From: Phaeobacter italicus
GTDB taxonomy: Bacteria; Pseudomonadota; Alphaproteobacteria; Rhodobacterales; Rhodobacteraceae
NCBI RefSeq assembly: GCF_001258055.1
Contig: NZ_CVRM01000032.1
Location: 124,001 to 188,000, forward strand
Reading direction: 5' to 3'
DNA: 64,000 bases
Made by a program: the position numbers and the translations under genes. Below, in pieces: positions 1 to 64,000 of this stretch. The first letter of the stretch is position 1. The number at the start of each line of letters is the position of its first letter. Below the pieces are notes generated by a model. It made no database searches, was not told the DNA's origin, and saw only the letters and a program-made list of their open reading frames with translations.

Positions 1-1
1 C

Positions 2-685
2 GATGAACTGGATGATAGGCCCGATCTGAAGGAGGATGCAGCGCTGATCCGCGAACAGGCGGATCGCTGCCGCGATATCCTGCGAAGCATGGGCCGTGCC
101 GGAAAGGATGACTTGCACCTGCGGCAGGCCCCGTTGTCCACCGTCATAAATGAGGCTGCAGAGCCTCATATGTATCGCGGCAAAACCGTCCTATTCGAAG
201 AAGGTCCGGCAAAGGACGGCAATCCGCTGCATCCGACCATCCTGCGCCAACCCGAGATCATTCATGGGCTGCGCAATCTCGTGCAGAACGCGGTGGATTT
301 TGCCCGCAGCACGGTATGGATAGATGCGACATGGAACGACGATACCATCACCCTCATCATCAGCGATGACGGGCGCGGCTATCCCTCGCATCTTTTGGGC
401 CGCATCGGGGATCCGTTCGTGCGGCGACGGCGCAGCGACAGCGACCGCAAACAGCGCCCTGAATACGAAGGCATGGGCCTTGGTCTGTTCATTGCAAAGA
501 CCCTTCTGGAACGCAGCGGTGCCCAGCTGAGCTTTACCAACGGCACGGACCCCAACCAGAACATCATGCGCGACCCCGAACGCAGAGGCGCAGTTGTTAG
601 GGTGAAATGGCCACGGTCCAAGATTGATGCGATCACCGGCGAAAATGCCGTTCCCATCGGGGAAAATAAACGTATAGAAATTTAG
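2..685 (+). CDS. regB: RegB/PrrB-type redox sensor histidine kinase, C-terminal part (5' end outside window)
   Basis: The reading frame is open from base 2 to the TAG at 683-685, so the N-terminal membrane sensor and the phospho-accepting histidine lie upstream of the window. What remains is the end of the dimerisation helix (with DRCRDILRSMGRAGKDD, typical of RegB/PrrB) and an ATPase domain with N box HGLRNLVQNAVDFA, G1 box DDGRGYP and G2 box GMGLGLFIAKTLLERSGA. RegB of purple bacteria and roseobacters phosphorylates RegA to control photosynthesis, nitrogen and respiratory genes by redox state. That function is inferred from the family. The partner genes are not in view. Confidence 0.88.
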   Translation, partial: DELDDRPDLKEDAALIREQADRCRDILRSMGRAGKDDLHLRQAPLSTVINEAAEPHMYRGKTVLFEEGPAKDGNPLHPTILRQPEIIHGLRNLVQNAVDFARSTVWIDATWNDDTITLIISDDGRGYPSHLLGRIGDPFVRRRRSDSDRKQRPEYEGMGLGLFIAKTLLERSGAQLSFTNGTDPNQNIMRDPERRGAVVRVKWPRSKIDAITGENAVPIGENKRIEI

Positions 686-707
686 ATATTCACTTTTGGG
701 AAACCAA

Positions 708-723
708 TTAAACTTCATTTAAC
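708..723 (+). promoter_or_regulatory. Perfect CtrA-type binding site (TTAA-N7-TTAAC)
   Basis: TTAA at 708-711, seven bases, TTAA at 719-722 followed by C. This is the full consensus of the cell-cycle regulator CtrA. It lies 46 bases before the ATG of the PAS protein and just after regB, where a promoter would be expected. No ctrA gene is in the window. Confidence 0.6.
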
Positions 724-768
724 CATTATCGGGACAAACTGGCCAAGAGAGCGACACACGAGCGGGTT

Positions 769-2328
769 ATGAACATCATGCAGGAACTCCTTTCGATCGA
801 CTGGCTGGTACTGGCAACACTCTGTGCGGCGACCGCGGCTGCGGCTGTCTGGTGGCTGACACCCAATCCCAAACCCAAAGGGTTTGAACAGGATCTGCTG
901 CAAGGCGACGGACAATCCGACGCCGTCTTTCTGTTTGATGACACCACATTGATCGGCTGGTCCTCTGGCGCACGCCGCTTCATTGGCGAACAGGCCGAAA
1001 ATTTCAGCTGGGCCAACCTGCGCGACCAACTCGCACGCAGCTATCCCGGCCTTCCCCAGTCTCCCGGTTTCCTGAAGGATGTGGGGCCGCTGGTTCTGTC
1101 CGGCACGGCAAACGCAGAAAGCCGCGAAGCCCTGTGTGAATGGATCGACGGTGTGACGCGCGTCCAGCTGCGCAGCAGCAACACCCAAGAGCAGAACCAC
1201 TCTATCGATCAGGAACTGACCACGTTGCGCTCTGCGGTGCATCAGGCGCCCTACCCCGTCTGGCTGCAATCAGACGATGGTGCCGTTACCTGGTCAAACC
1301 TCGCCTATGACGATCTGAGCCAGAAGATCCGTGGCCGCAACGTCGATTTCTCGGAACCCCTGTTCACCGATCTTGATGATCCGATGGCAAGCGGCAAACC
1401 CGAGCGCATCTCTATTCCTCTGCCCGACAGCAAAAAGAAGCTCTGGTACAATATTTCGACCACGGAGACGGAATCCGGCTGGCTGTGTCACGCTGTTGAC
1501 GTGAATGCCGTGGTCGACGCCGAGATCGCGCAGCGCAACTTTGTTCAGACGCTGGCCAAGACATTCGCCCAGCTATCCATCGGTCTTGCGATCTTTGACC
1601 GCAATCGTCAGCTGGTGCTGTTCAACCCGGTTTTGATCGACCTGACCGCCCTGCCCGCGAATTTCCTCAGCTCGCGCCCGAACATGATGACCTTCTTTGA
1701 CCGCCTGCGCGATCAGCGCATGATGCCCGAGCCAAAGAACTATTCCAGCTGGCGCCATCAGATGGCCGACCTGCTGGAGGCCGCATCCGAAGGGCGCTAT
1801 CAGGAAACATGGTCGCTTCCTTCAGGGTCTGTCTATTCCGTGTCCGGCCGCCCCCACCCCGATGGTGCAATCGCCTTCCTTTTTGAAGACATCACCGCCG
1901 AAATCACCCTCACGCGTCAGTTCCGGTCCGAGCTGGAGATGGGTCAATCGATCATGGACCAGATGGACGACGCCATCGCCGTTTTCGCAAACGACGGCAG
2001 CATGACATTCTCGAACGCGGCCTATCACGAACTGTGGCAGATGGATCCCGACGCCAGCTTTGCCAAGGTCACCATCATGGACTCCAGCCGTGTCTGGCAG
2101 AACATGTGCGCAGCAACGCCGGCATGGGGTGAGATCCGTGACTTCGTTGCTGGTGGCGATGGACGCACCCCCTGGTGGGCCAATGTCCAGCTGCGCAACG
2201 GCACGCCGCTCGTCTGCAAGGTCAGCGCCATCCAGAACGGTGCAACCATGGTCAGCTTCCGTTCTCCCGAACCTGCGCCAGCGCCAGCCGATCAGCAACG
2301 CTTTGCCATCGCCAAACAGGACAAATAG
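769..2328 (+). CDS. Membrane-anchored multi-PAS protein without a kinase domain
   Basis: 519 residues. An N-terminal membrane segment (about residues 10-28, LVLATLCAATAAAAVWWL) is followed by at least three PAS-like repeats: VWLQSDDGAVTWSN near residue 165, LAIFDRNRQLVLFNP near 270, and IAVFANDGSMTFSN near 403. No H box, ATPase boxes, GGDEF, EAL or other output domain is visible and the protein ends soon after the last PAS. It is probably a sensor or scaffold that works through partner proteins. The gene sits between regB and the tsaE operon and has a CtrA-type site upstream. The start could be the ATG at 769 or at 778. The ligand and partner are unknown. Confidence 0.8.
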   Translation: MNIMQELLSIDWLVLATLCAATAAAAVWWLTPNPKPKGFEQDLLQGDGQSDAVFLFDDTTLIGWSSGARRFIGEQAENFSWANLRDQLARSYPGLPQSPGFLKDVGPLVLSGTANAESREALCEWIDGVTRVQLRSSNTQEQNHSIDQELTTLRSAVHQAPYPVWLQSDDGAVTWSNLAYDDLSQKIRGRNVDFSEPLFTDLDDPMASGKPERISIPLPDSKKKLWYNISTTETESGWLCHAVDVNAVVDAEIAQRNFVQTLAKTFAQLSIGLAIFDRNRQLVLFNPVLIDLTALPANFLSSRPNMMTFFDRLRDQRMMPEPKNYSSWRHQMADLLEAASEGRYQETWSLPSGSVYSVSGRPHPDGAIAFLFEDITAEITLTRQFRSELEMGQSIMDQMDDAIAVFANDGSMTFSNAAYHELWQMDPDASFAKVTIMDSSRVWQNMCAATPAWGEIRDFVAGGDGRTPWWANVQLRNGTPLVCKVSAIQNGATMVSFRSPEPAPAPADQQRFAIAKQDK

Positions 2329-2370
2329 GCTCTCTTCCGACGGGGATAACAGCCAATCCCCGCTTATTAA

Positions 2371-2395
2371 GGCCCGGCACTGCCGGGCCTTTTTT
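2371..2395 (+). terminator. Rho-independent terminator after the PAS gene
   Basis: GC-rich 9-bp stem GGCCCGGCA/TGCCGGGCC around one C, followed by six T. It separates the PAS gene from the tsaE operon. Confidence 0.85.
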
Positions 2396-2439
2396 CGTTC
2401 CAGCTTGCAGCGCCCGGCGCGGGGCGGCATTGTCGCATC

Positions 2440-2919
2440 ATGACAGCCCATTCCCTTCAGATCCCCCTTCCCTCACCTGATGTGACCGCCGCACTTGCAG
2501 CCGAAATCGGTCAGCACCTGACGGCTGGCGATTGCCTGCTTCTTGAGGGTGTGATCGGGGCCGGCAAAACCCATTTTGCCCGCAGCCTGATCCAATCACA
2601 GATGCCCGTGCCTGAGGATGTCCCCTCTCCTACGTTCACATTGATACAGACCTACGACCTGCCACAGGCCGAGCTGTGGCATGCCGACCTATATCGGTTG
2701 TCCTCTCTGGATGAGATCGAAGAGCTGGGCCTAACTTCTGCTTTGGAAACAGCGATTTGTCTCATCGAATGGCCCGACAAACTGGCCGAGCTGACACCGC
2801 CTTCAGCGCTCCATATTTCGCTTGAACTGGATCAGGACGCGCTGGAAGGCAGATTTGCGACTTTGCGGTGGACTGATCCCCGCTGGACCTCCCTGATGCA
2901 ACAAATTGCCAAGAGCTGA
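2440..2919 (+). CDS. tsaE: tRNA threonylcarbamoyladenosine biosynthesis ATPase TsaE
   Basis: 159 residues, the usual size. TsaE is the ATPase that drives the TsaBD complex making t6A at position 37 of ANN-decoding tRNAs. Walker A is GVIGAGKT (residues 37-44). The family motifs PSPTFTLIQTYD, HADLYRLSSLDEIEELG and IEWPDKL follow. It is the first gene of a compact run with amgK, murU, addB and addA. One base separates its stop from the amgK start, so the two are probably co-translated. Confidence 0.93.
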   Translation: MTAHSLQIPLPSPDVTAALAAEIGQHLTAGDCLLLEGVIGAGKTHFARSLIQSQMPVPEDVPSPTFTLIQTYDLPQAELWHADLYRLSSLDEIEELGLTSALETAICLIEWPDKLAELTPPSALHISLELDQDALEGRFATLRWTDPRWTSLMQQIAKS

Positions 2920-2920
2920 C

Positions 2921-3928
2921 ATGACTGATCGTGCCACACTCATCACCAATTTTCTGTCCGCCTCTCCCTGGCAAGATTGGCATCGTGCTCCACTCGCCGG
3001 TGATGCCTCTAATCGGCGCTATGAACGGCTGCGAAATGACCAGGGCAACAGTGTTGTCCTCATGGATGCCCCGCCGGACAAGGGTGAGGACGTCATTCCC
3101 TTTATCCAGATTGCCACCTACCTGCGCGCGCAAGGACTAAGCGCGCCTGAGATCCTGGCGGAAGACCGCGAAAACGGCTTTCTCATGATCGAGGATCTTG
3201 GCGATGATCTTTTTGCCCGCGTGATGGAGCGAGAGCCGGAGAAAGAAAGACCGCTTTACGAGGCTGCTACTGATGTTCTCGTCACGCTGCACAACGCACC
3301 GCTGCCCGAACTGGAGCCATTGGGTGCACGCCTGATGGCAGAATTGTCGAGCCTTGCATTTGCAAAATATCGGGACGTGATCCTGGAAGAACCCGCGCCG
3401 GAACTTTTGACCCGTTTCACAGATCAGTTCGAAGACATTCTGCGCAGTACCGTCAAAGGGGATACAGTGTTGGTTCAGCGAGACTATCACGCTGAAAATC
3501 TGCTTTGGCTGCCAGAACGCGAAGGCGTCGCGCGGGTGGGGCTTCTCGACTTTCAGGCCGCGCGCGCAGGGCATCGCGCCTATGATCTCGTCTCCATGTT
3601 GCAGGACGCGCGCCGCGATGTGCCTGCCGTTGTCGAGATGCAAATGATTGACCGCTACATCGCTGCGACAGGCGTTGACGACAGCAGCTTTCGCGCTGCC
3701 TATACCGTGCTTGGCGTTCAGCGGAACCTGCGAATTCTTGGCGTGTTCGCGCGCCTCGGCAGCGACTATGGCAAGCCACAATATGTCGATCTGATCCCCC
3801 GTGTCTGGGACCATTTCCGCCGGGGGCTCGACCATCCGGCGATGGCCCCGTTGGCGGATTTCCTGCTGCGGGAAATGCCAACCCCGACGCCAGACGTCCT
3901 AAGCCGCCTGCGTGGCCAAAGCACATGA
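2921..3928 (+). CDS. amgK: Aminoglycoside-phosphotransferase-fold sugar kinase, AmgK-like
   Basis: 335 residues from the ATG at 2921. An in-frame TTG at 2906 exists, but the ATG directly after the tsaE stop fits better. The fold is that of the APH kinases: a catalytic loop VQRDYHAENLLWL (D188, N193) and a metal-binding DFQ at 210-212. AmgK phosphorylates MurNAc/GlcNAc at the anomeric position in the cell-wall recycling route that bypasses de novo UDP-MurNAc synthesis. Its partner MurU follows with a 4-base overlap, which supports the assignment. Substrate range is inferred from the family and the neighbour. Confidence 0.82.
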   Translation: MTDRATLITNFLSASPWQDWHRAPLAGDASNRRYERLRNDQGNSVVLMDAPPDKGEDVIPFIQIATYLRAQGLSAPEILAEDRENGFLMIEDLGDDLFARVMEREPEKERPLYEAATDVLVTLHNAPLPELEPLGARLMAELSSLAFAKYRDVILEEPAPELLTRFTDQFEDILRSTVKGDTVLVQRDYHAENLLWLPEREGVARVGLLDFQAARAGHRAYDLVSMLQDARRDVPAVVEMQMIDRYIAATGVDDSSFRAAYTVLGVQRNLRILGVFARLGSDYGKPQYVDLIPRVWDHFRRGLDHPAMAPLADFLLREMPTPTPDVLSRLRGQST

Positions 3929-4611
3929 CAAATCCATCTGTCATGATCTTTGCCGCCGGGTTTGGCACGCGGATGCGCCACCTGACAGCAGACCGCCCAA
4001 AGCCGATGATCCCTGTGGCTGGCGTGCCGCTGATCGATCATGCTCTGGATCTGGCGCGCGCTGTCTCGCCGCAAACCATCGTCATCAACACGCACTACAA
4101 GGCAGAGGTTCTGCATCAGCATCTTGGCGGTCAGGACGTCGCAATCAGCCACGAACACCCCGACATTCTCGACACCGGCGGTGGTATGCGCAACGCCCTC
4201 CCGATGTTGGGACGTGACCCCGTTTTCACGGTCAACCCAGACGTCATCTGGAAGGGACCAAATCCGCTGACACTGCTGACACAGAACTGGGATCCAGACC
4301 GGATGGATGCGCTTTTGGCCTGCGTTCCGCTTTCTCGAACTGTCGGACGGAAAGGCAACGGCGACTTTCACACAGATGCCGAGGGCCGGGTTGGGCGAGG
4401 GGGCGAACTTGTCTATGGCGGTGTTCAGATCCTGCGGACAGACGGGTTGCACGATATTGAGGATGCGGCGTTTTCCCTGAACCTCCTGTGGGACAAGATG
4501 GCTGCAAAAAACAGGCTCTACGCCATGGAATACCCTGGGTTCTGGTGTGATGTCGGCACACCAGAAGGGATCGCACAGGCAGAGGAGCTGATGGCCCAAG
4601 ATGCAATTTGA
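3925..4611 (+). CDS. murU: Nucleotidyltransferase, MurU-like (MurNAc-1-P uridylyltransferase)
   Basis: 228 residues, matching small sugar-1-phosphate nucleotidyltransferases. The N-terminus carries the signature AAGFGTRM (10-17) followed by RPKPMIPVAG. A VNPDVIW motif gives a likely metal-binding aspartate. With AmgK it would convert MurNAc to UDP-MurNAc. Its ATG overlaps the amgK stop (ATGA) and its end overlaps addB by 11 bases. Other nucleotidyltransferases of this fold exist, so the sugar specificity rests mainly on the amgK pairing. Confidence 0.82.
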   Translation: MTNPSVMIFAAGFGTRMRHLTADRPKPMIPVAGVPLIDHALDLARAVSPQTIVINTHYKAEVLHQHLGGQDVAISHEHPDILDTGGGMRNALPMLGRDPVFTVNPDVIWKGPNPLTLLTQNWDPDRMDALLACVPLSRTVGRKGNGDFHTDAEGRVGRGGELVYGGVQILRTDGLHDIEDAAFSLNLLWDKMAAKNRLYAMEYPGFWCDVGTPEGIAQAEELMAQDAI

Positions 4612-7534
4612 GCCGCAGGACACACCGCGTCTGTTTTCCGTTCCCTGCGGTGTCGATTTTCCCCGCGCGCTTGTTCAGGGAATGATCGAGCGCGCATCCG
4701 GACAGCCCCCCGAAGCGCTGGCGAAAGCCGAGCTGATCGTGAACACCTCCCGCATGGCACGTCGCGTGCGGGATCTGTTTGATCGCGGGCCTTCGGTATT
4801 GCTGCCAAAGATTTCGCTGCTCACCGATCTCGATTTGCGCGCCACTCTGCGGGGCCTGCCACCTGCATTGCCGCCGCTGCGGCGCCGGCTGGAATTGTCA
4901 CAACTGGTTGCCAAGCTGCTAGAAGCGCAACCTGATCTGGCGGCTCGATCATCGCTATACGATCTGTCTGACAGCCTTGCAGCGCTGTTTGACGAGATGC
5001 AGGGCGAGGGGGTCAGCACAGACACCATTCGCGCGCTTGATGTTTCGGACATGTCTGGACATTGGGCGCGCGCGCAGCAGTTCATCGCCATTGCAGATGA
5101 CTTTGCCACCACCCACGAAAACGCGATGGACCCGCAGGAACGCCAGCGGCAGGCCGTTCTGGACCTGATCGCGGAATGGGACGAAACACCACCGCAACAT
5201 CCGATCATCCTTGCTGGTTCGACCGGATCCAGGGGCACGACGCTGTTGCTGATGGAGGCGATCGCCAAACTACCCCAGGGGGCCGTGGTGTTGCCCGGAT
5301 TCGACGAGGATCAGCCCGATCATGTCTGGCAAACCCTAAGCGATGCGCTGAGTTCAGAGGACCATCCGCAGTATCGGTTTTTCAAACTGATGCAGGATCT
5401 TGAAATGGGGCCGCGTGACGTTCGACGCTGGACAGACGCCAACCCCGCTTCGACGCCACGCAATCGTCTGGTTTCGCTGGCGTTGCGCCCAGCGCCGGTA
5501 ACCGATGCCTGGATGCGCGAGGGCCCACAGCTGCGCGATATCGACAGTGCCACTTCCGAAATCACGCTGGTTGAGGCACCGGGGCCGCGTGCCGAGGCGC
5601 TCGCGATTGCGTTGCGGCTGCGTCAGGCGGCAGAGGATGGACAGACTGCCGCCCTTATCACACCAGATCGGATGCTGACCCGGCAGGTGTCTGCGGCGCT
5701 GGATCGCTGGGACATCCTTCCTGACGATTCCGCGGGTCAGCCGCTGCAGCTTTCCCCGCCCGGCCGTTTCCTTCGCCATGTGGCAGAACTTTTCTGCAAA
5801 CCTCTTCAGACTGACGCTTTGCTGACGTTGCTCAAACATCCGCTATGCCACGACGGGGCAGGGCGGGGCGATCATCTGCGCCACACCCGCGATCTGGAAC
5901 TGCGCCTGCGCCGCTATGGTCCTCCATTTCCCGACCACGACAGCTTTGCGGCCTTTGCCGTGGGTCGGGATCTTATGCCCGGTTGGACCGACTGGCTGGC
6001 CAGCTGTTTTGCCGACAAAACCACTCAGGGCGAACGTCATCTGAGTGAATGGGTCAGCCAGTTGCGTGACCTGGCAGAGACCATCAGCAAGGGCAGCCAG
6101 CCCGCCGAAGCAGGCGGGCTTTGGGACAAGAAGGCTGGTCGCGAGGCATTGAAAGTCATCGAAAACCTGCAGGCAGAGGCGCCGTATGGTGGCGCCATGA
6201 CAGCCCGCGATTTCGCTGACCTCCTGCGGGCTTTGCTGTCTCAGGGAGAGGTCAGGGACCGGGATGCTCCCTACGGCTCCATCCTGATCTGGGGGACGCT
6301 TGAAGCGCGTGTTCAAGGGGCCGACCTGGTTATCCTTGGCGGTCTGAACGAAGGCACCTGGCCCGAAGCCGCCGCCCCTGATCCGTGGCTGAACCGTCAG
6401 CTGCGCCACAAGGCAGGACTTCTGCTGCCAGAGCGACGGATCGGATTGTCAGCGCATGACTTCCAACAGGCGATTGCCGCGCCAGAGGTCTGGCTGACAC
6501 GGGCAGAACGCACAGATGAGGCAGACACTGTTCCGTCCCGTTGGCTGAACCGGATGACAAACCTTTTGTCTGGTCTGCCGGATCAGGGCGGGCCAGGCGC
6601 CTTGTCTGCAATGAAAGCGCGGGGTCAGATGTGGCTTGGCCGCGCCGAAGCCCTGGAGGCCCCAAAGCCGCTCGCCCCAGCCCAGCGCCCTGCGCCGCGG
6701 CCACCGATTGCGGCGAGACCCAAACGGTTGACGATTACCGAGATCCCTAGGTTGATCCGGGATCCATACGCAATTTACGCCAAACATGTGCTGCGCCTGC
6801 GTCCTCTGGACCCGCTGGTTCAGGAACCCGACGCCCTGTTGCGCGGCATCGTGTTGCACAAGATCCTCGAAGATTTTGTCAAAGGCACGTTAGAAGATCC
6901 CAAAACCCTGACGGTGGACCATTTCCTGACCTGCGCAGCCGAACAACTGGAGGCACAAGTGCCTTGGCCCGTCGCACGCGCCCTGTGGCAGGCCCGGCTT
7001 GAACGCATCGCAGAGGATTTCATTGCCGGCGAACGCAACCGCCAGGCCCGCGCGCGCCCATCTGGATTTGAAGTATCCGGTAAGGTGCGTGTCACACCGC
7101 ATGATTTCGAAATTGCGGGTACGGCAGACCGGATCGACGTCGACGAACGGGGCGGGTTGCATCTGTTTGACTATAAAACCGGCGACCCGCCGTCTGAAAA
7201 CCAACAAAAGGCCTTTGAGAAACAGCTGCTGATCGAAGCCGCCATGGCCGAACACGGTGCCTTTGAAACCTATGGAGAGGGCAGGGTGGAGCGTGCGCTT
7301 TTTCTCGGGCTCAAGGCCCCGCTGAAAGAGGTTCCCGCCCCCCTGCAGGACGAACCACCGGCAAAGGTTTGGGAAGAGTTGAGCAAACTGATCGGCGCCT
7401 ATTTTGAACCTGAGCAAGGCTATAGCAGTCGCCGCATGGTGTTTCAGGATTCTCAAATTGGTGACTACGACCACCTTGCCCGCTACGGCGAATGGGATCG
7501 CAGCGCCCCAGCAAACCCGGAGACACTGACATGA
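4601..7534 (+). CDS. addB: Double-strand break repair protein AddB (alphaproteobacterial type)
   Basis: 977 residues. AddB is the subunit of the AddAB helicase-nuclease that recognises recombination hotspots and resects the 5' strand. In alphaproteobacteria AddAB replaces RecBCD. The C-terminus has a PD-(D/E)XK nuclease core: a conserved histidine in GIVLHKILEDFVKG (about 750) and the catalytic GTADRIDVD...DYKTG stretch (about 840-860). The N-terminus is an inactivated helicase-like region. It overlaps addA by an ATGA junction. Confidence 0.93.
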   Translation: MQFEPQDTPRLFSVPCGVDFPRALVQGMIERASGQPPEALAKAELIVNTSRMARRVRDLFDRGPSVLLPKISLLTDLDLRATLRGLPPALPPLRRRLELSQLVAKLLEAQPDLAARSSLYDLSDSLAALFDEMQGEGVSTDTIRALDVSDMSGHWARAQQFIAIADDFATTHENAMDPQERQRQAVLDLIAEWDETPPQHPIILAGSTGSRGTTLLLMEAIAKLPQGAVVLPGFDEDQPDHVWQTLSDALSSEDHPQYRFFKLMQDLEMGPRDVRRWTDANPASTPRNRLVSLALRPAPVTDAWMREGPQLRDIDSATSEITLVEAPGPRAEALAIALRLRQAAEDGQTAALITPDRMLTRQVSAALDRWDILPDDSAGQPLQLSPPGRFLRHVAELFCKPLQTDALLTLLKHPLCHDGAGRGDHLRHTRDLELRLRRYGPPFPDHDSFAAFAVGRDLMPGWTDWLASCFADKTTQGERHLSEWVSQLRDLAETISKGSQPAEAGGLWDKKAGREALKVIENLQAEAPYGGAMTARDFADLLRALLSQGEVRDRDAPYGSILIWGTLEARVQGADLVILGGLNEGTWPEAAAPDPWLNRQLRHKAGLLLPERRIGLSAHDFQQAIAAPEVWLTRAERTDEADTVPSRWLNRMTNLLSGLPDQGGPGALSAMKARGQMWLGRAEALEAPKPLAPAQRPAPRPPIAARPKRLTITEIPRLIRDPYAIYAKHVLRLRPLDPLVQEPDALLRGIVLHKILEDFVKGTLEDPKTLTVDHFLTCAAEQLEAQVPWPVARALWQARLERIAEDFIAGERNRQARARPSGFEVSGKVRVTPHDFEIAGTADRIDVDERGGLHLFDYKTGDPPSENQQKAFEKQLLIEAAMAEHGAFETYGEGRVERALFLGLKAPLKEVPAPLQDEPPAKVWEELSKLIGAYFEPEQGYSSRRMVFQDSQIGDYDHLARYGEWDRSAPANPETLT

Positions 7535-10500
7535 CCGCCCGCGATGCCGCATCAGAGGCGCAGTTTCGCGCTGCGCGTCCGGATGCCTCTACCTGGCTGG
7601 CTGCGAATGCCGGTTCCGGCAAGACAAAGGTACTGACCGACCGGGTGGCCCGGTTGCTGCTGCGAGGGGTTCAGCCACAGCACATCCTGTGCCTTACCTA
7701 TACCAAGGCCGCAGCAAGCGAGATGCAGAACCGCCTGTTCAAACGGCTGGGTGAATGGGCGATGCTGGGCGATGACGCGCTCACTTCTGCGCTGACAGAA
7801 CTGGGCGAGGGGGCGATCATTTCACCCGAAGGCATGGCGCAGGCCCGCACTCTGTTTGCCCGCGCGATCGAAACCCCCGGTGGTCTGAAAATTCAAACCA
7901 TCCATTCATTTTGCGCCTCCCTGCTGCGCCGTTTCCCGCTTGAGGCAGGGGTCAGTCCGCAGTTTTCAGAGATGGAAGACCGGGCCGCGATGCTGTTGCG
8001 GGCGGAAATAGTCGAGGACTTCGCCCAGGGTGATGACCGATATGCCGAAGAAGCAAAACTGATCGCACAGCTGGCGCGGGTCGTGACAGACAGCGACTTT
8101 GATACGCTGACAGCCGCGATCTGCCAGCGCCGGGCCGACTTTGAGACGCCGCTGGATCGTAGCGGCCTTTTGCGGTTGTTTGGTCTACCCGCCGATTTCG
8201 ACCGCACCGCACTGGAACAGTTGGTCTTTCTCGGAGGAGAGGCAGATCTGCTGGCCCGCACCCGCGCGATGCTGCTGCAGGGGGGCGCGAATGACGGCAA
8301 GGCGGCAGAGAAGCTGTCCCAGATCAAAGAGCCTACTCTTGCAGATTTGCCGGTTCTGGAATCGGTCTTTCTGACAGGCGCAAGCGCCAAGGAACCGTTC
8401 ACCGCAAAGATCAACGGCTTTCCAACCAAAAAGCTGCGCGAAGCCAATGTGGAGCTGATGGACCAGCTTGAGCCTTTGATGCGGCGGGTCGAAGCGGCCC
8501 GCGCCCTGCGCTTGGCTCTCGTTGCCGTAGAAAAGTCGGAGATCCTGCACCGGTTCGCTGCGGCATTCCTTCCGGAATATGAGCGGCGCAAGCAACTTCG
8601 CGGATGGCTGGATTTCGACGATCTGATCCTGAAGGCGCGGCAGCTTCTGAATGATCCGGCCGTTGCCGCCTGGGTGCTGTATCGTCTGGATGGTGGGATC
8701 GACCATATTCTGGTGGACGAGGCGCAGGACACCAGCCCGGTCCAATGGGACGTGGTTGAAAAACTTGCGCAGGAATTCACCGCCGGCGAGGGCGCGCGAT
8801 CAGAGGTCGAGCGCACCATTTTCGTGGTGGGTGACAAGAAACAGTCAATCTATTCCTTTCAGGGCGCGGATCCCGACGCCTTTGATCGGATGCAGGCCGA
8901 ATTCTCCACCCGTCTCGACGAAACAGGTGCAGGTCTGCAAAATGCCGCGCTTGAGTTTTCGTTCCGCTCTTCTGCCGCGGTCCTTCGTCTGGTCGACCTG
9001 GTTTTCAAGGACAGCGAAGCGGCAGGTTTTCACAAGGATGCCCTACACCGCGCATTCAAGGCAGAACTGCCAGGCCGCGTCGATCTTTGGCCAGTGGTTG
9101 AGAAAGTCGACACCGAGGAGGAACGCGACTGGACAGATCCTGTCGACCGCCCTGGTGCACGTCACCATACCGTCATTCTCGCGGAACGTATCGCCGCATC
9201 GATCAAGGACATGATCGATACCAAGGTCACAATCCCCGAAGATGGCCCAGAGCGGGGTAGCTTTCGCAGGCGTCCGGTTCAACCGGGGGATTTTCTCATC
9301 CTTGTGCAACGCCGGTCAGAGCTGTTTTCGGAGATCATTCGCGCCTGCAAGGCTGCGCGCCTGCCGATCGCCGGCGCCGACCGTCTGAAGGTTGGGGCAG
9401 AGCTCGCGGTCAAGGATTTGGCGGCGGTTCTGTCCTTTCTTTCTACACCAGAAGATTCCCTGTCGCTGGCTGCCGCGCTCAAATCGCCGCTGTTTGGCTG
9501 GACCGAACAGATGCTGTTCGATCTCGCCCACCGCCGAGACGGGGGCAGTCATTTGTGGAAAGCCCTGCGAGACCGCGCAGATGAATTCCCCGACACGATG
9601 GCAATTCTGGATGATCTGCGCGGTCAGACCGATTTCCTGCGGCCCTATGATCTCATCGAGCGCATCCTGACCCGTCATGGCGGTCGCCAGCGCCTGCTCG
9701 GTCGTTTGGGACCAGAAGCCGAGGATGGCATCAACGCCCTGCTCAGCCAGGCCCTCGCCTACGAGCGCAGTGATATCCCGAGCCTCACAGGGTTTCTGGT
9801 CTGGATGCAGACCGATGATCTGGAAATCAAACGGCAGATGGGGGCGGCGGGCAATATGATCCGCGTGATGTCGGTTCATGGATCGAAAGGACTGGAAGCG
9901 CCCATTGTGATCCTGCCCGACACCGCGAAACGGCGTCCTCCCCGAGATGAGGAAATCATGCGGGCCGAGGGCGGGCCTGTTTGGAAACTGCCCAGCGCAC
10001 AGATGCCGCAAGTGATGCAAGCCGCTCGCGATCATGCCCAGGACAAACAGCGCAACGAGCGGTTGCGGCTGCTGTATGTGGCTCTGACACGGGCGGAAAA
10101 ATGGCTGATCGTTGCATCTGCCGGCGAGCTGTCCAAAGATGGTGACAGTTGGTATCAGATGGTCGAGCGAGCCCTGCAAGAGGCAGGCGCTCAGGAGTAC
10201 GACACCGGCCATGGCACCGGCCTGCGTTTGCAGCATGGTGATTGGGATGGGTTGCCATTTCATAGCGAGCCACCGGTCGAAGTCGTTACACCGGAATTGC
10301 CCGATGTCTTTTTGAAACAGCCTCCGGCCTACGTGGCACCGGTTGCGACCCTCAGCCCATCTGATCTTGGTGGAGCCAAGGCGCTCCCTGGGGATCTGGG
10401 TCAGGATGAGGAGGCCGCAAAAGCCCGCGGAACACGGCTGCACCTGTTGCTCGAACACCTGCCCCAAATCGCAGACCGCACAACCTGGCCAGAGATCGCG

Positions 10501-10908
10501 CGCAACCTTCTGGCCGGCCACGAAGAGACAGATGATCTTGTGGCCGAAGCCACGGCCGTCCTGACCGCACCAGAGTTGTCCCACATTTTCGCCGGCGACA
10601 CCCTTGCCGAGGTTGCGATTTCCGCCGATCTCAATGGCGCGCGGTTGCACGGGGTGATTGACCGGCTGATCATCACGAATGAAACGGTGCGAGCCATCGA
10701 TTTCAAATCCAACGCAACAGTGCCCGCGTCGCCGCAAAAATGCCCCGAGGGACTGTTGCGTCAGATGGGCGCCTATGCCCATGCCCTGGCGCAATTATAC
10801 CCCGACCATCGCATCGAAACCGGGCTTTTGTGGACGCGCACAGCATCGTTGATGTGGCTTCCACACGATCTTGTGTCATCCGCACTTGAACGACGCCAGA
10901 TACCTTGA
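7531..10908 (+). CDS. addA: Double-strand break repair helicase AddA
   Basis: 1125 residues from the ATG overlapping the addB stop. An upstream in-frame start at 7492 would lie deep in addB and is not needed. It is a superfamily 1 UvrD/RecB-type helicase: Walker A AANAGSGKT (24-32), motif II ILVDEAQDTSP (about 392), VVGDKKQSIYSFQGADP (about 431) and motif V SVHGSKGLEAPIVILPD (about 780). A C-terminal nuclease domain carries RAIDFKSN (about 1053). It forms the motor and second nuclease of AddAB. Confidence 0.95.
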   Translation: MTARDAASEAQFRAARPDASTWLAANAGSGKTKVLTDRVARLLLRGVQPQHILCLTYTKAAASEMQNRLFKRLGEWAMLGDDALTSALTELGEGAIISPEGMAQARTLFARAIETPGGLKIQTIHSFCASLLRRFPLEAGVSPQFSEMEDRAAMLLRAEIVEDFAQGDDRYAEEAKLIAQLARVVTDSDFDTLTAAICQRRADFETPLDRSGLLRLFGLPADFDRTALEQLVFLGGEADLLARTRAMLLQGGANDGKAAEKLSQIKEPTLADLPVLESVFLTGASAKEPFTAKINGFPTKKLREANVELMDQLEPLMRRVEAARALRLALVAVEKSEILHRFAAAFLPEYERRKQLRGWLDFDDLILKARQLLNDPAVAAWVLYRLDGGIDHILVDEAQDTSPVQWDVVEKLAQEFTAGEGARSEVERTIFVVGDKKQSIYSFQGADPDAFDRMQAEFSTRLDETGAGLQNAALEFSFRSSAAVLRLVDLVFKDSEAAGFHKDALHRAFKAELPGRVDLWPVVEKVDTEEERDWTDPVDRPGARHHTVILAERIAASIKDMIDTKVTIPEDGPERGSFRRRPVQPGDFLILVQRRSELFSEIIRACKAARLPIAGADRLKVGAELAVKDLAAVLSFLSTPEDSLSLAAALKSPLFGWTEQMLFDLAHRRDGGSHLWKALRDRADEFPDTMAILDDLRGQTDFLRPYDLIERILTRHGGRQRLLGRLGPEAEDGINALLSQALAYERSDIPSLTGFLVWMQTDDLEIKRQMGAAGNMIRVMSVHGSKGLEAPIVILPDTAKRRPPRDEEIMRAEGGPVWKLPSAQMPQVMQAARDHAQDKQRNERLRLLYVALTRAEKWLIVASAGELSKDGDSWYQMVERALQEAGAQEYDTGHGTGLRLQHGDWDGLPFHSEPPVEVVTPELPDVFLKQPPAYVAPVATLSPSDLGGAKALPGDLGQDEEAAKARGTRLHLLLEHLPQIADRTTWPEIARNLLAGHEETDDLVAEATAVLTAPELSHIFAGDTLAEVAISADLNGARLHGVIDRLIITNETVRAIDFKSNATVPASPQKCPEGLLRQMGAYAHALAQLYPDHRIETGLLWTRTASLMWLPHDLVSSALERRQIP

Positions 10909-10933
10909 CGATCTGTTAAGCCGTTCATAGGTT
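10905..10933 (+). promoter_or_regulatory. Candidate housekeeping promoter of trxA
   Basis: TTGACG (10905-10910) overlaps the addA stop. Exactly 17 bases later comes TAGGTT (10928-10933). The trxA ATG is 37 bases downstream behind a GGAG ribosome site. Confidence 0.45.
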
Positions 10934-10969
10934 CTGACCCCAACTGCCACACTCTATGGAGACATTCCA

Positions 10970-11290
10970 ATGTCCACCGTTGCCGTAACCGATGATACCT
11001 TCGACGCCGAAGTGAAAAATTCCGCAGTCCCCGTTGTGGTCGACTTCTGGGCCGAATGGTGCGGCCCCTGCAAGCAGATTGGCCCGGCTCTGGAAGAGCT
11101 GGCAGCCGAATACGGCGACAAGGTGAAGATTGCCAAGGTTGACGTTGACAGCAACCCGAACTCTGCTGCTGCCATGGGCGTGCGCGGCATTCCGGCGCTG
11201 TTCATCTTCAAGGACGGTCAGGTTGTATCCAACCGCTCCGGCGCAGCCCCCAAAGCCGCGCTGCAGAGCTGGATCGACGAATCCATCTGA
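10970..11290 (+). CDS. trxA: Thioredoxin
   Basis: 106 residues, the full length of a classical thioredoxin. The active site is WCGPC (C31, C34), preceded by VVVDFWAEW and followed later by the cis-proline loop GIPALFIF. It reduces protein disulfides in the cytoplasm and supplies electrons to ribonucleotide reductase and peptide methionine sulfoxide reductase, a version of which is encoded at 41.8 kb. It has its own promoter candidate and a terminator, so it is probably monocistronic. Confidence 0.96.
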
Positions 11291-11317
11291 TCCGCCAAGG
11301 CCGGATTGAAACATAGG

Positions 11318-11344
11318 AAAGGCGTCCCAGAGGGGCGCCTTTTC
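11318..11344 (+). terminator. Rho-independent terminator of trxA
   Basis: Stem AAAGGCGTCCC / GGGGCGCCTTT with one G-U pair and a short loop, ending in T's. Confidence 0.75.
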
Positions 11345-11381
11345 CGTTCATAAGCCTGAAAAGAAACGAGGGAGGGGATAT

Positions 11382-11726
11382 ATGGCGCAAACACGGGTTC
11401 TGGTCGAGTTCGGGATGGGCACGTCGCTGCGGCGCCGGGACTATACCGAGGCTGCGAAACGGGCGATCAGGGATGCGCTCTGGCACAACTCTGTAAACGT
11501 GGCAGAGCTGTTTGATTTTCCGAAAGATGCGATGCAGATCCGCGCCGAAGTTGGGGTGCAGGATCCCGACGCGGTAGATCGCGACGCGCTGCTAGAGATT
11601 TTTCCCTATGGGCAGCCCGAAATCCACGTCACCAAGGGTGGATTGGATATCACCAAGGAAGGTGGAGGTCAGACAGTGATCGCCAACGCCGCAATCATTG
11701 TTTCCTTTGATATGGAGCCGGTCTGA
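11382..11726 (+). CDS. Lin0512 family protein, copy 1
   Basis: 114 residues. The N-terminus VLVEFGMGTSLRRRDYTEAA and the motif AAKRAIRDALWHNS match the conserved small Lin0512 family, whose biochemical role is not established. The protein looks compact and soluble, with no signal peptide or membrane segment. It overlaps a paralogous second copy by one base (TGATG), so the two are translationally coupled and probably form a heteromer. A GAGGGAGG ribosome site precedes the ATG. Confidence 0.75.
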   Translation: MAQTRVLVEFGMGTSLRRRDYTEAAKRAIRDALWHNSVNVAELFDFPKDAMQIRAEVGVQDPDAVDRDALLEIFPYGQPEIHVTKGGLDITKEGGGQTVIANAAIIVSFDMEPV

Positions 11727-12091
11727 TGGCTGAAAAACGTATTATTCTGGAAATGGGCACCGGCAATGACCTGTATGGTCAGGACTATACCAAAGCTGCC
11801 CGCCGCGCCGTGCAGGACGCACTGCATCATTCCTCAATCACCCTGTTCGCCAAACTCGGCATTGATCACAGCGAAATGCGGGTAGACGTGACCATTGGCG
11901 TTCAACAGCCGGATCAAGTGGATTGTGATCTGGTTGCAGCTGATTTGCCCCGCGGACGCGCAACTGTCCGGGCTGTCCTTGGCGGTCTGGACGTTCACGA
12001 CGGAGCAGACAGCAAACATGTTGTTGCCACTGCTGCAGTCGAGGCCTGGCTACCGGATCAGGCGGCCAATTATCGCCTCAGCGACCGCTGA
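11726..12091 (+). CDS. Lin0512 family protein, copy 2
   Basis: 121 residues, clearly paralogous to the preceding gene: IILEMGTGNDLYGQDYTKAA and AARRAVQDALHHSS align with the same segments of copy 1. The copies have diverged strongly outside these motifs, so the duplication is old and both are probably kept for different roles. Function unknown. No catalytic motif I can name is present. Confidence 0.75.
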   Translation: MAEKRIILEMGTGNDLYGQDYTKAARRAVQDALHHSSITLFAKLGIDHSEMRVDVTIGVQQPDQVDCDLVAADLPRGRATVRAVLGGLDVHDGADSKHVVATAAVEAWLPDQAANYRLSDR

Positions 12092-12094
12092 AAA

Positions 12095-12122
12095 AAGAAA
12101 AAGCCGCCCTGAACGAGCGGCC
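12095..12122 (-). terminator. Terminator of the DUF1127 gene
   Basis: Read on the minus strand, GGCCGCTC/GGGCGGCT pairs over 8 bp (two G-U pairs) with loop GTTCA and ends in TTTTTC. Confidence 0.6.
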
Positions 12123-12149
12123 AAATCATCATTGGGTGAGAGACAGCTC

Positions 12150-12344
12150 TCAGAGTTTTGCGATATCCGCGCGGGTCAGACCGATGTCTTCCAGCTGGGT
12201 GTCCGTCAGAACGGACAGAGCGGTGCGGGTTTCGCGCGCTTCTTTCCATGCCAGGAAAGAAGATTTGACGTTGTAGACTGCATCCACCAGGCGGAGTACG
12301 GTGACTGCTCCGAGCGGCGCATGGATGTTTGCGGTGGTAGCCAT
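12150..12344 (-). CDS. DUF1127 domain small protein (YjiS-like)
   Basis: 64 residues. The C-terminal half, ending LTDTQLEDIGLTRADIAKL, is the DUF1127 signature. Such short, basic to amphipathic proteins are very common in alphaproteobacteria. Some members have been linked to RNA turnover or phosphate and carbon metabolism, but the role of this copy is unknown. It stands alone with its own terminator. Confidence 0.85.
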   Translation of the reverse strand: MATTANIHAPLGAVTVLRLVDAVYNVKSSFLAWKEARETRTALSVLTDTQLEDIGLTRADIAKL

Positions 12345-12769
12345 TGGCGCATTCCTTAATGAGAACCAGCCGACCCCGTGTCGGTTGTGAGCTTCATTTA
12401 GGATGGCGGGCTGAGTCTCACAATTGCCGGTTCGACAGCCCCGTATTGCAGTTTATGCATGGCCCATTTTTTGGGCAGCTCGCCCAGATTTGGGGCAAAT
12501 CCCGCGAAATCAGACCGTTTTTCTGTCGAAAGGCTGGTTTTCAGGTGGTCTTTCCGTTTCGTTGCCATCGACGGGACATCGACGGAGAGTTCGGACCGCC
12601 ATCATGGGCGACGTGATTTCGACCTTTCGTTGCAGCCAGAACATGGCAGCCACATTGATGCCCGGGCAACCAATCCATTTTCCGACAAGAACAACGAAAT
12701 CCCCTGCACATTGATGCCGATTTCACGGCTATTGCCTTGATCCCCGCCACCCCCAACGGATAGCACCCG
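12345..12769. other. Gene-free interval between DUF1127 and hslV
   Basis: About 425 bases without a credible gene. Open frames here lack ribosome sites and family-like composition. It must hold the DUF1127 promoter (leftward). Overlapping short inverted repeats (GCCCA/TGGGC near 12461-12486) are visible, but no known RNA family is recognised. Confidence 0.4.
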
Positions 12770-12798
12770 CTTGAGGTGGAAAAGCCAAGTGCCCATAT
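12770..12798 (+). promoter_or_regulatory. Candidate heat-shock sigma-32 (RpoH) promoter of hslV
   Basis: CTTGAG (12770-12775), 15 bases, then GCCCATAT (12791-12798), close to the RpoH consensus CTTGAA / CCCCATNT. The hslV ATG follows 24 bases after the -10 with AAGGAG at 12811-12816. Confidence 0.65.
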
Positions 12799-12822
12799 AG
12801 GCCTGCAAACAAGGAGAACACG

Positions 12823-13386
12823 ATGGCAGACGATCAATTCCCAGGTTGGCATGGCACAACCATCATCGGCGTGAAAAAGGGCGATGAGGTCGTCATCGCC
12901 GGCGACGGTCAGGTGTCCCTGGGCCAAACGGTGATCAAGGGAACAGCCCGCAAGGTACGTCGCCTGTCCCCCGGCGGGTTTGATGTTGTGGTTGGGTTTG
13001 CCGGCTCGACCGCCGATGCGTTTACCCTGCTGGAACGACTGGAGGCCAAACTGGAAGCCACACCAGGGCAGCTAGCCCGGGCCAGTGTGGAACTCGCCAA
13101 AGACTGGCGCACCGATAAATACCTGCAAAAACTGGAAGCGATGCTGATCGTGACCGACGGCAGCGATATGTTTGTTATCACTGGGGCCGGCGACGTGCTG
13201 GAACCCGAACACAACGTGGCCGCTATCGGATCCGGTGGCAACTTTGCCCTGGCTGCGGCGCGGGGCATGATGGACAGTGACCGCGACGCCGAGACCGTGG
13301 CCCGCGATGCAATGGCCATTGCCGCCGATATCTGCGTTTATACCAACGGCCGCCTGACCGTCGAAAGTATCAGCCGAAAGGACTGA
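12823..13386 (+). CDS. hslV: ATP-dependent protease subunit HslV
   Basis: 187 residues. HslV is the proteasome-like threonine protease of the HslUV heat-shock protease. The mature catalytic threonine is in HGTTIIGV (T12), so an 11-residue leader must be removed. This is longer than the single Met of the E. coli enzyme but is known in alphaproteobacteria. The core [18 protein letters not shown] and [14 protein letters not shown] motifs are intact. It is followed two bases later by a membrane-protein gene and then hslU. Confidence 0.96.
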
Positions 13387-13387
13387 G

Positions 13388-14458
13388 ATGAGCCAGATCA
13401 CCCAGGATGATATTCGCGCGGCTGTTGGCTCTGGCCTGCTGAGCGAGGCGCAAGCCGCGTCGCTGACTGCTTTGGCACATAGCCGCCACGGCGCGCGAGA
13501 GAACCTGGCACCCGGAGATGAACCGTTTGAGCTGTTCCGCGGCTTCAATGAAATCTTCATCGTGATCGGGCTGATCATTCTCGCCACCGGATGGGGGGCG
13601 GTGACTGGTCTCTCCGTTGCTGGCAATTTGGGGGGCGTGTTGGAAAAGGCCACGATGTGGTCCCTGATCGGCGCGGCAATCCTGTGGGTGTTGAGTGAGT
13701 ATTTCATTCGTCGCCGGCGAATGGTGGCGCCTGCGATTGCACTATCTATCCTATGGACGATCAACGCTTCGATCGGGATGACGGCCGAGTTCTCTCAGGT
13801 CTTCATGCTGATGCAAAACGACTATTCCAGCCTGCCTTTGCCGATGGCCCTGACCACCGCGACCATCGGGGTGTTCTGGTTGCGGTTCCGCGTGCCTTTT
13901 GCGATGGCGCTGATGGCGCTGGGTGTTTTTGCGATTGCCCTGATGCTGGCAGCACAGCAGGCCGGCAGCCCGGATGGGTTTGCGGATCTGTTCCTGTTCT
14001 CCGCATCCGGCCCGTTTGCCTGGGTCACCCTACTGGTCGGTGCCGCGGTTTTCGCAGTTGCGATGATGTTTGATCTAAGCGATCCACACCGCGTCACACG
14101 GCGGTCTGCACAGGGATTTTGGCTGCACGTGGTGGCGGCGCCGGCACTGGTCAACACCATCGCACTCAGCCTGCTTGAGCGCGGCACCTCCGATGCAAAC
14201 ATGATGCTGATGGCTGTGCTTGTTGCCTTTGCTCTTGTGGCAATCATCATCGACCGCAGGTCATTTCTCATTGCAGCAATCGGCTACAGCGTAACCTTGG
14301 CTGCAACCGTCTTTGACGGCGAAGGTGCGGCGATGACCATTCTCATTCTGGGCCTGTTCCTGGTGATCCTCGGCGCCTTTTGGGCGCGGATCCGGGCCCT
14401 GCTTCTCTCTCCACTTTCCCGGGTGTTGCCGCTGGATCGGCTTCCGCCCGCCCATTGA
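13388..14458 (+). CDS. Polytopic membrane protein inserted between hslV and hslU
   Basis: 356 residues. A hydrophilic N-terminus (about 55 residues, [20 protein letters not shown]) is followed by roughly ten hydrophobic segments, ending in a short basic tail. The N-terminal helix-loop pattern is reminiscent of DUF2157-type membrane proteins, but I cannot assign a family firmly. It begins two bases after the hslV stop and ends just before hslU, so it should be co-transcribed from the heat-shock-type promoter. Function unknown. Confidence 0.7.
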
Positions 14459-14471
14459 AATGGAAAATCAA

Positions 14472-15782
14472 ATGACTGATCTGACCCCCCGCGAAATCGT
14501 TTCGGAGCTGGACCGCTTTATCATCGGGCAAACCGATGCCAAGCGTGCAGTCGCCGTTGCCCTGCGAAACCGCTGGCGGCGCAAGCAACTGGGTGACGAC
14601 CTGCGCGATGAGGTCTACCCCAAGAACATCCTGATGATCGGGCCCACCGGTGTTGGTAAAACCGAGATCTCTCGCCGGCTGGCAAAACTGGCGCGTGCGC
14701 CCTTCATCAAGGTCGAGGCCACAAAATTTACCGAAGTTGGCTATGTCGGGCGCGATGTTGAACAGATTGTCCGCGACCTGGTGGATGTCGCCATCGTGCA
14801 GACGCGTGAACACATGCGCGAGGATGTTAAGGCCAAGGCGCGCACTGCTGCCGAGGACCGCGTCCTGACCGCCATCGCCGGCGAAGATGCCCGTGATGCG
14901 ACCCGCGAGATGTTCCGCAAAAAACTGAAAGCCGGCGAGCTGGACGATACCGTTATTGAGCTGGATATCACTGACACGTCCAACCCGATGGGTGGCATGT
15001 TTGAAATTCCGGGACAGCCTGGTGGAAACATGGGCATGATGAACCTGGGCGACCTGTTCGGCAAAGCGATGGGTGGGCGCACCACCCGCAAGAAAATGAC
15101 GGTCGCACAAAGCTATGACGTGCTCATCGGGGAAGAGGCTGACAAGCTCCTGGATGATGAAACCGTGACAAAGGCGGCTCTGGAATCGGTCGAGCAGAAC
15201 GGCATTGTCTTTCTCGACGAGATCGACAAGGTCTGCGCGCGCCAGGATGCCCGGGGCGGTGATGTCAGTCGCGAAGGCGTGCAGCGCGACCTGCTGCCTC
15301 TGATCGAAGGCACCACCGTCTCGACCAAGCATGGCCCCGTCAAAACCGACCATATCCTGTTCATCGCATCCGGCGCCTTCCACATCGCCAAACCATCTGA
15401 TTTGTTGCCCGAACTGCAGGGTCGCCTGCCAATCCGTGTCAACCTGCGCGCGCTGAGCGAGGACGATTTCGTTCGTATTCTGACTGAAACCGACAACGCG
15501 CTGACGCTGCAGTACACGGCCCTGTTGGGCACTGAAGACGTGACTGTCAGCTTCACCAAAGACGGGATCGCCTCTCTCGCCAAGATCGCGGCAGAAGTGA
15601 ACCAAACCGTTGAAAACATCGGTGCCCGCCGGCTCTATACCGTGATTGAGCGCGTATTTGAGGAACTGTCCTTTTCTGCCCCAGACCGGGCCGGCGAGGA
15701 GATCAAAGTCGACGCGGATTTCGTTCGCAAAAACCTGGGCGAATTGACGAAATCCGCCGATGTGAGCCGCTACGTGCTCTGA
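14472..15782 (+). CDS. hslU: ATP-dependent protease ATPase subunit HslU
   Basis: 436 residues from the ATG at 14472 ([10 protein letters not shown]). An in-frame ATG at 14460 would add four residues and neither start has a strong ribosome site. HslU is the AAA+ unfoldase that feeds HslV. Walker A is GPTGVGKT (57-64) and Walker B is IVFLDEIDK. The C-terminal tail DVSRYVL is the segment that docks into HslV pockets. Genes between hslV and hslU are unusual outside this lineage. Confidence 0.96.
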
Positions 15783-15812
15783 TCATCGCCGGCAAATCCG
15801 TGCTAGCTGGAC

Positions 15813-15850
15813 ATGGCGGCAAGCGATCAGTAGCTTGCCGCCATTCTTTT
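15813..15850 (+). terminator. Terminator of the hslVU operon
   Basis: Perfect 12-bp stem ATGGCGGCAAGC / GCTTGCCGCCAT with an 8-base loop, followed by TCTTTT. Confidence 0.85.
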
Positions 15851-15863
15851 ATTGAACGGTGCC

Positions 15864-17012
15864 ATGATGCGTCTGTCTCCCGCGATTTCCTGTTGTCTCA
15901 TGGCGGTTTTTATTCTGGCTGGCTGCACGGACCGGTCCTTTAGCCCCACCGTCCCCGAAGCCCTGGACATCGGTCAACCAAAGACCATTTTCGCCGCCAC
16001 CACCCGCGTTCGACTGGAAAATGGCAACTACGGGCCAGAGCGGTCTGACCGGCTGGATTTGCTGGAGTTGACCGTTTCCATTCCCCCCGATCACCAGCCG
16101 GGACAGTTGGATTTTGGCTATGCCAATCCGGATCCAAGCTCGGAATTCACGATGGCAGGCCGGCAAATGCTGGCAAACATGGGCGACCTCAATCGCCGCG
16201 TTGCCGGCGAGCTGGCGGATTACAAACCGAATGAACGGGATATCACCGTCTTTGTGCACGGGTTCAATTCCACCCAAGCCGAAACTGCATTTCGTGCGGC
16301 GCAGCTTAGCAACGACATTGGCATACCGGGTGCGACCATCATCTATTCATGGCCCAGCCAGGGCAATCCGCTCGGCTACGCCTATGACGGGGACAGCGTG
16401 CTCTTTGCCCGTGATGGGTTGGAACAGCTGCTTAGAAACCTGCGGCCCGGTCAATCCAACCGCATTGTCCTAGTGGCCCACTCGATGGGATCGCAACTGG
16501 TCATGGAGACCCTGCGCCAAATCGAAATCAAGACACCGGGCTGGAGCAAAAAAACCCTTGGCGCGGTTGTGCTGATGTCGCCCGATCTGGATGTTGAGGT
16601 GTTTCGTAGCCAGATGAACCGTATCGACCCACCGCCAGAGCCGTTCATCGTCATGGTGTCACGAAAGGATGGCGTGCTGAATCTCTCTCAACGGCTGCGT
16701 GGCACCCATAACCGCGGCCGGCTCGGCAATATCGCCTCCCTAGAGGAAGTGTCCGATCTGCCCATTCAGGTGGTTGATACAACCGACTACGCCGATACGG
16801 CAGAATCTGGCCATTTTGTTGCTGCGACCTCGCCGGCAGTTTTGTCCATCCTGAAATCCGCCCGCCAGAGCGCGGCGGCCTTTGACAGGGAAACCAATCC
16901 GTTGCAGCGGATTTTGCCGGGCCGACTGGTGATTGATCATGGTTCTTCTGCGACCTCAGTAGCCTTGAAGAAGGGCAGTCAGTGGGCAAGCTACAATTCT
17001 GAAAATCGCTGA
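15864..17012 (+). CDS. DUF900-type alpha/beta hydrolase lipoprotein
   Basis: 382 residues from the ATG at 15864 (a second ATG follows at 15867). A lipoprotein signal ends in LAGC, so the protein is probably anchored to a membrane facing the periplasm. It has the alpha/beta-hydrolase features of the DUF900 family: VFVHGFNSTQAETAFR (oxyanion region) and the nucleophile elbow AHSMGS. An aspartate in MSPDLDVEVF and a histidine in AESGHF could complete the triad. The substrate is unknown. The gene lies just after the hslU terminator and is convergent with smr. Confidence 0.8.
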   Translation: MMRLSPAISCCLMAVFILAGCTDRSFSPTVPEALDIGQPKTIFAATTRVRLENGNYGPERSDRLDLLELTVSIPPDHQPGQLDFGYANPDPSSEFTMAGRQMLANMGDLNRRVAGELADYKPNERDITVFVHGFNSTQAETAFRAAQLSNDIGIPGATIIYSWPSQGNPLGYAYDGDSVLFARDGLEQLLRNLRPGQSNRIVLVAHSMGSQLVMETLRQIEIKTPGWSKKTLGAVVLMSPDLDVEVFRSQMNRIDPPPEPFIVMVSRKDGVLNLSQRLRGTHNRGRLGNIASLEEVSDLPIQVVDTTDYADTAESGHFVAATSPAVLSILKSARQSAAAFDRETNPLQRILPGRLVIDHGSSATSVALKKGSQWASYNSENR

Positions 17013-17014
17013 AT

Positions 17015-17617
17015 TCAGCGGTGCCGACGCAGGTAGACGTAGTAGGCACCGCCACCGCCGTGGCTGACATGGGCGGGTGTCACCTGAAGCACGACGTTGG
17101 CGAGCGGGGGCAGCGATAACCATTGCGGCACCTGATGGCGCAATACACCACGTGGAACGGGCATGGGGCCCGGCTCATCACGGTCCTTACCCTTGCCGGT
17201 AATCACCAGAACCAACCGCTTGCCCGACGCGTGAGCCGACATGACAAACCGCACCAGCGCAGGATGTGCACTGTCTACGCGCATACCATGCAGATCCAGT
17301 TTACCCTCTGGTTTCAATTTGCCACGCGTCATCTTGCGATAGGCCTTGCCATCCATCTGCACCGGAGCAGCCCGCAAACCGCTGGCCACTGTGGGTTTCA
17401 GATCATGCCGGGCTGACTTGGGCTTGGCGTGGGCGCCCAATTCAAACATCTCAGGTTTGAAACGCTCTGACGGCACGGGAGGCGATTTTTTCGGCTTGGG
17501 TTTGGGCAGGGGATTGGTCGCCGGCGATGGCCGTGCCTCGGGATGGAGCCGCTCTGTCTGCTTTGCGACGCGATGCCAAAGCTCGATCTCACCGGATGTC
17601 AATTTGCGCCGGGTCAT
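17015..17617 (-). CDS. Smr domain protein
   Basis: 200 residues. The N-terminal half is basic, proline-rich and probably disordered. The C-terminal half is an Smr domain with KLDLHGMRVDSA and VITGKGKDRDE, found at the end of MutS2 and as stand-alone proteins with nuclease or nucleic-acid-binding roles. It overlaps the mltA stop by one base, so it is the last gene of the timA-mltA-smr run. Confidence 0.88.
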   Translation of the reverse strand: MTRRKLTSGEIELWHRVAKQTERLHPEARPSPATNPLPKPKPKKSPPVPSERFKPEMFELGAHAKPKSARHDLKPTVASGLRAAPVQMDGKAYRKMTRGKLKPEGKLDLHGMRVDSAHPALVRFVMSAHASGKRLVLVITGKGKDRDEPGPMPVPRGVLRHQVPQWLSLPPLANVVLQVTPAHVSHGGGGAYYVYLRRHR

Positions 17618-18672
17618 CAGTAATCCTCCGGCAAGAGAGCATATGCGCGTTGTATGGGCAGCAGAACCACCATGCGGCCCGGATCGCGCAGCTTACCAGC
17701 TTCGATCCCAGCCTCATCTCCGCTCCCAAAGAAAACATCGGCCCGCTGCGCTCCCTTGATGGCCGACCCGGTGTCCTGAGCGATCATCAGGCGCCGCATT
17801 GGCTTGGCCCCATCCTTCTCGAGCCATACTGGCGCTCCGAGGGGGGTGTAGCGCGGATCAACAGCAAGACTGCGCAGTGTTGTCACAGAGCGATTCATCG
17901 CCCCCAAGGGACCCGCAGAAGCCGGAACGCGGCTCACCTCCCGGAAAAACACATAGGACGGGTTATGCATCAGCAGTTCTTCGCCGGCGACAGGGTTGCG
18001 CCGGACCCACCGTTTGATGACAGCGGCGCTGACCTGATGGATGTTGTAGATGCCGCGCCTGACCAGCTCTGTGCCAATAGAGCGATACTCGTGCCCATTT
18101 GCACCGCCATAGCCGACGCGAATTGAAGATCCATCAGGCAGTCGAATACGGCCAGATCCCTGAATTTGGAGGAAAAACAGCTCAACCGGGTCATCAACCC
18201 AAGCAATCTCCAGACCTCTGCCTTCCATCACGCCGCTGGTCAGCAATTCTCGTCTGCTGAGCCACTGGCTGACCTTGCGGGCTTCGGGCGGCAGGCGGTA
18301 GACCGGATAGCGATAGCGAGCGCTGGGGCGCCGGGCACCTGACAATTCAGGTTCAAAATAGCCGGTAAACAGGGCGGGCGCGCCGTCCTCGATCAGGACA
18401 GGCCGGAAAAACAGCTGGAAAAATCCCTTGGCCGCCGTGGTCTCTTGGGCAGCAGCCATAGCGCACAACGCACGCCAATCCGGGTCATCAAGGTCACGGC
18501 ACGTCTGCAGAAAGGCGGCCAAGGCCGCCTCGTGGTTGTCATCTTCCCAGCCATCAAGCTGATCAAATGACAGCATCGTATATGTCGTCTCTGCCGCTCC
18601 GCCCTGCGGAAACAAATATGCGCCAGTCGAGATGACCAGCGCACAGAGTGCCCGCCAAAGCCCGAACATCAC
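17617..18672 (-). CDS. mltA: Membrane-bound lytic murein transglycosylase A
   Basis: 351 residues with an N-terminal signal peptide ending near AAET. MltA cleaves the MurNAc-GlcNAc bond, releasing 1,6-anhydro muropeptides for recycling. The MltA domain (IQGSGRIRLPDGSSIRVGYG) and the 3D-type motif with the catalytic aspartate (QDTGSAIKGAQRADVFFGSG) are present. No lipobox cysteine is visible, unlike E. coli MltA. It overlaps timA by 4 bases and smr by 1. The sugars it releases could feed AmgK-MurU. Confidence 0.92.
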   Translation of the reverse strand: MMFGLWRALCALVISTGAYLFPQGGAAETTYTMLSFDQLDGWEDDNHEAALAAFLQTCRDLDDPDWRALCAMAAAQETTAAKGFFQLFFRPVLIEDGAPALFTGYFEPELSGARRPSARYRYPVYRLPPEARKVSQWLSRRELLTSGVMEGRGLEIAWVDDPVELFFLQIQGSGRIRLPDGSSIRVGYGGANGHEYRSIGTELVRRGIYNIHQVSAAVIKRWVRRNPVAGEELLMHNPSYVFFREVSRVPASAGPLGAMNRSVTTLRSLAVDPRYTPLGAPVWLEKDGAKPMRRLMIAQDTGSAIKGAQRADVFFGSGDEAGIEAGKLRDPGRMVVLLPIQRAYALLPEDY

Positions 18673-19325
18673 GCGTCCGTAGCGACGAGGAACCAGTTCG
18701 GATCAGAGCTGCCCATGGTGCGGCCAAAGACCCATGTATCCTTCTGGCGCTTGATGGCCTTGGGGTCCCCCTCGACGATCTCGCCGGCGCTATTGCGCAC
18801 AACAGAAGTCATCTCCGCAACAAACCGCATGGTGATCTGGGCCTCTCCGGTCACAGAGTCATAGCTGGTATCGGTCAGGGTCGTTTCACGCACGCCGATG
18901 AAATCGGCCTCAATGGTCAGCCCCTGATCTTCACGATGCGCAACTGCGGTGACAAAGCTGTCGAATACGTCGGGCGCAAGATAGGGCTGGATATCATCCA
19001 GTTCGCCGCGCTCGAATGCCATCAGGATCATCTCATAGGCGCCGCGCGCGCCCTGCACGAAGTCACGGACCTGAAACGACGGCTCAACTTTCTTCATTGC
19101 CGCCAGATCTTCGGCCTGCGCGCTACCTTCGGGAACGTAATCGGTGATGTCCTGATCAGGACCACCCTCGATCACTTCGAACTCCGGCCGTTTCGACGGA
19201 CGTTCGGCAGGCGGCGCGATCGGCTTCTCAAACCCCTCACGGGTGCCCAGGACGCTCTTCAGGCGCAGGATCAAAAAGACGGCGATACCCGCCAATACCA
19301 ACAGCTGAATCACAGGCGACTCCAT
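18669..19325 (-). CDS. Tim44/TimA-family membrane-anchored protein
   Basis: 218 residues. One N-terminal membrane anchor (about residues 5-22, VIQLLVLAGIAVFLILRL), a linker rich in P, E and R, and a C-terminal Tim44-like domain (from about residue 80, FVQGARGAYEMILMAFERG to the end). In mitochondria Tim44 tethers the import motor. The bacterial homologue is an inner-membrane protein of unclear role. It starts the run with mltA and smr and is divergent from fxsA. Confidence 0.85.
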   Translation of the reverse strand: MESPVIQLLVLAGIAVFLILRLKSVLGTREGFEKPIAPPAERPSKRPEFEVIEGGPDQDITDYVPEGSAQAEDLAAMKKVEPSFQVRDFVQGARGAYEMILMAFERGELDDIQPYLAPDVFDSFVTAVAHREDQGLTIEADFIGVRETTLTDTSYDSVTGEAQITMRFVAEMTSVVRNSAGEIVEGDPKAIKRQKDTWVFGRTMGSSDPNWFLVATDA

Positions 19326-19357
19326 TCGGACCTCTACGGTAGATGTTCATGCTTCGT

Positions 19358-19386
19358 TTGAAACTAAGACGTTCCAACCTTATGTA
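19358..19386 (+). promoter_or_regulatory. Candidate promoter of fxsA
   Basis: TTGAAA (19358-19363), 17-base spacer, TATGTA (19381-19386), 54 bases before the fxsA start. Confidence 0.4.
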
Positions 19387-19440
19387 GGTGACGGGCAGGG
19401 CCAAGTCCACCTTGCCGCAAAAGTTCTAAGGAAACCCCGC

Positions 19441-19947
19441 ATGTATCTTTTTCTCGCTTTCCTGATGGTTCCCATCATCGAAATCGCACTGTTCATTCAG
19501 GTGGGGGGTGCCATTGGTCTTTGGCCGACATTGGCTATTGTTGTTCTGACGGCTGTTCTGGGAACCTGGCTGGTCAAGACACAGGGGCGGCTTGCCCTTG
19601 GCCAGCTGCGTTCATCGTTTGAACAGCTGAATGACCCGACAGAGCCCCTGGCCCATGGTGCCATGATCCTTGTCGCCGGCGCGCTTCTGCTGACGCCGGG
19701 CTTTTTCACCGATGCGGTCGGGTTTGCCCTGTTGATCCCGCAGGTCCGCATGTCGGTCTATCGTTACCTGCGTTCAAAGGTGACGGTGGCCAAGTTTCAG
19801 ATGGGGCCGGGCACAATGCACGGACGCAGCTATCCCGGTGACGGACGCCGCGATCCCCGCGGAGATGTGATTGATGGTGAATATGAAGAGGTCAATACAG
19901 AACGGCCCCGCAGTGGTCCTTCTGGTTGGGTCGATGGCCCACGCTGA
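19441..19947 (+). CDS. fxsA: FxsA family cytoplasmic-membrane protein
   Basis: 168 residues. It shows the FxsA pattern: an N-terminal pair of membrane segments (MYLFLAFLMVPIIEIALFI and LWPTLAIVVLTAVLGTWLV), the conserved QGRLALGQLR stretch, and a third segment with LLLTPGFFTDAVGF. The charged C-terminal tail is cytoplasmic. FxsA overproduction in E. coli relieves phage exclusion by F; the native role is unclear. It lies upstream of secB on the same strand. Confidence 0.9.
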   Translation: MYLFLAFLMVPIIEIALFIQVGGAIGLWPTLAIVVLTAVLGTWLVKTQGRLALGQLRSSFEQLNDPTEPLAHGAMILVAGALLLTPGFFTDAVGFALLIPQVRMSVYRYLRSKVTVAKFQMGPGTMHGRSYPGDGRRDPRGDVIDGEYEEVNTERPRSGPSGWVDGPR

Positions 19948-20010
19948 CACCGTTGAGATACGCTCTCCAAGCTGCTAAGCACAGGCGAAACTTATTTTAG
20001 GAGTAGCTTC

Positions 20011-20505
20011 ATGGCCGAAAACGGCGCACCCGAAGGCGTACAGCAGCCACAGGTCCAGATGAGCGTTCTGGGTCAGTTCATCCGCGATATGTCGTTTGAA
20101 AACGTGATGGCGCAAAAAGGCGTTGGTGCAGATGTTCAGCCCGACGTCAGCGTGCAGGTTGCACTCGACGCGAAAAAGCGTTCGGTTGAAAACCAGTATG
20201 AAGTCATCACCAAGCTGAACATTGAATCCAAGAGCAAAGACGGCTCCGTCGTTCTGTTTGTTCTGGAACTGGAATATGTCGGTATCTTCAACATTGCCGG
20301 CGTGCCCGAAGACCAGCTGCATCCGTTCCTGCTGATCGAATGCCCCCGCATGCTCTTCCCGTTCCTGCGTCGCATCGTATCTGACGTGACCCGCGACGGT
20401 GGCTTCCCGCCGCTTAACCTGGACAACATCGATTTCGTGGCGATCTATCGCAACGAGCTGGCCCGTCGCCAGCAGGCGAGCGCGGCAGAGCAGCCGCAGC
20501 AGTAA
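20011..20505 (+). CDS. secB: Protein-export chaperone SecB
   Basis: 164 residues. SecB is the tetrameric chaperone that keeps preproteins unfolded and hands them to SecA. The family core is clear: FIRDMSFEN near the N-terminus, FVLELEYVGIFNIAGVPED in the middle, and CPRMLFPFLRRIVSDVTRDGGFPPL. An AGGAG ribosome site precedes the ATG. A TTGAGA-N17-TAAGCA promoter candidate lies at 19953-19981. Confidence 0.96.
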   Translation: MAENGAPEGVQQPQVQMSVLGQFIRDMSFENVMAQKGVGADVQPDVSVQVALDAKKRSVENQYEVITKLNIESKSKDGSVVLFVLELEYVGIFNIAGVPEDQLHPFLLIECPRMLFPFLRRIVSDVTRDGGFPPLNLDNIDFVAIYRNELARRQQASAAEQPQQ

Positions 20506-20523
20506 TCTGGTCGTAAGACGACA

Positions 20524-20555
20524 AAAAGCGCCGCTGAAATCAGCGGCGCTTTTCT
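20524..20555. terminator. Bidirectional terminator between secB and dnaQ
   Basis: 14-bp perfect stem AAAAGCGCCGCTGA / TCAGCGGCGCTTTT with T runs on both strands, placed between convergent genes. Confidence 0.85.
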
Positions 20556-20576
20556 TTTGCCTTGCCGGCGCTGGCG

Positions 20577-21311
20577 TCAGTCGCCGGCCCCATTCCAAAG
20601 CGCACCTTCGCCCATTTTGGCGACAAACGCGGCATGTGCCTCTTTCTCTTGCTCCGTGATCCGCGGGGGCAGGGGGCTTGGCCGGGCAGTAGGCCGCCAA
20701 TCATCAACCTGTACAGTGCTGGATTTTTCGCTCTTGGCGGTGGACAGGCCAAAGTCCGGCTGGCGACCGCCAATCAACTCCAGATAGACATCTGCCAGGA
20801 TCTCAGAGTCGAGCAACGCCCCGTGCAATGTCCGGTTGCTGTTGTCGATATTGAACCGTCGACACAGTGCATCAAGCGTGGCCGGCGAACCAGGGAAGCG
20901 TTTGCGGGCAATTGCCAGCGTATCGACGGCCTGATCCATCGGCAGTGCTGCCAGCCCCATGCGCTCCAGCTCGTAGTTCAAGAACTTCATGTCAAAGGAG
21001 GCGTTGTGAATGATCATCTTGGAATCACGCACAAAATCGACAAACGCCTTGCCAACTTTGGCAAAAACCGGCTTGTCCCGCAGCGTCACAGCGCCGGGCG
21101 CAGGTTGTTGCGGCGGCTCCAACAGATCGGGACCGATGCCATGAACGCCAAACGCTTCCGCCGGCATCGACCGTTCAGGGTTGATGTAGACATGAAAGGT
21201 TTCGCCTGTCGGCATGTGGTTGAGCAGTTCAACCGCACCAATTTCCACGATCCGGTCGCCTGAAAACGGATCAAAGCCCGTTGTTTCTGTATCCAGTACG
21301 ATTTCACGCAT
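20577..21311 (-). CDS. dnaQ: DNA polymerase III epsilon subunit
   Basis: 244 residues from the ATG giving MREIVLDTETTG. A longer in-frame start inside coaE is not credible. It is the 3'-5' proofreading exonuclease of the replicase. The three Exo motifs are present: DTETTG (ExoI), HNASFDMKFLNYEL (ExoII) and HGALLDSEILADVY (ExoIII). A C-terminal tail would bind the polymerase subunit. It overlaps the coaE end by 8 bases and closes the maf-aroE-coaE-dnaQ run, a gene order conserved beside alphaproteobacterial origins. Confidence 0.95.
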   Translation of the reverse strand: MREIVLDTETTGFDPFSGDRIVEIGAVELLNHMPTGETFHVYINPERSMPAEAFGVHGIGPDLLEPPQQPAPGAVTLRDKPVFAKVGKAFVDFVRDSKMIIHNASFDMKFLNYELERMGLAALPMDQAVDTLAIARKRFPGSPATLDALCRRFNIDNSNRTLHGALLDSEILADVYLELIGGRQPDFGLSTAKSEKSSTVQVDDWRPTARPSPLPPRITEQEKEAHAAFVAKMGEGALWNGAGD

Positions 21312-21897
21312 TCTGCATCTGCCTTTCGATGTCCCGCAAGATTTCACGCACCTGTTCTCGGGCGTGCTCGGGCGTGTCGGTTTCGATCAGATAGTCGGAT
21401 CGGGCTTTTTTGTCCGCTATTGGCATCTGTTTTTGCAGGATCTGCTCGAATTGCTCAACCGTCATCGTGCCACGATCCAGAACCCGCTGACGCTGCGTTT
21501 CCGCATCGATCCACACACAGGCAACAGCGTCCATCTCTGTGTCGCCACCGGTTTCGAAAAGAAGTGGGATGTCAAAGACCAGCACGGGCCGATCTGCAGT
21601 TTTCCGGAATATCGCGCGATCCGCCGCAACAAGCGGATGAACGATCGCCTCGATCCGGGGCAGGGCTGCGGCATCACCGACAACGACCTGACGCAGCCGG
21701 CCACGGTCTACCGCGCCCGAGACCACCGCATCCGGAAAGGCCGCCGCCAGCGGCTCAACCGCGGCTCCGCCGACATCATATAGACGGTGAACAGCGGCAT
21801 CCGCATCCCAAACTGCGCAGCCCTGCTCTGCAAACAGGGTGGCTGTCGTGCTTTTGCCCATGCCGATGGACCCGGTCAGGCCAAGTGAAAAGCTCAT
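21304..21897 (-). CDS. coaE: Dephospho-CoA kinase
   Basis: 197 residues. It catalyses the last step of coenzyme A synthesis. The P-loop is GSIGMGKST near residue 9. The CoA-domain features include WDADAAVHRLY and VFDIPLLFETG. It overlaps aroE by 4 bases and dnaQ by 8, so it is translated in a tightly coupled block. Confidence 0.95.
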   Translation of the reverse strand: MSFSLGLTGSIGMGKSTTATLFAEQGCAVWDADAAVHRLYDVGGAAVEPLAAAFPDAVVSGAVDRGRLRQVVVGDAAALPRIEAIVHPLVAADRAIFRKTADRPVLVFDIPLLFETGGDTEMDAVACVWIDAETQRQRVLDRGTMTVEQFEQILQKQMPIADKKARSDYLIETDTPEHAREQVREILRDIERQMQNA

Positions 21898-22727
21898 GCC
21901 AGCGCCGCTTCGCGCGTGTCGTCATCCACTTCAGGACGGGTGCCGAACCAGCGTTCAAATCCCGGAACCGCCTGATGCAGCAACATGCCCAAGCCATCAA
22001 CCGTTGTGCAGCCAACGTCCTCTGCCCATTGCAGCATTTCTGTCTTGAGGGGGGTGTATACCAGATCGGTAACAACCGTATCCTTGCGCAAACCATCAAG
22101 TGGAACCCGCAAGCGGGGTTTGCCAACCATGCCCAGGGACGTGGTGTTCACCAAAAGCGCCGCCTGTTCCACCACATTGCCGACCTGCACCCAATCAACC
22201 ACCTTGATACGAGAGCCAAATTCGTTGCGGAACTGATCCGCGCGTTCGCGGGTACGGTTGCTGAGAAGGATCTCAGGCACCCCCGCTTCGAGCAGGGAGG
22301 CAATGACAGCACGGCTGGCCCCGCCGGCCCCAAAGACAACCGCAGGCCCCGATGCAGGATCCCAGTCAGGTGCGGATTGATGCAGGTTCGTAAGGAAGCC
22401 ATAGCCGTCCGTATTATCCGCAAGGATCGAACCATCCGGACGAAAGATCAGCGTATTGGCCGCCCCGATCAATGTCGCCCGATCGGTAACCTGATCGGCA
22501 ATTTCCATGATCTGCTCTTTGTGCGGAATGGTGACATTGGCGCCGACAAATCCCATTTTGGGCAGTGTGCGCAGCACTTGTTCCAATTCTGTGGTCTCGA
22601 CATGCAGCGGCACATAGTGGCCGGCGATGCCGTACTTCTTCAACCAATGGCCATGTACCAGGGGCGAACGGGAATGCGCCACCGGATTGCCGATCACTCC
22701 AGCCAAAGGGATCTTTGCATCACTCAT
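21894..22727 (-). CDS. aroE: Shikimate dehydrogenase
   Basis: 277 residues. It reduces 3-dehydroshikimate with NADPH in aromatic amino acid synthesis. The substrate site [10 protein letters not shown], the catalytic lysine in [10 protein letters not shown], the nucleotide loop [10 protein letters not shown] and the motif NTTSLGM are all visible. Its start overlaps the maf stop by 4 bases. Confidence 0.95.
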
Positions 22728-23323
22728 TGTTCGATTACTCCCTGAAGGGCGAGATAGTTGATGAGCTCCAGCAACGGCAGCCCCAGGACATTAAAGTAGT
22801 CGCCATCAACCTGCGTGAACAGGCGAACACCTTCTTCTTCCAGTTTATAGCCGCCCACCGCATGACGGATGCTCTCCCAGTTGCGATCAACATAACTGCG
22901 CAGATAGGCATCCGAACTGGCCCGCATCCGCAAGCGAACCTGACCGACATGGCGCCAGATCGGCTCTCCGTCGCGATAGATCACAGCAGCAGACAACAGC
23001 ATGTGCCGCTTACCGCGCATTTCCTTGAGCTGACGCAAAGCATCGTCAGGATCTTTTGGTTTTGATAACAATTTTCCATCAAAGTCTAAGACCTGATCAC
23101 ATCCCAGGACCAACACGCCTGGATGTTTCGAACTGACCTTGCGGGCTTTGGCCTCTGCCAATGTGTCAGCGATATCTCTGGGGCTTGCCTCCTCTGCAAG
23201 GAGGGCTGCCTTGATCGCATCCTCGTCGATGCGGGCGACAGAGACCTCAAACGGTATCCCCGCCTGCCGAAGCAGAGCGGCCCGGATCTGTGAACCTGAA
23301 GCCAATAGGATGTGGGTAGCCAT
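22724..23323 (-). CDS. maf: Maf-family nucleotide pyrophosphatase
   Basis: 199 residues. Maf proteins hydrolyse non-canonical or modified nucleoside triphosphates. The N-terminus [20 protein letters not shown] is a variant of the usual S-x-S/P-R-R signature: the double arginine is reduced to IR. The later motifs [16 protein letters not shown] and [12 protein letters not shown] are conserved. It is the first gene left of the candidate origin and heads the leftward operon. Confidence 0.9.
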
Positions 23324-23728
23324 GTGGAAAACCCCGTGGGCAAGAGTAAGATGTTCTCAGGATGGTTTGTATGAAATTTCCGCCATATCGCAAGCCGGGG
23401 AGAAGTCTGAAATCTCGGTTTGCTTGCCGGCAGATTCGCCCTGAGAGGATAGGGATAACTTCTCATCAGTGGATATGTCACTTACCCCAAGTTCACCCCA
23501 AGGTTATCCCCGAATAAAACGCAAATAAAACACAGTGTTTTTTCCTTGTTTTTATGACCTCAACGCCAAGGGGCATCTTGTTTTGGGGGTAAAGCTGGAA
23601 AGTTTCCCACAGTGAGGATAAGCCAGTGGAAGAGTCACTTATCCACGGAAAAACAGGTGCTCTACTAAAACATCATCCTTTTAAAATCCTTTATTTTAAG
23701 GGGAGAGAGGGAACCGAGAGGCAAAGCC
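23324..23728. other. Candidate chromosomal replication origin (oriC)
   Basis: 405 bases without a gene, between divergent maf and hemJ. DnaA-box-like 9-mers include TTATCCACG (23639-23647) and, on the minus strand, TTATCCTCA (23613-23621), each one mismatch from TTATCCACA. Weaker ones are at 23504-23512, 23603-23611 and, on the minus strand, 23450-23458 and 23468-23476. Two A/T-rich stretches (about 23511-23560 and 23660-23700) could be unwinding elements. The flanks maf-aroE-coaE-dnaQ and hemJ-rho-mnmE-mnmG-rsmG-parAB are those seen at alphaproteobacterial origins. The gap must also hold the maf and hemJ promoters. Confidence 0.65.
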
Positions 23729-24184
23729 ATGGATCTGACTGACCTGCTCTTTGAAATTTACCCATATGCCAAATCACTGCACATCATGGCGGTGATCAGT
23801 TGGATGGCAGGTCTGTTCTATCTGCCACGTCTCTTTGTCTATCACGTGGAACAGGCGCAGAAGGTCCCTGACAGTCTCCCCATCTTTGTCATGATGGAGG
23901 AGAAGCTGCTGCGCATCATCATGCGCCCAGCGATGATTGTAAGCTGGCTGGCAGGGGTGATTATGGTTCTGACCCCTGGTATCGTCGACTGGAGCTCTCT
24001 GTGGCCCTGGAGCAAGGGTCTGAGCGTTCTTGGCATGACCTGGTTCCAACACTGGCTTCTCGCCCGTCACAGAGAGTTTGCAGCGGGTGAGAATACACGA
24101 ACCGGTCGACGCTATCGGATGATGAACGAAGTCCCGACGTTGCTGATGGTGGTCATCGTTATTTCGGTCATCTTCAAGTTCTGA
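23729..24184 (+). CDS. hemJ: HemJ-type protoporphyrinogen IX oxidase
   Basis: 151 residues with about four membrane segments. HemJ is the membrane enzyme that oxidises protoporphyrinogen IX in bacteria lacking HemG and HemY. The N-terminal helix carries the family's conserved histidine and arginine (KSLHIMAVISWMAGLFYLPRL), followed by VYHVEQ and a later MRPAMIVSWLAGVIM segment. In other alphaproteobacteria heme genes also flank the origin. A purine-rich ribosome region (GGGAGAGAGGGA) lies upstream. Confidence 0.9.
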   Translation: MDLTDLLFEIYPYAKSLHIMAVISWMAGLFYLPRLFVYHVEQAQKVPDSLPIFVMMEEKLLRIIMRPAMIVSWLAGVIMVLTPGIVDWSSLWPWSKGLSVLGMTWFQHWLLARHREFAAGENTRTGRRYRMMNEVPTLLMVVIVISVIFKF

Positions 24185-24192
24185 GTGCGGAT

Positions 24193-24221
24193 TTGACTCA
24201 GAAGAAGTGAGCGACTACATA
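24193..24221 (+). promoter_or_regulatory. Candidate promoter of rho
   Basis: TTGACT (24193-24198), 17-base spacer, TACATA (24216-24221). It leaves a leader of nearly 90 bases before rho, which would suit the known autoregulation of rho. Confidence 0.4.
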
Positions 24222-24316
24222 TCGACTCAAACGGGCCCGTCCGGGATTCCGTATCTTCCTTATTATATGTCACAGCTCTTCCCCCATCCTGCGGGAAGGA
24301 AAAAGGCCGTATATTT

Positions 24317-25588
24317 ATGACCGAACAATCCCTGAACCTGTCTGACCTGAAGGCGAAGAGCCCAAAGGCGCTCCTGGCTATGGCCGAAGAGCTGGAAATC
24401 GAAAACGCCTCGACCATGCGCAAAGGCGAAATGATGTTCCAGATCTTGCGTGAACGCGCAGATGAAGGCTGGGACATTGGTGGCGACGGTGTGCTTGAGG
24501 TGCTGCAGGACGGTTTTGGCTTTCTGCGCTCGCCCGAAGCAAACTATCTGCCGGGTCCGGACGATATTTATGTCTCTCCCGAAATGATCCGCCAGTATTC
24601 GCTGCGGACCGGTGACACGGTTGAGGGGCAGATCAAGGCGCCGCTGGAGACAGAGCGTTACTTTGCCCTGACAAACGTGACCAAGATCAACTTTGAGGAT
24701 CCGGAGAAAGCACGTCACAAGATTGCATTCGACAACCTGACACCGCTTTACCCGGATGAGCGCCTGAAGATGGAGATCGAAGATCCTACCATCAAGGACC
24801 GTTCCGCCCGTGTGATCGACCTGGTGGCACCAATCGGCAAAGGTCAGCGTTCGCTCATCGTGGCGCCGCCGCGGACTGGTAAAACCGTCATCCTTCAGAA
24901 CATCGCCAATTCGATCGAAAAGAACCACCCAGAGTGCTATCTGATTGTTCTGCTGATCGATGAACGCCCGGAAGAGGTGACCGATATGCAGCGTTCGGTA
25001 AAGGGGGAGGTCGTGTCCTCTACCTTTGACGAACCGGCCACCCGCCACGTTGCCGTGTCCGAGATGGTGATCGAAAAAGCAAAGCGTCTGGTTGAACATA
25101 AACGAGATGTTGTGATCCTTCTCGACTCGATCACAAGACTTGGTAGGGCCTTCAACACTGTTGTCCCATCCTCGGGTAAGGTTCTGACCGGTGGTGTTGA
25201 CGCCAATGCGCTGCAACGCCCCAAGCGTTTCTTTGGTGCGGCCCGGAATATCGAGGAAGGCGGCTCACTGACGATCATCGCAACCGCACTGATCGACACA
25301 GGCTCGCGCATGGATGAGGTGATCTTTGAGGAATTCAAAGGCACCGGTAACTCCGAGATCGTGCTGGATCGCAAGATTGCCGACAAACGCGTGTTCCCGG
25401 CCATCGACATCCTCAAGTCCGGTACCCGGAAAGAAGACTTGCTGGTCGATAAGGGTGATCTGGCCAAGACATTTGTCCTGCGCCGTATCCTCAACCCGAT
25501 GGGCACCACAGACGCGATCGAGTTCCTGTTGTCTAAGTTGAAGCAAACAAAGACAAATTCTGAGTTCTTCGACTCCATGAATACCTAA
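24317..25588 (+). CDS. rho: Transcription termination factor Rho
   Basis: 423 residues. It is the hexameric RNA helicase that ends untranslated transcripts. The N-terminal Rho domain begins [21 protein letters not shown]. The cold-shock-like RNA-binding site has [20 protein letters not shown]. Walker A is PPRTGKT and Walker B is [16 protein letters not shown]. Downstream the conserved hemJ-rho-mnmE order continues. Confidence 0.97.
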
Positions 25589-25622
25589 ATCAGACGGGCC
25601 GGCACGAAAGGAAGGTCATCTT

Positions 25623-26909
25623 ATGGACACGATTTTTGCGCTGGCCTCCGCCCAAGGGAAGGCCGGCGTTTCTGTCATTCGGCTGTCCGGTCCTCAGGCG
25701 CTACCGACAGCTTCGAAAATCAGCGGTGGCGACCTCCCGACCGCCGGCCGCGCATTGCGCGTTTTGTCGGATCAATCTGGCGAGCGCATTGACGAAGCTC
25801 TTGTTCTTACCTTTTCAGGTCCGAACAGCTTTACCGGCGAAGATACTGTTGAATTTCAAGTACATGGCAGCACATCTGTCGTAAGTGCAATGCTCGCGTT
25901 GTTGGCTGAATTTGACGGGGTGCGCCTTGCAGATCCAGGTGAGTTCACGCGCCGGGCATTGGAGAACGGAAAGCTCGACCTGTCACAGGTCGAAGCCCTC
26001 GCTGACCTCATCGATGCAGAGACCGAGGCCCAACGCATTCAGGCACAAACTGTCCTTGCCGGCGGGTTGGGGGCGCTAGCCGAGCGTTGGCGCGTTGATC
26101 TGATCCGCGCCGCTTCCTTGATTGAAGTGACAATCGACTTTGCCGATGAAGAAGTGCCAGTAGATGTGACCGATGAAGTCACGGCGCTCTTGGCCGGCGT
26201 GGTTTCTGATCTTCAACCTCAGATCACAGGTGTTCAGATCGCTGAACGGATTCGAAGCGGTTTTGAGGTCGCGATTGTTGGCGCGCCCAACGTAGGTAAA
26301 TCCACGCTGCTTAACGCTCTGGCCGGCCGCGAGGCCGCGATTACTTCGGAATATGCCGGCACCACCCGCGATGTGATCGAAGTGCGCATGGACCTTGCGG
26401 GTTTGCCGGTGACCTTGCTGGATACTGCCGGCCTGCGAGAAACCGATGACCATGTTGAAGGTATCGGTATTGAGTTGGCCAAAAAGCGTGCAGAAACCGC
26501 AGATCTCCGTGTATTCCTCGCGGAAGACCGGAACGATATCGACCTTCCGATACGGGAGCAGGATATCATGTTGAAGCCGAAAGCCGATCTTCTCTCTGGT
26601 GTACCGGGTGCGATTTCCGGAAAAACCGGGCAGGGGGTGGACGATCTGGTCAGGGAAATCGGGCGTATTCTCAAGGACCGAGCTGGGAAAGCTGGAATTG
26701 CGACACGCGCACGACATCGCGATGCGATGAAGGCGGCCTCTGACCGGTTGATGTCAGCTCAGGAAATCTTGAAACGCGGACCTGAGTTCTATGATATAGC
26801 AGCAGAAGATATGCGTTCCGCCATTAGATCGCTTGAAATGTTGGTCGGACGGGTGGGGGTAGAGAACCTCCTGGATGAGATCTTCTCGAGTTTCTGTTTG
26901 GGAAAATAA
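25623..26909 (+). CDS. mnmE: tRNA modification GTPase MnmE (TrmE)
   Basis: 428 residues. With MnmG it adds the carboxymethylaminomethyl group to U34 of tRNAs. The folate-binding N-terminal domain has DPGEFTRRALENGKLDLSQ. The G domain has GAPNVGKSTLLN and DTAGLRE. The C-terminal zinc/potassium-dependent tail ends FCLGK, where most homologues read FCIGK. It ends 12 bases before the mnmG start used here. Confidence 0.96.
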   Translation: MDTIFALASAQGKAGVSVIRLSGPQALPTASKISGGDLPTAGRALRVLSDQSGERIDEALVLTFSGPNSFTGEDTVEFQVHGSTSVVSAMLALLAEFDGVRLADPGEFTRRALENGKLDLSQVEALADLIDAETEAQRIQAQTVLAGGLGALAERWRVDLIRAASLIEVTIDFADEEVPVDVTDEVTALLAGVVSDLQPQITGVQIAERIRSGFEVAIVGAPNVGKSTLLNALAGREAAITSEYAGTTRDVIEVRMDLAGLPVTLLDTAGLRETDDHVEGIGIELAKKRAETADLRVFLAEDRNDIDLPIREQDIMLKPKADLLSGVPGAISGKTGQGVDDLVREIGRILKDRAGKAGIATRARHRDAMKAASDRLMSAQEILKRGPEFYDIAAEDMRSAIRSLEMLVGRVGVENLLDEIFSSFCLGK

Positions 26910-26913
26910 GGAG

Positions 26914-26929
26914 TGTTTCACGTGAAACA
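26914..26929. other. parS: parS centromere site overlapping the mnmG start
   Basis: Perfect 16-base palindrome TGTTTCACGTGAAACA, the canonical ParB-binding sequence. It occupies the space between the AAGGAG ribosome site (26908-26913) and the first codons of mnmG. Confidence 0.95.
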
Positions 26930-28796
26930 TCCGAACTACGACGTCATTGTTGTCGGCGGCGGTCACGCTGGAACTGAGGCAGCACACGCCTCCGCCCGAA
27001 TGGGTGCGCGGACTGCACTGGTCACCCTAACCAAGGACGGCATCGGTGTGATGTCCTGCAATCCTGCGATCGGTGGATTGGGTAAAGGGCATCTGGTCCG
27101 GGAAATTGATGCACTCGACGGTGTGATGGGTCGAGTAGCGGATAAAGCCGGCATTCAGTTTCGGCTTTTGAACCGTCGTAAAGGCCCTGCCGTGCAAGGC
27201 CCTCGCGCCCAATCTGATCGAAAGATCTATCGCAGAGAAATGCTTGCCGAGACCGAAGCGCAGGAGAACCTCGACATTGTTGCGGGAGAGGTTGTCGATT
27301 TCCTCATCACCGAGTCTACCATCCATGGTGTTCGCCTGGCCGATGATAGCGAGATATCGGCGAAGTCGGTCATCCTGACTTCAGGGACCTTCCTTCGCGG
27401 GGTCATTCATATCGGCGATGTGTCCAAGCCCGGTGGGCGCATGGGCGACAAGCCTTCGGTCCGTCTCGCGGAGAGATTGGACAGCTTCGAGCTGCCCTTG
27501 GGCAGGCTGAAAACAGGCACGCCACCCAGGCTTGATGGGCGCACAATCGCGTGGGACCAGCTGGACGCGCAACCGGGCGATGATGAACCGACGTTCTTCA
27601 GCTTTATGACCAACCAGCTGTACGCACCCCAGGTCGACTGCGGAATCACGCATACGAATGAAAAAACCCACGAGATCATCCGCCAGAATCTTGAGCGATC
27701 GGCGATGTATGGCGGCCATATTGAAGGGGTAGGTCCGCGCTACTGTCCATCGATCGAGGATAAGGTTGTCCGTTTTGCGGATAAGACAAGCCACCAAATC
27801 TTTCTGGAGCCCGAGGGAGCCGATGACCACACGGTTTATCCGAACGGTATCTCTACCAGTCTTCCCGTTGAAATTCAGGAGGCATATGTCCATTCCATCT
27901 TTGGGCTTGAAAAGGCCGAGATCCTGCAGCCGGGCTATGCGATTGAGTATGATTACGTCGACCCGCGGGCACTGGGGCTCGACCTTGGCTTGAAATCCCA
28001 TACCGGTCTATATCTTGCGGGCCAGATCAATGGGACAACAGGATATGAGGAAGCAGCCGCCCAGGGTTTGGTGGCTGGCTTGAACGCCGCGCGCTTTGCG
28101 AAGGGGGAGGAGGCTCTGACTTTCAGCAGGTCGGAGAGCTATATTGGCGTTATGATCGATGACCTCACGACCAATGGCGTGACCGAACCCTATCGCATGT
28201 TCACCTCGCGCGCCGAGTTCAGGCTATCACTGCGTGCCGACAATGCCGATCAACGGCTGACCGGACTGGGCATCGAGATTGGATGTGTCGGAGAGCAGCG
28301 GAAGGTGGAGTTTTCTGAGAAAATGGAGAAACTCGATGCTGCGCGCGCGGTAATGGATGCTCGGACATTCACACCCAAGGAAGTGAATGCAGCAGGTATT
28401 GCCGTCAACCAAGATGGAAATAAGCGTACTGCGACCGATGTCCTTGCGTTCCCCGATGTGGGATTTGACGGCATTCTCCCGCTGCTGCCTGAGTTGACGA
28501 CCTGTGAAGATCCCATTCGCCGCCAATTGGAACGCGATGCGCTTTATGCCAACTATATCACCCGGCAGAAACGCGAGATTGAGGCGTTGAAGCGCGATGA
28601 GGGGCACCACATTCCGCGCGACTTTTCTTATGATTTTGAGGGGCTTTCCAATGAACTCAAAGGAAAGCTGGAACGCGCTCGACCCGAAACGCTTGCTCAG
28701 GCAGGCCGGGTTGATGGGATGACCCCCGCGGCTTTGGCCTTGATTTTGGCCCGCTTGCGAAAGCGTACATCAGCGGGTCAGGAGAAGACTGCATAA
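26922..28796 (+). CDS. mnmG: tRNA uridine-5-carboxymethylaminomethyl modification enzyme MnmG (GidA)
   Basis: 624 residues from the GTG at 26922 ([14 protein letters not shown]). A GTG at 26913 would add three residues, but it overlaps the AAGGAG at 26908-26913. The GTG at 26922 is spaced 8 bases from that ribosome site and is preferred. It is the FAD partner of MnmE: dinucleotide fold [26 protein letters not shown], and [11 protein letters not shown]. The parS palindrome runs through its translation start. It overlaps rsmG by one base. Confidence 0.96.
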
Positions 28797-29410
28797 TGGA
28801 CCGAGTTGAAATCGCGGGTGTGGATGTTTCACGTGAAACATACGACCGCCTGAAGCACTACGAATCTCTGGTTCAGAAGTGGTCCCCCAAGATCAACTTG
28901 GTGGCGAAAAGCACGCTTGAGGACGTATGGGAGCGCCACATCGTGGATTCTGTCCAGGTGTGCGATCTGGTTACCTTCCCAGAGACATGGGTGGATATCG
29001 GCAGTGGAGGTGGCTTTCCTGGTGTCGTTGTCGCGATCATTGCTGCGGAAAAGGCGCCGGACTGCCAAGTGACGCTCATTGAAAGCGATCAGCGAAAATG
29101 TGCGTTTCTTCGGACCGCGTTGCGCGAATGCGGGGTTAAGGGCAGGGTGATTTCCGACCGGATTGAGAAGGTTGCGCCGATGGGTGCTGGGGTTCTATCA
29201 GCCCGTGCCCTTGCTGATCTTAGTCTGCTGTTGGAATTTGCAGAAAGACATCTGTCCAAGGATGGTATCGCGCTGTTTTCAAAAGGGGTTCAGTGGAAAA
29301 AAGAAGTGGATAACGCAAGGAGCCAATGGCGTTTCGAGCTGGAATCCACTAATAGTTGGACTGAACCCGATGCGGTTGTTCTGAAGATTGAGGGAGTAGC
29401 GCGTGTCTGA
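28796..29410 (+). CDS. rsmG: 16S rRNA (guanine527-N7)-methyltransferase RsmG (GidB)
   Basis: 204 residues. It methylates G527 of 16S rRNA using SAM. The SAM motif is VDIGSGGGFPGVVVAI. The N-terminal VSRET (residues 10-14) is encoded by a parS palindrome, which fixes these residues in many alphaproteobacterial homologues. Its start overlaps the mnmG stop by one base and its end overlaps parA by 8 bases. Confidence 0.96.
   Translation: MDRVEIAGVDVSRETYDRLKHYESLVQKWSPKINLVAKSTLEDVWERHIVDSVQVCDLVTFPETWVDIGSGGGFPGVVVAIIAAEKAPDCQVTLIESDQRKCAFLRTALRECGVKGRVISDRIEKVAPMGAGVLSARALADLSLLLEFAERHLSKDGIALFSKGVQWKKEVDNARSQWRFELESTNSWTEPDAVVLKIEGVARV
28825..28840. other. parS: parS centromere site inside rsmG
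   Basis: Second perfect TGTTTCACGTGAAACA, 1.9 kb from the first and 1.4 kb upstream of parB. It lies wholly in coding sequence. Confidence 0.95.
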
Positions 29411-30212
29411 TCTGTCTCGGCCAACTGGGCCTCGCATTATCGCAGTTGCCAACCAAAAAGGTGGCGTTGGAAAGACAACAACCGCGATCAATCTTGCAGC
29501 TGGCCTGGTTGAATTGGGATATCGCGTACTTGTCGTTGATCTGGACCCGCAGGGGAATGCCTCTACCGGTTTGGGGATCGAGGCGAACGACCGCGCCAAC
29601 ACAACCTATGATCTGCTGATTGGCGATGTGGCTCTTCAAGATGTCATTCGCGAGACCGAAATTGAAGACCTGTGCATTATTCCGGCAACCGTCGATCTGA
29701 GCTCGGCTGATATTGAACTCTTCAGCAATGAAAAGCGCAGCTTTCTTTTGCACGATGCGCTGCGTCAGCCTGCAATGGACGAATACGACTGGGATTATGT
29801 CCTGATCGATTGCCCGCCTTCTCTGAACCTCCTGACTGTCAATGCGATGGTCGCGTCCCATTCCGTTCTGGTCCCGCTGCAAAGCGAGTTTTTTGCACTG
29901 GAAGGGGTGTCTCAGCTAATGCTGACCATTCGCGAAGTCCGGCAGACAGCCAACCCCAACCTTCGAATTGAGGGGATTGTTCTGACGATGTTTGATCGCC
30001 GGAACAATCTGTCCCAACAGGTTGAGCAGGACGCCCGCAGCCATTTGGGTGAGCTGGTGTTCGAAACAAAGATCCCGCGCAATGTGCGGGTGAGCGAAGC
30101 GCCTTCATACGCTTTGCCTGTGTTGAACTACGACACAAACTCTCTGGGGGCGAATGCATATCGTGCCCTGGCAGAAGAACTGATTGCGAGACATCAGAAA
30201 CTCGCAGCCTAA
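29403..30212 (+). CDS. parA: Chromosome-partitioning ATPase ParA
   Basis: 269 residues from a GTG start inside the rsmG end. ParA drives segregation of the origin along the nucleoid. The deviant Walker A is KGGVGKTT, preceded by IIAVANQ. Later motifs include VVDLDPQGNASTGLG and YVLIDCPPSLNLLTVNAM. There is no N-terminal DNA-binding extension, so it is a chromosomal rather than plasmid type Ia protein. parB follows after 23 bases. Confidence 0.96.
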   Translation: MSDLSRPTGPRIIAVANQKGGVGKTTTAINLAAGLVELGYRVLVVDLDPQGNASTGLGIEANDRANTTYDLLIGDVALQDVIRETEIEDLCIIPATVDLSSADIELFSNEKRSFLLHDALRQPAMDEYDWDYVLIDCPPSLNLLTVNAMVASHSVLVPLQSEFFALEGVSQLMLTIREVRQTANPNLRIEGIVLTMFDRRNNLSQQVEQDARSHLGELVFETKIPRNVRVSEAPSYALPVLNYDTNSLGANAYRALAEELIARHQKLAA

Positions 30213-30235
30213 CAGCAGCATCTGGAGGCGCAGTA

Positions 30236-31129
30236 ATGTCCGATAAGAAAAACAAACCCCGAGGATTGGGAAGAGGCTTGTCAGCTCTAATGGCCGATGT
30301 GAACCCGGAACCTGTCAGCACAGAAAAACAGGCAAACCGAAGCACCGAAGTTCTGGTGCCAATTGAAAAAGTTATCGCGAACCCGGATCAGCCGCGTCGC
30401 CAGTTCTTGCAGGAAGACCTGGACGATCTGACGGCCTCTATTCGGGAAAAGGGGGTGTTGCAGCCTCTGATCGTCCGTCCACGTCCTGGTGGGCAGTATG
30501 AGATCGTTGCAGGTGAACGCCGCTGGCGTGCCGCCCAGGGCGCGCAACTGCACGAAGTCCCCGTTATTATTCGTGACTATTCTGATGTAGAGATGATGGA
30601 AGTTGCCATCATCGAAAACATTCAGCGGTCTGACTTGAACGCTATGGAGGAAGCGCAGAGTTACAAGCAGCTGATGGACAAGTTTGGCCACACCCAAGAA
30701 AAAATGGCAGAAGCCCTTGGGAAGAGCCGTAGTCACATCGCAAACTTGGTTCGCCTTCTGCATCTTCCGGATGATGTTCAGACACTGGTCCAGGAACGTA
30801 AGCTGTCAGCCGGCCACGCACGTGCCCTCATCACTTCTGATAATGCGTCCGATCTTGCGAAAAAGATCGTCAAGGGCGGGCTGTCTGTGCGTGCGACCGA
30901 GGCGCTGGTGAAGAAGGACGCAGCGGGCCTTCAGACAGCGCAGGCGCGGTCTGCCAAAAAGCCGGCGGAAAAGGACGCCGACACCAGGGCGCTGGAGGGT
31001 GACCTCTCTGCTGCTTTGCGGATGAAGGTGTCGATTGACCACCGCGCTGGCGGGGAAAGCGGCACAGTCACGATCAGCTATTCGACTTTGGATGAACTGG
31101 ACGATCTTTGCGGACGTCTTAGCCGTTAG
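30236..31129 (+). CDS. parB: Chromosome-partitioning CTPase ParB
   Basis: 297 residues. It binds parS and slides as a CTP-dependent clamp. The N-terminal ParA-contact motif is [10 protein letters not shown]. The CTP-binding box GERRWRA and the ENIQRSDLN segment (about 125) lead into the helix-turn-helix ([14 protein letters not shown]). A basic linker and the C-terminal dimerisation domain close the protein. Its 3' end overlaps the convergent DUF454 gene by 11 bases. Confidence 0.96.
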
Positions 31130-31472
31130 GCCGGGTCCAGATAAAAACCATGACACCCCCAAGAACCACAAGCTGGATAACCAGCACGTGGCTGGGGGCT
31201 CCGAAAAGAACTGAGATCATGAATACGGCGGCGACTGATGCAGTTGCCGCCTTTTTTGCGGCCGGTCGAATGGCGCCGTGTTCGCGCCAATCCAGGATCA
31301 TGGGGCCAAATATAGCGTGGCTGATCAGCCAGTTATGCATCCGCTCGGATGATTTTGCAAAAAAGAAGCTGGCCAGCAGAAGGAAAGGGACAGTTGGCAA
31401 GAGAGGTAGAGCGATACCAAGCAATGCTAGACCAACGCATAGCAGGCCGAGGCTGGCATAAAGGTATCGCAT
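31119..31472 (-). CDS. YbaN/DUF454 family membrane protein
   Basis: 117 residues with about three to four hydrophobic segments. The N-terminal LLCVGLALLGIALPLLPTVP is the DUF454 (YbaN) signature, followed by FFAKSSERMHNWLISH. Function is unknown; some members lie near heme genes, and hemW is the next gene upstream here, 4 bases away. Confidence 0.85.
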   Translation of the reverse strand: MRYLYASLGLLCVGLALLGIALPLLPTVPFLLLASFFFAKSSERMHNWLISHAIFGPMILDWREHGAIRPAAKKAATASVAAVFMISVLFGAPSHVLVIQLVVLGGVMVFIWTRPNG

Positions 31473-31476
31473 GAGG

Positions 31477-32631
31477 CTACTCCACCAACAACTCGCGCAG
31501 GATCGCGTTCAGAACGGCCCGACCATCATCTGTTGCAATCAATCGGTCGTCGCGTGTTTCGACCATCCCGAGGTCCACCAGATGTGCAATTCGGTCTGCA
31601 GGTAGGTCTTTACCCGATATATTGCGGTAACGACCCATATCCAGTCCTTCAACCAGTCGCATCCCCATCATTAGGAATTCGGCGCTGGCATCGTCCTTTG
31701 ACAGCAGGGTGCGCTGTGCCTCGCCACTCCCCGAGATGACAGCCTCCATCCAGGCGCCGGGTTGGAGGTAGGTTTCGGTCGCGTAGCGGTCTCCGCCCAG
31801 GGTCAGACGGCCGTGGGCGCCGGGACCGACCCCGAGGTAATCACCATATCGCCAGTAGATCAGGTTGTGGCGAGATTCCGCGCCGGGACGTGCATGGTTG
31901 GAAACTTCATAAGCAGGGAGGCCATGTGCTTCGCAGATCTCTTGCGTCGCCAGATACATGTCTGCTGCATTGTCGTCGCTTGGCAGATCCCGCAGGGTGC
32001 CGCGTTCGTAGCGATCTCCAAAGGCGGTGCCAGCTTCGATTGTCAGTTGATACAGGGACAGATGATCAATCGCCATCGAAAGGGCATCATTTAGCTCAGC
32101 TTTCCAGGTCTCGATCGTCTGACCCTGGCGGGCGTAAATCAGGTCAAAACTGACCCTATCAAAGCAGTTTCGAGCCACATCAAAGGCTGCGCGCGCCTCT
32201 GAGACACTGTGCATTCGGCCCAGTCGGCGCAGATCTTCATCGTTCAAGGCCTGAACACCCATAGAGATCCGGTTTACGCCGGCATCCCGATAACCCACAA
32301 AGCGACCAGCCTCGACAGAGGTCGGATTTGCTTCAAGTGATATCTCTATGTCATTGGAAAAAGGCCATATTTCCCGTGCAGCGTCGATGACAGTCGCAAC
32401 TGTGTCGGGATGCATGAGGGAAGGGGTGCCACCGCCAAAGAAAATCGTGTTCAGCACCCGGCCAGACAGCTGGGGTGCGGCACGGAGCAGTTCCCGGCGG
32501 TAAGCTTCGGCCCATTTTGTCTGGTCTATCCGGGCTGTGACGTGGCTATTGAAATCGCAATAGGGGCATTTGGCCTGACAAAACGGCCAGTGCACATACA
32601 GCCCAAATCCCCCGTTGCGCCAATCATCCAC
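31477..32631 (-). CDS. hemW: Radical SAM heme chaperone HemW
   Basis: 384 residues from the GTG at 32631, which overlaps the rdgB end by 8 bases. A longer upstream frame would run deep into rdgB and is not credible. The radical SAM cluster is CQAKCPYC (C18, C22, C25), followed by FFGGGTPSLM. The family was long annotated as oxygen-independent coproporphyrinogen oxidase (HemN), but HemW lacks that activity and is thought to deliver heme to respiratory enzymes. Confidence 0.92.
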   Translation of the reverse strand: MDDWRNGGFGLYVHWPFCQAKCPYCDFNSHVTARIDQTKWAEAYRRELLRAAPQLSGRVLNTIFFGGGTPSLMHPDTVATVIDAAREIWPFSNDIEISLEANPTSVEAGRFVGYRDAGVNRISMGVQALNDEDLRRLGRMHSVSEARAAFDVARNCFDRVSFDLIYARQGQTIETWKAELNDALSMAIDHLSLYQLTIEAGTAFGDRYERGTLRDLPSDDNAADMYLATQEICEAHGLPAYEVSNHARPGAESRHNLIYWRYGDYLGVGPGAHGRLTLGGDRYATETYLQPGAWMEAVISGSGEAQRTLLSKDDASAEFLMMGMRLVEGLDMGRYRNISGKDLPADRIAHLVDLGMVETRDDRLIATDDGRAVLNAILRELLVE

Positions 32632-33238
32632 CGAAACAGGCCTCGACGAATTTTGCCACTGCCTGACCACGGTGGCTGATCTTGTTCTTTTCCCAGCGAT
32701 CCATTTCCGCGCAGGTCTGTTCGTGACCGTCGGGCTGGAACATCGGATCGTAGCCAAACCCATCTTTTCCGCGAATGGGCCAAACAAGCTGCCCGGGCAT
32801 CACGCCTTCGAACACTTCGTCATGGCCATCGGGCCACGCAAGGACGAGCGTACAGCGAAATTGTGCGTGGCGCGGGTAGGGCGCGTTCTTGGCTTCAAGC
32901 TCGGTATGGGCGCGGGTCATGGCCATCATGAAATCCCGACCATTGCCCGTTTCTGCCCAGTCAGCAGTATAGACGCCGGGGGCGCCATCCAGGGCATCTA
33001 TGGTGATGCCAGAGTCATCCGACAGGGCCGGCAGTCCGGTTGCCTTTGCCGCTGCGTGGGCCTTGATACGTGCGTTGCCGACAAAGGTATCTTCGGTTTC
33101 TTCTGGCTCGGGCAGGTTCATTTCACCGGCACCAACAACCGTCACTCCAAAGGGTTGGAGGAGATGAGTCATCTCCTCCAGTTTGCCCTTGTTGTGGGTC
33201 GCGACCAGCAGCCGGTCTCCCTCAAACTTGCGGGTCAT
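32624..33238 (-). CDS. rdgB: dITP/XTP pyrophosphatase RdgB
   Basis: 204 residues from the ATG that overlaps the rph stop (ATGA). It hydrolyses dITP, XTP and related aberrant nucleotides to keep them out of DNA. The N-terminal [11 protein letters not shown] and central [19 protein letters not shown] are family hallmarks. Middle gene of rph-rdgB-hemW. Confidence 0.95.
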
Positions 33239-33948
33239 GCGCACGCGGCCTTCTGGATTTCGGCCAGTTCGGCGGTTCCTTTGGTTGCCAGATCCATCAG
33301 TTCGTTCATCTGATCGCGGCTGAAGACAGAGCCTTCTGCAGACATCTGGACTTCGATCAGTTTGCCCGATCCCGTCATGATGAAGTTTCCATCAACCCCC
33401 GCTTCGGAGTCTTCAGGATAGTCGAGATCAAGAACTGGCTGGCCGGCGTAGATTCCGCAAGAGACAGCGGCAACCGGATCAACCAGCGGATCGATCGTCA
33501 CGTCGCCGGCTTTCATCAGTTTGTTCACCGCAAGGCGCAGCGCAACCCAACCACCAGTGATCGACGCACAACGGGTGCCGCCGTCGGCCTGCAGAACATC
33601 ACAGTCGATGCTGATCTGACGTTCACCAAGGGCGACACGGTCAACTCCCGCACGCAGGGCACGGCCGATCAGGCGCTGAATTTCCACGGTGCGCCCACCT
33701 TGTTTGCCCATCGCGGCCTCGCGGCGCATGCGGGTGTTGGTTGCGCGCGGCAGCATGCCATATTCTGCGGTGACCCAGCTAAGGCCGGTGCCCTTGATAA
33801 AGGGGGGGACACGATCTTCGATGGTGGCGGTACACAGAACGTGGGTGTCACCCATCTTGATCAGACAGGATCCCTCGGCGTGTTTGGTGAAGCCTGTTTC
33901 GATGGAAACGGCGCGCATTTGGTTCAGATCTCGTCCAGAGGGTCGCAT
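33235..33948 (-). CDS. rph: Ribonuclease PH
   Basis: 237 residues, full length. It trims tRNA 3' ends phosphorolytically. Family motifs: [12 protein letters not shown] at the N-terminus, [13 protein letters not shown], and [17 protein letters not shown]. It heads the leftward rph-rdgB-hemW run and is divergent from hrcA, an arrangement conserved in alphaproteobacteria. Confidence 0.96.
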
Positions 33949-34066
33949 TGGTCATCCTTTGTTTGCTTACCCATCGGGATAGCGTCCGCAGGGATGGCGA
34001 TGCAAGCAAGATTGACCTTTTGGTCCTGCGCTCTTTAATGACGGGGAACGGGGCGGGACGTGATCC

Positions 34067-34098
34067 CTTGCAGAACCTGACGGATGACCACAAATATA
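34067..34098 (+). promoter_or_regulatory. Candidate promoter of hrcA-grpE
   Basis: CTTGCA (34067-34072), then after 15 bases CCACAAAT leading into ATATAGGCC, similar to the hslV promoter. The hrcA ATG at 34104 lies so close that the mRNA would be leaderless or nearly so. No CIRCE element was found. Confidence 0.35.
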
Positions 34099-34103
34099 GG
34101 CCG

Positions 34104-35168
34104 ATGAGCAACACGACCGATATCCTCAAGGACCTGAATGACCGCTCGCGGGATGTGTTTCGCGCGGTTGTTGAGTCCTATCTGGAAAATGGCGACCCGG
34201 TTGGCAGCCGTACGCTGACACGTTCCCTGAACGAGAAGGTGAGCGCAGCAACCGTGCGCAATGTGATGCAGGATCTGGAGTATCTTGGCCTGTTGAACAG
34301 TCCCCATACCAGCGCCGGCCGCGTGCCAACGCAGATGGGGCTGCGGATGTTCGTGGACGGCTTGCTTGAGGTCGGCGATCTGAACGTGCAGGACCGCCAG
34401 AAAATAGACGAGACGATGGGCGGAAATACGTCTGGTGTCGGCAGCATGTTGGATCGCGTCGGCGCTGCCTTGTCGGGCGTGACACAGGGCGCCTCCCTCG
34501 TTCTGACCCCGAAGCACGAGGCTGAGATCCGGCATATCGAGTTCGTCACCCTGGGCCACGATCGGGCGCTGGTCGTCCTGGTGTTTTCCGACGGCCACGT
34601 GGAAAACCGGCTGTTCAAGCCGCCACCAGGTCAGACGCCCAGCTCTATGCGTGAGGCAGCGAACTTTCTGAATGCGCTGATCGAGGGTCGCACCCTCAGC
34701 GATGTGCGCGGCGTCATTCAGGAAGAAATCAAGGCGCGCCAGCAGCAGATCGACGGCCTTGCCCGTGAAATGATCGAGAGTGGTCTTGCCGCTTGGGAGG
34801 ATGAGGGAACAGATGCTGCGCGTCTGATCGTGCGGGGACGGGCGAATCTGCTTGCCGAAGCAGGCGCCGCAGAAGAGTTGGACCGCATCCGGAACCTGTT
34901 TGATGATCTGGAACGCAAGCGGGATATCGAAGAGTTTCTTCAGCTGACCGAAGATGGCGAAGGTGTGCGCATTTTTATCGGCTCAGAGAACAAACTTTTT
35001 TCACTTTCGGGTTCCTCTTTGGTGGTCTCTCCCTATATGAACGCGGATCGAAAGATCATTGGTGCGGTGGGCGTGATTGGCCCGACCCGCCTGAATTACG
35101 GCCGGATCGTGCCGATTGTGGACTATACGGCGCAACTGGTCGGGAAGCTGCTTTCCGACCGGAGTTAG
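34104..35168 (+). CDS. hrcA: Heat-inducible transcription repressor HrcA
   Basis: 354 residues from the ATG at 34104. The open frame extends upstream, but the family N-terminus (DILKDLNDRSRDVF) fits this start. It has a winged helix with VGSRTLTR and SAATVRNVMQDLEYLGLL, followed by SPHTSAGRVPT. HrcA represses chaperonin genes by binding CIRCE inverted repeats. No CIRCE is present here, so its targets (such as groESL) must be elsewhere. grpE follows 9 bases later. Confidence 0.94.
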   Translation: MSNTTDILKDLNDRSRDVFRAVVESYLENGDPVGSRTLTRSLNEKVSAATVRNVMQDLEYLGLLNSPHTSAGRVPTQMGLRMFVDGLLEVGDLNVQDRQKIDETMGGNTSGVGSMLDRVGAALSGVTQGASLVLTPKHEAEIRHIEFVTLGHDRALVVLVFSDGHVENRLFKPPPGQTPSSMREAANFLNALIEGRTLSDVRGVIQEEIKARQQQIDGLAREMIESGLAAWEDEGTDAARLIVRGRANLLAEAGAAEELDRIRNLFDDLERKRDIEEFLQLTEDGEGVRIFIGSENKLFSLSGSSLVVSPYMNADRKIIGAVGVIGPTRLNYGRIVPIVDYTAQLVGKLLSDRS

Positions 35169-35177
35169 AGGTGAAAT

Positions 35178-35741
35178 ATGGCAGAGCCCAAGAACGACGA
35201 TTTTTTGGACGACATCACAGAAGCCGAAGCAGAAGAGCTCTCTGCGCAGACTGAAGAATTCGACGATGTCGCGCTGGAGCTGGACAGCCTGCGTGCCGAG
35301 CGCGATGAGCTGAAAGACCGTTTCATGCGCGCGCTTGCCGATGCGGAAAATGCCCGCAAGCGTGGCGACAAGGCCCGCCGTGAAGCAGAGCAATACGGTG
35401 GCTCCAAATTGGCACGCGACATGCTGCCGGTCTATGACAACATGAAACGCGCGGTAGAGGCCGCCACCGATGAACAGCGCGAAGTTTCTGCCGCGCTGAT
35501 CGAAGGTGTCGAGCTGACCATGCGCGCCCTGCTGGGTGTGTTCGAAAAGCACGGCATGCAGGTGATCGCACCGGAAGTTGGTGACAAATTCGACCCTCAG
35601 GTTCACGAGGCCATGTTCGAAGCCCCGGTGCCAGGCACAAAAGCCGGCGACATCATTCAGGTTTCGGCCGAAGGGTTCATGCTCCACGACCGTTTGCTGC
35701 GCCCGGCGCAGGTTGGCGTGTCCTCGACCCCGGCAAGCTGA
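35178..35741 (+). CDS. grpE: Nucleotide exchange factor GrpE
   Basis: 187 residues. It releases ADP from DnaK. A long charged N-terminal coiled coil (about 15-75) leads to the GrpE core RFMRALADAENARKRGDKAR and the C-terminal beta domain with FDPQVHEAMFEAPVPG. Co-transcribed with hrcA and ended by a terminator at 35806. Confidence 0.95.
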   Translation: MAEPKNDDFLDDITEAEAEELSAQTEEFDDVALELDSLRAERDELKDRFMRALADAENARKRGDKARREAEQYGGSKLARDMLPVYDNMKRAVEAATDEQREVSAALIEGVELTMRALLGVFEKHGMQVIAPEVGDKFDPQVHEAMFEAPVPGTKAGDIIQVSAEGFMLHDRLLRPAQVGVSSTPAS

Positions 35742-35753
35742 TCGATGTAGCAG

Positions 35754-35803
35754 ATGGGCCTGATGGCCCATGCCTGCGGCGCGAGTATTTATGGAAAGAT
35801 GAC
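35754..35803 (+). repeat. Interspersed element, copy A
   Basis: Hairpin ATGGGCC/GGCCCAT (35754-35771), then GCCTGCGGCG (35772-35781), then GAGTATTTATGGAAAGATGA and C (35783-35803). It shares block order and sequence with copy B at 44.3 kb. It sits between the grpE stop and its terminator. Confidence 0.6.
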
Positions 35804-35805
35804 AG

Positions 35806-35839
35806 GCGGCCTCCCGAAATCATTGGGGGGCCGCTTTTT
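35806..35839 (+). terminator. Terminator of hrcA-grpE
   Basis: Stem GCGGCCTCCC / GGGGGGCCGC (one G-U pair) with a 9-base loop, followed by TTTTT. Confidence 0.75.
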
Positions 35840-35854
35840 CGTGTCAAACGTGGA

Positions 35855-38491
35855 TCAGTCGATCGCTTCCTTGAGCCGGTACAGGGCTTCCAGGGCTTCG
35901 CGCGGGGACAGGTCATCCGGGTGGATTTCCGACAACAGCTTTTCCACGGGGGAGGGGCCTGCCGCCGGACGAGGCTGTGGCGCAGGTGCGGCAGCAAACA
36001 ATGGCAAATCGTCGATCTGGATTTTTCCGCCGCCGCTGCGGCTTCCTTCTTCCAGCATGTCGAGCACATCGCGCGCTCTGGCGACGACGCTGGCGGGGAG
36101 GCCGGCAAGCTGAGCGACCTGCACCCCGTAGGATCGATCTGCGGCCCCCTTCTTGACCTCGTGCAGGAAGATCACCTCGCCCTCCCATTCCTTGACGGAT
36201 ACGGTGGCGTTTTCCACGCCGGCGAGTTTGCCGGCGAGCTGGGTCAGTTCGTGGTAGTGGGTCGCAAACAAGGCCCGCGCGCGGTTGACCTCGTGCAGAT
36301 GTTCGAGCGTTGCCCAAGCGATGGACAGACCGTCGTAGGTGGCCGTGCCACGGCCGATCTCGTCGAGAATAACCAAGGCCCGATCATCTGCCTGATTGAG
36401 AATTGCAGCGGTTTCCACCATTTCGACCATGAAGGTCGACCGTCCGCGGGCAAGGTCATCAGAGGCGCCAACGCGGCTGAAAAGCTGGCTGATGAGTCCG
36501 ATATGGGCCTTGTCGGCGGGAACGTAGCTGCCCATCTGAGCCAAAAGCGCGATCAGGGCGTTCTGGCGCAGAAAGGTCGATTTACCAGCCATGTTGGGAC
36601 CGGTTAGCAGCCAGACCGCGGCCGCACCGTCATTGGCGGTCAAGCCACAATCATTTGCCACGAATGCGTTGCCGCCCTGCTGGCGCAGCGCCTGTTCCAC
36701 GACTGGATGGCGTCCACCGGTGATGTCAAAGGCACGGGAATTGTCGACAGTCGGGCGTTGCCAGTTTTCACCGCGGGCGAGATCACCCAATGCCGTAACG
36801 AGATCCAGTTCAGCCAATCCGCGCGCCGCCCCGTTCAGAGCCCCCGCTTCGGCCAGAATAGCGTCTGAAAGCCTTGTGTAGAGCCGTTTTTCAATCTCAA
36901 GCGCAAGGTTGCCAGCATTGAGGATCCGGGTTTCGATCTCGCTCAGCTCTACGGTGGTGAAACGCACCTGGTTCGCCGTGGTCTGACGGTGGATATATGT
37001 CTCTGACAGAGGAGCAGAGAGCATTTTTTCAGCGTGTGTGGCGGTGGTTTCGATGAAGTAGCCCAGCACGTTGTTGTGCTTGATCTTCAATGAGGTGATG
37101 CCGGTGTGATCAGAGTATTTCTTTTGCAGTGCTGCAATCACGGATCGGCCTTCGTCGCGCAGGGTGCGGGCCTCGTCCAACTCGCTGTCGTAGCCTTCCG
37201 CGATGAAACCGCCATCGCGGGCCAAGAGTGGTGGCTCTGCGATCAGGGCTGCATCAAGTAGCGGCAGGAGCGCGTCGAAACCGGTCAGCGCGGTCAGTGC
37301 CTCGTGCAAAAGGGGCGGCATGTTCTGACCCGAGCAGAGGTCAGAGATCGCCTCGGCCTGGATCAATGTGTTGCGCACGGCTGCAAGATCGCGGGGTCCA
37401 CCGCGTTCCAGGGCGAGGCGCGACAACGCGCGATCAAGATCAGGTGTTTTGCGAAGCGCCGCGCGCAGATCAGAGGAGAGCTGGGTCTGCTCTACTGCAA
37501 AGTCGAGGGCTGCCAGCCGGGTCTGGATGACATCCAGATTTCGGGAAGGGCTGGAGAGACGTTGTTCCAAAAGCCGCGCGCCGGCCGGTGTGACCGTCCG
37601 ATCCACAACCGACAACAGCGAGCCGGCCCGACCCCCGCTAAGGGATCTGGTCAGTTCCAGATTGCGACGGGTGGCTGCATCGATCTGCACCACGCGGTCT
37701 TCGGCTTCCTGTACTGGGGGCTGGAGCAGCGGCAGTTTGCCTTTCTGGGTGATCTCAAGATAGTCGATCACGGCACCCATGGCGGAAATTTCAGCACGGC
37801 TGAAGGTGCCAAACGCTTCGAGGGTCGACACTTTGAACAGCTCGCAGACCCGTTTCTCGGCTGCGGTGCTGTCAAAGCTGGATTTCGCGAGTGGTGTGAG
37901 CGGGATCTGGTGATCGTCTGCGATCGGGCGCAGCTGGTCGAGACAGGGGCCGTCCGGCACCAAGAGCTCTGACGGGGCGAGGCGGGCGAGTTCGGGTGAG
38001 ACACGGACGCGGGCGATAGGCATCACGTGGAACGCACCGGTTGAAATATCTGCCCAGGCAATCGCCGCCTCATCGCGCAGTTCGCAATAGGCCGTGAGAA
38101 AGTTGTGCCGCCGGGCTTCCAGCAGGGAATCCTCGGTGATGGTGCCGGGGGTGACCAGCCGCACCACATCGCGTTTCACAACCGATTTGGATCCGCGTTT
38201 CTTGGCTTCAGCCGGGCTTTCCAGCTGCTCGCCAACTGCGACGCGAAATCCTTTTCGGATCAGGGTCAGCAGATAGCCTTCGGCGGAATGAACGGGCACG
38301 CCACACATCGGGATGTCATTGCCATCGTGCTTGCCCCGTTTGGTCAGCGCGATGTCCAGTGCTTCGGCAGCGTTTACGGCGTCCTCAAAGAACATCTCGT
38401 AGAAATCGCCCATGCGATAAAACAAGAGAGCATCCGGGTACTGCGCCTTGATGTCGAGGTATTGGGCCATCATGGGCGTGACTGTGGACAA
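35855..38491 (-). CDS. mutS: DNA mismatch repair protein MutS
   Basis: 878 residues. It recognises mismatches. The mismatch-contact motif FYRMGDFYEMF lies near residue 25. Walker A is GPNMAGKSTFLRQ and the Walker B region LVILDEIGRGTATYDG. The start used is a TTG with a GGAG seven bases upstream. An ATG at 38473 would shorten it by six residues and has no clear ribosome site. It is divergent from maeB. No mutL is in the window. Confidence 0.95.
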   Translation of the reverse strand: MSTVTPMMAQYLDIKAQYPDALLFYRMGDFYEMFFEDAVNAAEALDIALTKRGKHDGNDIPMCGVPVHSAEGYLLTLIRKGFRVAVGEQLESPAEAKKRGSKSVVKRDVVRLVTPGTITEDSLLEARRHNFLTAYCELRDEAAIAWADISTGAFHVMPIARVRVSPELARLAPSELLVPDGPCLDQLRPIADDHQIPLTPLAKSSFDSTAAEKRVCELFKVSTLEAFGTFSRAEISAMGAVIDYLEITQKGKLPLLQPPVQEAEDRVVQIDAATRRNLELTRSLSGGRAGSLLSVVDRTVTPAGARLLEQRLSSPSRNLDVIQTRLAALDFAVEQTQLSSDLRAALRKTPDLDRALSRLALERGGPRDLAAVRNTLIQAEAISDLCSGQNMPPLLHEALTALTGFDALLPLLDAALIAEPPLLARDGGFIAEGYDSELDEARTLRDEGRSVIAALQKKYSDHTGITSLKIKHNNVLGYFIETTATHAEKMLSAPLSETYIHRQTTANQVRFTTVELSEIETRILNAGNLALEIEKRLYTRLSDAILAEAGALNGAARGLAELDLVTALGDLARGENWQRPTVDNSRAFDITGGRHPVVEQALRQQGGNAFVANDCGLTANDGAAAVWLLTGPNMAGKSTFLRQNALIALLAQMGSYVPADKAHIGLISQLFSRVGASDDLARGRSTFMVEMVETAAILNQADDRALVILDEIGRGTATYDGLSIAWATLEHLHEVNRARALFATHYHELTQLAGKLAGVENATVSVKEWEGEVIFLHEVKKGAADRSYGVQVAQLAGLPASVVARARDVLDMLEEGSRSGGGKIQIDDLPLFAAAPAPQPRPAAGPSPVEKLLSEIHPDDLSPREALEALYRLKEAID

Positions 38492-38633
38492 AGTTCGGCT
38501 CCGTTTGTGGGGGATTTGATTGGCGCGACCTTACAAATCAGGCGACTGCGACGAAAGGTGAAAACGCAACTTCGTTGAGAAGGATCGCGCGCTGGGCTAT
38601 GACGCTTGGGAGAGAGAGAGGACACCACCCCCG

Positions 38634-40889
38634 ATGCCCAAAGCCAAGATTACCAACGAAGAGGCGCTTGCCTTCCACCTGGAGCCAACACCCGGCAAAT
38701 GGGAGATCAATGCGACGGTCCCCATGACCACGCAGCGCGATCTGTCGCTTGCCTATTCCCCCGGTGTTGCCGTCCCCTGCGAAGCGATCGCGGAAAACCC
38801 CGAAACAGCCTATGATTACACCAACAAGGGCAACCTGGTTGCGGTGATCTCCAACGGGACAGCTGTTCTGGGTCTTGGCAATTTGGGGGCGCTGGGCTCC
38901 AAGCCGGTGATGGAGGGCAAATCTGTCCTGTTCAAGCGGTTTGCCGATGTGAATTCCATCGATATTGAGCTGGATACCGAGGATCCGGATGAGTTCATCA
39001 AAGCCGTGCGTTTGATGGGTCCGACGTTTGGCGGCATCAATCTTGAGGATATCAAGGCGCCTGAATGTTTCATCATTGAACAGCGTCTCAAGGAAGAGAT
39101 GGATATTCCTGTCTTCCATGACGACCAGCACGGCACTGCTGTGATCTGTGCGGCGGGTTTGATCAACGCGCTGCATATTTCCGGCAAGAAGATCGAGGAT
39201 GTGAAGATCGTTCTCAATGGTGCGGGGGCCGCCGGCATTGCCTGCATTGAATTGCTGAAAGCGATGGGCGCCCGGCATGAGAACTGCATCGTCTGTGACA
39301 CCAAAGGGGTGATTTTCCAGGGCCGTACCGAGGGTATGAACCAGTGGAAATCAGCCCATGCTGTCAAGACTGAGCTGCGCACGCTGGAAGAGGCGATGAA
39401 GGATGCCGATGTGTTCCTTGGCGTTTCGGTCAAAGGGGCGGTTACGCAGGACATGGTGAAATCCATGGCCGACAATCCGGTGATCTTTGCCATGGCCAAC
39501 CCCGATCCGGAGATCACCCCGGAAGAAGCGCATGAAGTGCGCGTTGACGCCATCGTGGCCACCGGCCGGTCGGATTATCCGAACCAGGTCAACAACGTTC
39601 TGGGCTTTCCCTATTTGTTCCGGGGGGCGCTGGATATCCATGCCCGCGCCATCAACGACGAGATGAAGATTGCCTGTGCCCATGCGCTGGCGCGTCTTGC
39701 GCGTGAGGATGTTCCGGATGAGGTGGCGCTTGCCTATGGCAAATCCCTGTCCTTTGGGCGGGACTACATCATCCCGACCCCGTTTGACCCGCGTCTGATC
39801 CATCGCATCCCGCCGGCCGTTGCCAAGGCGGGAATGGACACTGGCGTTGCACGCCGTCCAATCATCGATATGGATGCCTATGAACATGGTCTGCGGGGAC
39901 GGATGGATCCGACGCAGTCGGTTCTGCGGGGCCTGAATGCCCGTGCTCGGGCAGCGCAGTCGCGGATGATTTTTGCCGAAGGAGATGATCCTCGTGTTCT
40001 GCGCGCGGCGGTGATGTATCAGCGCTCTGGTTTTGGTAAGGCGCTGGTTGTGGGGCGTCCGGATGATGTGCGCAGCAAACTGGACGCCGCCGGCATGGGG
40101 GATGCCGTGCGCGAGCTGGAGATCGTCAATGCTGCGAATACCCAGCATTTCGAGACCTACAAGGACTTTCTCTATAACCGGCTGAACCGCAAGGGGTTTG
40201 ACCGAAAGGACATTCACCGCCTGGTCGGTCGTGACAGGCACGTGTTTTCTGCCTTGATGCTGGCGCATGGTCATGGGGATGGTCTGGTCACTGGTGCAAC
40301 CCGCAAGTCGGCGCATGTTCTGGATCGGATCAACCACGTCTTTGACGCCGACGCCGATAACGGATCTGCAGGCGTGACCGCGCTGCTGCACAATGGCCGT
40401 ATCGTGTTGATCGGGGATACGCTGGTTCACGAATGGCCTGATGAGAATGATCTGGCCAACATTGCTGAACATGCCGCCGGTGTTGCCCGCCACATGGGGC
40501 TTGAGCCTCGCGTGGCTTTTGTCAGCTTCTCGACCTTTGGGTATCCGGTATCTGAGCGGGCCGAAAAGATGCATATCGCGCCCACCGTGCTTGATCAGCG
40601 CGGCGTTGATTTCGAATATGAAGGCGAGATGACGGTGGATGTGGCATTGAATGCCAAGGCGCAGGAAGCATATCCGTTCCAGCGCCTGACCGGTCCGGCC
40701 AATATTTTGATTGTTCCAGCCCGCCACTCAGCGTCGATTTCGGTCAAGCTGATGCAGGAAATGGGCGGTGCGACCGTTGTTGGCCCGATCTTGTCAGGGG
40801 TCGATAAGCCGATCCAGATCTGCTCTACCACGTCGACCGCAAATGACATTCTGAACATGGCGGTTCTGGCCGCCTGCAATATCGGGTGA
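38634..40889 (+). CDS. maeB: NADP-dependent malic enzyme with C-terminal phosphotransacetylase-like domain
   Basis: 751 residues, the two-domain MaeB type. The malic domain (1 to about 430) has YSPGVAVPCEAIAENP, the catalytic FHDDQHGTA and the NADP fold VLNGAGAAGIACIELL. The C-terminal half resembles phosphotransacetylase (MIFAEGDDPRVLRAA onward) and usually serves allosteric regulation by acetyl-CoA rather than catalysis. It makes pyruvate and NADPH from malate. rbsK follows after 4 bases. Confidence 0.94.
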   Translation: MPKAKITNEEALAFHLEPTPGKWEINATVPMTTQRDLSLAYSPGVAVPCEAIAENPETAYDYTNKGNLVAVISNGTAVLGLGNLGALGSKPVMEGKSVLFKRFADVNSIDIELDTEDPDEFIKAVRLMGPTFGGINLEDIKAPECFIIEQRLKEEMDIPVFHDDQHGTAVICAAGLINALHISGKKIEDVKIVLNGAGAAGIACIELLKAMGARHENCIVCDTKGVIFQGRTEGMNQWKSAHAVKTELRTLEEAMKDADVFLGVSVKGAVTQDMVKSMADNPVIFAMANPDPEITPEEAHEVRVDAIVATGRSDYPNQVNNVLGFPYLFRGALDIHARAINDEMKIACAHALARLAREDVPDEVALAYGKSLSFGRDYIIPTPFDPRLIHRIPPAVAKAGMDTGVARRPIIDMDAYEHGLRGRMDPTQSVLRGLNARARAAQSRMIFAEGDDPRVLRAAVMYQRSGFGKALVVGRPDDVRSKLDAAGMGDAVRELEIVNAANTQHFETYKDFLYNRLNRKGFDRKDIHRLVGRDRHVFSALMLAHGHGDGLVTGATRKSAHVLDRINHVFDADADNGSAGVTALLHNGRIVLIGDTLVHEWPDENDLANIAEHAAGVARHMGLEPRVAFVSFSTFGYPVSERAEKMHIAPTVLDQRGVDFEYEGEMTVDVALNAKAQEAYPFQRLTGPANILIVPARHSASISVKLMQEMGGATVVGPILSGVDKPIQICSTTSTANDILNMAVLAACNIG

Positions 40890-40893
40890 ACTG

Positions 40894-41766
40894 ATGGCAA
40901 TCTGGAATCTGGGCTCTATCAATGCCGACATGATCTATGCACTGCCGCATATGCCGCAGCCGGGGGAAACCCTCGCTGCGGATGGGTTGGAGCAGTTTCT
41001 GGGCGGGAAGGGTGCGAATATGTCGGTCGCAGCCGCCCGCGCAGGCAGTCATGTCTGCCACCTTGGGGCGATTGGTCCCGAAGGGGCCTGGGCAGTCACG
41101 CGGATGTTGGAATATGGCGTGGATACACGCCATATCGCGCGGCTTGATGTGCCGACCGGTCACGCGATCATCGCTGTTGATCCCAGCGGTGAAAACCAGA
41201 TCATCCTGTTTCCCGGCGCGAACCGTCAGATCACCGAGGATCAGGTTGGCGCCGCCTTGTCCAGTGCCAGTGCCGGGGACATTCTGGTTATGCAGAACGA
41301 AACAAACATGCAGGCCGAGGCGGCCCGGATGGGACGGGACCTGGGGCTGAAGGTCGCCTATGCAGCGGCGCCCTTTAATGCTGAAGCGGTGCAGGCTGTT
41401 TTGCCCTATCTCGATTATCTGTTTCTCAATGAGGTCGAGGCAGAGCAGCTTCAGCAGGCGACAGGCAAGACAGCTGATGCGCTTGGCGTGGCAGATGTCA
41501 TTGTGACCCTTGGGTCAAAAGGTGCGCGCCACTACGACACGAAGGCGGGCACGATGCAGGAGGTTGCGGCCCATAAGGTGACGCCAGTGGATACAACCGG
41601 CGCAGGCGATACCTTTACGGGCTATGTGCTTGCCTCGTTGGATCGGGGGTTGCCGATGGCGCAAGCGTTGGCCCAGGCAAACCGTGCAGCGGCGCTGATG
41701 GTAACGCGCAAGGGGACCGCAGATGTGATCCCTGATCTGAAAGAGGTCCAGGACGCCACGTTCTGA
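40894..41766 (+). CDS. PfkB-family sugar kinase, ribokinase-like
   Basis: 290 residues. The ribokinase pattern is clear: LGSINADMIYALPHMPQPGE at the N-terminus, the GGKGANMSVAAARAG substrate loop, and the ATP/anion-hole motif DTTGAGDTFTGY with its catalytic aspartate. Ribose is the likeliest substrate, but related PfkB kinases cannot be excluded because no ribose transporter is nearby. Probably co-transcribed with maeB. Confidence 0.85.
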   Translation: MAIWNLGSINADMIYALPHMPQPGETLAADGLEQFLGGKGANMSVAAARAGSHVCHLGAIGPEGAWAVTRMLEYGVDTRHIARLDVPTGHAIIAVDPSGENQIILFPGANRQITEDQVGAALSSASAGDILVMQNETNMQAEAARMGRDLGLKVAYAAAPFNAEAVQAVLPYLDYLFLNEVEAEQLQQATGKTADALGVADVIVTLGSKGARHYDTKAGTMQEVAAHKVTPVDTTGAGDTFTGYVLASLDRGLPMAQALAQANRAAALMVTRKGTADVIPDLKEVQDATF

Positions 41767-41796
41767 TGCAGAGCCAAAACCAGACATGAACACACC

Positions 41797-41825
41797 AAAA
41801 AGGGCGCGGGTTTACCGCGCCCTTT
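41797..41825 (-). terminator. Terminator of msrA (possibly shared with rbsK)
   Basis: 11-bp perfect stem AAAGGGCGCGG / CCGCGCCCTTT with loop GTTTA. The T run is on the minus strand, so it suits msrA best. Confidence 0.7.
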
Positions 41826-41846
41826 CAGGTACTGTTCCGGGTGCTC

Positions 41847-42512
41847 TTAGTGCCCTTTGGCAAAAGGTGCGGCATCGCCCCAAAGTTGCGCGACGCGCGC
41901 ATCACGGCCGCAGGCTGCGCGATAGCGTTTGTAGGCCTCTGACTGACGTTTCGGGCCAAAGCGGGTGAAAACCAGTTTTGTACCCTTGTAGTAGTCTTGG
42001 TGATAGGCCTCTGCCGGATAAAACCGGCCTGCGTTCAGAATTGGGGTCACGATGGGTTGCCCAAGATCCGCTTGCGCCTGAGCCTTTGCAGCTTCGGCAA
42101 GAGACTTTTCGCCCTTGTTAGAGACGAATATGGCGGTGCGGTAGCTGTCGCCACGGTCACAGAACTGACCACCAGGGTCTGTTGGGTCAACCGATCGCAG
42201 AAAGAGGTTCAGCAGGTGTGCGCGGGTGACCTGTGTGGGATCAAAATGGATCTGGACCGCCTCATAATGGCCGGTGCCGCCGCCTGTCACCTGTTTATAG
42301 GTCGGGGACTCGGTTGTGCCGCCAGTGTAGCCGGAAATAACAGAGCGCACGCCATCAACGCCTTCGAAGTCGCTTTCTACACACCAGAAACACCCGCCTG
42401 CGACAGTCAGGGTCTCTGTGGTCTGTGCGTGGGCCTCATGCCCCTTGAGTGCGGCTGCGAGCAGCATGAAAAGGGTCAGGAAAATCGGTTTCACGGTATC
42501 TTTGGAACGCAT
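41847..42512 (-). CDS. msrA: Exported peptide-methionine (S)-S-oxide reductase MsrA
   Basis: 221 residues from the ATG at 42512, which has GGAGG five bases upstream. An ATG four codons earlier contains that ribosome site and is unlikely. A signal peptide (PIFLTLFMLLAAALKG...HAQ) precedes the enzyme, so it works in the periplasm. The active-site motif GGCFWC (C41) and GHYEAVQIHFDP are intact. MsrB is not next to it. Confidence 0.93.
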   Translation of the reverse strand: MRSKDTVKPIFLTLFMLLAAALKGHEAHAQTTETLTVAGGCFWCVESDFEGVDGVRSVISGYTGGTTESPTYKQVTGGGTGHYEAVQIHFDPTQVTRAHLLNLFLRSVDPTDPGGQFCDRGDSYRTAIFVSNKGEKSLAEAAKAQAQADLGQPIVTPILNAGRFYPAEAYHQDYYKGTKLVFTRFGPKRQSEAYKRYRAACGRDARVAQLWGDAAPFAKGH

Positions 42513-42616
42513 CTTGTCCTCCATTCAACGCTACCCTGACCCTAAGGGACGCGAGTCTCAATGCGGTGTCATCGTTTGTCACGGATAGGTGAGGATGGGT
42601 GAGGGGAAGTTACCGC

Positions 42617-42645
42617 TTGGAAATTGGATCCAATCCTTCTAGCGT
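42617..42645 (+). promoter_or_regulatory. Candidate promoter with palindromic operator
   Basis: TTGGAA (42617-42622), 17-base spacer, TAGCGT (42640-42645). The perfect palindrome ATTGGATCCAAT (42623-42634) fills the spacer just after the -35. This is a classic repressor position; the sequence looks like operators of GntR-type regulators, which is an inference. Confidence 0.45.
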
Positions 42646-42664
42646 GCCGCCACAGGAGGACCCC

Positions 42665-43573
42665 ATGAGCGAAAAAATGAGCACGCATCAGGCGCAGGAA
42701 GATCAGCGGAACGAAGACATCCTGATCTATCTGAACGGCGAAATCGTCCCCAAGGCAGAAGCGAAAGTCAGTGTCTATGACAGCGGTTTCATGCTTGGTG
42801 ATGGAGTCTGGGAGGGCCTGAGGCTCTACAATGGAACCTGGGCGTTTGTGGGGGAGCATCTGGACCGGCTGTTTGAAGCGGCCAAGGCGATTGATCTGGA
42901 TATCGGCAAGAGCCGGGACGAGGTAATGCAGGCGATCCTGGACACGCAGGCCGCGAACAACATGACCACAGATGCCCATGCCCGGCTGATGGTGACGCGG
43001 GGTGTGAAAACGCGGCCCTTCCAACATCCTTTGCTGTCGCAGCAGGGGCCGACTTTCACCATTATCATGGAACATTCCCGCCCGAACCTGCCGCGGCCGA
43101 TCCGTCTTGCGACGGTGCCGCATCTGCGGGGCCTGCCGATGACCCAGGATCCCAAGCTGAACTCACACTCCAAACTGAACTGCATTCTTGCCTGTATCGC
43201 CGCTGAGAAAGCCGGTGCTGATGAAGGTCTGATGCTGGATGTGAATGGGTTTGTGAATACGACCAACGCCTGTAACTTCTTCATCGTCCGCAAGGGGGAA
43301 GTTTGGACCTCGACCGGTGATTACTGCATGAACGGGATCACCCGGCAAAAGGTGATCGATCTGTGTCGTGCCAACGATATCCCGGTGTTTGAACGGAATT
43401 ATTCCCTTGTCGATACATATGGCGCTGACGAGGCGTTTCTGACGGGCACGTTTGGGGCGCAGACGCCCGTGGGAGAAATTGACGGCCGGCAGATCGGTGA
43501 TGGTCAGATGGGTCCGATGACAGAGCGGATCCGAGGGTTGTACAAGGACCTGATCGCGCAGGAGTGTGCCTGA
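42665..43573 (+). CDS. Class IV PLP-dependent aminotransferase (branched-chain or D-amino acid type)
   Basis: 302 residues from the ATG at 42665 with AGGAGGA upstream. The fold-type IV signature is present: VYDSGFMLGDGVWEGLRLY near the N-terminus, the PLP lysine in NSHSKLN, and the phosphate-binding loop CNFFIVRKGEVWT...GITRQKVIDL. Length and motifs fit branched-chain or D-amino acid aminotransferases but do not settle the substrate. The next gene overlaps it (TGATG). Confidence 0.85.
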   Translation: MSEKMSTHQAQEDQRNEDILIYLNGEIVPKAEAKVSVYDSGFMLGDGVWEGLRLYNGTWAFVGEHLDRLFEAAKAIDLDIGKSRDEVMQAILDTQAANNMTTDAHARLMVTRGVKTRPFQHPLLSQQGPTFTIIMEHSRPNLPRPIRLATVPHLRGLPMTQDPKLNSHSKLNCILACIAAEKAGADEGLMLDVNGFVNTTNACNFFIVRKGEVWTSTGDYCMNGITRQKVIDLCRANDIPVFERNYSLVDTYGADEAFLTGTFGAQTPVGEIDGRQIGDGQMGPMTERIRGLYKDLIAQECA

Positions 43574-44286
43574 TGCGAATTGCCATGTGGTCAGGGCCGC
43601 GCAACCTCTCGACGGCGATGATGTACGCCTTTGGCAACCGGGGCGACTGCGCGGTTGTGGATGAGCCGTATTATGCGGCTTATCTGGCGATGACGGGACT
43701 GAATCATCCCATGCGGGCCGAGGTGCTGGACAGCCAGCCCCAGGACCCGGAAAAAGTCGCCGCAGCCCTATTGGGCCCGGTTCCCGCAGCAAAGCCGTTT
43801 TACTATCAAAAGCACATGACGCAGCACATGATTGATGGTGTGCCGCGGGACTGGATGCGGGAGGTGACGAATGTCTTTCTGATCCGCCATCCCGCCCGTG
43901 TTATCGCATCCTACGGCGCGAAACGGGAGAATCCGACGTTAGAGGATATCGGATTTCGTCAGCAGGCAGAGCTGTTTGATCTGGTGGCAAGCTGGGGGCA
44001 GAAGCCCGTTGTGATCGACAGTCATGACATTCGCGAGGATCCGGCTGGGAAACTGGAACAGTTGTGCGATGCGATTGGCGTGCCCTTTTCGCCAAAAATG
44101 CTCAGCTGGCCGCAGGGAGGGCACAAGGATGACGGTGTTTGGGCCGCGCATTGGTATGGCGCGGTCTGGCAATCAACGGGGTTCGCTGGACCTGAGGGGC
44201 CGCTGCCGGAGGTGCCGGAGCATCTTCAGTCGGTGCTGGAAGACGCCCTGCCGTTTTACGAGCGCCTGAAAGCCGTCAAGATCTGA
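43573..44286 (+). CDS. Sulfotransferase-like P-loop protein paired with the aminotransferase
   Basis: 237 residues. The N-terminus IAMWSGPRNLSTAMMYAFGN resembles the PAPS 5'-phosphosulfate loop of sulfotransferases and VFLIRHPARVIASY resembles the 3'-phosphate site with its RxP/S pattern. There is no signal peptide. It is translationally coupled to the class IV aminotransferase. From memory, some plant proteins annotated as branched-chain-aminotransferase-like fuse these two domain types, which would support a joint pathway. The acceptor is unknown and a non-sulfotransferase role is possible. Confidence 0.7.
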   Translation: MRIAMWSGPRNLSTAMMYAFGNRGDCAVVDEPYYAAYLAMTGLNHPMRAEVLDSQPQDPEKVAAALLGPVPAAKPFYYQKHMTQHMIDGVPRDWMREVTNVFLIRHPARVIASYGAKRENPTLEDIGFRQQAELFDLVASWGQKPVVIDSHDIREDPAGKLEQLCDAIGVPFSPKMLSWPQGGHKDDGVWAAHWYGAVWQSTGFAGPEGPLPEVPEHLQSVLEDALPFYERLKAVKI

Positions 44287-44291
44287 GAGGC

Positions 44292-44352
44292 AGGGGGCGC
44301 TGCCCCCTCACGCCTGCGGCGTTCACCCCCGGAGTATTTGGAGAAAGATGAC
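44292..44352 (+). repeat. Interspersed element, copy B
   Basis: Hairpin AGGGGGC/GCCCCCT (44292-44308), GCCTGCGGCG, TTCACCCCCG, then the core AGTATTTGGAGAAAGATGAC (44333-44352). It lies between two convergent genes, so the start-like core is not used as a start here. Confidence 0.65.
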
Positions 44353-44359
44353 GGGCAGG

Positions 44360-44644
44360 TCAGCCGATCAGCTTGCCTAGTTTCATGGCGACACCCATGT
44401 CGCCAGAGATTTTCAACTTGCCCATCATGACACCTGTCATAGGGTTGAGTTTTCCGGTCAGCAGTTTTTTCAGGTTATCGGTGCTGATGCGAATGGTGCA
44501 ATCGGTGTCGCGATCCGTTGTGCTGGCCGTGCCATCGGCAAGGACAATCACGCCGTCGTTGCCACAGTCGAATTTCAGGCTGCCGTCAAAGCTCTTGCCT
44601 TGGAGCCCGTCCTGAATGCCATTGGCCAATGATTGAAGTGGCAT
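44360..44644 (-). CDS. SCP2 sterol-binding domain protein
   Basis: 94 residues from the ATG with GGAGG four bases upstream. A longer frame has no ribosome site. The whole protein is an SCP2-like lipid-binding domain with the conserved tail KLLTGKLNPMTGVMMGKLKI and MKLGKLIG. It is cytoplasmic with no signal. The ligand is unknown; small SCP2 proteins are common in Rhodobacterales. Confidence 0.88.
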   Translation of the reverse strand: MPLQSLANGIQDGLQGKSFDGSLKFDCGNDGVIVLADGTASTTDRDTDCTIRISTDNLKKLLTGKLNPMTGVMMGKLKISGDMGVAMKLGKLIG

Positions 44645-44797
44645 GTGTCCTCCCCCGGATGTGCCATCTGCATGACGCCGAGGGTTAGGCAGGCGGAGAC
44701 TGTCGGGCAAGGGTGACCCAAGGGGAGGCTGCCAAAAACGCGCCGTTACTGGCACCAGAGCGGATCGGAGGGACTGCGCAGAGGGGGGCGCAGCTGA

Positions 44798-45256
44798 TCA
44801 GGCCAGGGCTTTGAGTGTCAGTGGACAGGGCTTGCCATCATAGAAGGTTGCAAGAATTGTCGAGAATTGCCTTGGGGCGTCAGGGACGGCTGCGAACAAC
44901 GTCATGGAAGAGCGCAGCTTTTTTGCATCCGTGTTGCCAAGGATGGCATCGGCCCCTTTGTCTGCGTGAGACAGCATCAGGTCGCTGACCTCAACCAGAC
45001 GGGTGCGCAATAGTTCGTGTTCAAGGTAGGCTTTGGCTTCGGCCAGGTCTTCGATACCGTAGAGCTGCGCCATATGCGATTGGCCGAGTTCGGCCAGTTG
45101 GGGAAAGACGAACCACATCCAGTGGCTCGTCTTTTTACCGTTTTTCAGTTCACTCAGAACATCCGCCCAGACGGTGTCCTGAGCCTCGACGAACATCTCG
45201 AGCTCTTCTGCGAAATCGTCTTCGAAGTCGCTGTCGATATCGTCGTAGTCGCTCAT
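44798..45256 (-). CDS. DUF1810 family protein
   Basis: 152 residues. After an acidic N-terminus (residues 1-22) comes the DUF1810 hallmark [19 protein letters not shown], then [17 protein letters not shown] and a C-terminal region with [18 protein letters not shown]. Function is unknown. It overlaps the argG end by 4 bases, so it is translated from the argG transcript. Confidence 0.88.
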
Positions 45257-46479
45257 TTTTTCAGGCGACGGTCACGAGCAGCCAGAAGCTTCAGGCGCAG
45301 CGCGTTCAGCTGGATGAAGCCAGCGGCGTCTTCCTGGTTATAGGCGCCTGCATCTTCTTCGAAGGTCACATGTGCCTCGGAGTAGAGCGAATGTTCGGAA
45401 TCGCGCGCCACCACAAAGACAGAGCCCTTGTAGAGCTTCAGGGTGACGGTGCCGGTTACATGCTCTTGGCTCTTGTCGATCAGCGCCTGCAGCATCTCAC
45501 GTTCCGGGCTGTACCAGAAACCGTTGTAGATCAGCTCTGCATAGCGCGGCATGATCGAATCCTTCAGGTGACCTGCGCCACTGTCCAGAGTGATCTGTTC
45601 AATGCCACGGTGCGCCTGCAGAAGGATGGTGCCACCGGGCGTTTCGTAGATGCCGCGGGACTTCATGCCGACAAAGCGATTTTCCACGAAATCAAGACGG
45701 CCGATGCCATGCTTGCGACCGTATTCATTCAGAGCCGTCAGAATGGTTGCGGGGCTCATTGCCTCGCCGTTGATCGATACGGCGTCGCCTTTTTCAAAGC
45801 CAACGGTGATGATTTCGGGGGTGTCCGGTGCGTCCTCGGGGTTGACGGTGCGCTGGTAGACGTAATCCGGTGCCTGTTCTGCGGGGTCTTCCAGGACCTT
45901 GCCCTCGGACGAGGTGTGCAGGAGGTTTGCATCAACCGAGAAGGGCGCTTCGCCGCGCTTGTCCTTGGCGATCGGAATCTGATGTTGTTCAGCAAACTCG
46001 ATCAGCTTGGTCCGGCTGGAGAGATCCCATTCGCGCCAGGGGGCGATGACCTTGATGTCGGGGTTCAGCGCATAGGCGGCCAGTTCGAAACGCACCTGGT
46101 CGTTGCCCTTGCCGGTGGCACCGTGTGCAACAGCGTCAGCACCGGTTTCAGCAGCGATTTCCACCAGACGTTTGGAGATCAGCGGGCGCGCAATGGAGGT
46201 GCCGAGCAGATACTCGCCCTCGTAAAGAGCGTTGCCACGGAACATCGGGAATACGAAATCGCGCACAAATTCTTCGCGGACGTCTTCGATGTAGATGTTT
46301 TCGGGTTTGATCCCGAGCATCTCTGCCTTTTTGCGGGCCGGGTCCAGTTCCTCGCCCTGGCCGAGATCGGCCGTAAAGGTGACAACCTCGCAGCCGTATT
46401 CGGTCTGCAGCCATTTCAGGATGATCGATGTATCAAGGCCGCCGGAGTAGGCCAGCACAACTTTCTTGGGCGCGGACAT
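45253..46479 (-). CDS. argG: Argininosuccinate synthase
   Basis: 408 residues. It condenses citrulline and aspartate with ATP in arginine synthesis. The N-type ATP-pyrophosphatase loop is [15 protein letters not shown]. The substrate motif [16 protein letters not shown] and the core [13 protein letters not shown] are intact. It is followed by the DUF1810 gene. Confidence 0.96.
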
Positions 46480-46595
46480 GGGATTTCCTCTTGATCAGAA
46501 CGCCAGCGGCCTATCCGGTTTTTACCGGAAGGGCAAGGTTTTCCCCATATCGGAACCGGGACTTTGACATTATGGTCGCGATGATTGACTGACGT

Positions 46596-46615
46596 AGTAT
46601 TTGGAGCAAGATGAC
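46596..46615 (+). repeat. Interspersed element core, copy C, used as a gene start
   Basis: AGTATTTGGAGCAAGATGAC, one base different from copy B. Here GGAG is the ribosome site and ATG (46611) the start codon of the downstream membrane protein. The upstream hairpin and GCCTGCGGCG block are absent. Confidence 0.6.
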
Positions 46616-47366
46616 AGTGATCGGCTGGAAGCTATTTATCCACTCTGTGAACATGGTTCTTCACAACATTCCACAGTTGCTGCGGATCTTTCTTGTGCCC
46701 GCGCTGATAGCGTTGGCGATCGCCTATTTGGCCATTGGTGGCCTGCTTGGCGATGTCGGACTTCAGGCGCGAGGGTTTGACGGCGACATGTTCTTTTCAG
46801 TTCTCTGGCGCATCGTTGGACTGTGGCTGGTGATTGGACTGATTGGCGCGTGGACCGTGGTGGCCTGGCATCGCTACGTCCTACTGGAAGAACATCCGCA
46901 GGGGTGGATTCCAGCTTTGCACAAGGCGGAGATGGGCAACTATATCTTGGGTCTGATCAAGCTGTTTTTAATCGGAATTCTGTTCTACTCTGTCTTGGCA
47001 TTTATCGGGCCTGCATTCGTCCAGAGTTTCGGGATGGTTGGCCTGTACCTGTTGTTGGCCGCTGGCGGGCTGATTGCGATATTCATGTTCAGGTTTGCCT
47101 TGGTCCTGCCGGCGGCGGCGCTTGGAAAACCTATTGGTGTGAGCGAGTCATCGGCACTGACGACCGGTGCATTTGGTACGTTGTTCGTGCTCGGTGTTTG
47201 TCTTTTTGGTCTGCAGCTCGTGGCCGAACTGATCCTGTTCCTTGTGGCTGATGCTGTGCTTATCGCGATGGTTCTTGACATAGCCTTCTCTGTTGTGCTT
47301 GCGGTCTTGAATATCAGCGCTCTCACCACGCTTTACGGCTACTACGTCGAGAAACGGCCGATCTGA
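46611..47366 (+). CDS. Polytopic inner-membrane protein of unknown function
   Basis: 251 residues with about six hydrophobic segments separated by short loops, for example LLRIFLVPALIALAIAYLAI and LLLAAGGLIAIFMFRFALVL. A loop around residues 85-105 (WHRYVLLEEHPQGWIPAL) is the most polar part. No transporter or enzyme motif is recognised. Its ribosome site and start codon come from an interspersed-element core. Confidence 0.7.
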   Translation: MTVIGWKLFIHSVNMVLHNIPQLLRIFLVPALIALAIAYLAIGGLLGDVGLQARGFDGDMFFSVLWRIVGLWLVIGLIGAWTVVAWHRYVLLEEHPQGWIPALHKAEMGNYILGLIKLFLIGILFYSVLAFIGPAFVQSFGMVGLYLLLAAGGLIAIFMFRFALVLPAAALGKPIGVSESSALTTGAFGTLFVLGVCLFGLQLVAELILFLVADAVLIAMVLDIAFSVVLAVLNISALTTLYGYYVEKRPI

Positions 47367-47438
47367 TCGGCGGTATTCTTCAGTATGCTTTGACCTTGCC
47401 CCCTTGTCTTGGGGGCGGGGTTGGGTCACTCAAGTGAT

Positions 47439-48665
47439 ATGAGTGATTTTTCGACCCAGGCCCGCGCTGCAGAACAGGCCATGCGCGATGTGTTTCCCAC
47501 AACACCGCTGCAACGAAATGCGTTGCTGTCAGACCGGTTCGGTGCGGAGATTTATCTGAAACGCGAGGATCTGAGCCCTGTGCGCTCCTACAAGATCCGA
47601 GGCGCGTTCAACGCGATGCGCAAACAGCCGGATCAGGATCTCTTCGTCTGTGCGTCGGCCGGGAATCATGCGCAGGGCATGGCCTATATGTGCCGGGAGC
47701 TGGGCAAGCGGGGTGTGATTTTCATGCCGGTGACAACCCCCCAGCAGAAGATTCAGAAGACCCGCATGTTTGGCGGTGATAGCGTCGAGATTCATTTGGT
47801 CGGAGACTATTTTGACGACACGCTGGCCGCGGCGCAGCAATGGTGCGCAGAAGAGGGCGGTCATTTCCTGTCTCCCTTTGACGATGCGGACGTGATCGAG
47901 GGGCAATCCTCTATCGCGGTGGAAATCGAAGCCCAGTTGGGTCATGCGCCGGATCACGTGATCCTGCCTGTTGGTGGCGGCGGCATGTCGTCTGGTGTGA
48001 AGCGCTGGTTTGGTGATCGGGTCCACTGCCTGTTTGCGGAACCCTCCGGAGGGGCCTGCCTGCGGGCAGCCCTGGCTTCGGGTGCGCCAGTTGCGCTTGA
48101 TCATGTCGATACCTTTGTGGATGGGGCTGCGGTGGGTCGGATTGGCGCGCAACCCTTTGAGATCCTCAAGGATGTCCCTTTGCCGGACGTTTTGTCGATT
48201 GATGAGGATCGCATCTGCACCACCATGCTGGAAATGCTCAACGTTGAAGGCGTTGTTCTGGAACCTGCGGGGGCGCTGGCGATCGAAGCGCTCAAGGATG
48301 TGCGGTCCTGGATTCGCGGCAAGACGGTGGTTTGCCTGACCTCGGGGGGGAATTTCGATTTCGAGCGTCTGCCAGAGGTCAAGGAACGTGCGCAGCGCTA
48401 CATGGGCCTGAAGAAGTACTTTCTGCTGCGTCTGCCGCAGCGTCCCGGCGCCTTGAAGGAGTTCTTGGGGATTCTGGGCCCGGATGACGACATCGCCCGT
48501 TTTGAATACATGAAAAAATCCGCCCGTAATTTCGGCTCTGTGCTGATCGGGATTGAAACCAAGCAGCCAGAGAATTTCGCGGATCTCTATGCCCGCCTGG
48601 ACGCGGCGGGCTTTGCCTATACGGATATCACCAAGGATGAGACGCTGGCACAGTTCGTGATCTGA
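47439..48665 (+). CDS. ilvA: Threonine ammonia-lyase (biosynthetic threonine dehydratase)
   Basis: 408 residues from the ATG at 47439. It converts threonine to 2-oxobutanoate, the first step of isoleucine synthesis. The PLP lysine is in SYKIRGAFN, the phosphate loop in LPVGGGGMSSG, and a single C-terminal ACT-like regulatory domain (about 325-408, LKKYFLLRLPQRPGALKEF) is present, shorter than the double domain of E. coli IlvA. Confidence 0.93.
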   Translation: MSDFSTQARAAEQAMRDVFPTTPLQRNALLSDRFGAEIYLKREDLSPVRSYKIRGAFNAMRKQPDQDLFVCASAGNHAQGMAYMCRELGKRGVIFMPVTTPQQKIQKTRMFGGDSVEIHLVGDYFDDTLAAAQQWCAEEGGHFLSPFDDADVIEGQSSIAVEIEAQLGHAPDHVILPVGGGGMSSGVKRWFGDRVHCLFAEPSGGACLRAALASGAPVALDHVDTFVDGAAVGRIGAQPFEILKDVPLPDVLSIDEDRICTTMLEMLNVEGVVLEPAGALAIEALKDVRSWIRGKTVVCLTSGGNFDFERLPEVKERAQRYMGLKKYFLLRLPQRPGALKEFLGILGPDDDIARFEYMKKSARNFGSVLIGIETKQPENFADLYARLDAAGFAYTDITKDETLAQFVI

Positions 48666-48686
48666 CGAACCCGTGCCGTCGTGAAA

Positions 48687-49010
48687 TCAGAGGTGGCTGG
48701 CCTGATCGCGCAGAAACTCTGTTTTGGAGCCCTGATAGCTTGCGATGATTTCAGGGACATTGACGGCAGCCGCCTGACCCTGCGCCGACATGCGCTCGCC
48801 TTCCTGGCATAGGGAGGAGAAGTGCTCAAAGCCGAGGTTGAGTGCGCTGCCTTTCAGGAAGTGCAGATCCTGCTCCAACCCGGACCGGTCAGTGGTTTCA
48901 AGTTTTTCGATTACACCTTCGACTTCTTCCAGAAAGATCTCTACAACTTCGCCGAAGTCTTCTGCCCCGACTTCATCCTGGAGCTCTTTGACACGTGACC
49001 AATCAATCAT
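48687..49010 (-). CDS. Histidine phosphotransfer (Hpt) domain protein
   Basis: 107 residues, a single four-helix Hpt domain. The phosphorylated histidine is H50 in DLHFLKGSALNLGF. No receiver or kinase is attached. It would pass phosphate between a hybrid kinase and a response regulator. It is divergent from a response-regulator/PP2C protein, and the two may belong to one circuit. Confidence 0.9.
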   Translation of the reverse strand: MIDWSRVKELQDEVGAEDFGEVVEIFLEEVEGVIEKLETTDRSGLEQDLHFLKGSALNLGFEHFSSLCQEGERMSAQGQAAAVNVPEIIASYQGSKTEFLRDQASHL

Positions 49011-49186
49011 TGTATAAACCTTGTTTTGACATCGCGTTTTACGATTGCTTTACCTATAAATCAGTAAATTACAGGTGAACGGGAGGATAGGGGCATCTTA
49101 GCTAAACTTCACCTCCTGTTAAGTGGAATGCGCGATAGTCGCAGGTGTATAAGGTATTTCGCGCCGTTTTTTGTGGGGTTCACTCG

Positions 49187-50458
49187 GTGTTGCCAGATAG
49201 TTCGATCGAGATAAGCCAAGATGGGCAAGATTCATCGATCCGCCGTGTTCTGGTGGTCGATGACAGCCGCTTGCAGCGACGTATCCTCGTTGCTTCCCTC
49301 AAAAAATGGGGTTTTGAAGTCGTGGAGGCCGAGAGTGGTGAGGCCGCGATGGAGATCTGCCTGGCGGATCCACCTGACCTGATTCTCAGTGACTGGATGA
49401 TGCCGGGGATGAACGGGCTGGAATTTTGCCGCGCCTTCCGGGAACAATCTAAAGACAATTATAGCTATTTTATCCTGCTGACGTCGAAATCAGAAAAGAA
49501 CGAAGTCGCAGAGGGGCTCGATGCGGGGGCAGATGATTTCCTGACCAAGCCGGTCAGCTCTGATGAGCTGCGCGCCCGCATTTCTGCCGGCGAACGTATC
49601 CTTCGGATGCAGCGCGAACTGTCAGAGAAAAACCGGATCGTGTCGGATACGCTGGACGAGCTGCAGCGCGTCTATGATGCTATCGACAAGGATCTGATGC
49701 AGGCACGCAAAATCCAGGAATCGCTTGTTCCTGAGTTGTCGCGTGATTTTGGGTCTTCCACCGTCAGCTTGCTGTTGAAACCCTGCGGGCATATCGGCGG
49801 TGATCTGGTTGGCATGTTCTCACCCGGTGTGAACCGGGTTGGTTTCTATTCTGTCGACGTGTCCGGTCACGGCATTACCTCGGCCATGATGACCGCCCGA
49901 CTGGGTGGGTATCTGTCTTCGACCTATTTCGATCAGAACGTGGGGATGGAAAAGCGGTTCAATCGCTTTTATGCGCTGCGTCAGCCTGAGGAGGTCGCAA
50001 GCCTGCTGAATGCCCGGCTGATCGCTGATACAGGCATCGAAGAATATTTCACCATGGCGTATTGCATCGTCGATCTGCGCAGCGGGATCCTCAAGATGGT
50101 GCAGGCAGGCCACCCTCATCCTTTGCTGATCCGCAAGGATGGCACCACTGAGTTTATCGGCAAGGGTGGCGTTCCCGTCGGTTTGGTTCCTGATATCACC
50201 TACTCGCAAGAAGAGGTGGTGATGGAGAAGGGCGATAGGCTGCTGCTTTACTCCGATGGCTTTACTGAGGCACGGCTGGAAAACGGCGAGATGCTGGAGT
50301 CTGAGGGGCTGGTAGATCTGATTGGCAAATGCAACTCCAACCAGACCGGACAGGAGTTCTTGGACGATCTGTACTGGAACCTGACGCAAGTCATGTCGCC
50401 CGAGTTCGGTCTGGAAGATGACGTTTCCGCGACTCTGTTCGAATACGAAGGCCCGTAA
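49187..50458 (+). CDS. Response regulator with PP2C/RsbU-type phosphatase output (RbaY-like)
   Basis: About 423 residues from the GTG at 49187. A GTG at 49145 is also in frame without a ribosome site, and a TTG lies at 49190. The receiver domain has VLVVDDSRLQRRIL, the phosphoacceptor aspartate in ILSDWMMPGMNG and the lysine in FLTKPVSSDEL. A coiled linker leads to a SpoIIE/PP2C phosphatase with metal-binding GGDLVGMF, DVSGHGITSAMM, YSDGFTEA and EDDVSATLF. Such proteins dephosphorylate an anti-sigma-factor antagonist. RbaY of Rhodobacter capsulatus, tied to gene-transfer-agent control, has this architecture. The antagonist/anti-sigma pair is not in the window. Confidence 0.87.
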   Translation: MLPDSSIEISQDGQDSSIRRVLVVDDSRLQRRILVASLKKWGFEVVEAESGEAAMEICLADPPDLILSDWMMPGMNGLEFCRAFREQSKDNYSYFILLTSKSEKNEVAEGLDAGADDFLTKPVSSDELRARISAGERILRMQRELSEKNRIVSDTLDELQRVYDAIDKDLMQARKIQESLVPELSRDFGSSTVSLLLKPCGHIGGDLVGMFSPGVNRVGFYSVDVSGHGITSAMMTARLGGYLSSTYFDQNVGMEKRFNRFYALRQPEEVASLLNARLIADTGIEEYFTMAYCIVDLRSGILKMVQAGHPHPLLIRKDGTTEFIGKGGVPVGLVPDITYSQEEVVMEKGDRLLLYSDGFTEARLENGEMLESEGLVDLIGKCNSNQTGQEFLDDLYWNLTQVMSPEFGLEDDVSATLFEYEGP

Positions 50459-50489
50459 CCGGGATTTCTTAAATTCTGATCCGTGCTGT

Positions 50490-50521
50490 GGGTCCCCTGA
50501 CGTTCAGGAGGCCCGTTTTTG
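50490..50521 (+). terminator. Terminator of the response-regulator phosphatase gene
   Basis: Eleven-pair stem GGGTCCCCTGA / TCAGGAGGCCC with one mismatch and a three-base loop, then GTTTTT. Confidence 0.7.
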
Positions 50522-50545
50522 TATTTGAACGTAAGGCTTTGATCC

Positions 50546-50992
50546 TCAGGTGAGGGCATTCGCCAGCAGGCTGGCAAAATGACGGTCACCGGCATTTCCC
50601 AGGATGTCCATCGCCAGGTCAGGCGTGATCCACATCGCCTCGTGCAGCGCTTCTGTTGGTGGCCCCATCTGCCGGGCCGGACGGGCGATGTAGATATGAC
50701 AGAGCTTTTCTGCCCAGAGATCATATTCAGGCATATAGGCAAATCGGCGGAACGCTCCGAGCCTGCGCGGGGTGCCAATGGTCCAGCCGGTCTCTTCCAT
50801 CACTTCGCGATGCAGGGCGGGTATGGGGGATTCTCCGGGGTCGATACCGCCGCCAGGCAACTGAATGTCCGGATAGGGATCGGTCTGACAGGTGACCAGC
50901 AACTGCCCGTCACGCGGTAGCAACGCATAAACGCCGGGACGTCGGATGTACTTGCGCGATGTGTCCGGGATTTCTCCAAATCGTCTGATCAA
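50546..50992 (-). CDS. NUDIX hydrolase
   Basis: 148 residues. The NUDIX box GGIDPGESPIPALHREVMEE (then TGW) carries the metal-binding glutamates. The rest matches small NUDIX enzymes with no added domain. The substrate cannot be told from sequence. It stands alone and is divergent from hslO. Confidence 0.88.
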   Translation of the reverse strand: MIRRFGEIPDTSRKYIRRPGVYALLPRDGQLLVTCQTDPYPDIQLPGGGIDPGESPIPALHREVMEETGWTIGTPRRLGAFRRFAYMPEYDLWAEKLCHIYIARPARQMGPPTEALHEAMWITPDLAMDILGNAGDRHFASLLANALT

Positions 50993-51003
50993 AACACTGA
51001 CCC

Positions 51004-51031
51004 CTTCACTCTAATGATGTAAACCTTATAT
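51004..51031 (+). promoter_or_regulatory. Candidate heat-shock-like promoter of hslO
   Basis: CTTCAC (51004-51009), 14 bases, CCTTATAT (51024-51031) running into ATATAGGGCC. It resembles the hslV promoter with a weaker -35. hslO starts 40 bases downstream. Confidence 0.35.
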
Positions 51032-51070
51032 AGGGCCGATATGCCAATCCCCGGCGCGTAAGGAAACCCC

Positions 51071-52072
51071 ATGACACTCGTATCGAAAATCGCGTGGGAC
51101 GACACCGTCCTGCCCTTCCAGCTTGATATTTCGGACATGCGCGGCCGTGTTGCGCGGCTGGATGGCGTGCTCGACGGTATCCTGAAACAACATAACTATC
51201 CTCAGGTCGTTGAGGCGCTTGTCGCCGAAATGGCGCTGTTGACCGCTTTGATCGGCCAGACGGTCAAGCTGCAATGGAAACTGTCACTGCAGGTGCAGTC
51301 GAACGGACCAGTGCGGATGATTGCCACCGACTATTACGCCCCCGAAAAAGAAGGTGAGCCCGCGCGGATCCGTGCCTATGCCAGCTATGACGAAAGCCGA
51401 CTGACCGATGGCGCGCCTTTCGATCAGGTTGGTAGCGGTTATTTTGCGATCCTGATTGACCAGGGTGAGGGCATGAAACCCTACCAGGGGATCACCCCGT
51501 TGGCGGGAGGGTCGCTCGCGGCCTGTGCCGAAGCCTATTTTGCTCAGTCTGAACAGCTGCCGACCCGCTTTTCTCTCAGCTTTGGGCGGTCGTCTGAACC
51601 CGGCACACCGGAACACTGGCGCGCGGGCGGCATCATGCTGCAGCAGATGCCGAAAGCCTCGCCATTTGTGGCTGACGGTGAGGGCAATGGTGACGCCCTG
51701 ACAGCCGAGGATCTCATCAGTGGTGAAGAGGGCGAGAACTGGAACCGGGTCATGCACCTTTTGGCGACGGTTGAAGATCTGGAGCTGATTGGCCCTTCGG
51801 TGTCTCCCACCGATCTGCTGCTGCGATTGTTTCACGAGGAACAACCGCGCGTCTATGACACCCAGCCGGTCAAATTTGGCTGTACCTGTTCCGAAGAACG
51901 CGTGCGCCAAAGCCTGTCGATCTATTCAGCCAAAGAGATCGGCACCATGGTGAATGATGAGGGACGCGTGACCGCGGACTGCCAGTTCTGTAGCGCCCAC
52001 TATGACCTTGATCCTGCAGAGTTGGGGTTTGAGGGCAAGACAAGTGACGCAGATCAGGGCGACAGTGCCTGA
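51071..52072 (+). CDS. hslO: Redox-regulated chaperone Hsp33
   Basis: 333 residues. Hsp33 is activated by oxidative unfolding. The C-terminal zinc switch has its four cysteines in FGCTCSEER and ADCQFCSAHYD. The N-terminal domain has LLTALIGQTVKLQWKLSLQ. The C-terminal tail overlaps the start of the next NUDIX gene. Bacteria usually induce it by heat shock. Confidence 0.95.
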   Translation: MTLVSKIAWDDTVLPFQLDISDMRGRVARLDGVLDGILKQHNYPQVVEALVAEMALLTALIGQTVKLQWKLSLQVQSNGPVRMIATDYYAPEKEGEPARIRAYASYDESRLTDGAPFDQVGSGYFAILIDQGEGMKPYQGITPLAGGSLAACAEAYFAQSEQLPTRFSLSFGRSSEPGTPEHWRAGGIMLQQMPKASPFVADGEGNGDALTAEDLISGEEGENWNRVMHLLATVEDLELIGPSVSPTDLLLRLFHEEQPRVYDTQPVKFGCTCSEERVRQSLSIYSAKEIGTMVNDEGRVTADCQFCSAHYDLDPAELGFEGKTSDADQGDSA

Positions 52073-52661
52073 TCTGGAGCAACAGCTGACCGCAGCGCTG
52101 GGCGCGGTGGGGGATGGGTCGTCTGACTTTGATCTCAACCCCGATGTTACCCTGCCTGCCGATCGCAAATTGCGACCGGCGGGCGTTCTTGTTGCGGTCA
52201 GCACCTATCAGGAGGCCCCACAGGTCATTCTGACAAAGCGTTCTTCAGCGCTGAAGCATCATCCCGGACAGATCGCCTTTGCCGGTGGCAAACAGGATGC
52301 GGCGGATGCAACCGTCGCGGATGCCGCGCTGCGAGAGGCGTGGGAGGAAATCGGCCTGCCACGGGAATTGCCCCGCATACTGGGCAGTCTTCCGCAGCAT
52401 GAAACCGTTACGGGGTTTCAGGTTACGCCTGTGGTGGCCCTGATCGACCGCCCTTTTGAGATCCGCCCAGAGGCGGGGGAAGTTGCTGAAGTTTTCAGTG
52501 TTCCCCTGTCGCATCTGCTGGATCCCGGGAATTACCAGGTTCAGTCTCGCCGCTGGCGGGGTGTTCGGCGGCATTACTTCGCAGTGCCGTATGGTCCCTA
52601 TTACATTTGGGGTGCAACGGCGCGGATGCTGCGTGGGTTGGCTGAACGGATGCAAAGATGA
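52044..52661 (+). CDS. CoA pyrophosphatase-type NUDIX hydrolase (NudL-like)
   Basis: 205 residues from the GTG at 52044, with GAGGG eight bases upstream. An upstream frame start at 52002 lies in hslO and is less likely. The NUDIX box (GGKQDAADATVADAALREAW then EEIGL) is preceded by LTKRSSALKHHPGQIAFAGG, the CoA-specific signature. It would split CoA and derivatives to 4'-phosphopantetheine and ADP. Overlaps cca by 4 bases. Confidence 0.88.
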   Translation: MTQIRATVPDLEQQLTAALGAVGDGSSDFDLNPDVTLPADRKLRPAGVLVAVSTYQEAPQVILTKRSSALKHHPGQIAFAGGKQDAADATVADAALREAWEEIGLPRELPRILGSLPQHETVTGFQVTPVVALIDRPFEIRPEAGEVAEVFSVPLSHLLDPGNYQVQSRRWRGVRRHYFAVPYGPYYIWGATARMLRGLAERMQR

Positions 52662-53809
52662 CGATACTGCGGACAGACTGGTTGGAGGATCCGGACACGC
52701 AGCACGTCTGCAAGGTGCTGAAAGACGGCGGCGCGGATGTGTATTTCGTTGGCGGCTGTGTGCGAAACGCGCTGTTGGGGGCGGGGGCCTCCGACCTCGA
52801 CTTGTGTACCAACATGCGGCCAGAGCGGGTGATTGATCTGGCAGAGACCGCAGGTATCCGGGCCATTCCGACAGGCATTGATCATGGCACTGTGACGCTC
52901 GTGCATAAATCAGTGCCCTATGAAATCACGACCTTTCGGCGGGATGTCGCAACGGATGGTCGCCGGGCGGTCGTTGCCTTTTCCGATTGTATCAAGGAAG
53001 ACGCCGCGCGCCGGGATTTCACCATGAATGCGCTCTATGCGCGCCCAGATGGCGAGGTGGTTGACCCTCTCGACGGGTTGCCGGACCTCATGGCGCGCCG
53101 GGTCAGATTTATTGGTACTGCGGAAAACCGGATCCGTGAGGATTACTTGCGTTCGCTTCGGTATTTCCGGTTTCATGCTTGGTACGGCAATGCTGATCTG
53201 GGGTTTGACCCTGATGCCCTGTCGGCGATTGCGGGCAACCTTGACGGTATTCCGTCCCTTTCTCGAGAGCGGGTAGGCCAGGAATTGGTCAAACTCCTTG
53301 CCGCGCCGGATCCAGCGCCTGCGATTGCCGTGATGCGGCAGATTGGGTTGCTGTCTGTGATTCTGCCGGGAAGTGATGACCGGGCGCTTGCACCGCTCAT
53401 CCACCTTGAGGCGGGGATGCCGCCGGAGCCGATGCGCAGGTTGGCGGCACTAGGTGGCGAAGATCCGCGCGAGGCGCTGAGGCTAAGCAAGGCGCAGGCC
53501 AATATGGTCCAGTTGCTGCGGACAGAGGCGACAGGACCGACCGCACCGGCAGCGCTTGCCTATATGTATGATCAGTCAGTTGCCCGTGATGTCATGCTGC
53601 TGCGGTCGGCTTTGTTAGAGATGCCGCTTCCCCCCATGTTAGAGACTGAACTGAACGCGGGCGCGCAGGCGGTTTTTCCGCTGACAGCACAGGATCTGAT
53701 GCCCGATGTGCAGGGCCCCGCGTTGGGGGTGGCGCTGAAACGGCTGAAATCCGATTGGATCGCGTCGGGCTTTTCTCTGGACAAAGACACGCTCCTCAAA
53801 CGCCTTTAA
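52658..53809 (+). CDS. cca: CCA tRNA nucleotidyltransferase / poly(A) polymerase family
   Basis: 383 residues. It adds or repairs the 3' CCA of tRNA. The head domain has VYFVGGCVRNALLG and the metal-binding SDLDLCT, then the flexible-loop region EITTFRRDV and the RRDFTMNAL motif. The RNA-binding tail contains GTAENRIREDYLRSLRYFRF. Alphaproteobacteria carry this class II enzyme. Confidence 0.93.
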   Translation: MTILRTDWLEDPDTQHVCKVLKDGGADVYFVGGCVRNALLGAGASDLDLCTNMRPERVIDLAETAGIRAIPTGIDHGTVTLVHKSVPYEITTFRRDVATDGRRAVVAFSDCIKEDAARRDFTMNALYARPDGEVVDPLDGLPDLMARRVRFIGTAENRIREDYLRSLRYFRFHAWYGNADLGFDPDALSAIAGNLDGIPSLSRERVGQELVKLLAAPDPAPAIAVMRQIGLLSVILPGSDDRALAPLIHLEAGMPPEPMRRLAALGGEDPREALRLSKAQANMVQLLRTEATGPTAPAALAYMYDQSVARDVMLLRSALLEMPLPPMLETELNAGAQAVFPLTAQDLMPDVQGPALGVALKRLKSDWIASGFSLDKDTLLKRL

Positions 53810-53910
53810 TCCTCTGCCGGGCGTGTGGTGTTCAACCTTGGGGTAATTTAATCCGTGACATGCGGAGCAATCTTTCCTACCTCTATGGGACCAACACGGG
53901 AGGAATACTC

Positions 53911-53937
53911 ATGTATCACGGGATCTGGCACGGCTGA
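53911..53937 (+). CDS. Possible 8-codon leader peptide upstream of the ABC exporter genes
   Basis: ATG to TGA encodes MYHGIWHG, with a strong GGGAGGA six bases upstream. The frame is open further upstream to an ATG at 53860, but that has no ribosome site. Two hairpins, the second terminator-like, follow 13 bases after the stop. The layout is that of an attenuation leader; translation is inferred from the ribosome site only. Confidence 0.3.
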   Translation: MYHGIWHG

Positions 53938-53950
53938 CGTCCACCCCTGT

Positions 53951-53988
53951 CCGACGCAGTCGGTAGGCCATTTCGATGGCCTAGTTTT
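53951..53988 (+). terminator. Tandem hairpin with UUCG tetraloop, terminator or attenuator
   Basis: CCGAC-GCA-GTCGG (53951-53963) abuts TAGGCCAT-TTCG-ATGGCCTA (53964-53983), followed by GTTTT. It lies between cca and the ABC genes. It could simply end the cca transcript or act as an attenuator 46 bases before the exporter start. Confidence 0.6.
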
Positions 53989-54029
53989 GCATGACTATTC
54001 CAAAGGCTCAGTTTTATTGGAGCACCCGT

Positions 54030-55868
54030 ATGTTTCGCTTTTTCGAAAACCTCGTTGACCCCTATTGTGACTACCCGGAGACCAACGTTCCCCCACGGCG
54101 TCTTTGGCCGTTCCTGAAGGACTACGCGCAGCCCTTCAAAAAGGTCTTTGTCGTGACGGCAATCCTGTCCTTGATTGTTGCCGCGATTGAGATTGGCCTG
54201 ATCCACTACATGGGGCGTGTGGTTGATCTTTTGTCGGGGGAACCGGCGCAAGTCTGGCAGGATCACGGGACAGAGCTGATATTGCTCGCTGTTTTCATCC
54301 TGACCCTGCGCCCGCTTATTCAGCTGTTGGATGTATTGTTGCTGAACAATACGATTTTGCCGAATTTCGGCACGTTGATCCGCTGGCGGTCGCACAAACA
54401 TGTGTTGCGCCAATCGGTCGGGTGGTTTGAAAACGATTTTGCCGGACGCATTGCAAATCGCATCATGCAGACCCCGCCGGCCGCAGGGGAAGTGGTATTT
54501 CAGGTGTTCGACGCGATCACCTTTGCATTGGCCTACATCATCGGAGCCGCAATCCTGCTGTGGTACGCTGACCCGCTGCTGATGCTGCCGCTGGTGATCT
54601 GGTTCGCGCTTTACGCGCTTTTGATCCGTTGGACGGTTCGCCGCGTCGGCCCTGCCAGTCAGGCCGCGTCGGATGCACGGTCGACCGTGACAGGGCGCGT
54701 GGTCGACAGTTATTCGAATATTCATTCGGTCAAGATGTTTGCCCATCATGATACCGAATTGACCTACGCCCGAGAGGCCATCGAGAAAACCCGCCGCACC
54801 TTTCAGACAGAGATGCGGATCTACACCATCATGGATGCCACCTTGGTGAGCCTGAACGGGCTGCTGATCGTTAGCACCGTGGGGTGGGGTATTTTTCTTT
54901 GGATGCAGGGCCTTGCCTCTGTTGGGGTGATTGCGGCTGCGTCTGCTTTGACGTTGCGGCTGAACGGGATGAGCGGTTGGATCATGTGGGCGCTGACCAC
55001 CTTCTTTCGGCAGTTGGGCGTTGTTGTCGAAGGGATGGAGACCATCGCGCAGCCGATCAATCTCGTCGATGACCCCGATGCCACCGATCTGCAGCTTAGC
55101 AAGGGGAGCCTGGAGCTGCGGGAGCTGTCGCATCACTATGGGCGCGGCAGTGGTGGTTTGGACCAGATCAACCTGACCATCCAGCCGGGTGAGAAGATCG
55201 GTCTGATCGGCCGCTCTGGCGCAGGAAAGTCGACCTTGGTCAAGCTGCTGCTGCGGTTCTACGATCCTGAGCGCGGCCAGATCCTGGTCGATGGTCAGGA
55301 TATCGCCCATGTCACGCAGGACAGTCTGCGGCGGCACATCGGGATGGTGCAGCAAGAGAGCTCTTTGTTGCATCGCTCCGTGCGGGACAACCTTCTGTAT
55401 GGGCGCCCCGATGCCAGCGAGGCAGAGATGGTCGAGGCCGCGCAGAAGGCCCGTGCGCATGACTTTATTCTCGATCTGCAGGATCCGCAGGGGCGAACTG
55501 GCTATGACGCGCACGTCGGTGAGCGTGGGGTGAAATTGTCGGGGGGGCAGCGTCAGCGTGTTACCCTCGCGCGGGTGATCCTGAAGGACGCCCCCATCCT
55601 TATTCTGGACGAAGCGACCTCTGCCCTGGATTCCGAGGTGGAGGCCGAAATTCAAGAGACTCTATATAGCATGATGCAGGGCAAGACGGTGATCGCGATT
55701 GCGCACCGGCTGTCCACGATTGCCCAAATGGACCGTATTCTGGTGTTGGATCAGGGACGGATTGTCGAAGAGGGTACTCATGACGTGCTTTTGCGGTCAG
55801 AGGGCCTATATGCCCAATTCTGGGCGCGCCAATCCGGTGGGTTCCTGAATGTCGAGGCAGCAGAATGA
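54030..55868 (+). CDS. ABC exporter half-transporter, subunit 1
   Basis: 612 residues from the ATG at 54030 with GGAG upstream. A six-helix membrane domain (about 40-330) is fused to an ATPase: Walker A GRSGAGKST, signature LSGGQRQR, Walker B ILILDEATSALDSE and H-loop IAIAHRLST. All catalytic residues are canonical. It overlaps the next, similar half-transporter by ATGA, so the two probably form a heterodimer. The substrate is unknown; MsbA-like lipid or drug export is plausible. Confidence 0.88.
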   Translation: MFRFFENLVDPYCDYPETNVPPRRLWPFLKDYAQPFKKVFVVTAILSLIVAAIEIGLIHYMGRVVDLLSGEPAQVWQDHGTELILLAVFILTLRPLIQLLDVLLLNNTILPNFGTLIRWRSHKHVLRQSVGWFENDFAGRIANRIMQTPPAAGEVVFQVFDAITFALAYIIGAAILLWYADPLLMLPLVIWFALYALLIRWTVRRVGPASQAASDARSTVTGRVVDSYSNIHSVKMFAHHDTELTYAREAIEKTRRTFQTEMRIYTIMDATLVSLNGLLIVSTVGWGIFLWMQGLASVGVIAAASALTLRLNGMSGWIMWALTTFFRQLGVVVEGMETIAQPINLVDDPDATDLQLSKGSLELRELSHHYGRGSGGLDQINLTIQPGEKIGLIGRSGAGKSTLVKLLLRFYDPERGQILVDGQDIAHVTQDSLRRHIGMVQQESSLLHRSVRDNLLYGRPDASEAEMVEAAQKARAHDFILDLQDPQGRTGYDAHVGERGVKLSGGQRQRVTLARVILKDAPILILDEATSALDSEVEAEIQETLYSMMQGKTVIAIAHRLSTIAQMDRILVLDQGRIVEEGTHDVLLRSEGLYAQFWARQSGGFLNVEAAE

Positions 55869-57721
55869 AATTTGGCAATCTGATTGATGCGTTCCAACCG
55901 GCCAAGGGCCCCCCGCCGGATCGGCTGGGGGGCTTTTTGCGGTGGTGTCTGTCCGGGGCTTGGCCAATGCTTGCCCTTGCTGCGCTGTTTTCCGCGCTAG
56001 CGGGCGCGATGGAGGCAGGCACAGCTTATATTCTGGGTATGGTGATCGACACGGCGATTGCCAGCGGACCTGACAGCTTCTTTTCGACGGCCAACCTGCT
56101 GGCGATTGTCGGCGCACTGGGCTTTTTTCTGGTCCTGCGGCCAATCCTTTTCGGCCTGTCGGCTGCGTCCAACGCAATCATCGTCCAGCCCAATGTGAAC
56201 CCCCTTGTTTTGTCGCGGCTCAATCGCTGGACCATGGGGCAGTCGGTGCGCTTTTTTGATGACGATTTTGCAGGTCGCATTGCCCAAAAGCAGATGCAAA
56301 CCGCCAATGCCGTGACCTCTGTTTCTGTCGAAGTCATCAATGTCGTTGCGTTTGCTCTTGCTTCCTTGGCGGGGGCGCTTGCCCTTTTGGGTGCAATTGA
56401 CTGGCGCATCACAGCATTGTTCGCGGGCTGGCTCGTCGGGTATTTCGCGACGATCCGTTGGTTTCTGCCGCGGGTGCGTGAACGCTCGGCCAAGCGAGCC
56501 GGGGCACGGGCCATGGTGTCAGGGCAGGTTGTCGATACCATCACCAATATCAAGACTGTGAAGCTCTTTGCTCATGCCGAGTTCGAGGAAAGCACAGCCC
56601 AGGATGCGATGGCTGACTTCCGCGAGAAGGCGCTGCACTTTGGCTATCTGTCTGCCAGCTTCCGGTTCTGCCTGATGACCCTTGCTGGCCTGCTGCCTGT
56701 GCTGCTCATCGGTGCGACACTGTTTTTGTGGCGCGACGGGCTCGCAAGCGAGGGCGATATCGTTGCAGCTGGTGCCGTGTCCATCCGGATTGCGCAGATG
56801 ACTGGCTGGGTGAGCTTTACCCTGATGGCGATCTACTCAAATGTCGGAGAGATCGAAAACGGCATGAAAACCCTGACCCGACCCGATCGGGTTGAGGATG
56901 AAACCGAAGCAACCGAGCTGAATGTCACCGACGGCGCGATTGAGTTTCGCAACGTGGGCTTTGCCTACGGGCGCGATGTGGGGGGCGTTCAGGATGTCAC
57001 CCTGTCGATCAAAGCTGGCGAAAAACTGGGTATTGTCGGGGCGTCTGGCGCCGGTAAATCGACCCTCGTTTCGCTCTTGCTGCGGCTCTATGACGGGGAA
57101 AATGGGCAAATTCTGATTGATGGGCAGGACATTTCTGGCGTGACACAGAATTCCCTGCGCAGCCAAATCGGCATGGTCACGCAGGAAACGGCGATGTTCA
57201 ATCGTTCTGCCCGCGACAACATCCTGTACGGTCGCCCGGATGCGAGCGAAGCGGACATGATCGCAGCTGCGCAAAAAGCCGAGGCGCATGATTTCATTCA
57301 GGATCTGCAGGATGGGCAGGAGCGCACAGGTTATGACGCCTACCTGGGAGAGCGCGGTGTCAAACTGTCTGGTGGGCAGCGTCAAAGGATCGCTTTGGCA
57401 CGGGCTATCCTAAAAGACGCGCCGATCCTTGTTCTGGACGAGGCGACTTCGGCATTGGATTCCGAGGTTGAGGCCTCGATTCAGACGGCTCTTGAACGGG
57501 TGATGGAGGGTAAAACCGTCCTTGCGATTGCGCACCGCCTGTCAACGCTGAGCGAAATGGACCGGATCATCGTGATGGAGCAGGGCAGGATCGTTGAGAT
57601 GGGCAGCCACGAGGTGCTGCTGGCGCAAGGTGGGCTTTATGCGCAGTTCTGGTCGCGCCAGTCAGGTGGATTTATCCGCACCGATGGAGAGAGCCGAGCC
57701 GCACAGGATGCCGCAGAATAG
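55865..57721 (+). CDS. ABC exporter half-transporter, subunit 2
   Basis: 618 residues, paralogous to the preceding protein. Membrane domain about 30-340, then ATPase with GASGAGKST, LSGGQRQR, ILVLDEATSALDSE and IAHRLST. Both nucleotide sites of a heterodimer would be competent, unlike the TM287/288-type exporters with one degenerate site. The C-terminus is slightly extended and acidic. Confidence 0.88.
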   Translation: MKFGNLIDAFQPAKGPPPDRLGGFLRWCLSGAWPMLALAALFSALAGAMEAGTAYILGMVIDTAIASGPDSFFSTANLLAIVGALGFFLVLRPILFGLSAASNAIIVQPNVNPLVLSRLNRWTMGQSVRFFDDDFAGRIAQKQMQTANAVTSVSVEVINVVAFALASLAGALALLGAIDWRITALFAGWLVGYFATIRWFLPRVRERSAKRAGARAMVSGQVVDTITNIKTVKLFAHAEFEESTAQDAMADFREKALHFGYLSASFRFCLMTLAGLLPVLLIGATLFLWRDGLASEGDIVAAGAVSIRIAQMTGWVSFTLMAIYSNVGEIENGMKTLTRPDRVEDETEATELNVTDGAIEFRNVGFAYGRDVGGVQDVTLSIKAGEKLGIVGASGAGKSTLVSLLLRLYDGENGQILIDGQDISGVTQNSLRSQIGMVTQETAMFNRSARDNILYGRPDASEADMIAAAQKAEAHDFIQDLQDGQERTGYDAYLGERGVKLSGGQRQRIALARAILKDAPILVLDEATSALDSEVEASIQTALERVMEGKTVLAIAHRLSTLSEMDRIIVMEQGRIVEMGSHEVLLAQGGLYAQFWSRQSGGFIRTDGESRAAQDAAE

Positions 57722-57799
57722 GCGCAGCCCTGCGGTGATGTGATCGCAAGCCTGCGCATTTTCCTTTTGCCTGACACGGTGGCGGGGTATTCAGCGCCC

Positions 57800-59047
57800 A
57801 TGACACATGAAGCCAGACTTACAGCCACAATTCAGCGTCTCGGGCACCAGGGCGACGGGATCGCCGATGGGCCCCTCTTTGCCCCGCGGACCCTGCCGGG
57901 AGAGACCGTCAGCGGTATCCGTGACGGCAACCAGCTGACAGATATTCGGATCGAAACCCCGTCAGAGGCGCGGGTTCAGGCGCCGTGCAGACACTACAAA
58001 TCCTGTGGCGGCTGTCAGTTGCAACATGCGGCAGATGATTTTGTGGCCGATTGGAAGGTTGGTATCGTTCAGTCCGCCTTGTCCGCGCAGGGGTTGACGG
58101 CTGATTTCCGGCCAATCCACACCTCGCCCCCTCAGTCCCGGCGCCGGGCTACCCTGTCGGTGCGGCGGACGAAAAAGGGCGCGATGGCAGGATTTCATGG
58201 TCGCGCCTCTGATGTCATCACCCAGATCCCTGACTGCCAGCTCCTGTCTCCAGAGCTGATCGCCGCTATTCCAGTGGCAGAGGAACTGGCAATGGTCGGT
58301 GCAAGCCGCAAGGCGCCATTGTCCGTGACCGTAACCCTGTCTGAGGTCGGCCTGGATGTTCTGGTGGCAAATGGCAAACCGCTTGATGGTCAGTTGCGGA
58401 TCGATCTGGCCCGGATCGTTGATGCCCACGGTCTGGCGCGGCTCAGCTGGGAAGATGAGCTGATCGGAATGGAGCAGCCACCAACCCAACCCTCCGGTCC
58501 TGCCCATGTCTGCCCACCGCCAGGGGCGTTTCTTCAGGCCACCCGCGACGGTGAGGCAGCCCTGTTGGCTGCGGTCGAAGAAGCCGTGGGACGGGCAAAG
58601 CGCGTTGTCGATTTGTTTGCTGGCTGCGGCACCTTCAGCCTGCCTCTGGCCCGCAATGCAGAAGTCCACGCCGTCGAGGGAGAGCGCCCGATGCTGGCGG
58701 CGCTGGATCTTGGATGGCGGCAGGCGAAAGGGCTGAAAAAGGTCACGACCGAAACACGGGATCTGTTTCGCAATCCCCTGCTGCCGGTCGATTTGAATCC
58801 CTTTGGGGAAGAGTATGACGCGGCTGTCATCGACCCGCCACGGGCAGGGGCAGAAGCACAATCTGTTCAGCTGGTGGCTGCAAAAACACCAAGCATTGCC
58901 TATGTGTCCTGCAATCCTGTGACCTTTGCCCGCGATGCCAAGATTTTGGTGGATGGCGGATATCAACTGAATTGGGTTCAGGTTGTCGATCAATTCCGCT
59001 GGTCATCGCACACCGAGCTTGCGGCCAGCTTTACTTATGTGGGGTGA
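57800..59047 (+). CDS. TrmA/RumA-family RNA (uracil-5)-methyltransferase
   Basis: 415 residues from the ATG at 57800. An N-terminal TRAM-like region is followed by iron-sulfur cysteines in CRHYKSCGGCQLQH. The SAM fold is VVDLFAGCGTFSLPL, and YVSCNPVTFARDA holds the catalytic cysteine. It methylates U in 23S rRNA (RlmD type) or a tRNA; the exact target cannot be fixed. Overlaps or abuts the sodium-channel gene. Confidence 0.88.
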   Translation: MTHEARLTATIQRLGHQGDGIADGPLFAPRTLPGETVSGIRDGNQLTDIRIETPSEARVQAPCRHYKSCGGCQLQHAADDFVADWKVGIVQSALSAQGLTADFRPIHTSPPQSRRRATLSVRRTKKGAMAGFHGRASDVITQIPDCQLLSPELIAAIPVAEELAMVGASRKAPLSVTVTLSEVGLDVLVANGKPLDGQLRIDLARIVDAHGLARLSWEDELIGMEQPPTQPSGPAHVCPPPGAFLQATRDGEAALLAAVEEAVGRAKRVVDLFAGCGTFSLPLARNAEVHAVEGERPMLAALDLGWRQAKGLKKVTTETRDLFRNPLLPVDLNPFGEEYDAAVIDPPRAGAEAQSVQLVAAKTPSIAYVSCNPVTFARDAKILVDGGYQLNWVQVVDQFRWSSHTELAASFTYVG

Positions 59048-59861
59048 ACCCGTGACGAGCGTAACAAAACTCAGCCTGATTGAACGGCTGGGCCAAATTC
59101 TGGCCAGCGACCGATTTGGAAATTTCATCACCACAGTGATCCTGATTAATGCGGTGACGCTTGGGATGGAAACATCCGAGGCCGTCATGTCGCGTGCCGG
59201 ATCCGTTGTGCTGCTCATCGATCAGCTGTGTCTGGCTATTTTCGTCGTAGAGCTTTTGGCAAAGCTTTTGGTTCAGCGGCATCGCTTCTTTCTGCGCGGC
59301 TGGAACGTCTTTGACTTTGTGATCGTCAGTATCGCTTTCCTGCCAGGCGCACAGGGCGTGTCAGTGCTGCGTGCGCTGCGCATTCTGCGGGTTTTACGCG
59401 TGATCTCGGTTGCGCCACGCCTGCGCCGAGTGGTCGAGGGCTTTATCACGGCCCTGCCGGGGATGGGGTCTGTGTTCCTGCTGATGGCGATCATCTTCTA
59501 CATCGGCTCGGTCATCGCGACGAAGCTGTTCGCCGCGAGCTTCCCTGAGTGGTTCGGAAATCTGGCGCTCAGCGCGTATTCCCTGTTCCAGATCATGACG
59601 CTGGAAAGCTGGTCGATGGGCATCGTGCGCCCGGTGATGGAGGTGTATCCCTACGCCTGGGCCTTTTTTGTGCCGTTCATCATGGTGACCACCTTTGCGG
59701 TGGTGAACCTGTTGGTGGGTCTTATCGTGAACTCGATGCAGGACGCCCACAGCGAGGAAGAGGGCGAGCGTACAGATGCCTATCGGGATCAGGTTCTGGC
59801 CCGTCTTGAGGCTATTGAGCAGCAGATCTCCCGCCTTGAGCCCCCACACGAGAAGAAGTGA
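59037..59861 (+). CDS. Bacterial voltage-gated sodium channel (BacNav family)
   Basis: About 274 residues from the ATG at 59037; a GTG at 59052 is an alternative and neither has a strong ribosome site. One six-helix unit that should assemble as a tetramer. The voltage sensor S4 has arginines every third residue (RALRILRVLRVISVAPRLRR). The pore filter is TLESWSM, the Nav type with the selectivity glutamate. A C-terminal coiled coil (about 235-270, YRDQVLARLEAIEQQISRLE) would drive assembly. Its coding start overlaps the methyltransferase gene. Confidence 0.88.
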   Translation: MWGEPVTSVTKLSLIERLGQILASDRFGNFITTVILINAVTLGMETSEAVMSRAGSVVLLIDQLCLAIFVVELLAKLLVQRHRFFLRGWNVFDFVIVSIAFLPGAQGVSVLRALRILRVLRVISVAPRLRRVVEGFITALPGMGSVFLLMAIIFYIGSVIATKLFAASFPEWFGNLALSAYSLFQIMTLESWSMGIVRPVMEVYPYAWAFFVPFIMVTTFAVVNLLVGLIVNSMQDAHSEEEGERTDAYRDQVLARLEAIEQQISRLEPPHEKK

Positions 59862-59926
59862 TTTTGATTAACGGGCCAACCGTTGTAATCGGGATATGAG
59901 GCAAAACAGGCAGAGACCGAACAAAA

Positions 59927-60454
59927 ATGGACAGAAGAGCATTCGGCCTGGGCATCGCCGCGACCCTGGGGGTTGCGGGCTGTAGCTCCAGCACCGGGCC
60001 AGTAAACAAGTTTCTCGCGTACAATGGTCCCGAGGTCACATCGATCGTGGTCAACAAAGGGGCGCGCAAGGTTTATCTGATGCACGATCAGGACATCCTG
60101 CGCGAATACAAGATGGATCTGGGCTTTGCTCCCGCTGGCCACAAGGCTGTGGAAGGCGACGGTAAAACCCCGGAAGGCACGTATTTCATCGACCGGCGCA
60201 ACCCCAATAGCGCCTATCACCTGTCTATCGGCATCTCGTATCCGAATGCCGAGGACCGGGCAAAGGCCGCCGCGATGGGCAAGAAACCTGGTGGAGAGAT
60301 CTTCATCCACGGTGAACCGAACAGCGCCAAGGCCCGCAAGCGTGCAGCGCGCGTCGATGACTGGACGGCCGGCTGTATCGCAGTCAAGAACCACGAGATC
60401 GAAGAGATCTATGCCATGGTTGCGGATGGGACGCCGATTTTCCTTTATCCGTAA
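59927..60454 (+). CDS. L,D-transpeptidase lipoprotein (YkuD), copy 1
   Basis: 175 residues. A short signal with lipobox VAGC suggests lipidation in the periplasm. The YkuD domain has KTPEGTYFIDRRN, the histidine in IFIHGEPN and the catalytic cysteine in DDWTAGCIAVKNHEIEEI. It would form 3-3 peptidoglycan crosslinks or attach proteins to the wall. It is monocistronic with a strong bidirectional terminator. Confidence 0.9.
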   Translation: MDRRAFGLGIAATLGVAGCSSSTGPVNKFLAYNGPEVTSIVVNKGARKVYLMHDQDILREYKMDLGFAPAGHKAVEGDGKTPEGTYFIDRRNPNSAYHLSIGISYPNAEDRAKAAAMGKKPGGEIFIHGEPNSAKARKRAARVDDWTAGCIAVKNHEIEEIYAMVADGTPIFLYP

Positions 60455-60491
60455 TTTCGGATGCAGGATTGCATTCCGCAAATGTGCAAAA

Positions 60492-60532
60492 CAAAGGCCC
60501 GGTCACATGCTGTGATCGGGCCTTTGTTTTTT
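60492..60532. terminator. Bidirectional terminator
   Basis: 16-bp stem from CAAAGGCCCG onward with a TGC loop and T runs on both strands, between convergent L,D-transpeptidase and CAP genes. Confidence 0.85.
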
Positions 60533-60547
60533 GAATATCAGCTGGGT

Positions 60548-61042
60548 TTAGCTGCCCATGATGAGCGTCCACCAGATTTTGCCATTGGGTTCCTGAAACC
60601 AGGAAAAGCCCATGTTGGCGGCTTTCGGGTCCAGAATGACTGCGCGGGTGGATGGGTCTTCCATCCAGGCGGTCAGCGTCTGCAATTCGGATTCATAGGT
60701 CTCCGAGATGGTCTCGCCGATCACGTCACCCACAAAACCGGCACGAGCAACACGGTCGAGCGGAGAGGAGCCGTCAGAGCCGAAATGCCAGGGGCGGTTC
60801 TGGACAGACATATCGCGCGAATGGGTCGCTGCAGCGGCGGTAAGTTGGGCGTTCAGCTGCACCTGCTGGGTGCCGGCAGCCTGACGCAGCGCATTGACGG
60901 AATCGAGCATACGCAGCTGTACCTTGTCCGCATTGCGGATCCGGTAAACCTGACCGGCGCTGGTGTTGCCATCTGGAGCAGGCGCACAAGCCGCGACAAA
61001 GGACATAAGCCCGGCAACGAGGATCAGAAATACACGCGTCAT
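60548..61042 (-). CDS. CAP-superfamily lipoprotein
   Basis: 164 residues with a signal and lipobox (FVAACAP). The CAP/SCP domain follows: LDSVNALRQAAGTQQVQLN, ATHSRDMSVQ with its histidine, and GETISETYESELQTLTAWME. The final SWFQEPNGKIWWTLIMG is typical. Bacterial CAP proteins are periplasmic or secreted, and their function is mostly unknown. Confidence 0.87.
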   Translation of the reverse strand: MTRVFLILVAGLMSFVAACAPAPDGNTSAGQVYRIRNADKVQLRMLDSVNALRQAAGTQQVQLNAQLTAAAATHSRDMSVQNRPWHFGSDGSSPLDRVARAGFVGDVIGETISETYESELQTLTAWMEDPSTRAVILDPKAANMGFSWFQEPNGKIWWTLIMGS

Positions 61043-61209
61043 ATTACACCTTGCTTCATTGACTGCTGGCTCCCTTAGCGCGCCTGTGACATTGGCGCAA
61101 ACCCGTCGAGGTGGAATCAGCGGTTCAGGACGGGTTTGATTTGCGACTGAGGCATTCGCGCCATAAGATACGGGTCTACGAATGAATATCTCCGCAGTTT
61201 GGAAAAGTC

Positions 61210-61839
61210 ATGACCCGCAGTCCTTTTAGTTCCTTTACAAGACGGCAGTTTCTTGCCGGTTCTGCCTCCCTCGCGGGGGCAGGTGTTACCTCTGCGGCCT
61301 GGGCCCAGGAAGTTGACGAGGTAGCCGACGAGGCATACGACCCCCTGCGTCCGCCGCCTGAGCCAGAACCACCGGTTAAACGCAATATCTCGGCATTTCG
61401 TTCCAAGAAATGGCAGCCTTATTTCGACAATTTGCGCAAGGGCGCGATTCTTGTCGACATCGACAGCCGCGCGCTTCACTACTGGTCCGAAGATGGGAAT
61501 GATTACCGACTTTTCCCCTCTTCCGTTCCGCTGTCCGACGATCTGACCCGGCGTGGTCGAACACAGATCATCCGCAAGGTCGACGGGCCCGGCTGGGCAC
61601 CAACGCCCAACATGCTCAAGCGCAACCCGGAATGGCCCGCCTACATTCCGCCCGGACCGGATAACCCCTTGGGAACACACGCTTTGTACCTAAGCTGGAA
61701 GTACTATCGCATTCATGGAACCCACGATACACGCAAGATTGGCCGCAAGTCTTCCAACGGATGTATCGGTCTTTACAACGAGCATATTGCCGAGTTGTTT
61801 GCGTTAACAAAAGTGGGCACTCAGGTGTTGCTAATTTGA
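61210..61839 (+). CDS. Tat-exported L,D-transpeptidase (YkuD), copy 2
   Basis: 209 residues. A twin-arginine signal (TRRQFLAGSASLAGAG) ends near AWAQE. An acidic proline-rich linker leads to the YkuD domain with GTHALYLSWKYYRIHG and the catalytic SSNGCIGLYNEHI. It is unlike copy 1 in export route and sequence, so the two are not a recent duplication. Confidence 0.9.
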   Translation: MTRSPFSSFTRRQFLAGSASLAGAGVTSAAWAQEVDEVADEAYDPLRPPPEPEPPVKRNISAFRSKKWQPYFDNLRKGAILVDIDSRALHYWSEDGNDYRLFPSSVPLSDDLTRRGRTQIIRKVDGPGWAPTPNMLKRNPEWPAYIPPGPDNPLGTHALYLSWKYYRIHGTHDTRKIGRKSSNGCIGLYNEHIAELFALTKVGTQVLLI

Positions 61840-61979
61840 CGACATGACGGCGCAGCCGGAGGCAGAACATCCACAAGTAATTGCAATCTCGGTTTTTTGC
61901 TGCTTAGACAATACCACGAGGTAAGTCTTGGGCGCGTGGTTCAGGTGGACTGATCCGCGCAACTTTTTTGGAGGTTAAC

Positions 61980-62162
61980 ATGAAAAAACTCGTTATCGCT
62001 GCTGCTCTGACTGCTGCTGCTTCCACCGCAACCGCGGGCAACCTGTCTGAGCCGGTTGTTGAGCCGGTTGTTGTTGTTGAGCAGGCAGAAAGCTCCTCCA
62101 GCGGCATCCTGCTGCCGCTGCTGCTGCTGGTTGTTGTCGGCGCGGCTGTTGCAAGCAACTAA
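61980..62162 (+). CDS. Small secreted or membrane protein of unknown function
   Basis: 60 residues from the ATG with GGAGG upstream. A signal peptide (KKLVIAAALTAAASTATA) is followed by valine/glutamate repeats (EPVVEPVVVVEQ), a serine run and a hydrophobic C-terminal segment (GILLPLLLLVVVGAAVA). The mature part would be a tiny single-pass protein. Its own terminator follows. A TTGCAA...TAGACA promoter candidate is at 61881-61910. Confidence 0.75.
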   Translation: MKKLVIAAALTAAASTATAGNLSEPVVEPVVVVEQAESSSSGILLPLLLLVVVGAAVASN

Positions 62163-62184
62163 TTGCTCGCATCAGAAAGCAAAG

Positions 62185-62213
62185 AAAGGCGGTGGATTTC
62201 CACCGCCTTTTTT
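62185..62213 (+). terminator. Terminator of the 60-residue protein gene
   Basis: 11-bp stem AAAGGCGGTGG / CCACCGCCTTT with ATTT loop and a T run. Confidence 0.85.
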
Positions 62214-62251
62214 CGTGTTCAGGGCATCCGCCAGGACGCGCTTTGAGGATT

Positions 62252-62280
62252 GAAAATACCCCGGACGTTTCCATCCGGGG
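62252..62280 (-). terminator. Terminator of the M23-aminotransferase gene
   Basis: On the minus strand CCCCGGA / TCCGGGG with an 8-base loop and TATTTTC. Confidence 0.65.
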
Positions 62281-62291
62281 CTGTCATCTGC

Positions 62292-64000
62292 CTAGTCGCA
62301 GTGAACCTCGGCCAGAATGCTGTCCATCGTCTCGAGGATCATCTGAATATCCTCTGCATCAATCGTCAGGGGCGGGCGAATTTTGAGGATGTTGTCCTTT
62401 GGCCCCTCGCTGCCGATCAGGATTCGGTGGTCGCGCATCCGGTTCTTGAGATAAGAACAGATCGCTGTTGCCTCGGAGCCATCCGGGTTGATCAGTTCCA
62501 CGCCGATAAACAACCCCATTCCTCTGACGTCACCAATCGAGGGATAGCGGCCTTGCAGATCCTTCAGGCCGCTCAACAGTTCGCTGCCGCGCAGGCGCGC
62601 GTTTTCCTGCAGGCCTTCGTCGTCGACAATGTTCAGAACTTCTGTGCCGATCCGGCAGGACAGGTTTGATCCGCCAAAAGTCGAAAAGAACTCTGGTCCC
62701 TGGGCAAAACTCTCAGCGATGTCGCGCGTTGTGACCAGCACACCCAGGGGGTGGCCGTTGCCGATGGGTTTGCCCATCACAACAATGTCCGGGGAGGCCT
62801 CTTGGTGTTCAAATCCAAAGTAGTAGTCCCCAAGACGTCCGAGACCTGTCTGGACCTCATCCGCTATGCAGACCCCACCGGCCTTGCGGATTTTTTCATA
62901 AACGGCAGCCAGATACCCCTTTGGCGGAATGATCTGCCCACCCACGGAGGGGAATGTCTCGGCGATGAAACCAGCAATCCCGTGGCCTGCCTGACGGAGC
63001 TTTGCGATCGCGTCGTCTACAAGATTTGCGTAGTTTTGGGCCCGTTCAGGATCATCGCGGCCGAAGCTGCCGCGATAGTCATCTGCGACCTCGACCAGCT
63101 CAACCCAATCTGACGGCCCCACACCCCCCTTGGCGTTGAACTTATAGGCAGAGACATCGATCACGCCCGTGGTGTTGCCATGATAGCCGTGGTCTGGCGT
63201 TACCATCCCCTTGGCGCCGGTATGGGCCCGCGCCAGTCTCAGCGCCAGCTCGTTCGCTTCGGTTCCTGAGTTCACGAAAAAGCAGACTTCCAAATGCTCG
63301 GGCATCTTTGAAAGAACTTTTTCGGCAAAGGCAGTTTGCGCCGGATGCAGGTAACGGGTGTTGGAGTTCATGCGCTTCAGCTGATCCGCAGCAACGGCCT
63401 GAATGCGCGGATGGGCGTGCCCTACGTGAGGGACGTTATTGTAGGCATCCAGATAGGGCCGCCCCCATTCGTCGAACAGGTGATGTTTCCACCCCCGCAA
63501 GAGCATAACCGGGTCTTGGTAGGTGAGGCTGAGGTTGCCCCCGAAATGTGCCTTGCGCGCGGCCAGAACTGTCGTTTTGTCTGTCGGTTGGTAGCCGGTT
63601 TTCTCTGCTGGCAGGTTCAGCAGCGGCGCCGGATTTGGGCATAGGGCATTCCAAAGAACCAGATCATCAGGATCTGCGACCCCTGGCCAGTCCGCTTCGA
63701 TCCCATCGGTGGACAGGGCGATCTGGAAATGGACATGCGGAGCCCAGCCACCGTTCTGATAGGCATTTCCTAGCTGGCAAAATGCCTGTCCACGCGCGAT
63801 CTTGTCCCCTGCCGTGAGCCGCGTGACACATTCCGGATCAAGGTGGCCGTACAGGGTGTAGAATGGATCGCCGTCATCTGTGAGGTGTTTGAGGATGATA
63901 ACACCCCCGTAATCAAGATGATTGGCGCGGTCTTCGACAATCAGCACCTCGCCATCCAGCGGCGCATGGAGCGCCTGACCGGCGGGTGCGAACACATCCA
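62292..64000 (-). CDS. M23-peptidase domain fused to class III aminotransferase (5' part outside window)
   Basis: The frame is open to the window edge, so the N-terminal part is missing. In view, a metallopeptidase M23-like domain (DVFAPAGQALHAPLDG, LYGHLD, PHVHFQIA) is followed by a class III PLP aminotransferase with FFVNSGTEANELALRLAR, IADEVQTGLGR and the PLP lysine in MGKPIGNGHPLG. In roseobacters I recall a further N-terminal kinase-like domain in such proteins, and kinase plus class III PLP phospho-lyase pairs act on hydroxylysine or phosphoethanolamine in animals. That is a lead for function, not proof. Confidence 0.85.
   Translation of the reverse strand, partial: DVFAPAGQALHAPLDGEVLIVEDRANHLDYGGVIILKHLTDDGDPFYTLYGHLDPECVTRLTAGDKIARGQAFCQLGNAYQNGGWAPHVHFQIALSTDGIEADWPGVADPDDLVLWNALCPNPAPLLNLPAEKTGYQPTDKTTVLAARKAHFGGNLSLTYQDPVMLLRGWKHHLFDEWGRPYLDAYNNVPHVGHAHPRIQAVAADQLKRMNSNTRYLHPAQTAFAEKVLSKMPEHLEVCFFVNSGTEANELALRLARAHTGAKGMVTPDHGYHGNTTGVIDVSAYKFNAKGGVGPSDWVELVEVADDYRGSFGRDDPERAQNYANLVDDAIAKLRQAGHGIAGFIAETFPSVGGQIIPPKGYLAAVYEKIRKAGGVCIADEVQTGLGRLGDYYFGFEHQEASPDIVVMGKPIGNGHPLGVLVTTRDIAESFAQGPEFFSTFGGSNLSCRIGTEVLNIVDDEGLQENARLRGSELLSGLKDLQGRYPSIGDVRGMGLFIGVELINPDGSEATAICSYLKNRMRDHRILIGSEGPKDNILKIRPPLTIDAEDIQMILETMDSILAEVHCD

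Follow-up and report, generated by a model that had tools for sequence, protein, structure and literature searches.

The window (the whole 64-kb stretch of DNA analysed here, part of a 291,887-bp contig, C32, of a 37-contig draft genome) contains, between the divergent genes maf and hemJ, an intergenic gap with a GC content of 45.7%, against 57.9% in the window. HMM searches identified maf, aroE, coaE, dnaQ and secB on the left and hemJ, rho, mnmE, rsmG and parB on the right; mnmG and parA were identified by ORF sequence only. Most of the flanking order given in an initial annotation, made from the sequence alone, is in this way confirmed by HMM. The hemJ HMM score, 124.2 bits, falls under the curated cut-off of 138.05, and the closest named HemJ relatives are roseobacters: Roseobacter sp. 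MED193 (79%), Epibacterium, Phaeobacter, Tritonibacter and Ruegeria. Two ORFs, 23086-23481 (minus) and 23139-23444 (plus), extend from maf into the gap. Both overlap maf and were taken as spurious; with these set aside the gap is gene-free and exactly 405 bp long, as first annotated. Features are listed by window position.

22724-23323, minus strand: maf, left flanking gene (ORF list and HMM)
23323-23331, minus strand: DnaA-box-like site TTTTCCACA, one mismatch, overlapping the maf start codon
23324-23728, no strand assigned: predicted chromosomal oriC, the maf-hemJ intergenic gap, 405 bp (skew minimum, conservation)
23433-23437, no strand assigned: GANTC site (GATTC), from a consensus scan
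23450-23458, minus strand: weak DnaA-box-like site TTATCCCTA, two mismatches, unvarying within the genus, little conserved across the family
23468-23476, minus strand: weak DnaA-box-like site ATATCCACT, two mismatches (box scan)
23504-23512, plus strand: DnaA-box-like site TTATCCCCG, two mismatches; five aligned congeners read TTATCCCCA
from 23584, minus strand: DnaA-box-like site, two mismatches (box scan)
from 23603, plus strand: DnaA-box-like site, two mismatches (box scan)
23613-23621, minus strand: DnaA-box-like site TTATCCTCA, one mismatch (box scan)
23632-23636, no strand assigned: GANTC site (GAGTC), from a consensus scan
23639-23647, plus strand: DnaA-box-like site TTATCCACG, one mismatch, proximal to the unwinding region
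23648-23661, plus strand: spacer of 14 nt from the proximal box to a CTA triplet; some relatives, but not the window, have a second, abutting box here
23660-23699, plus strand: putative unwinding element CTCTACTAAAACATCATCCTTTTAAAATCCTTTATTTTAA, in which trio-like triplets precede a T-rich tract
23729-24184, plus strand: hemJ, right flanking gene (ORF list and HMM)
29403-31129, plus strand: parA-parB, about 6 kb from the predicted origin (parA by ORF sequence, parB by HMM)

The GANTC sites are presumably CcrM methylation sites. The consensus scan returned no GATC site in the gap and no exact match there to the CtrA sequence TTAA-N7-TTAA or to the IHF consensus, exact matches being all that it covered for these two. 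An Rfam search over the whole 64-kb window gave no match at gathering score.

The gap is strongly enriched in DnaA-box-like sites. It contains two with at most one mismatch, where 3000 dinucleotide shuffles average 0.10 (p 0.004), and seven with at most two mismatches, where the shuffles average 1.24 and never reach seven. The one-mismatch pair, 23613-23621 (minus) and 23639-23647 (plus), had been noticed at the outset along with several weaker sites; the scan gives five two-mismatch sites, at 23450, 23468 and 23584 (minus) and 23504 and 23603 (plus); a third one-mismatch site, at 23323-23331, had been overlooked. No perfect DnaA box occurs within the 64-kb window. When 405-bp stretches along the entire 291,887-bp contig are ranked by number of sites, the richest begins at 23323 for at most one mismatch (three sites) and at 23311 for at most two (nine sites).

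At the right-hand end, the box at 23639-23647 is followed by the 14-nt spacer and then by CTACTAAAACATCATCCTTTTAAAATCCTTTATTTTAA. A 40-nt run free of G starts at 23660 and is the longest in the 64-kb window, both strands considered; of all 40-mers in the window, the one from 23661 has the lowest calculated duplex stability. The two A/T-rich stretches reported initially are both present, at about 23516-23557 (74% A+T) and 23662-23703 (71%), but in the genus conservation is confined to the second: across six same-genus genomes, 39 of the 41 columns at 23662-23702 are identical, compared with 8 of 42 in the first. The 40-mer from 23515 is the seventh least stable distinct 40-mer of the window; the left stretch was set aside as an unwinding site because of its poor conservation.

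Conservation of the locus in the genus and family

When the DNA of the gap was searched across 149 family genomes, only three matched (its own genome, one congener and one weak match, E 4.6e-4), so relatives were located through the HemJ protein. Among 95 genus and family loci fetched in this way, maf adjoins hemJ in 84, and the gap measures 340-480 bp in 81 of those 84; the other three, of odd length (169, 585 and 317 bp), are omitted from the 81-sequence alignment used below. The window's own genome is counted among the 95, the 84, the 81 and the six same-genus sequences. No match to maf was found beside hemJ in the remaining 11 of the 95 loci, of which two (L009 and L038) are incomplete records and most others spanned only about 1.2 kb upstream. 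HemJ matches outside the 95-locus set are those of G095, G102, G017, G054 and G083, the second match of G131, and weak matches (E above 1e-7) in G091, G023, G020, G037, G135, G050, G081, G067 and G047. Of 120 sampled family genomes, 20 gave no HemJ match (E <= 0.001) and five further ones a weak match only (E above 1e-4); the right flank of the origin may therefore differ in family genomes that have no clear HemJ match.

The same-genus comparison comprises six genomes, the locus of a seventh being incomplete. The gap is exactly 405 bp in all six, with 277 of the 405 columns invariant, including all nine columns of the box at 23323-23331 and 19 of the 20 columns directly upstream of hemJ. A further segment, 23420-23460, contains GCCGGCAGATTCGCCCTGAGAGGATAGGGATAAC and is invariant in 40 of its 41 columns; the only recognised motifs within it are one GANTC site and one weak DnaA box.

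Box conservation across relatives had been proposed as a test at the start, and the boxes do recur at the same columns family-wide. Counting sites within two bases of fixed columns in the 81-sequence alignment, we found the minus-strand box at 23323 with at most one mismatch in 40 of 81 gaps and with at most two in 52; the corresponding counts are 36 and 49 for the plus-strand box at 23504, 22 and 53 for the minus-strand box at 23613, and 37 and 56 for the plus-strand box at 23639. At most two mismatches are seen in 18 of 81 gaps for the minus-strand site at 23450, in 33 for that at 23468, and in 29 for the abutting box at column 23649.

In the same alignment, made without any anchor, the most conserved block of the gap, whether 12, 16 or 20 nt are considered, starts at 23662, where the family consensus reads CTACAacAtCATCATC. 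On the predicted strand, 76 of 84 gaps have a box with a G-free run of 20 nt or more after it, against 15 of 84 on the other strand and 3.1 expected, by a criterion devised after the alignments had been viewed and with shuffles that preserve single-base content only. A table of triplets was anchored on CTAC, which 65 of the 84 gaps passed, so its first triplets are selected for. CTA stands 22 or 23 nt from the start of the box in 58 of these 65 gaps, and CAT stands at the fourth and fifth triplets, positions outside the anchor's selection, in 38 and 36 of them.

Two side observations concern DnaA-box-like sites in other settings. The conserved box at 23323-23331 overlaps the maf start codon, and DnaA may have an effect on maf expression. 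In a congener, G075, a second group of three one-mismatch boxes (C1, 12142-12464) precedes a 16S rRNA gene (13183) by about 0.7-1 kb, and two similar boxes occur near the end of the window's contig (C32:291654-291683) in a stretch 71% identical to that of G075. This second group could represent DnaA control of the rRNA operon or, alternatively, a titration site.

GC skew and the position of the probable origin

The cumulative G-C curve, which spans the window genome's own 291,887-bp contig, reaches its minimum at window position 23268, 56 bp from the gap. The best single skew change point on that contig is 23500, and none of 2000 block permutations reaches the strength of its step. The opposite turn of the skew is not visible, because the genome is a draft of 37 contigs. 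For G075, whose 3.65-Mb main contig was sampled at 20 points of 20 kb each, skew is negative immediately left of the maf-hemJ gap and positive immediately right of it. Samples between 1 and 1.6 Mb are positive, and those from 1.8 Mb onward are negative apart from one at zero. If that contig is the circular chromosome, the gap and the terminus are separated by about half of it. The skew check suggested by the initial annotation thus places the minimum at the gap in the contig itself and a sign change at the same gap in a congener.

Ten further relatives, examined over 20-kb flanks, show a skew step in the expected direction in nine cases and a true change from negative to positive in four. At the gap of G104 the step runs in the wrong direction, and at that of G034 there is hardly any; G101 has a small step and no maf match beside hemJ in the fetched stretch. 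Along the sampled chromosomes of G104 and G034 the skew is a mosaic, which is read as rearrangement, although the origin may have moved there.

These data bear on where replication begins. The gap very probably is the DnaA-dependent oriC of the main chromosome, as far as sequence analysis can tell. It combines a skew minimum at the site (weaker or absent in other relatives) with a conserved cluster of boxes above chance, though one without a perfect box, and, by calculation, with an unwinding element beside those boxes, the least stable 40-mer at 23661. The candidate origin proposed initially between maf and hemJ accordingly gains support from skew, from the box cluster, from the unstable G-free tract and from an architecture conserved among relatives, all of them read from sequence. 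By the same evidence the gap would be an ordinary bacterial origin with one unusual detail, a strongly conserved and slightly non-standard strand-opening sequence.

Might the gap instead be a divergent promoter or leader region for maf and hemJ, its boxes regulating transcription, with the origin elsewhere, for example by dnaA? The divergent arrangement of the two genes, the box across the maf start codon and the near-invariance of the 20 columns upstream of hemJ, which is promoter- or leader-like, would all suit such a region. We nevertheless consider this highly improbable, since the box cluster, the unstable tract and their near-constant spacing are common to the family, and since the skew minimum is at the gap and not at dnaA, 129 kb away; an origin at dnaA was rejected on that ground. 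A relocation of the origin in part of the family, by which the gap would be active in some genomes and a remnant in others, G104 for example, deserves somewhat more weight but is still unlikely. It is suggested by the lack of a skew turn at the gap in G104 and G034, and by a change from negative to positive in the sampled skew of G104 at 2.2-2.4 Mb, which is 0.3-0.5 Mb away from its gap. Against it, the mosaic skew of both genomes is as expected of rearrangement, both keep a maf-hemJ gap (407 and 404 bp), and their tracts are two to three mismatches from CTACAACATCATC. Relocation is in any case irrelevant to the window genome, whose skew minimum fits the gap.

With the gap taken as oriC, a probable roseobacter-type origin is pinned to a few hundred bases and accompanied by a family-wide map of its parts. 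It is of use as a reference point for genome maps and for estimating growth rates from sequencing coverage.

Proposed strand opening and comparison with known origins

Initiation at the gap may be pictured as follows. DnaA would bind the boxes at 23323, 23504, 23613 and 23639 together with the weaker sites, and a DnaA filament starting from the 23639 box would be led to the right, onto the complement of the G-free tract, 3'-GATGATTTTGTAGTAGGAAAA...-5', starting at 23662. The region of about 23660-23699 would then open towards hemJ, the helicase would load, and two forks would depart in opposite directions. Opening would resemble that of the basal unwinding system (BUS) of Bacillus subtilis, at an origin in the Caulobacter-type position.

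As described in PMC8287927, the BUS has a DnaA box and a spacer, after which triplets with the consensus 3'-GAT-5' on the complementary strand are repeated. As in the B. subtilis system presented there, the window has a box, a spacer, first complementary-strand triplets reading 3'-GAT-5' and an A/T-rich tract, and its plus-strand CTACTA resembles the C. difficile tract 5'-CACCTACTACTATTACTACTATGA-3' given in PMC7561715. Unlike the BUS, the window's triplets read 3'-GAT GAT TTT GTA GTA-5', with the middle adenine in the two leading ones only. The general BUS pattern, applied as a box with at most two mismatches, a spacer of 0-16 nt and at least three 3'-NAN-5' trios, and excluding the tandem-box extension and later screening of the published procedure, is absent from both strands of the window's gap. 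Among the 84 gaps, 31 contain it in the 130 nt closest to hemJ, against 5.0 expected. Because the window's gap lacks the published pattern, we do not class the window's unwinding end as a BUS member, while its predicted layout is BUS-like.

Two accounts of this tract were weighed. That it is an ordinary A/T-rich DUE in which the triplet pattern is incidental is a serious possibility, to which we give rather less than an even chance. The absence of the general pattern (three NAN trios no more than 16 nt from a box) from the window speaks for a plain DUE, as does the CTAC anchor, which itself selects the first triplets and was passed by only 65 of 84 gaps. What a plain DUE leaves unaccounted for is that the 23662 block tops conservation of the gap in an alignment made with no anchor, that the G-free tract is strand-specific (76 against 15 of 84), that the box-to-CTA spacing is 22 or 23 in 58 of 65 anchored gaps, and that CAT recurs at the unselected fourth and fifth triplets (38 and 36 of 65). 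More tentatively still, Rhodobacteraceae, and perhaps many alphaproteobacteria, might open their origins through a variant DnaA-trio. A first 3'-GAT-5', placed at an almost constant distance of 22-23 nt from where the proximal box starts, would be followed by in-phase triplets that mostly have no adenine in the middle (3'-GTT-5', 3'-GTA-5'). Such a variant would match the deviant trios without a middle adenine that PMC8287927 suspects among the 15% of genomes where its search detected no trio. If the conserved triplet tract does bind DnaA as a single strand, the rule for bacterial origin opening would be broadened.

Searches of the main texts of a collection of open-access papers place these findings. 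None linked a replication origin to maf and hemJ, though an earlier description is possible. For a DnaA-trio in Alphaproteobacteria the same main texts yielded only a paper on epsilonproteobacterial origins, and for Caulobacter with a basal unwinding system only a web-server paper; for DnaA-box origins in roseobacters they yielded only PMC6699656 and a review of secondary chromosomes. In PMC6699656, origins of 101 Rhodobacteraceae strains were predicted with Ori-Finder, parAB proximity being one criterion. The gap resembles those origins in belonging to the same family-level group and in fitting the criteria by which they were chosen: the GC-disparity minimum, the local GC minimum and the proximity to parAB. 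The difference seen is that no sequence, flanking-gene or box map was found in the main text of PMC6699656; overlap with its predictions is possible. Origins in Rhodobacteraceae were thus already predicted in bulk in that work; what may be new is the variant DnaA-trio, with the conserved CTAC...CATCATC tract read in that way as the possible novel angle.

The origin of Caulobacter and Rickettsia lies between hemE and COG1806/ppsR, and a table in PMC1914354 gives the Caulobacter crescentus Cori as 404 bp. The gap is like this Cori in its comparable neighbourhood (maf side, hemJ-rho side), its length of about 400 bp and its DnaA boxes. Unlike Cori, it shows no exact CtrA or IHF consensus and is not flanked by hemE and COG1806/ppsR: no match to ppsR (PF03618, COG1806 family) was found in the window genome, which is listed as 99.99% complete, and hemE lies on another contig (C22). 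The origin here therefore looks like the Cori position stripped of both nearest flanking genes. The initial description of the flanks as the conserved alphaproteobacterial origin neighbourhood holds for the comparable surroundings and fails for the classical flanks.

Among the best-scoring 30 of 98 genomes with hemE matches in a class sample of 115, maf lies within about 1.5 kb upstream of hemE in 15 and hemJ within 1.5 kb downstream in 25; hemJ comes right after hemE in three of those 25 and about 1 kb further on in the rest. Leaving aside two of these 30 loci that belong to the window's own family, 16 of 28 other-family loci have a box followed by a G-free tract no more than 400 bp upstream of hemE; the opposite strand shows this in 3 of 28, and shuffled sequence would give 1.3. 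The suggestion of a Rhodobacterales-type origin is for this reason only partly borne out: the origin is partly distinct, but with a similar box and G-free tract upstream of hemE in other families, the predicted "Rhodobacterales type" seems to be one form of a layout that is more widely shared.
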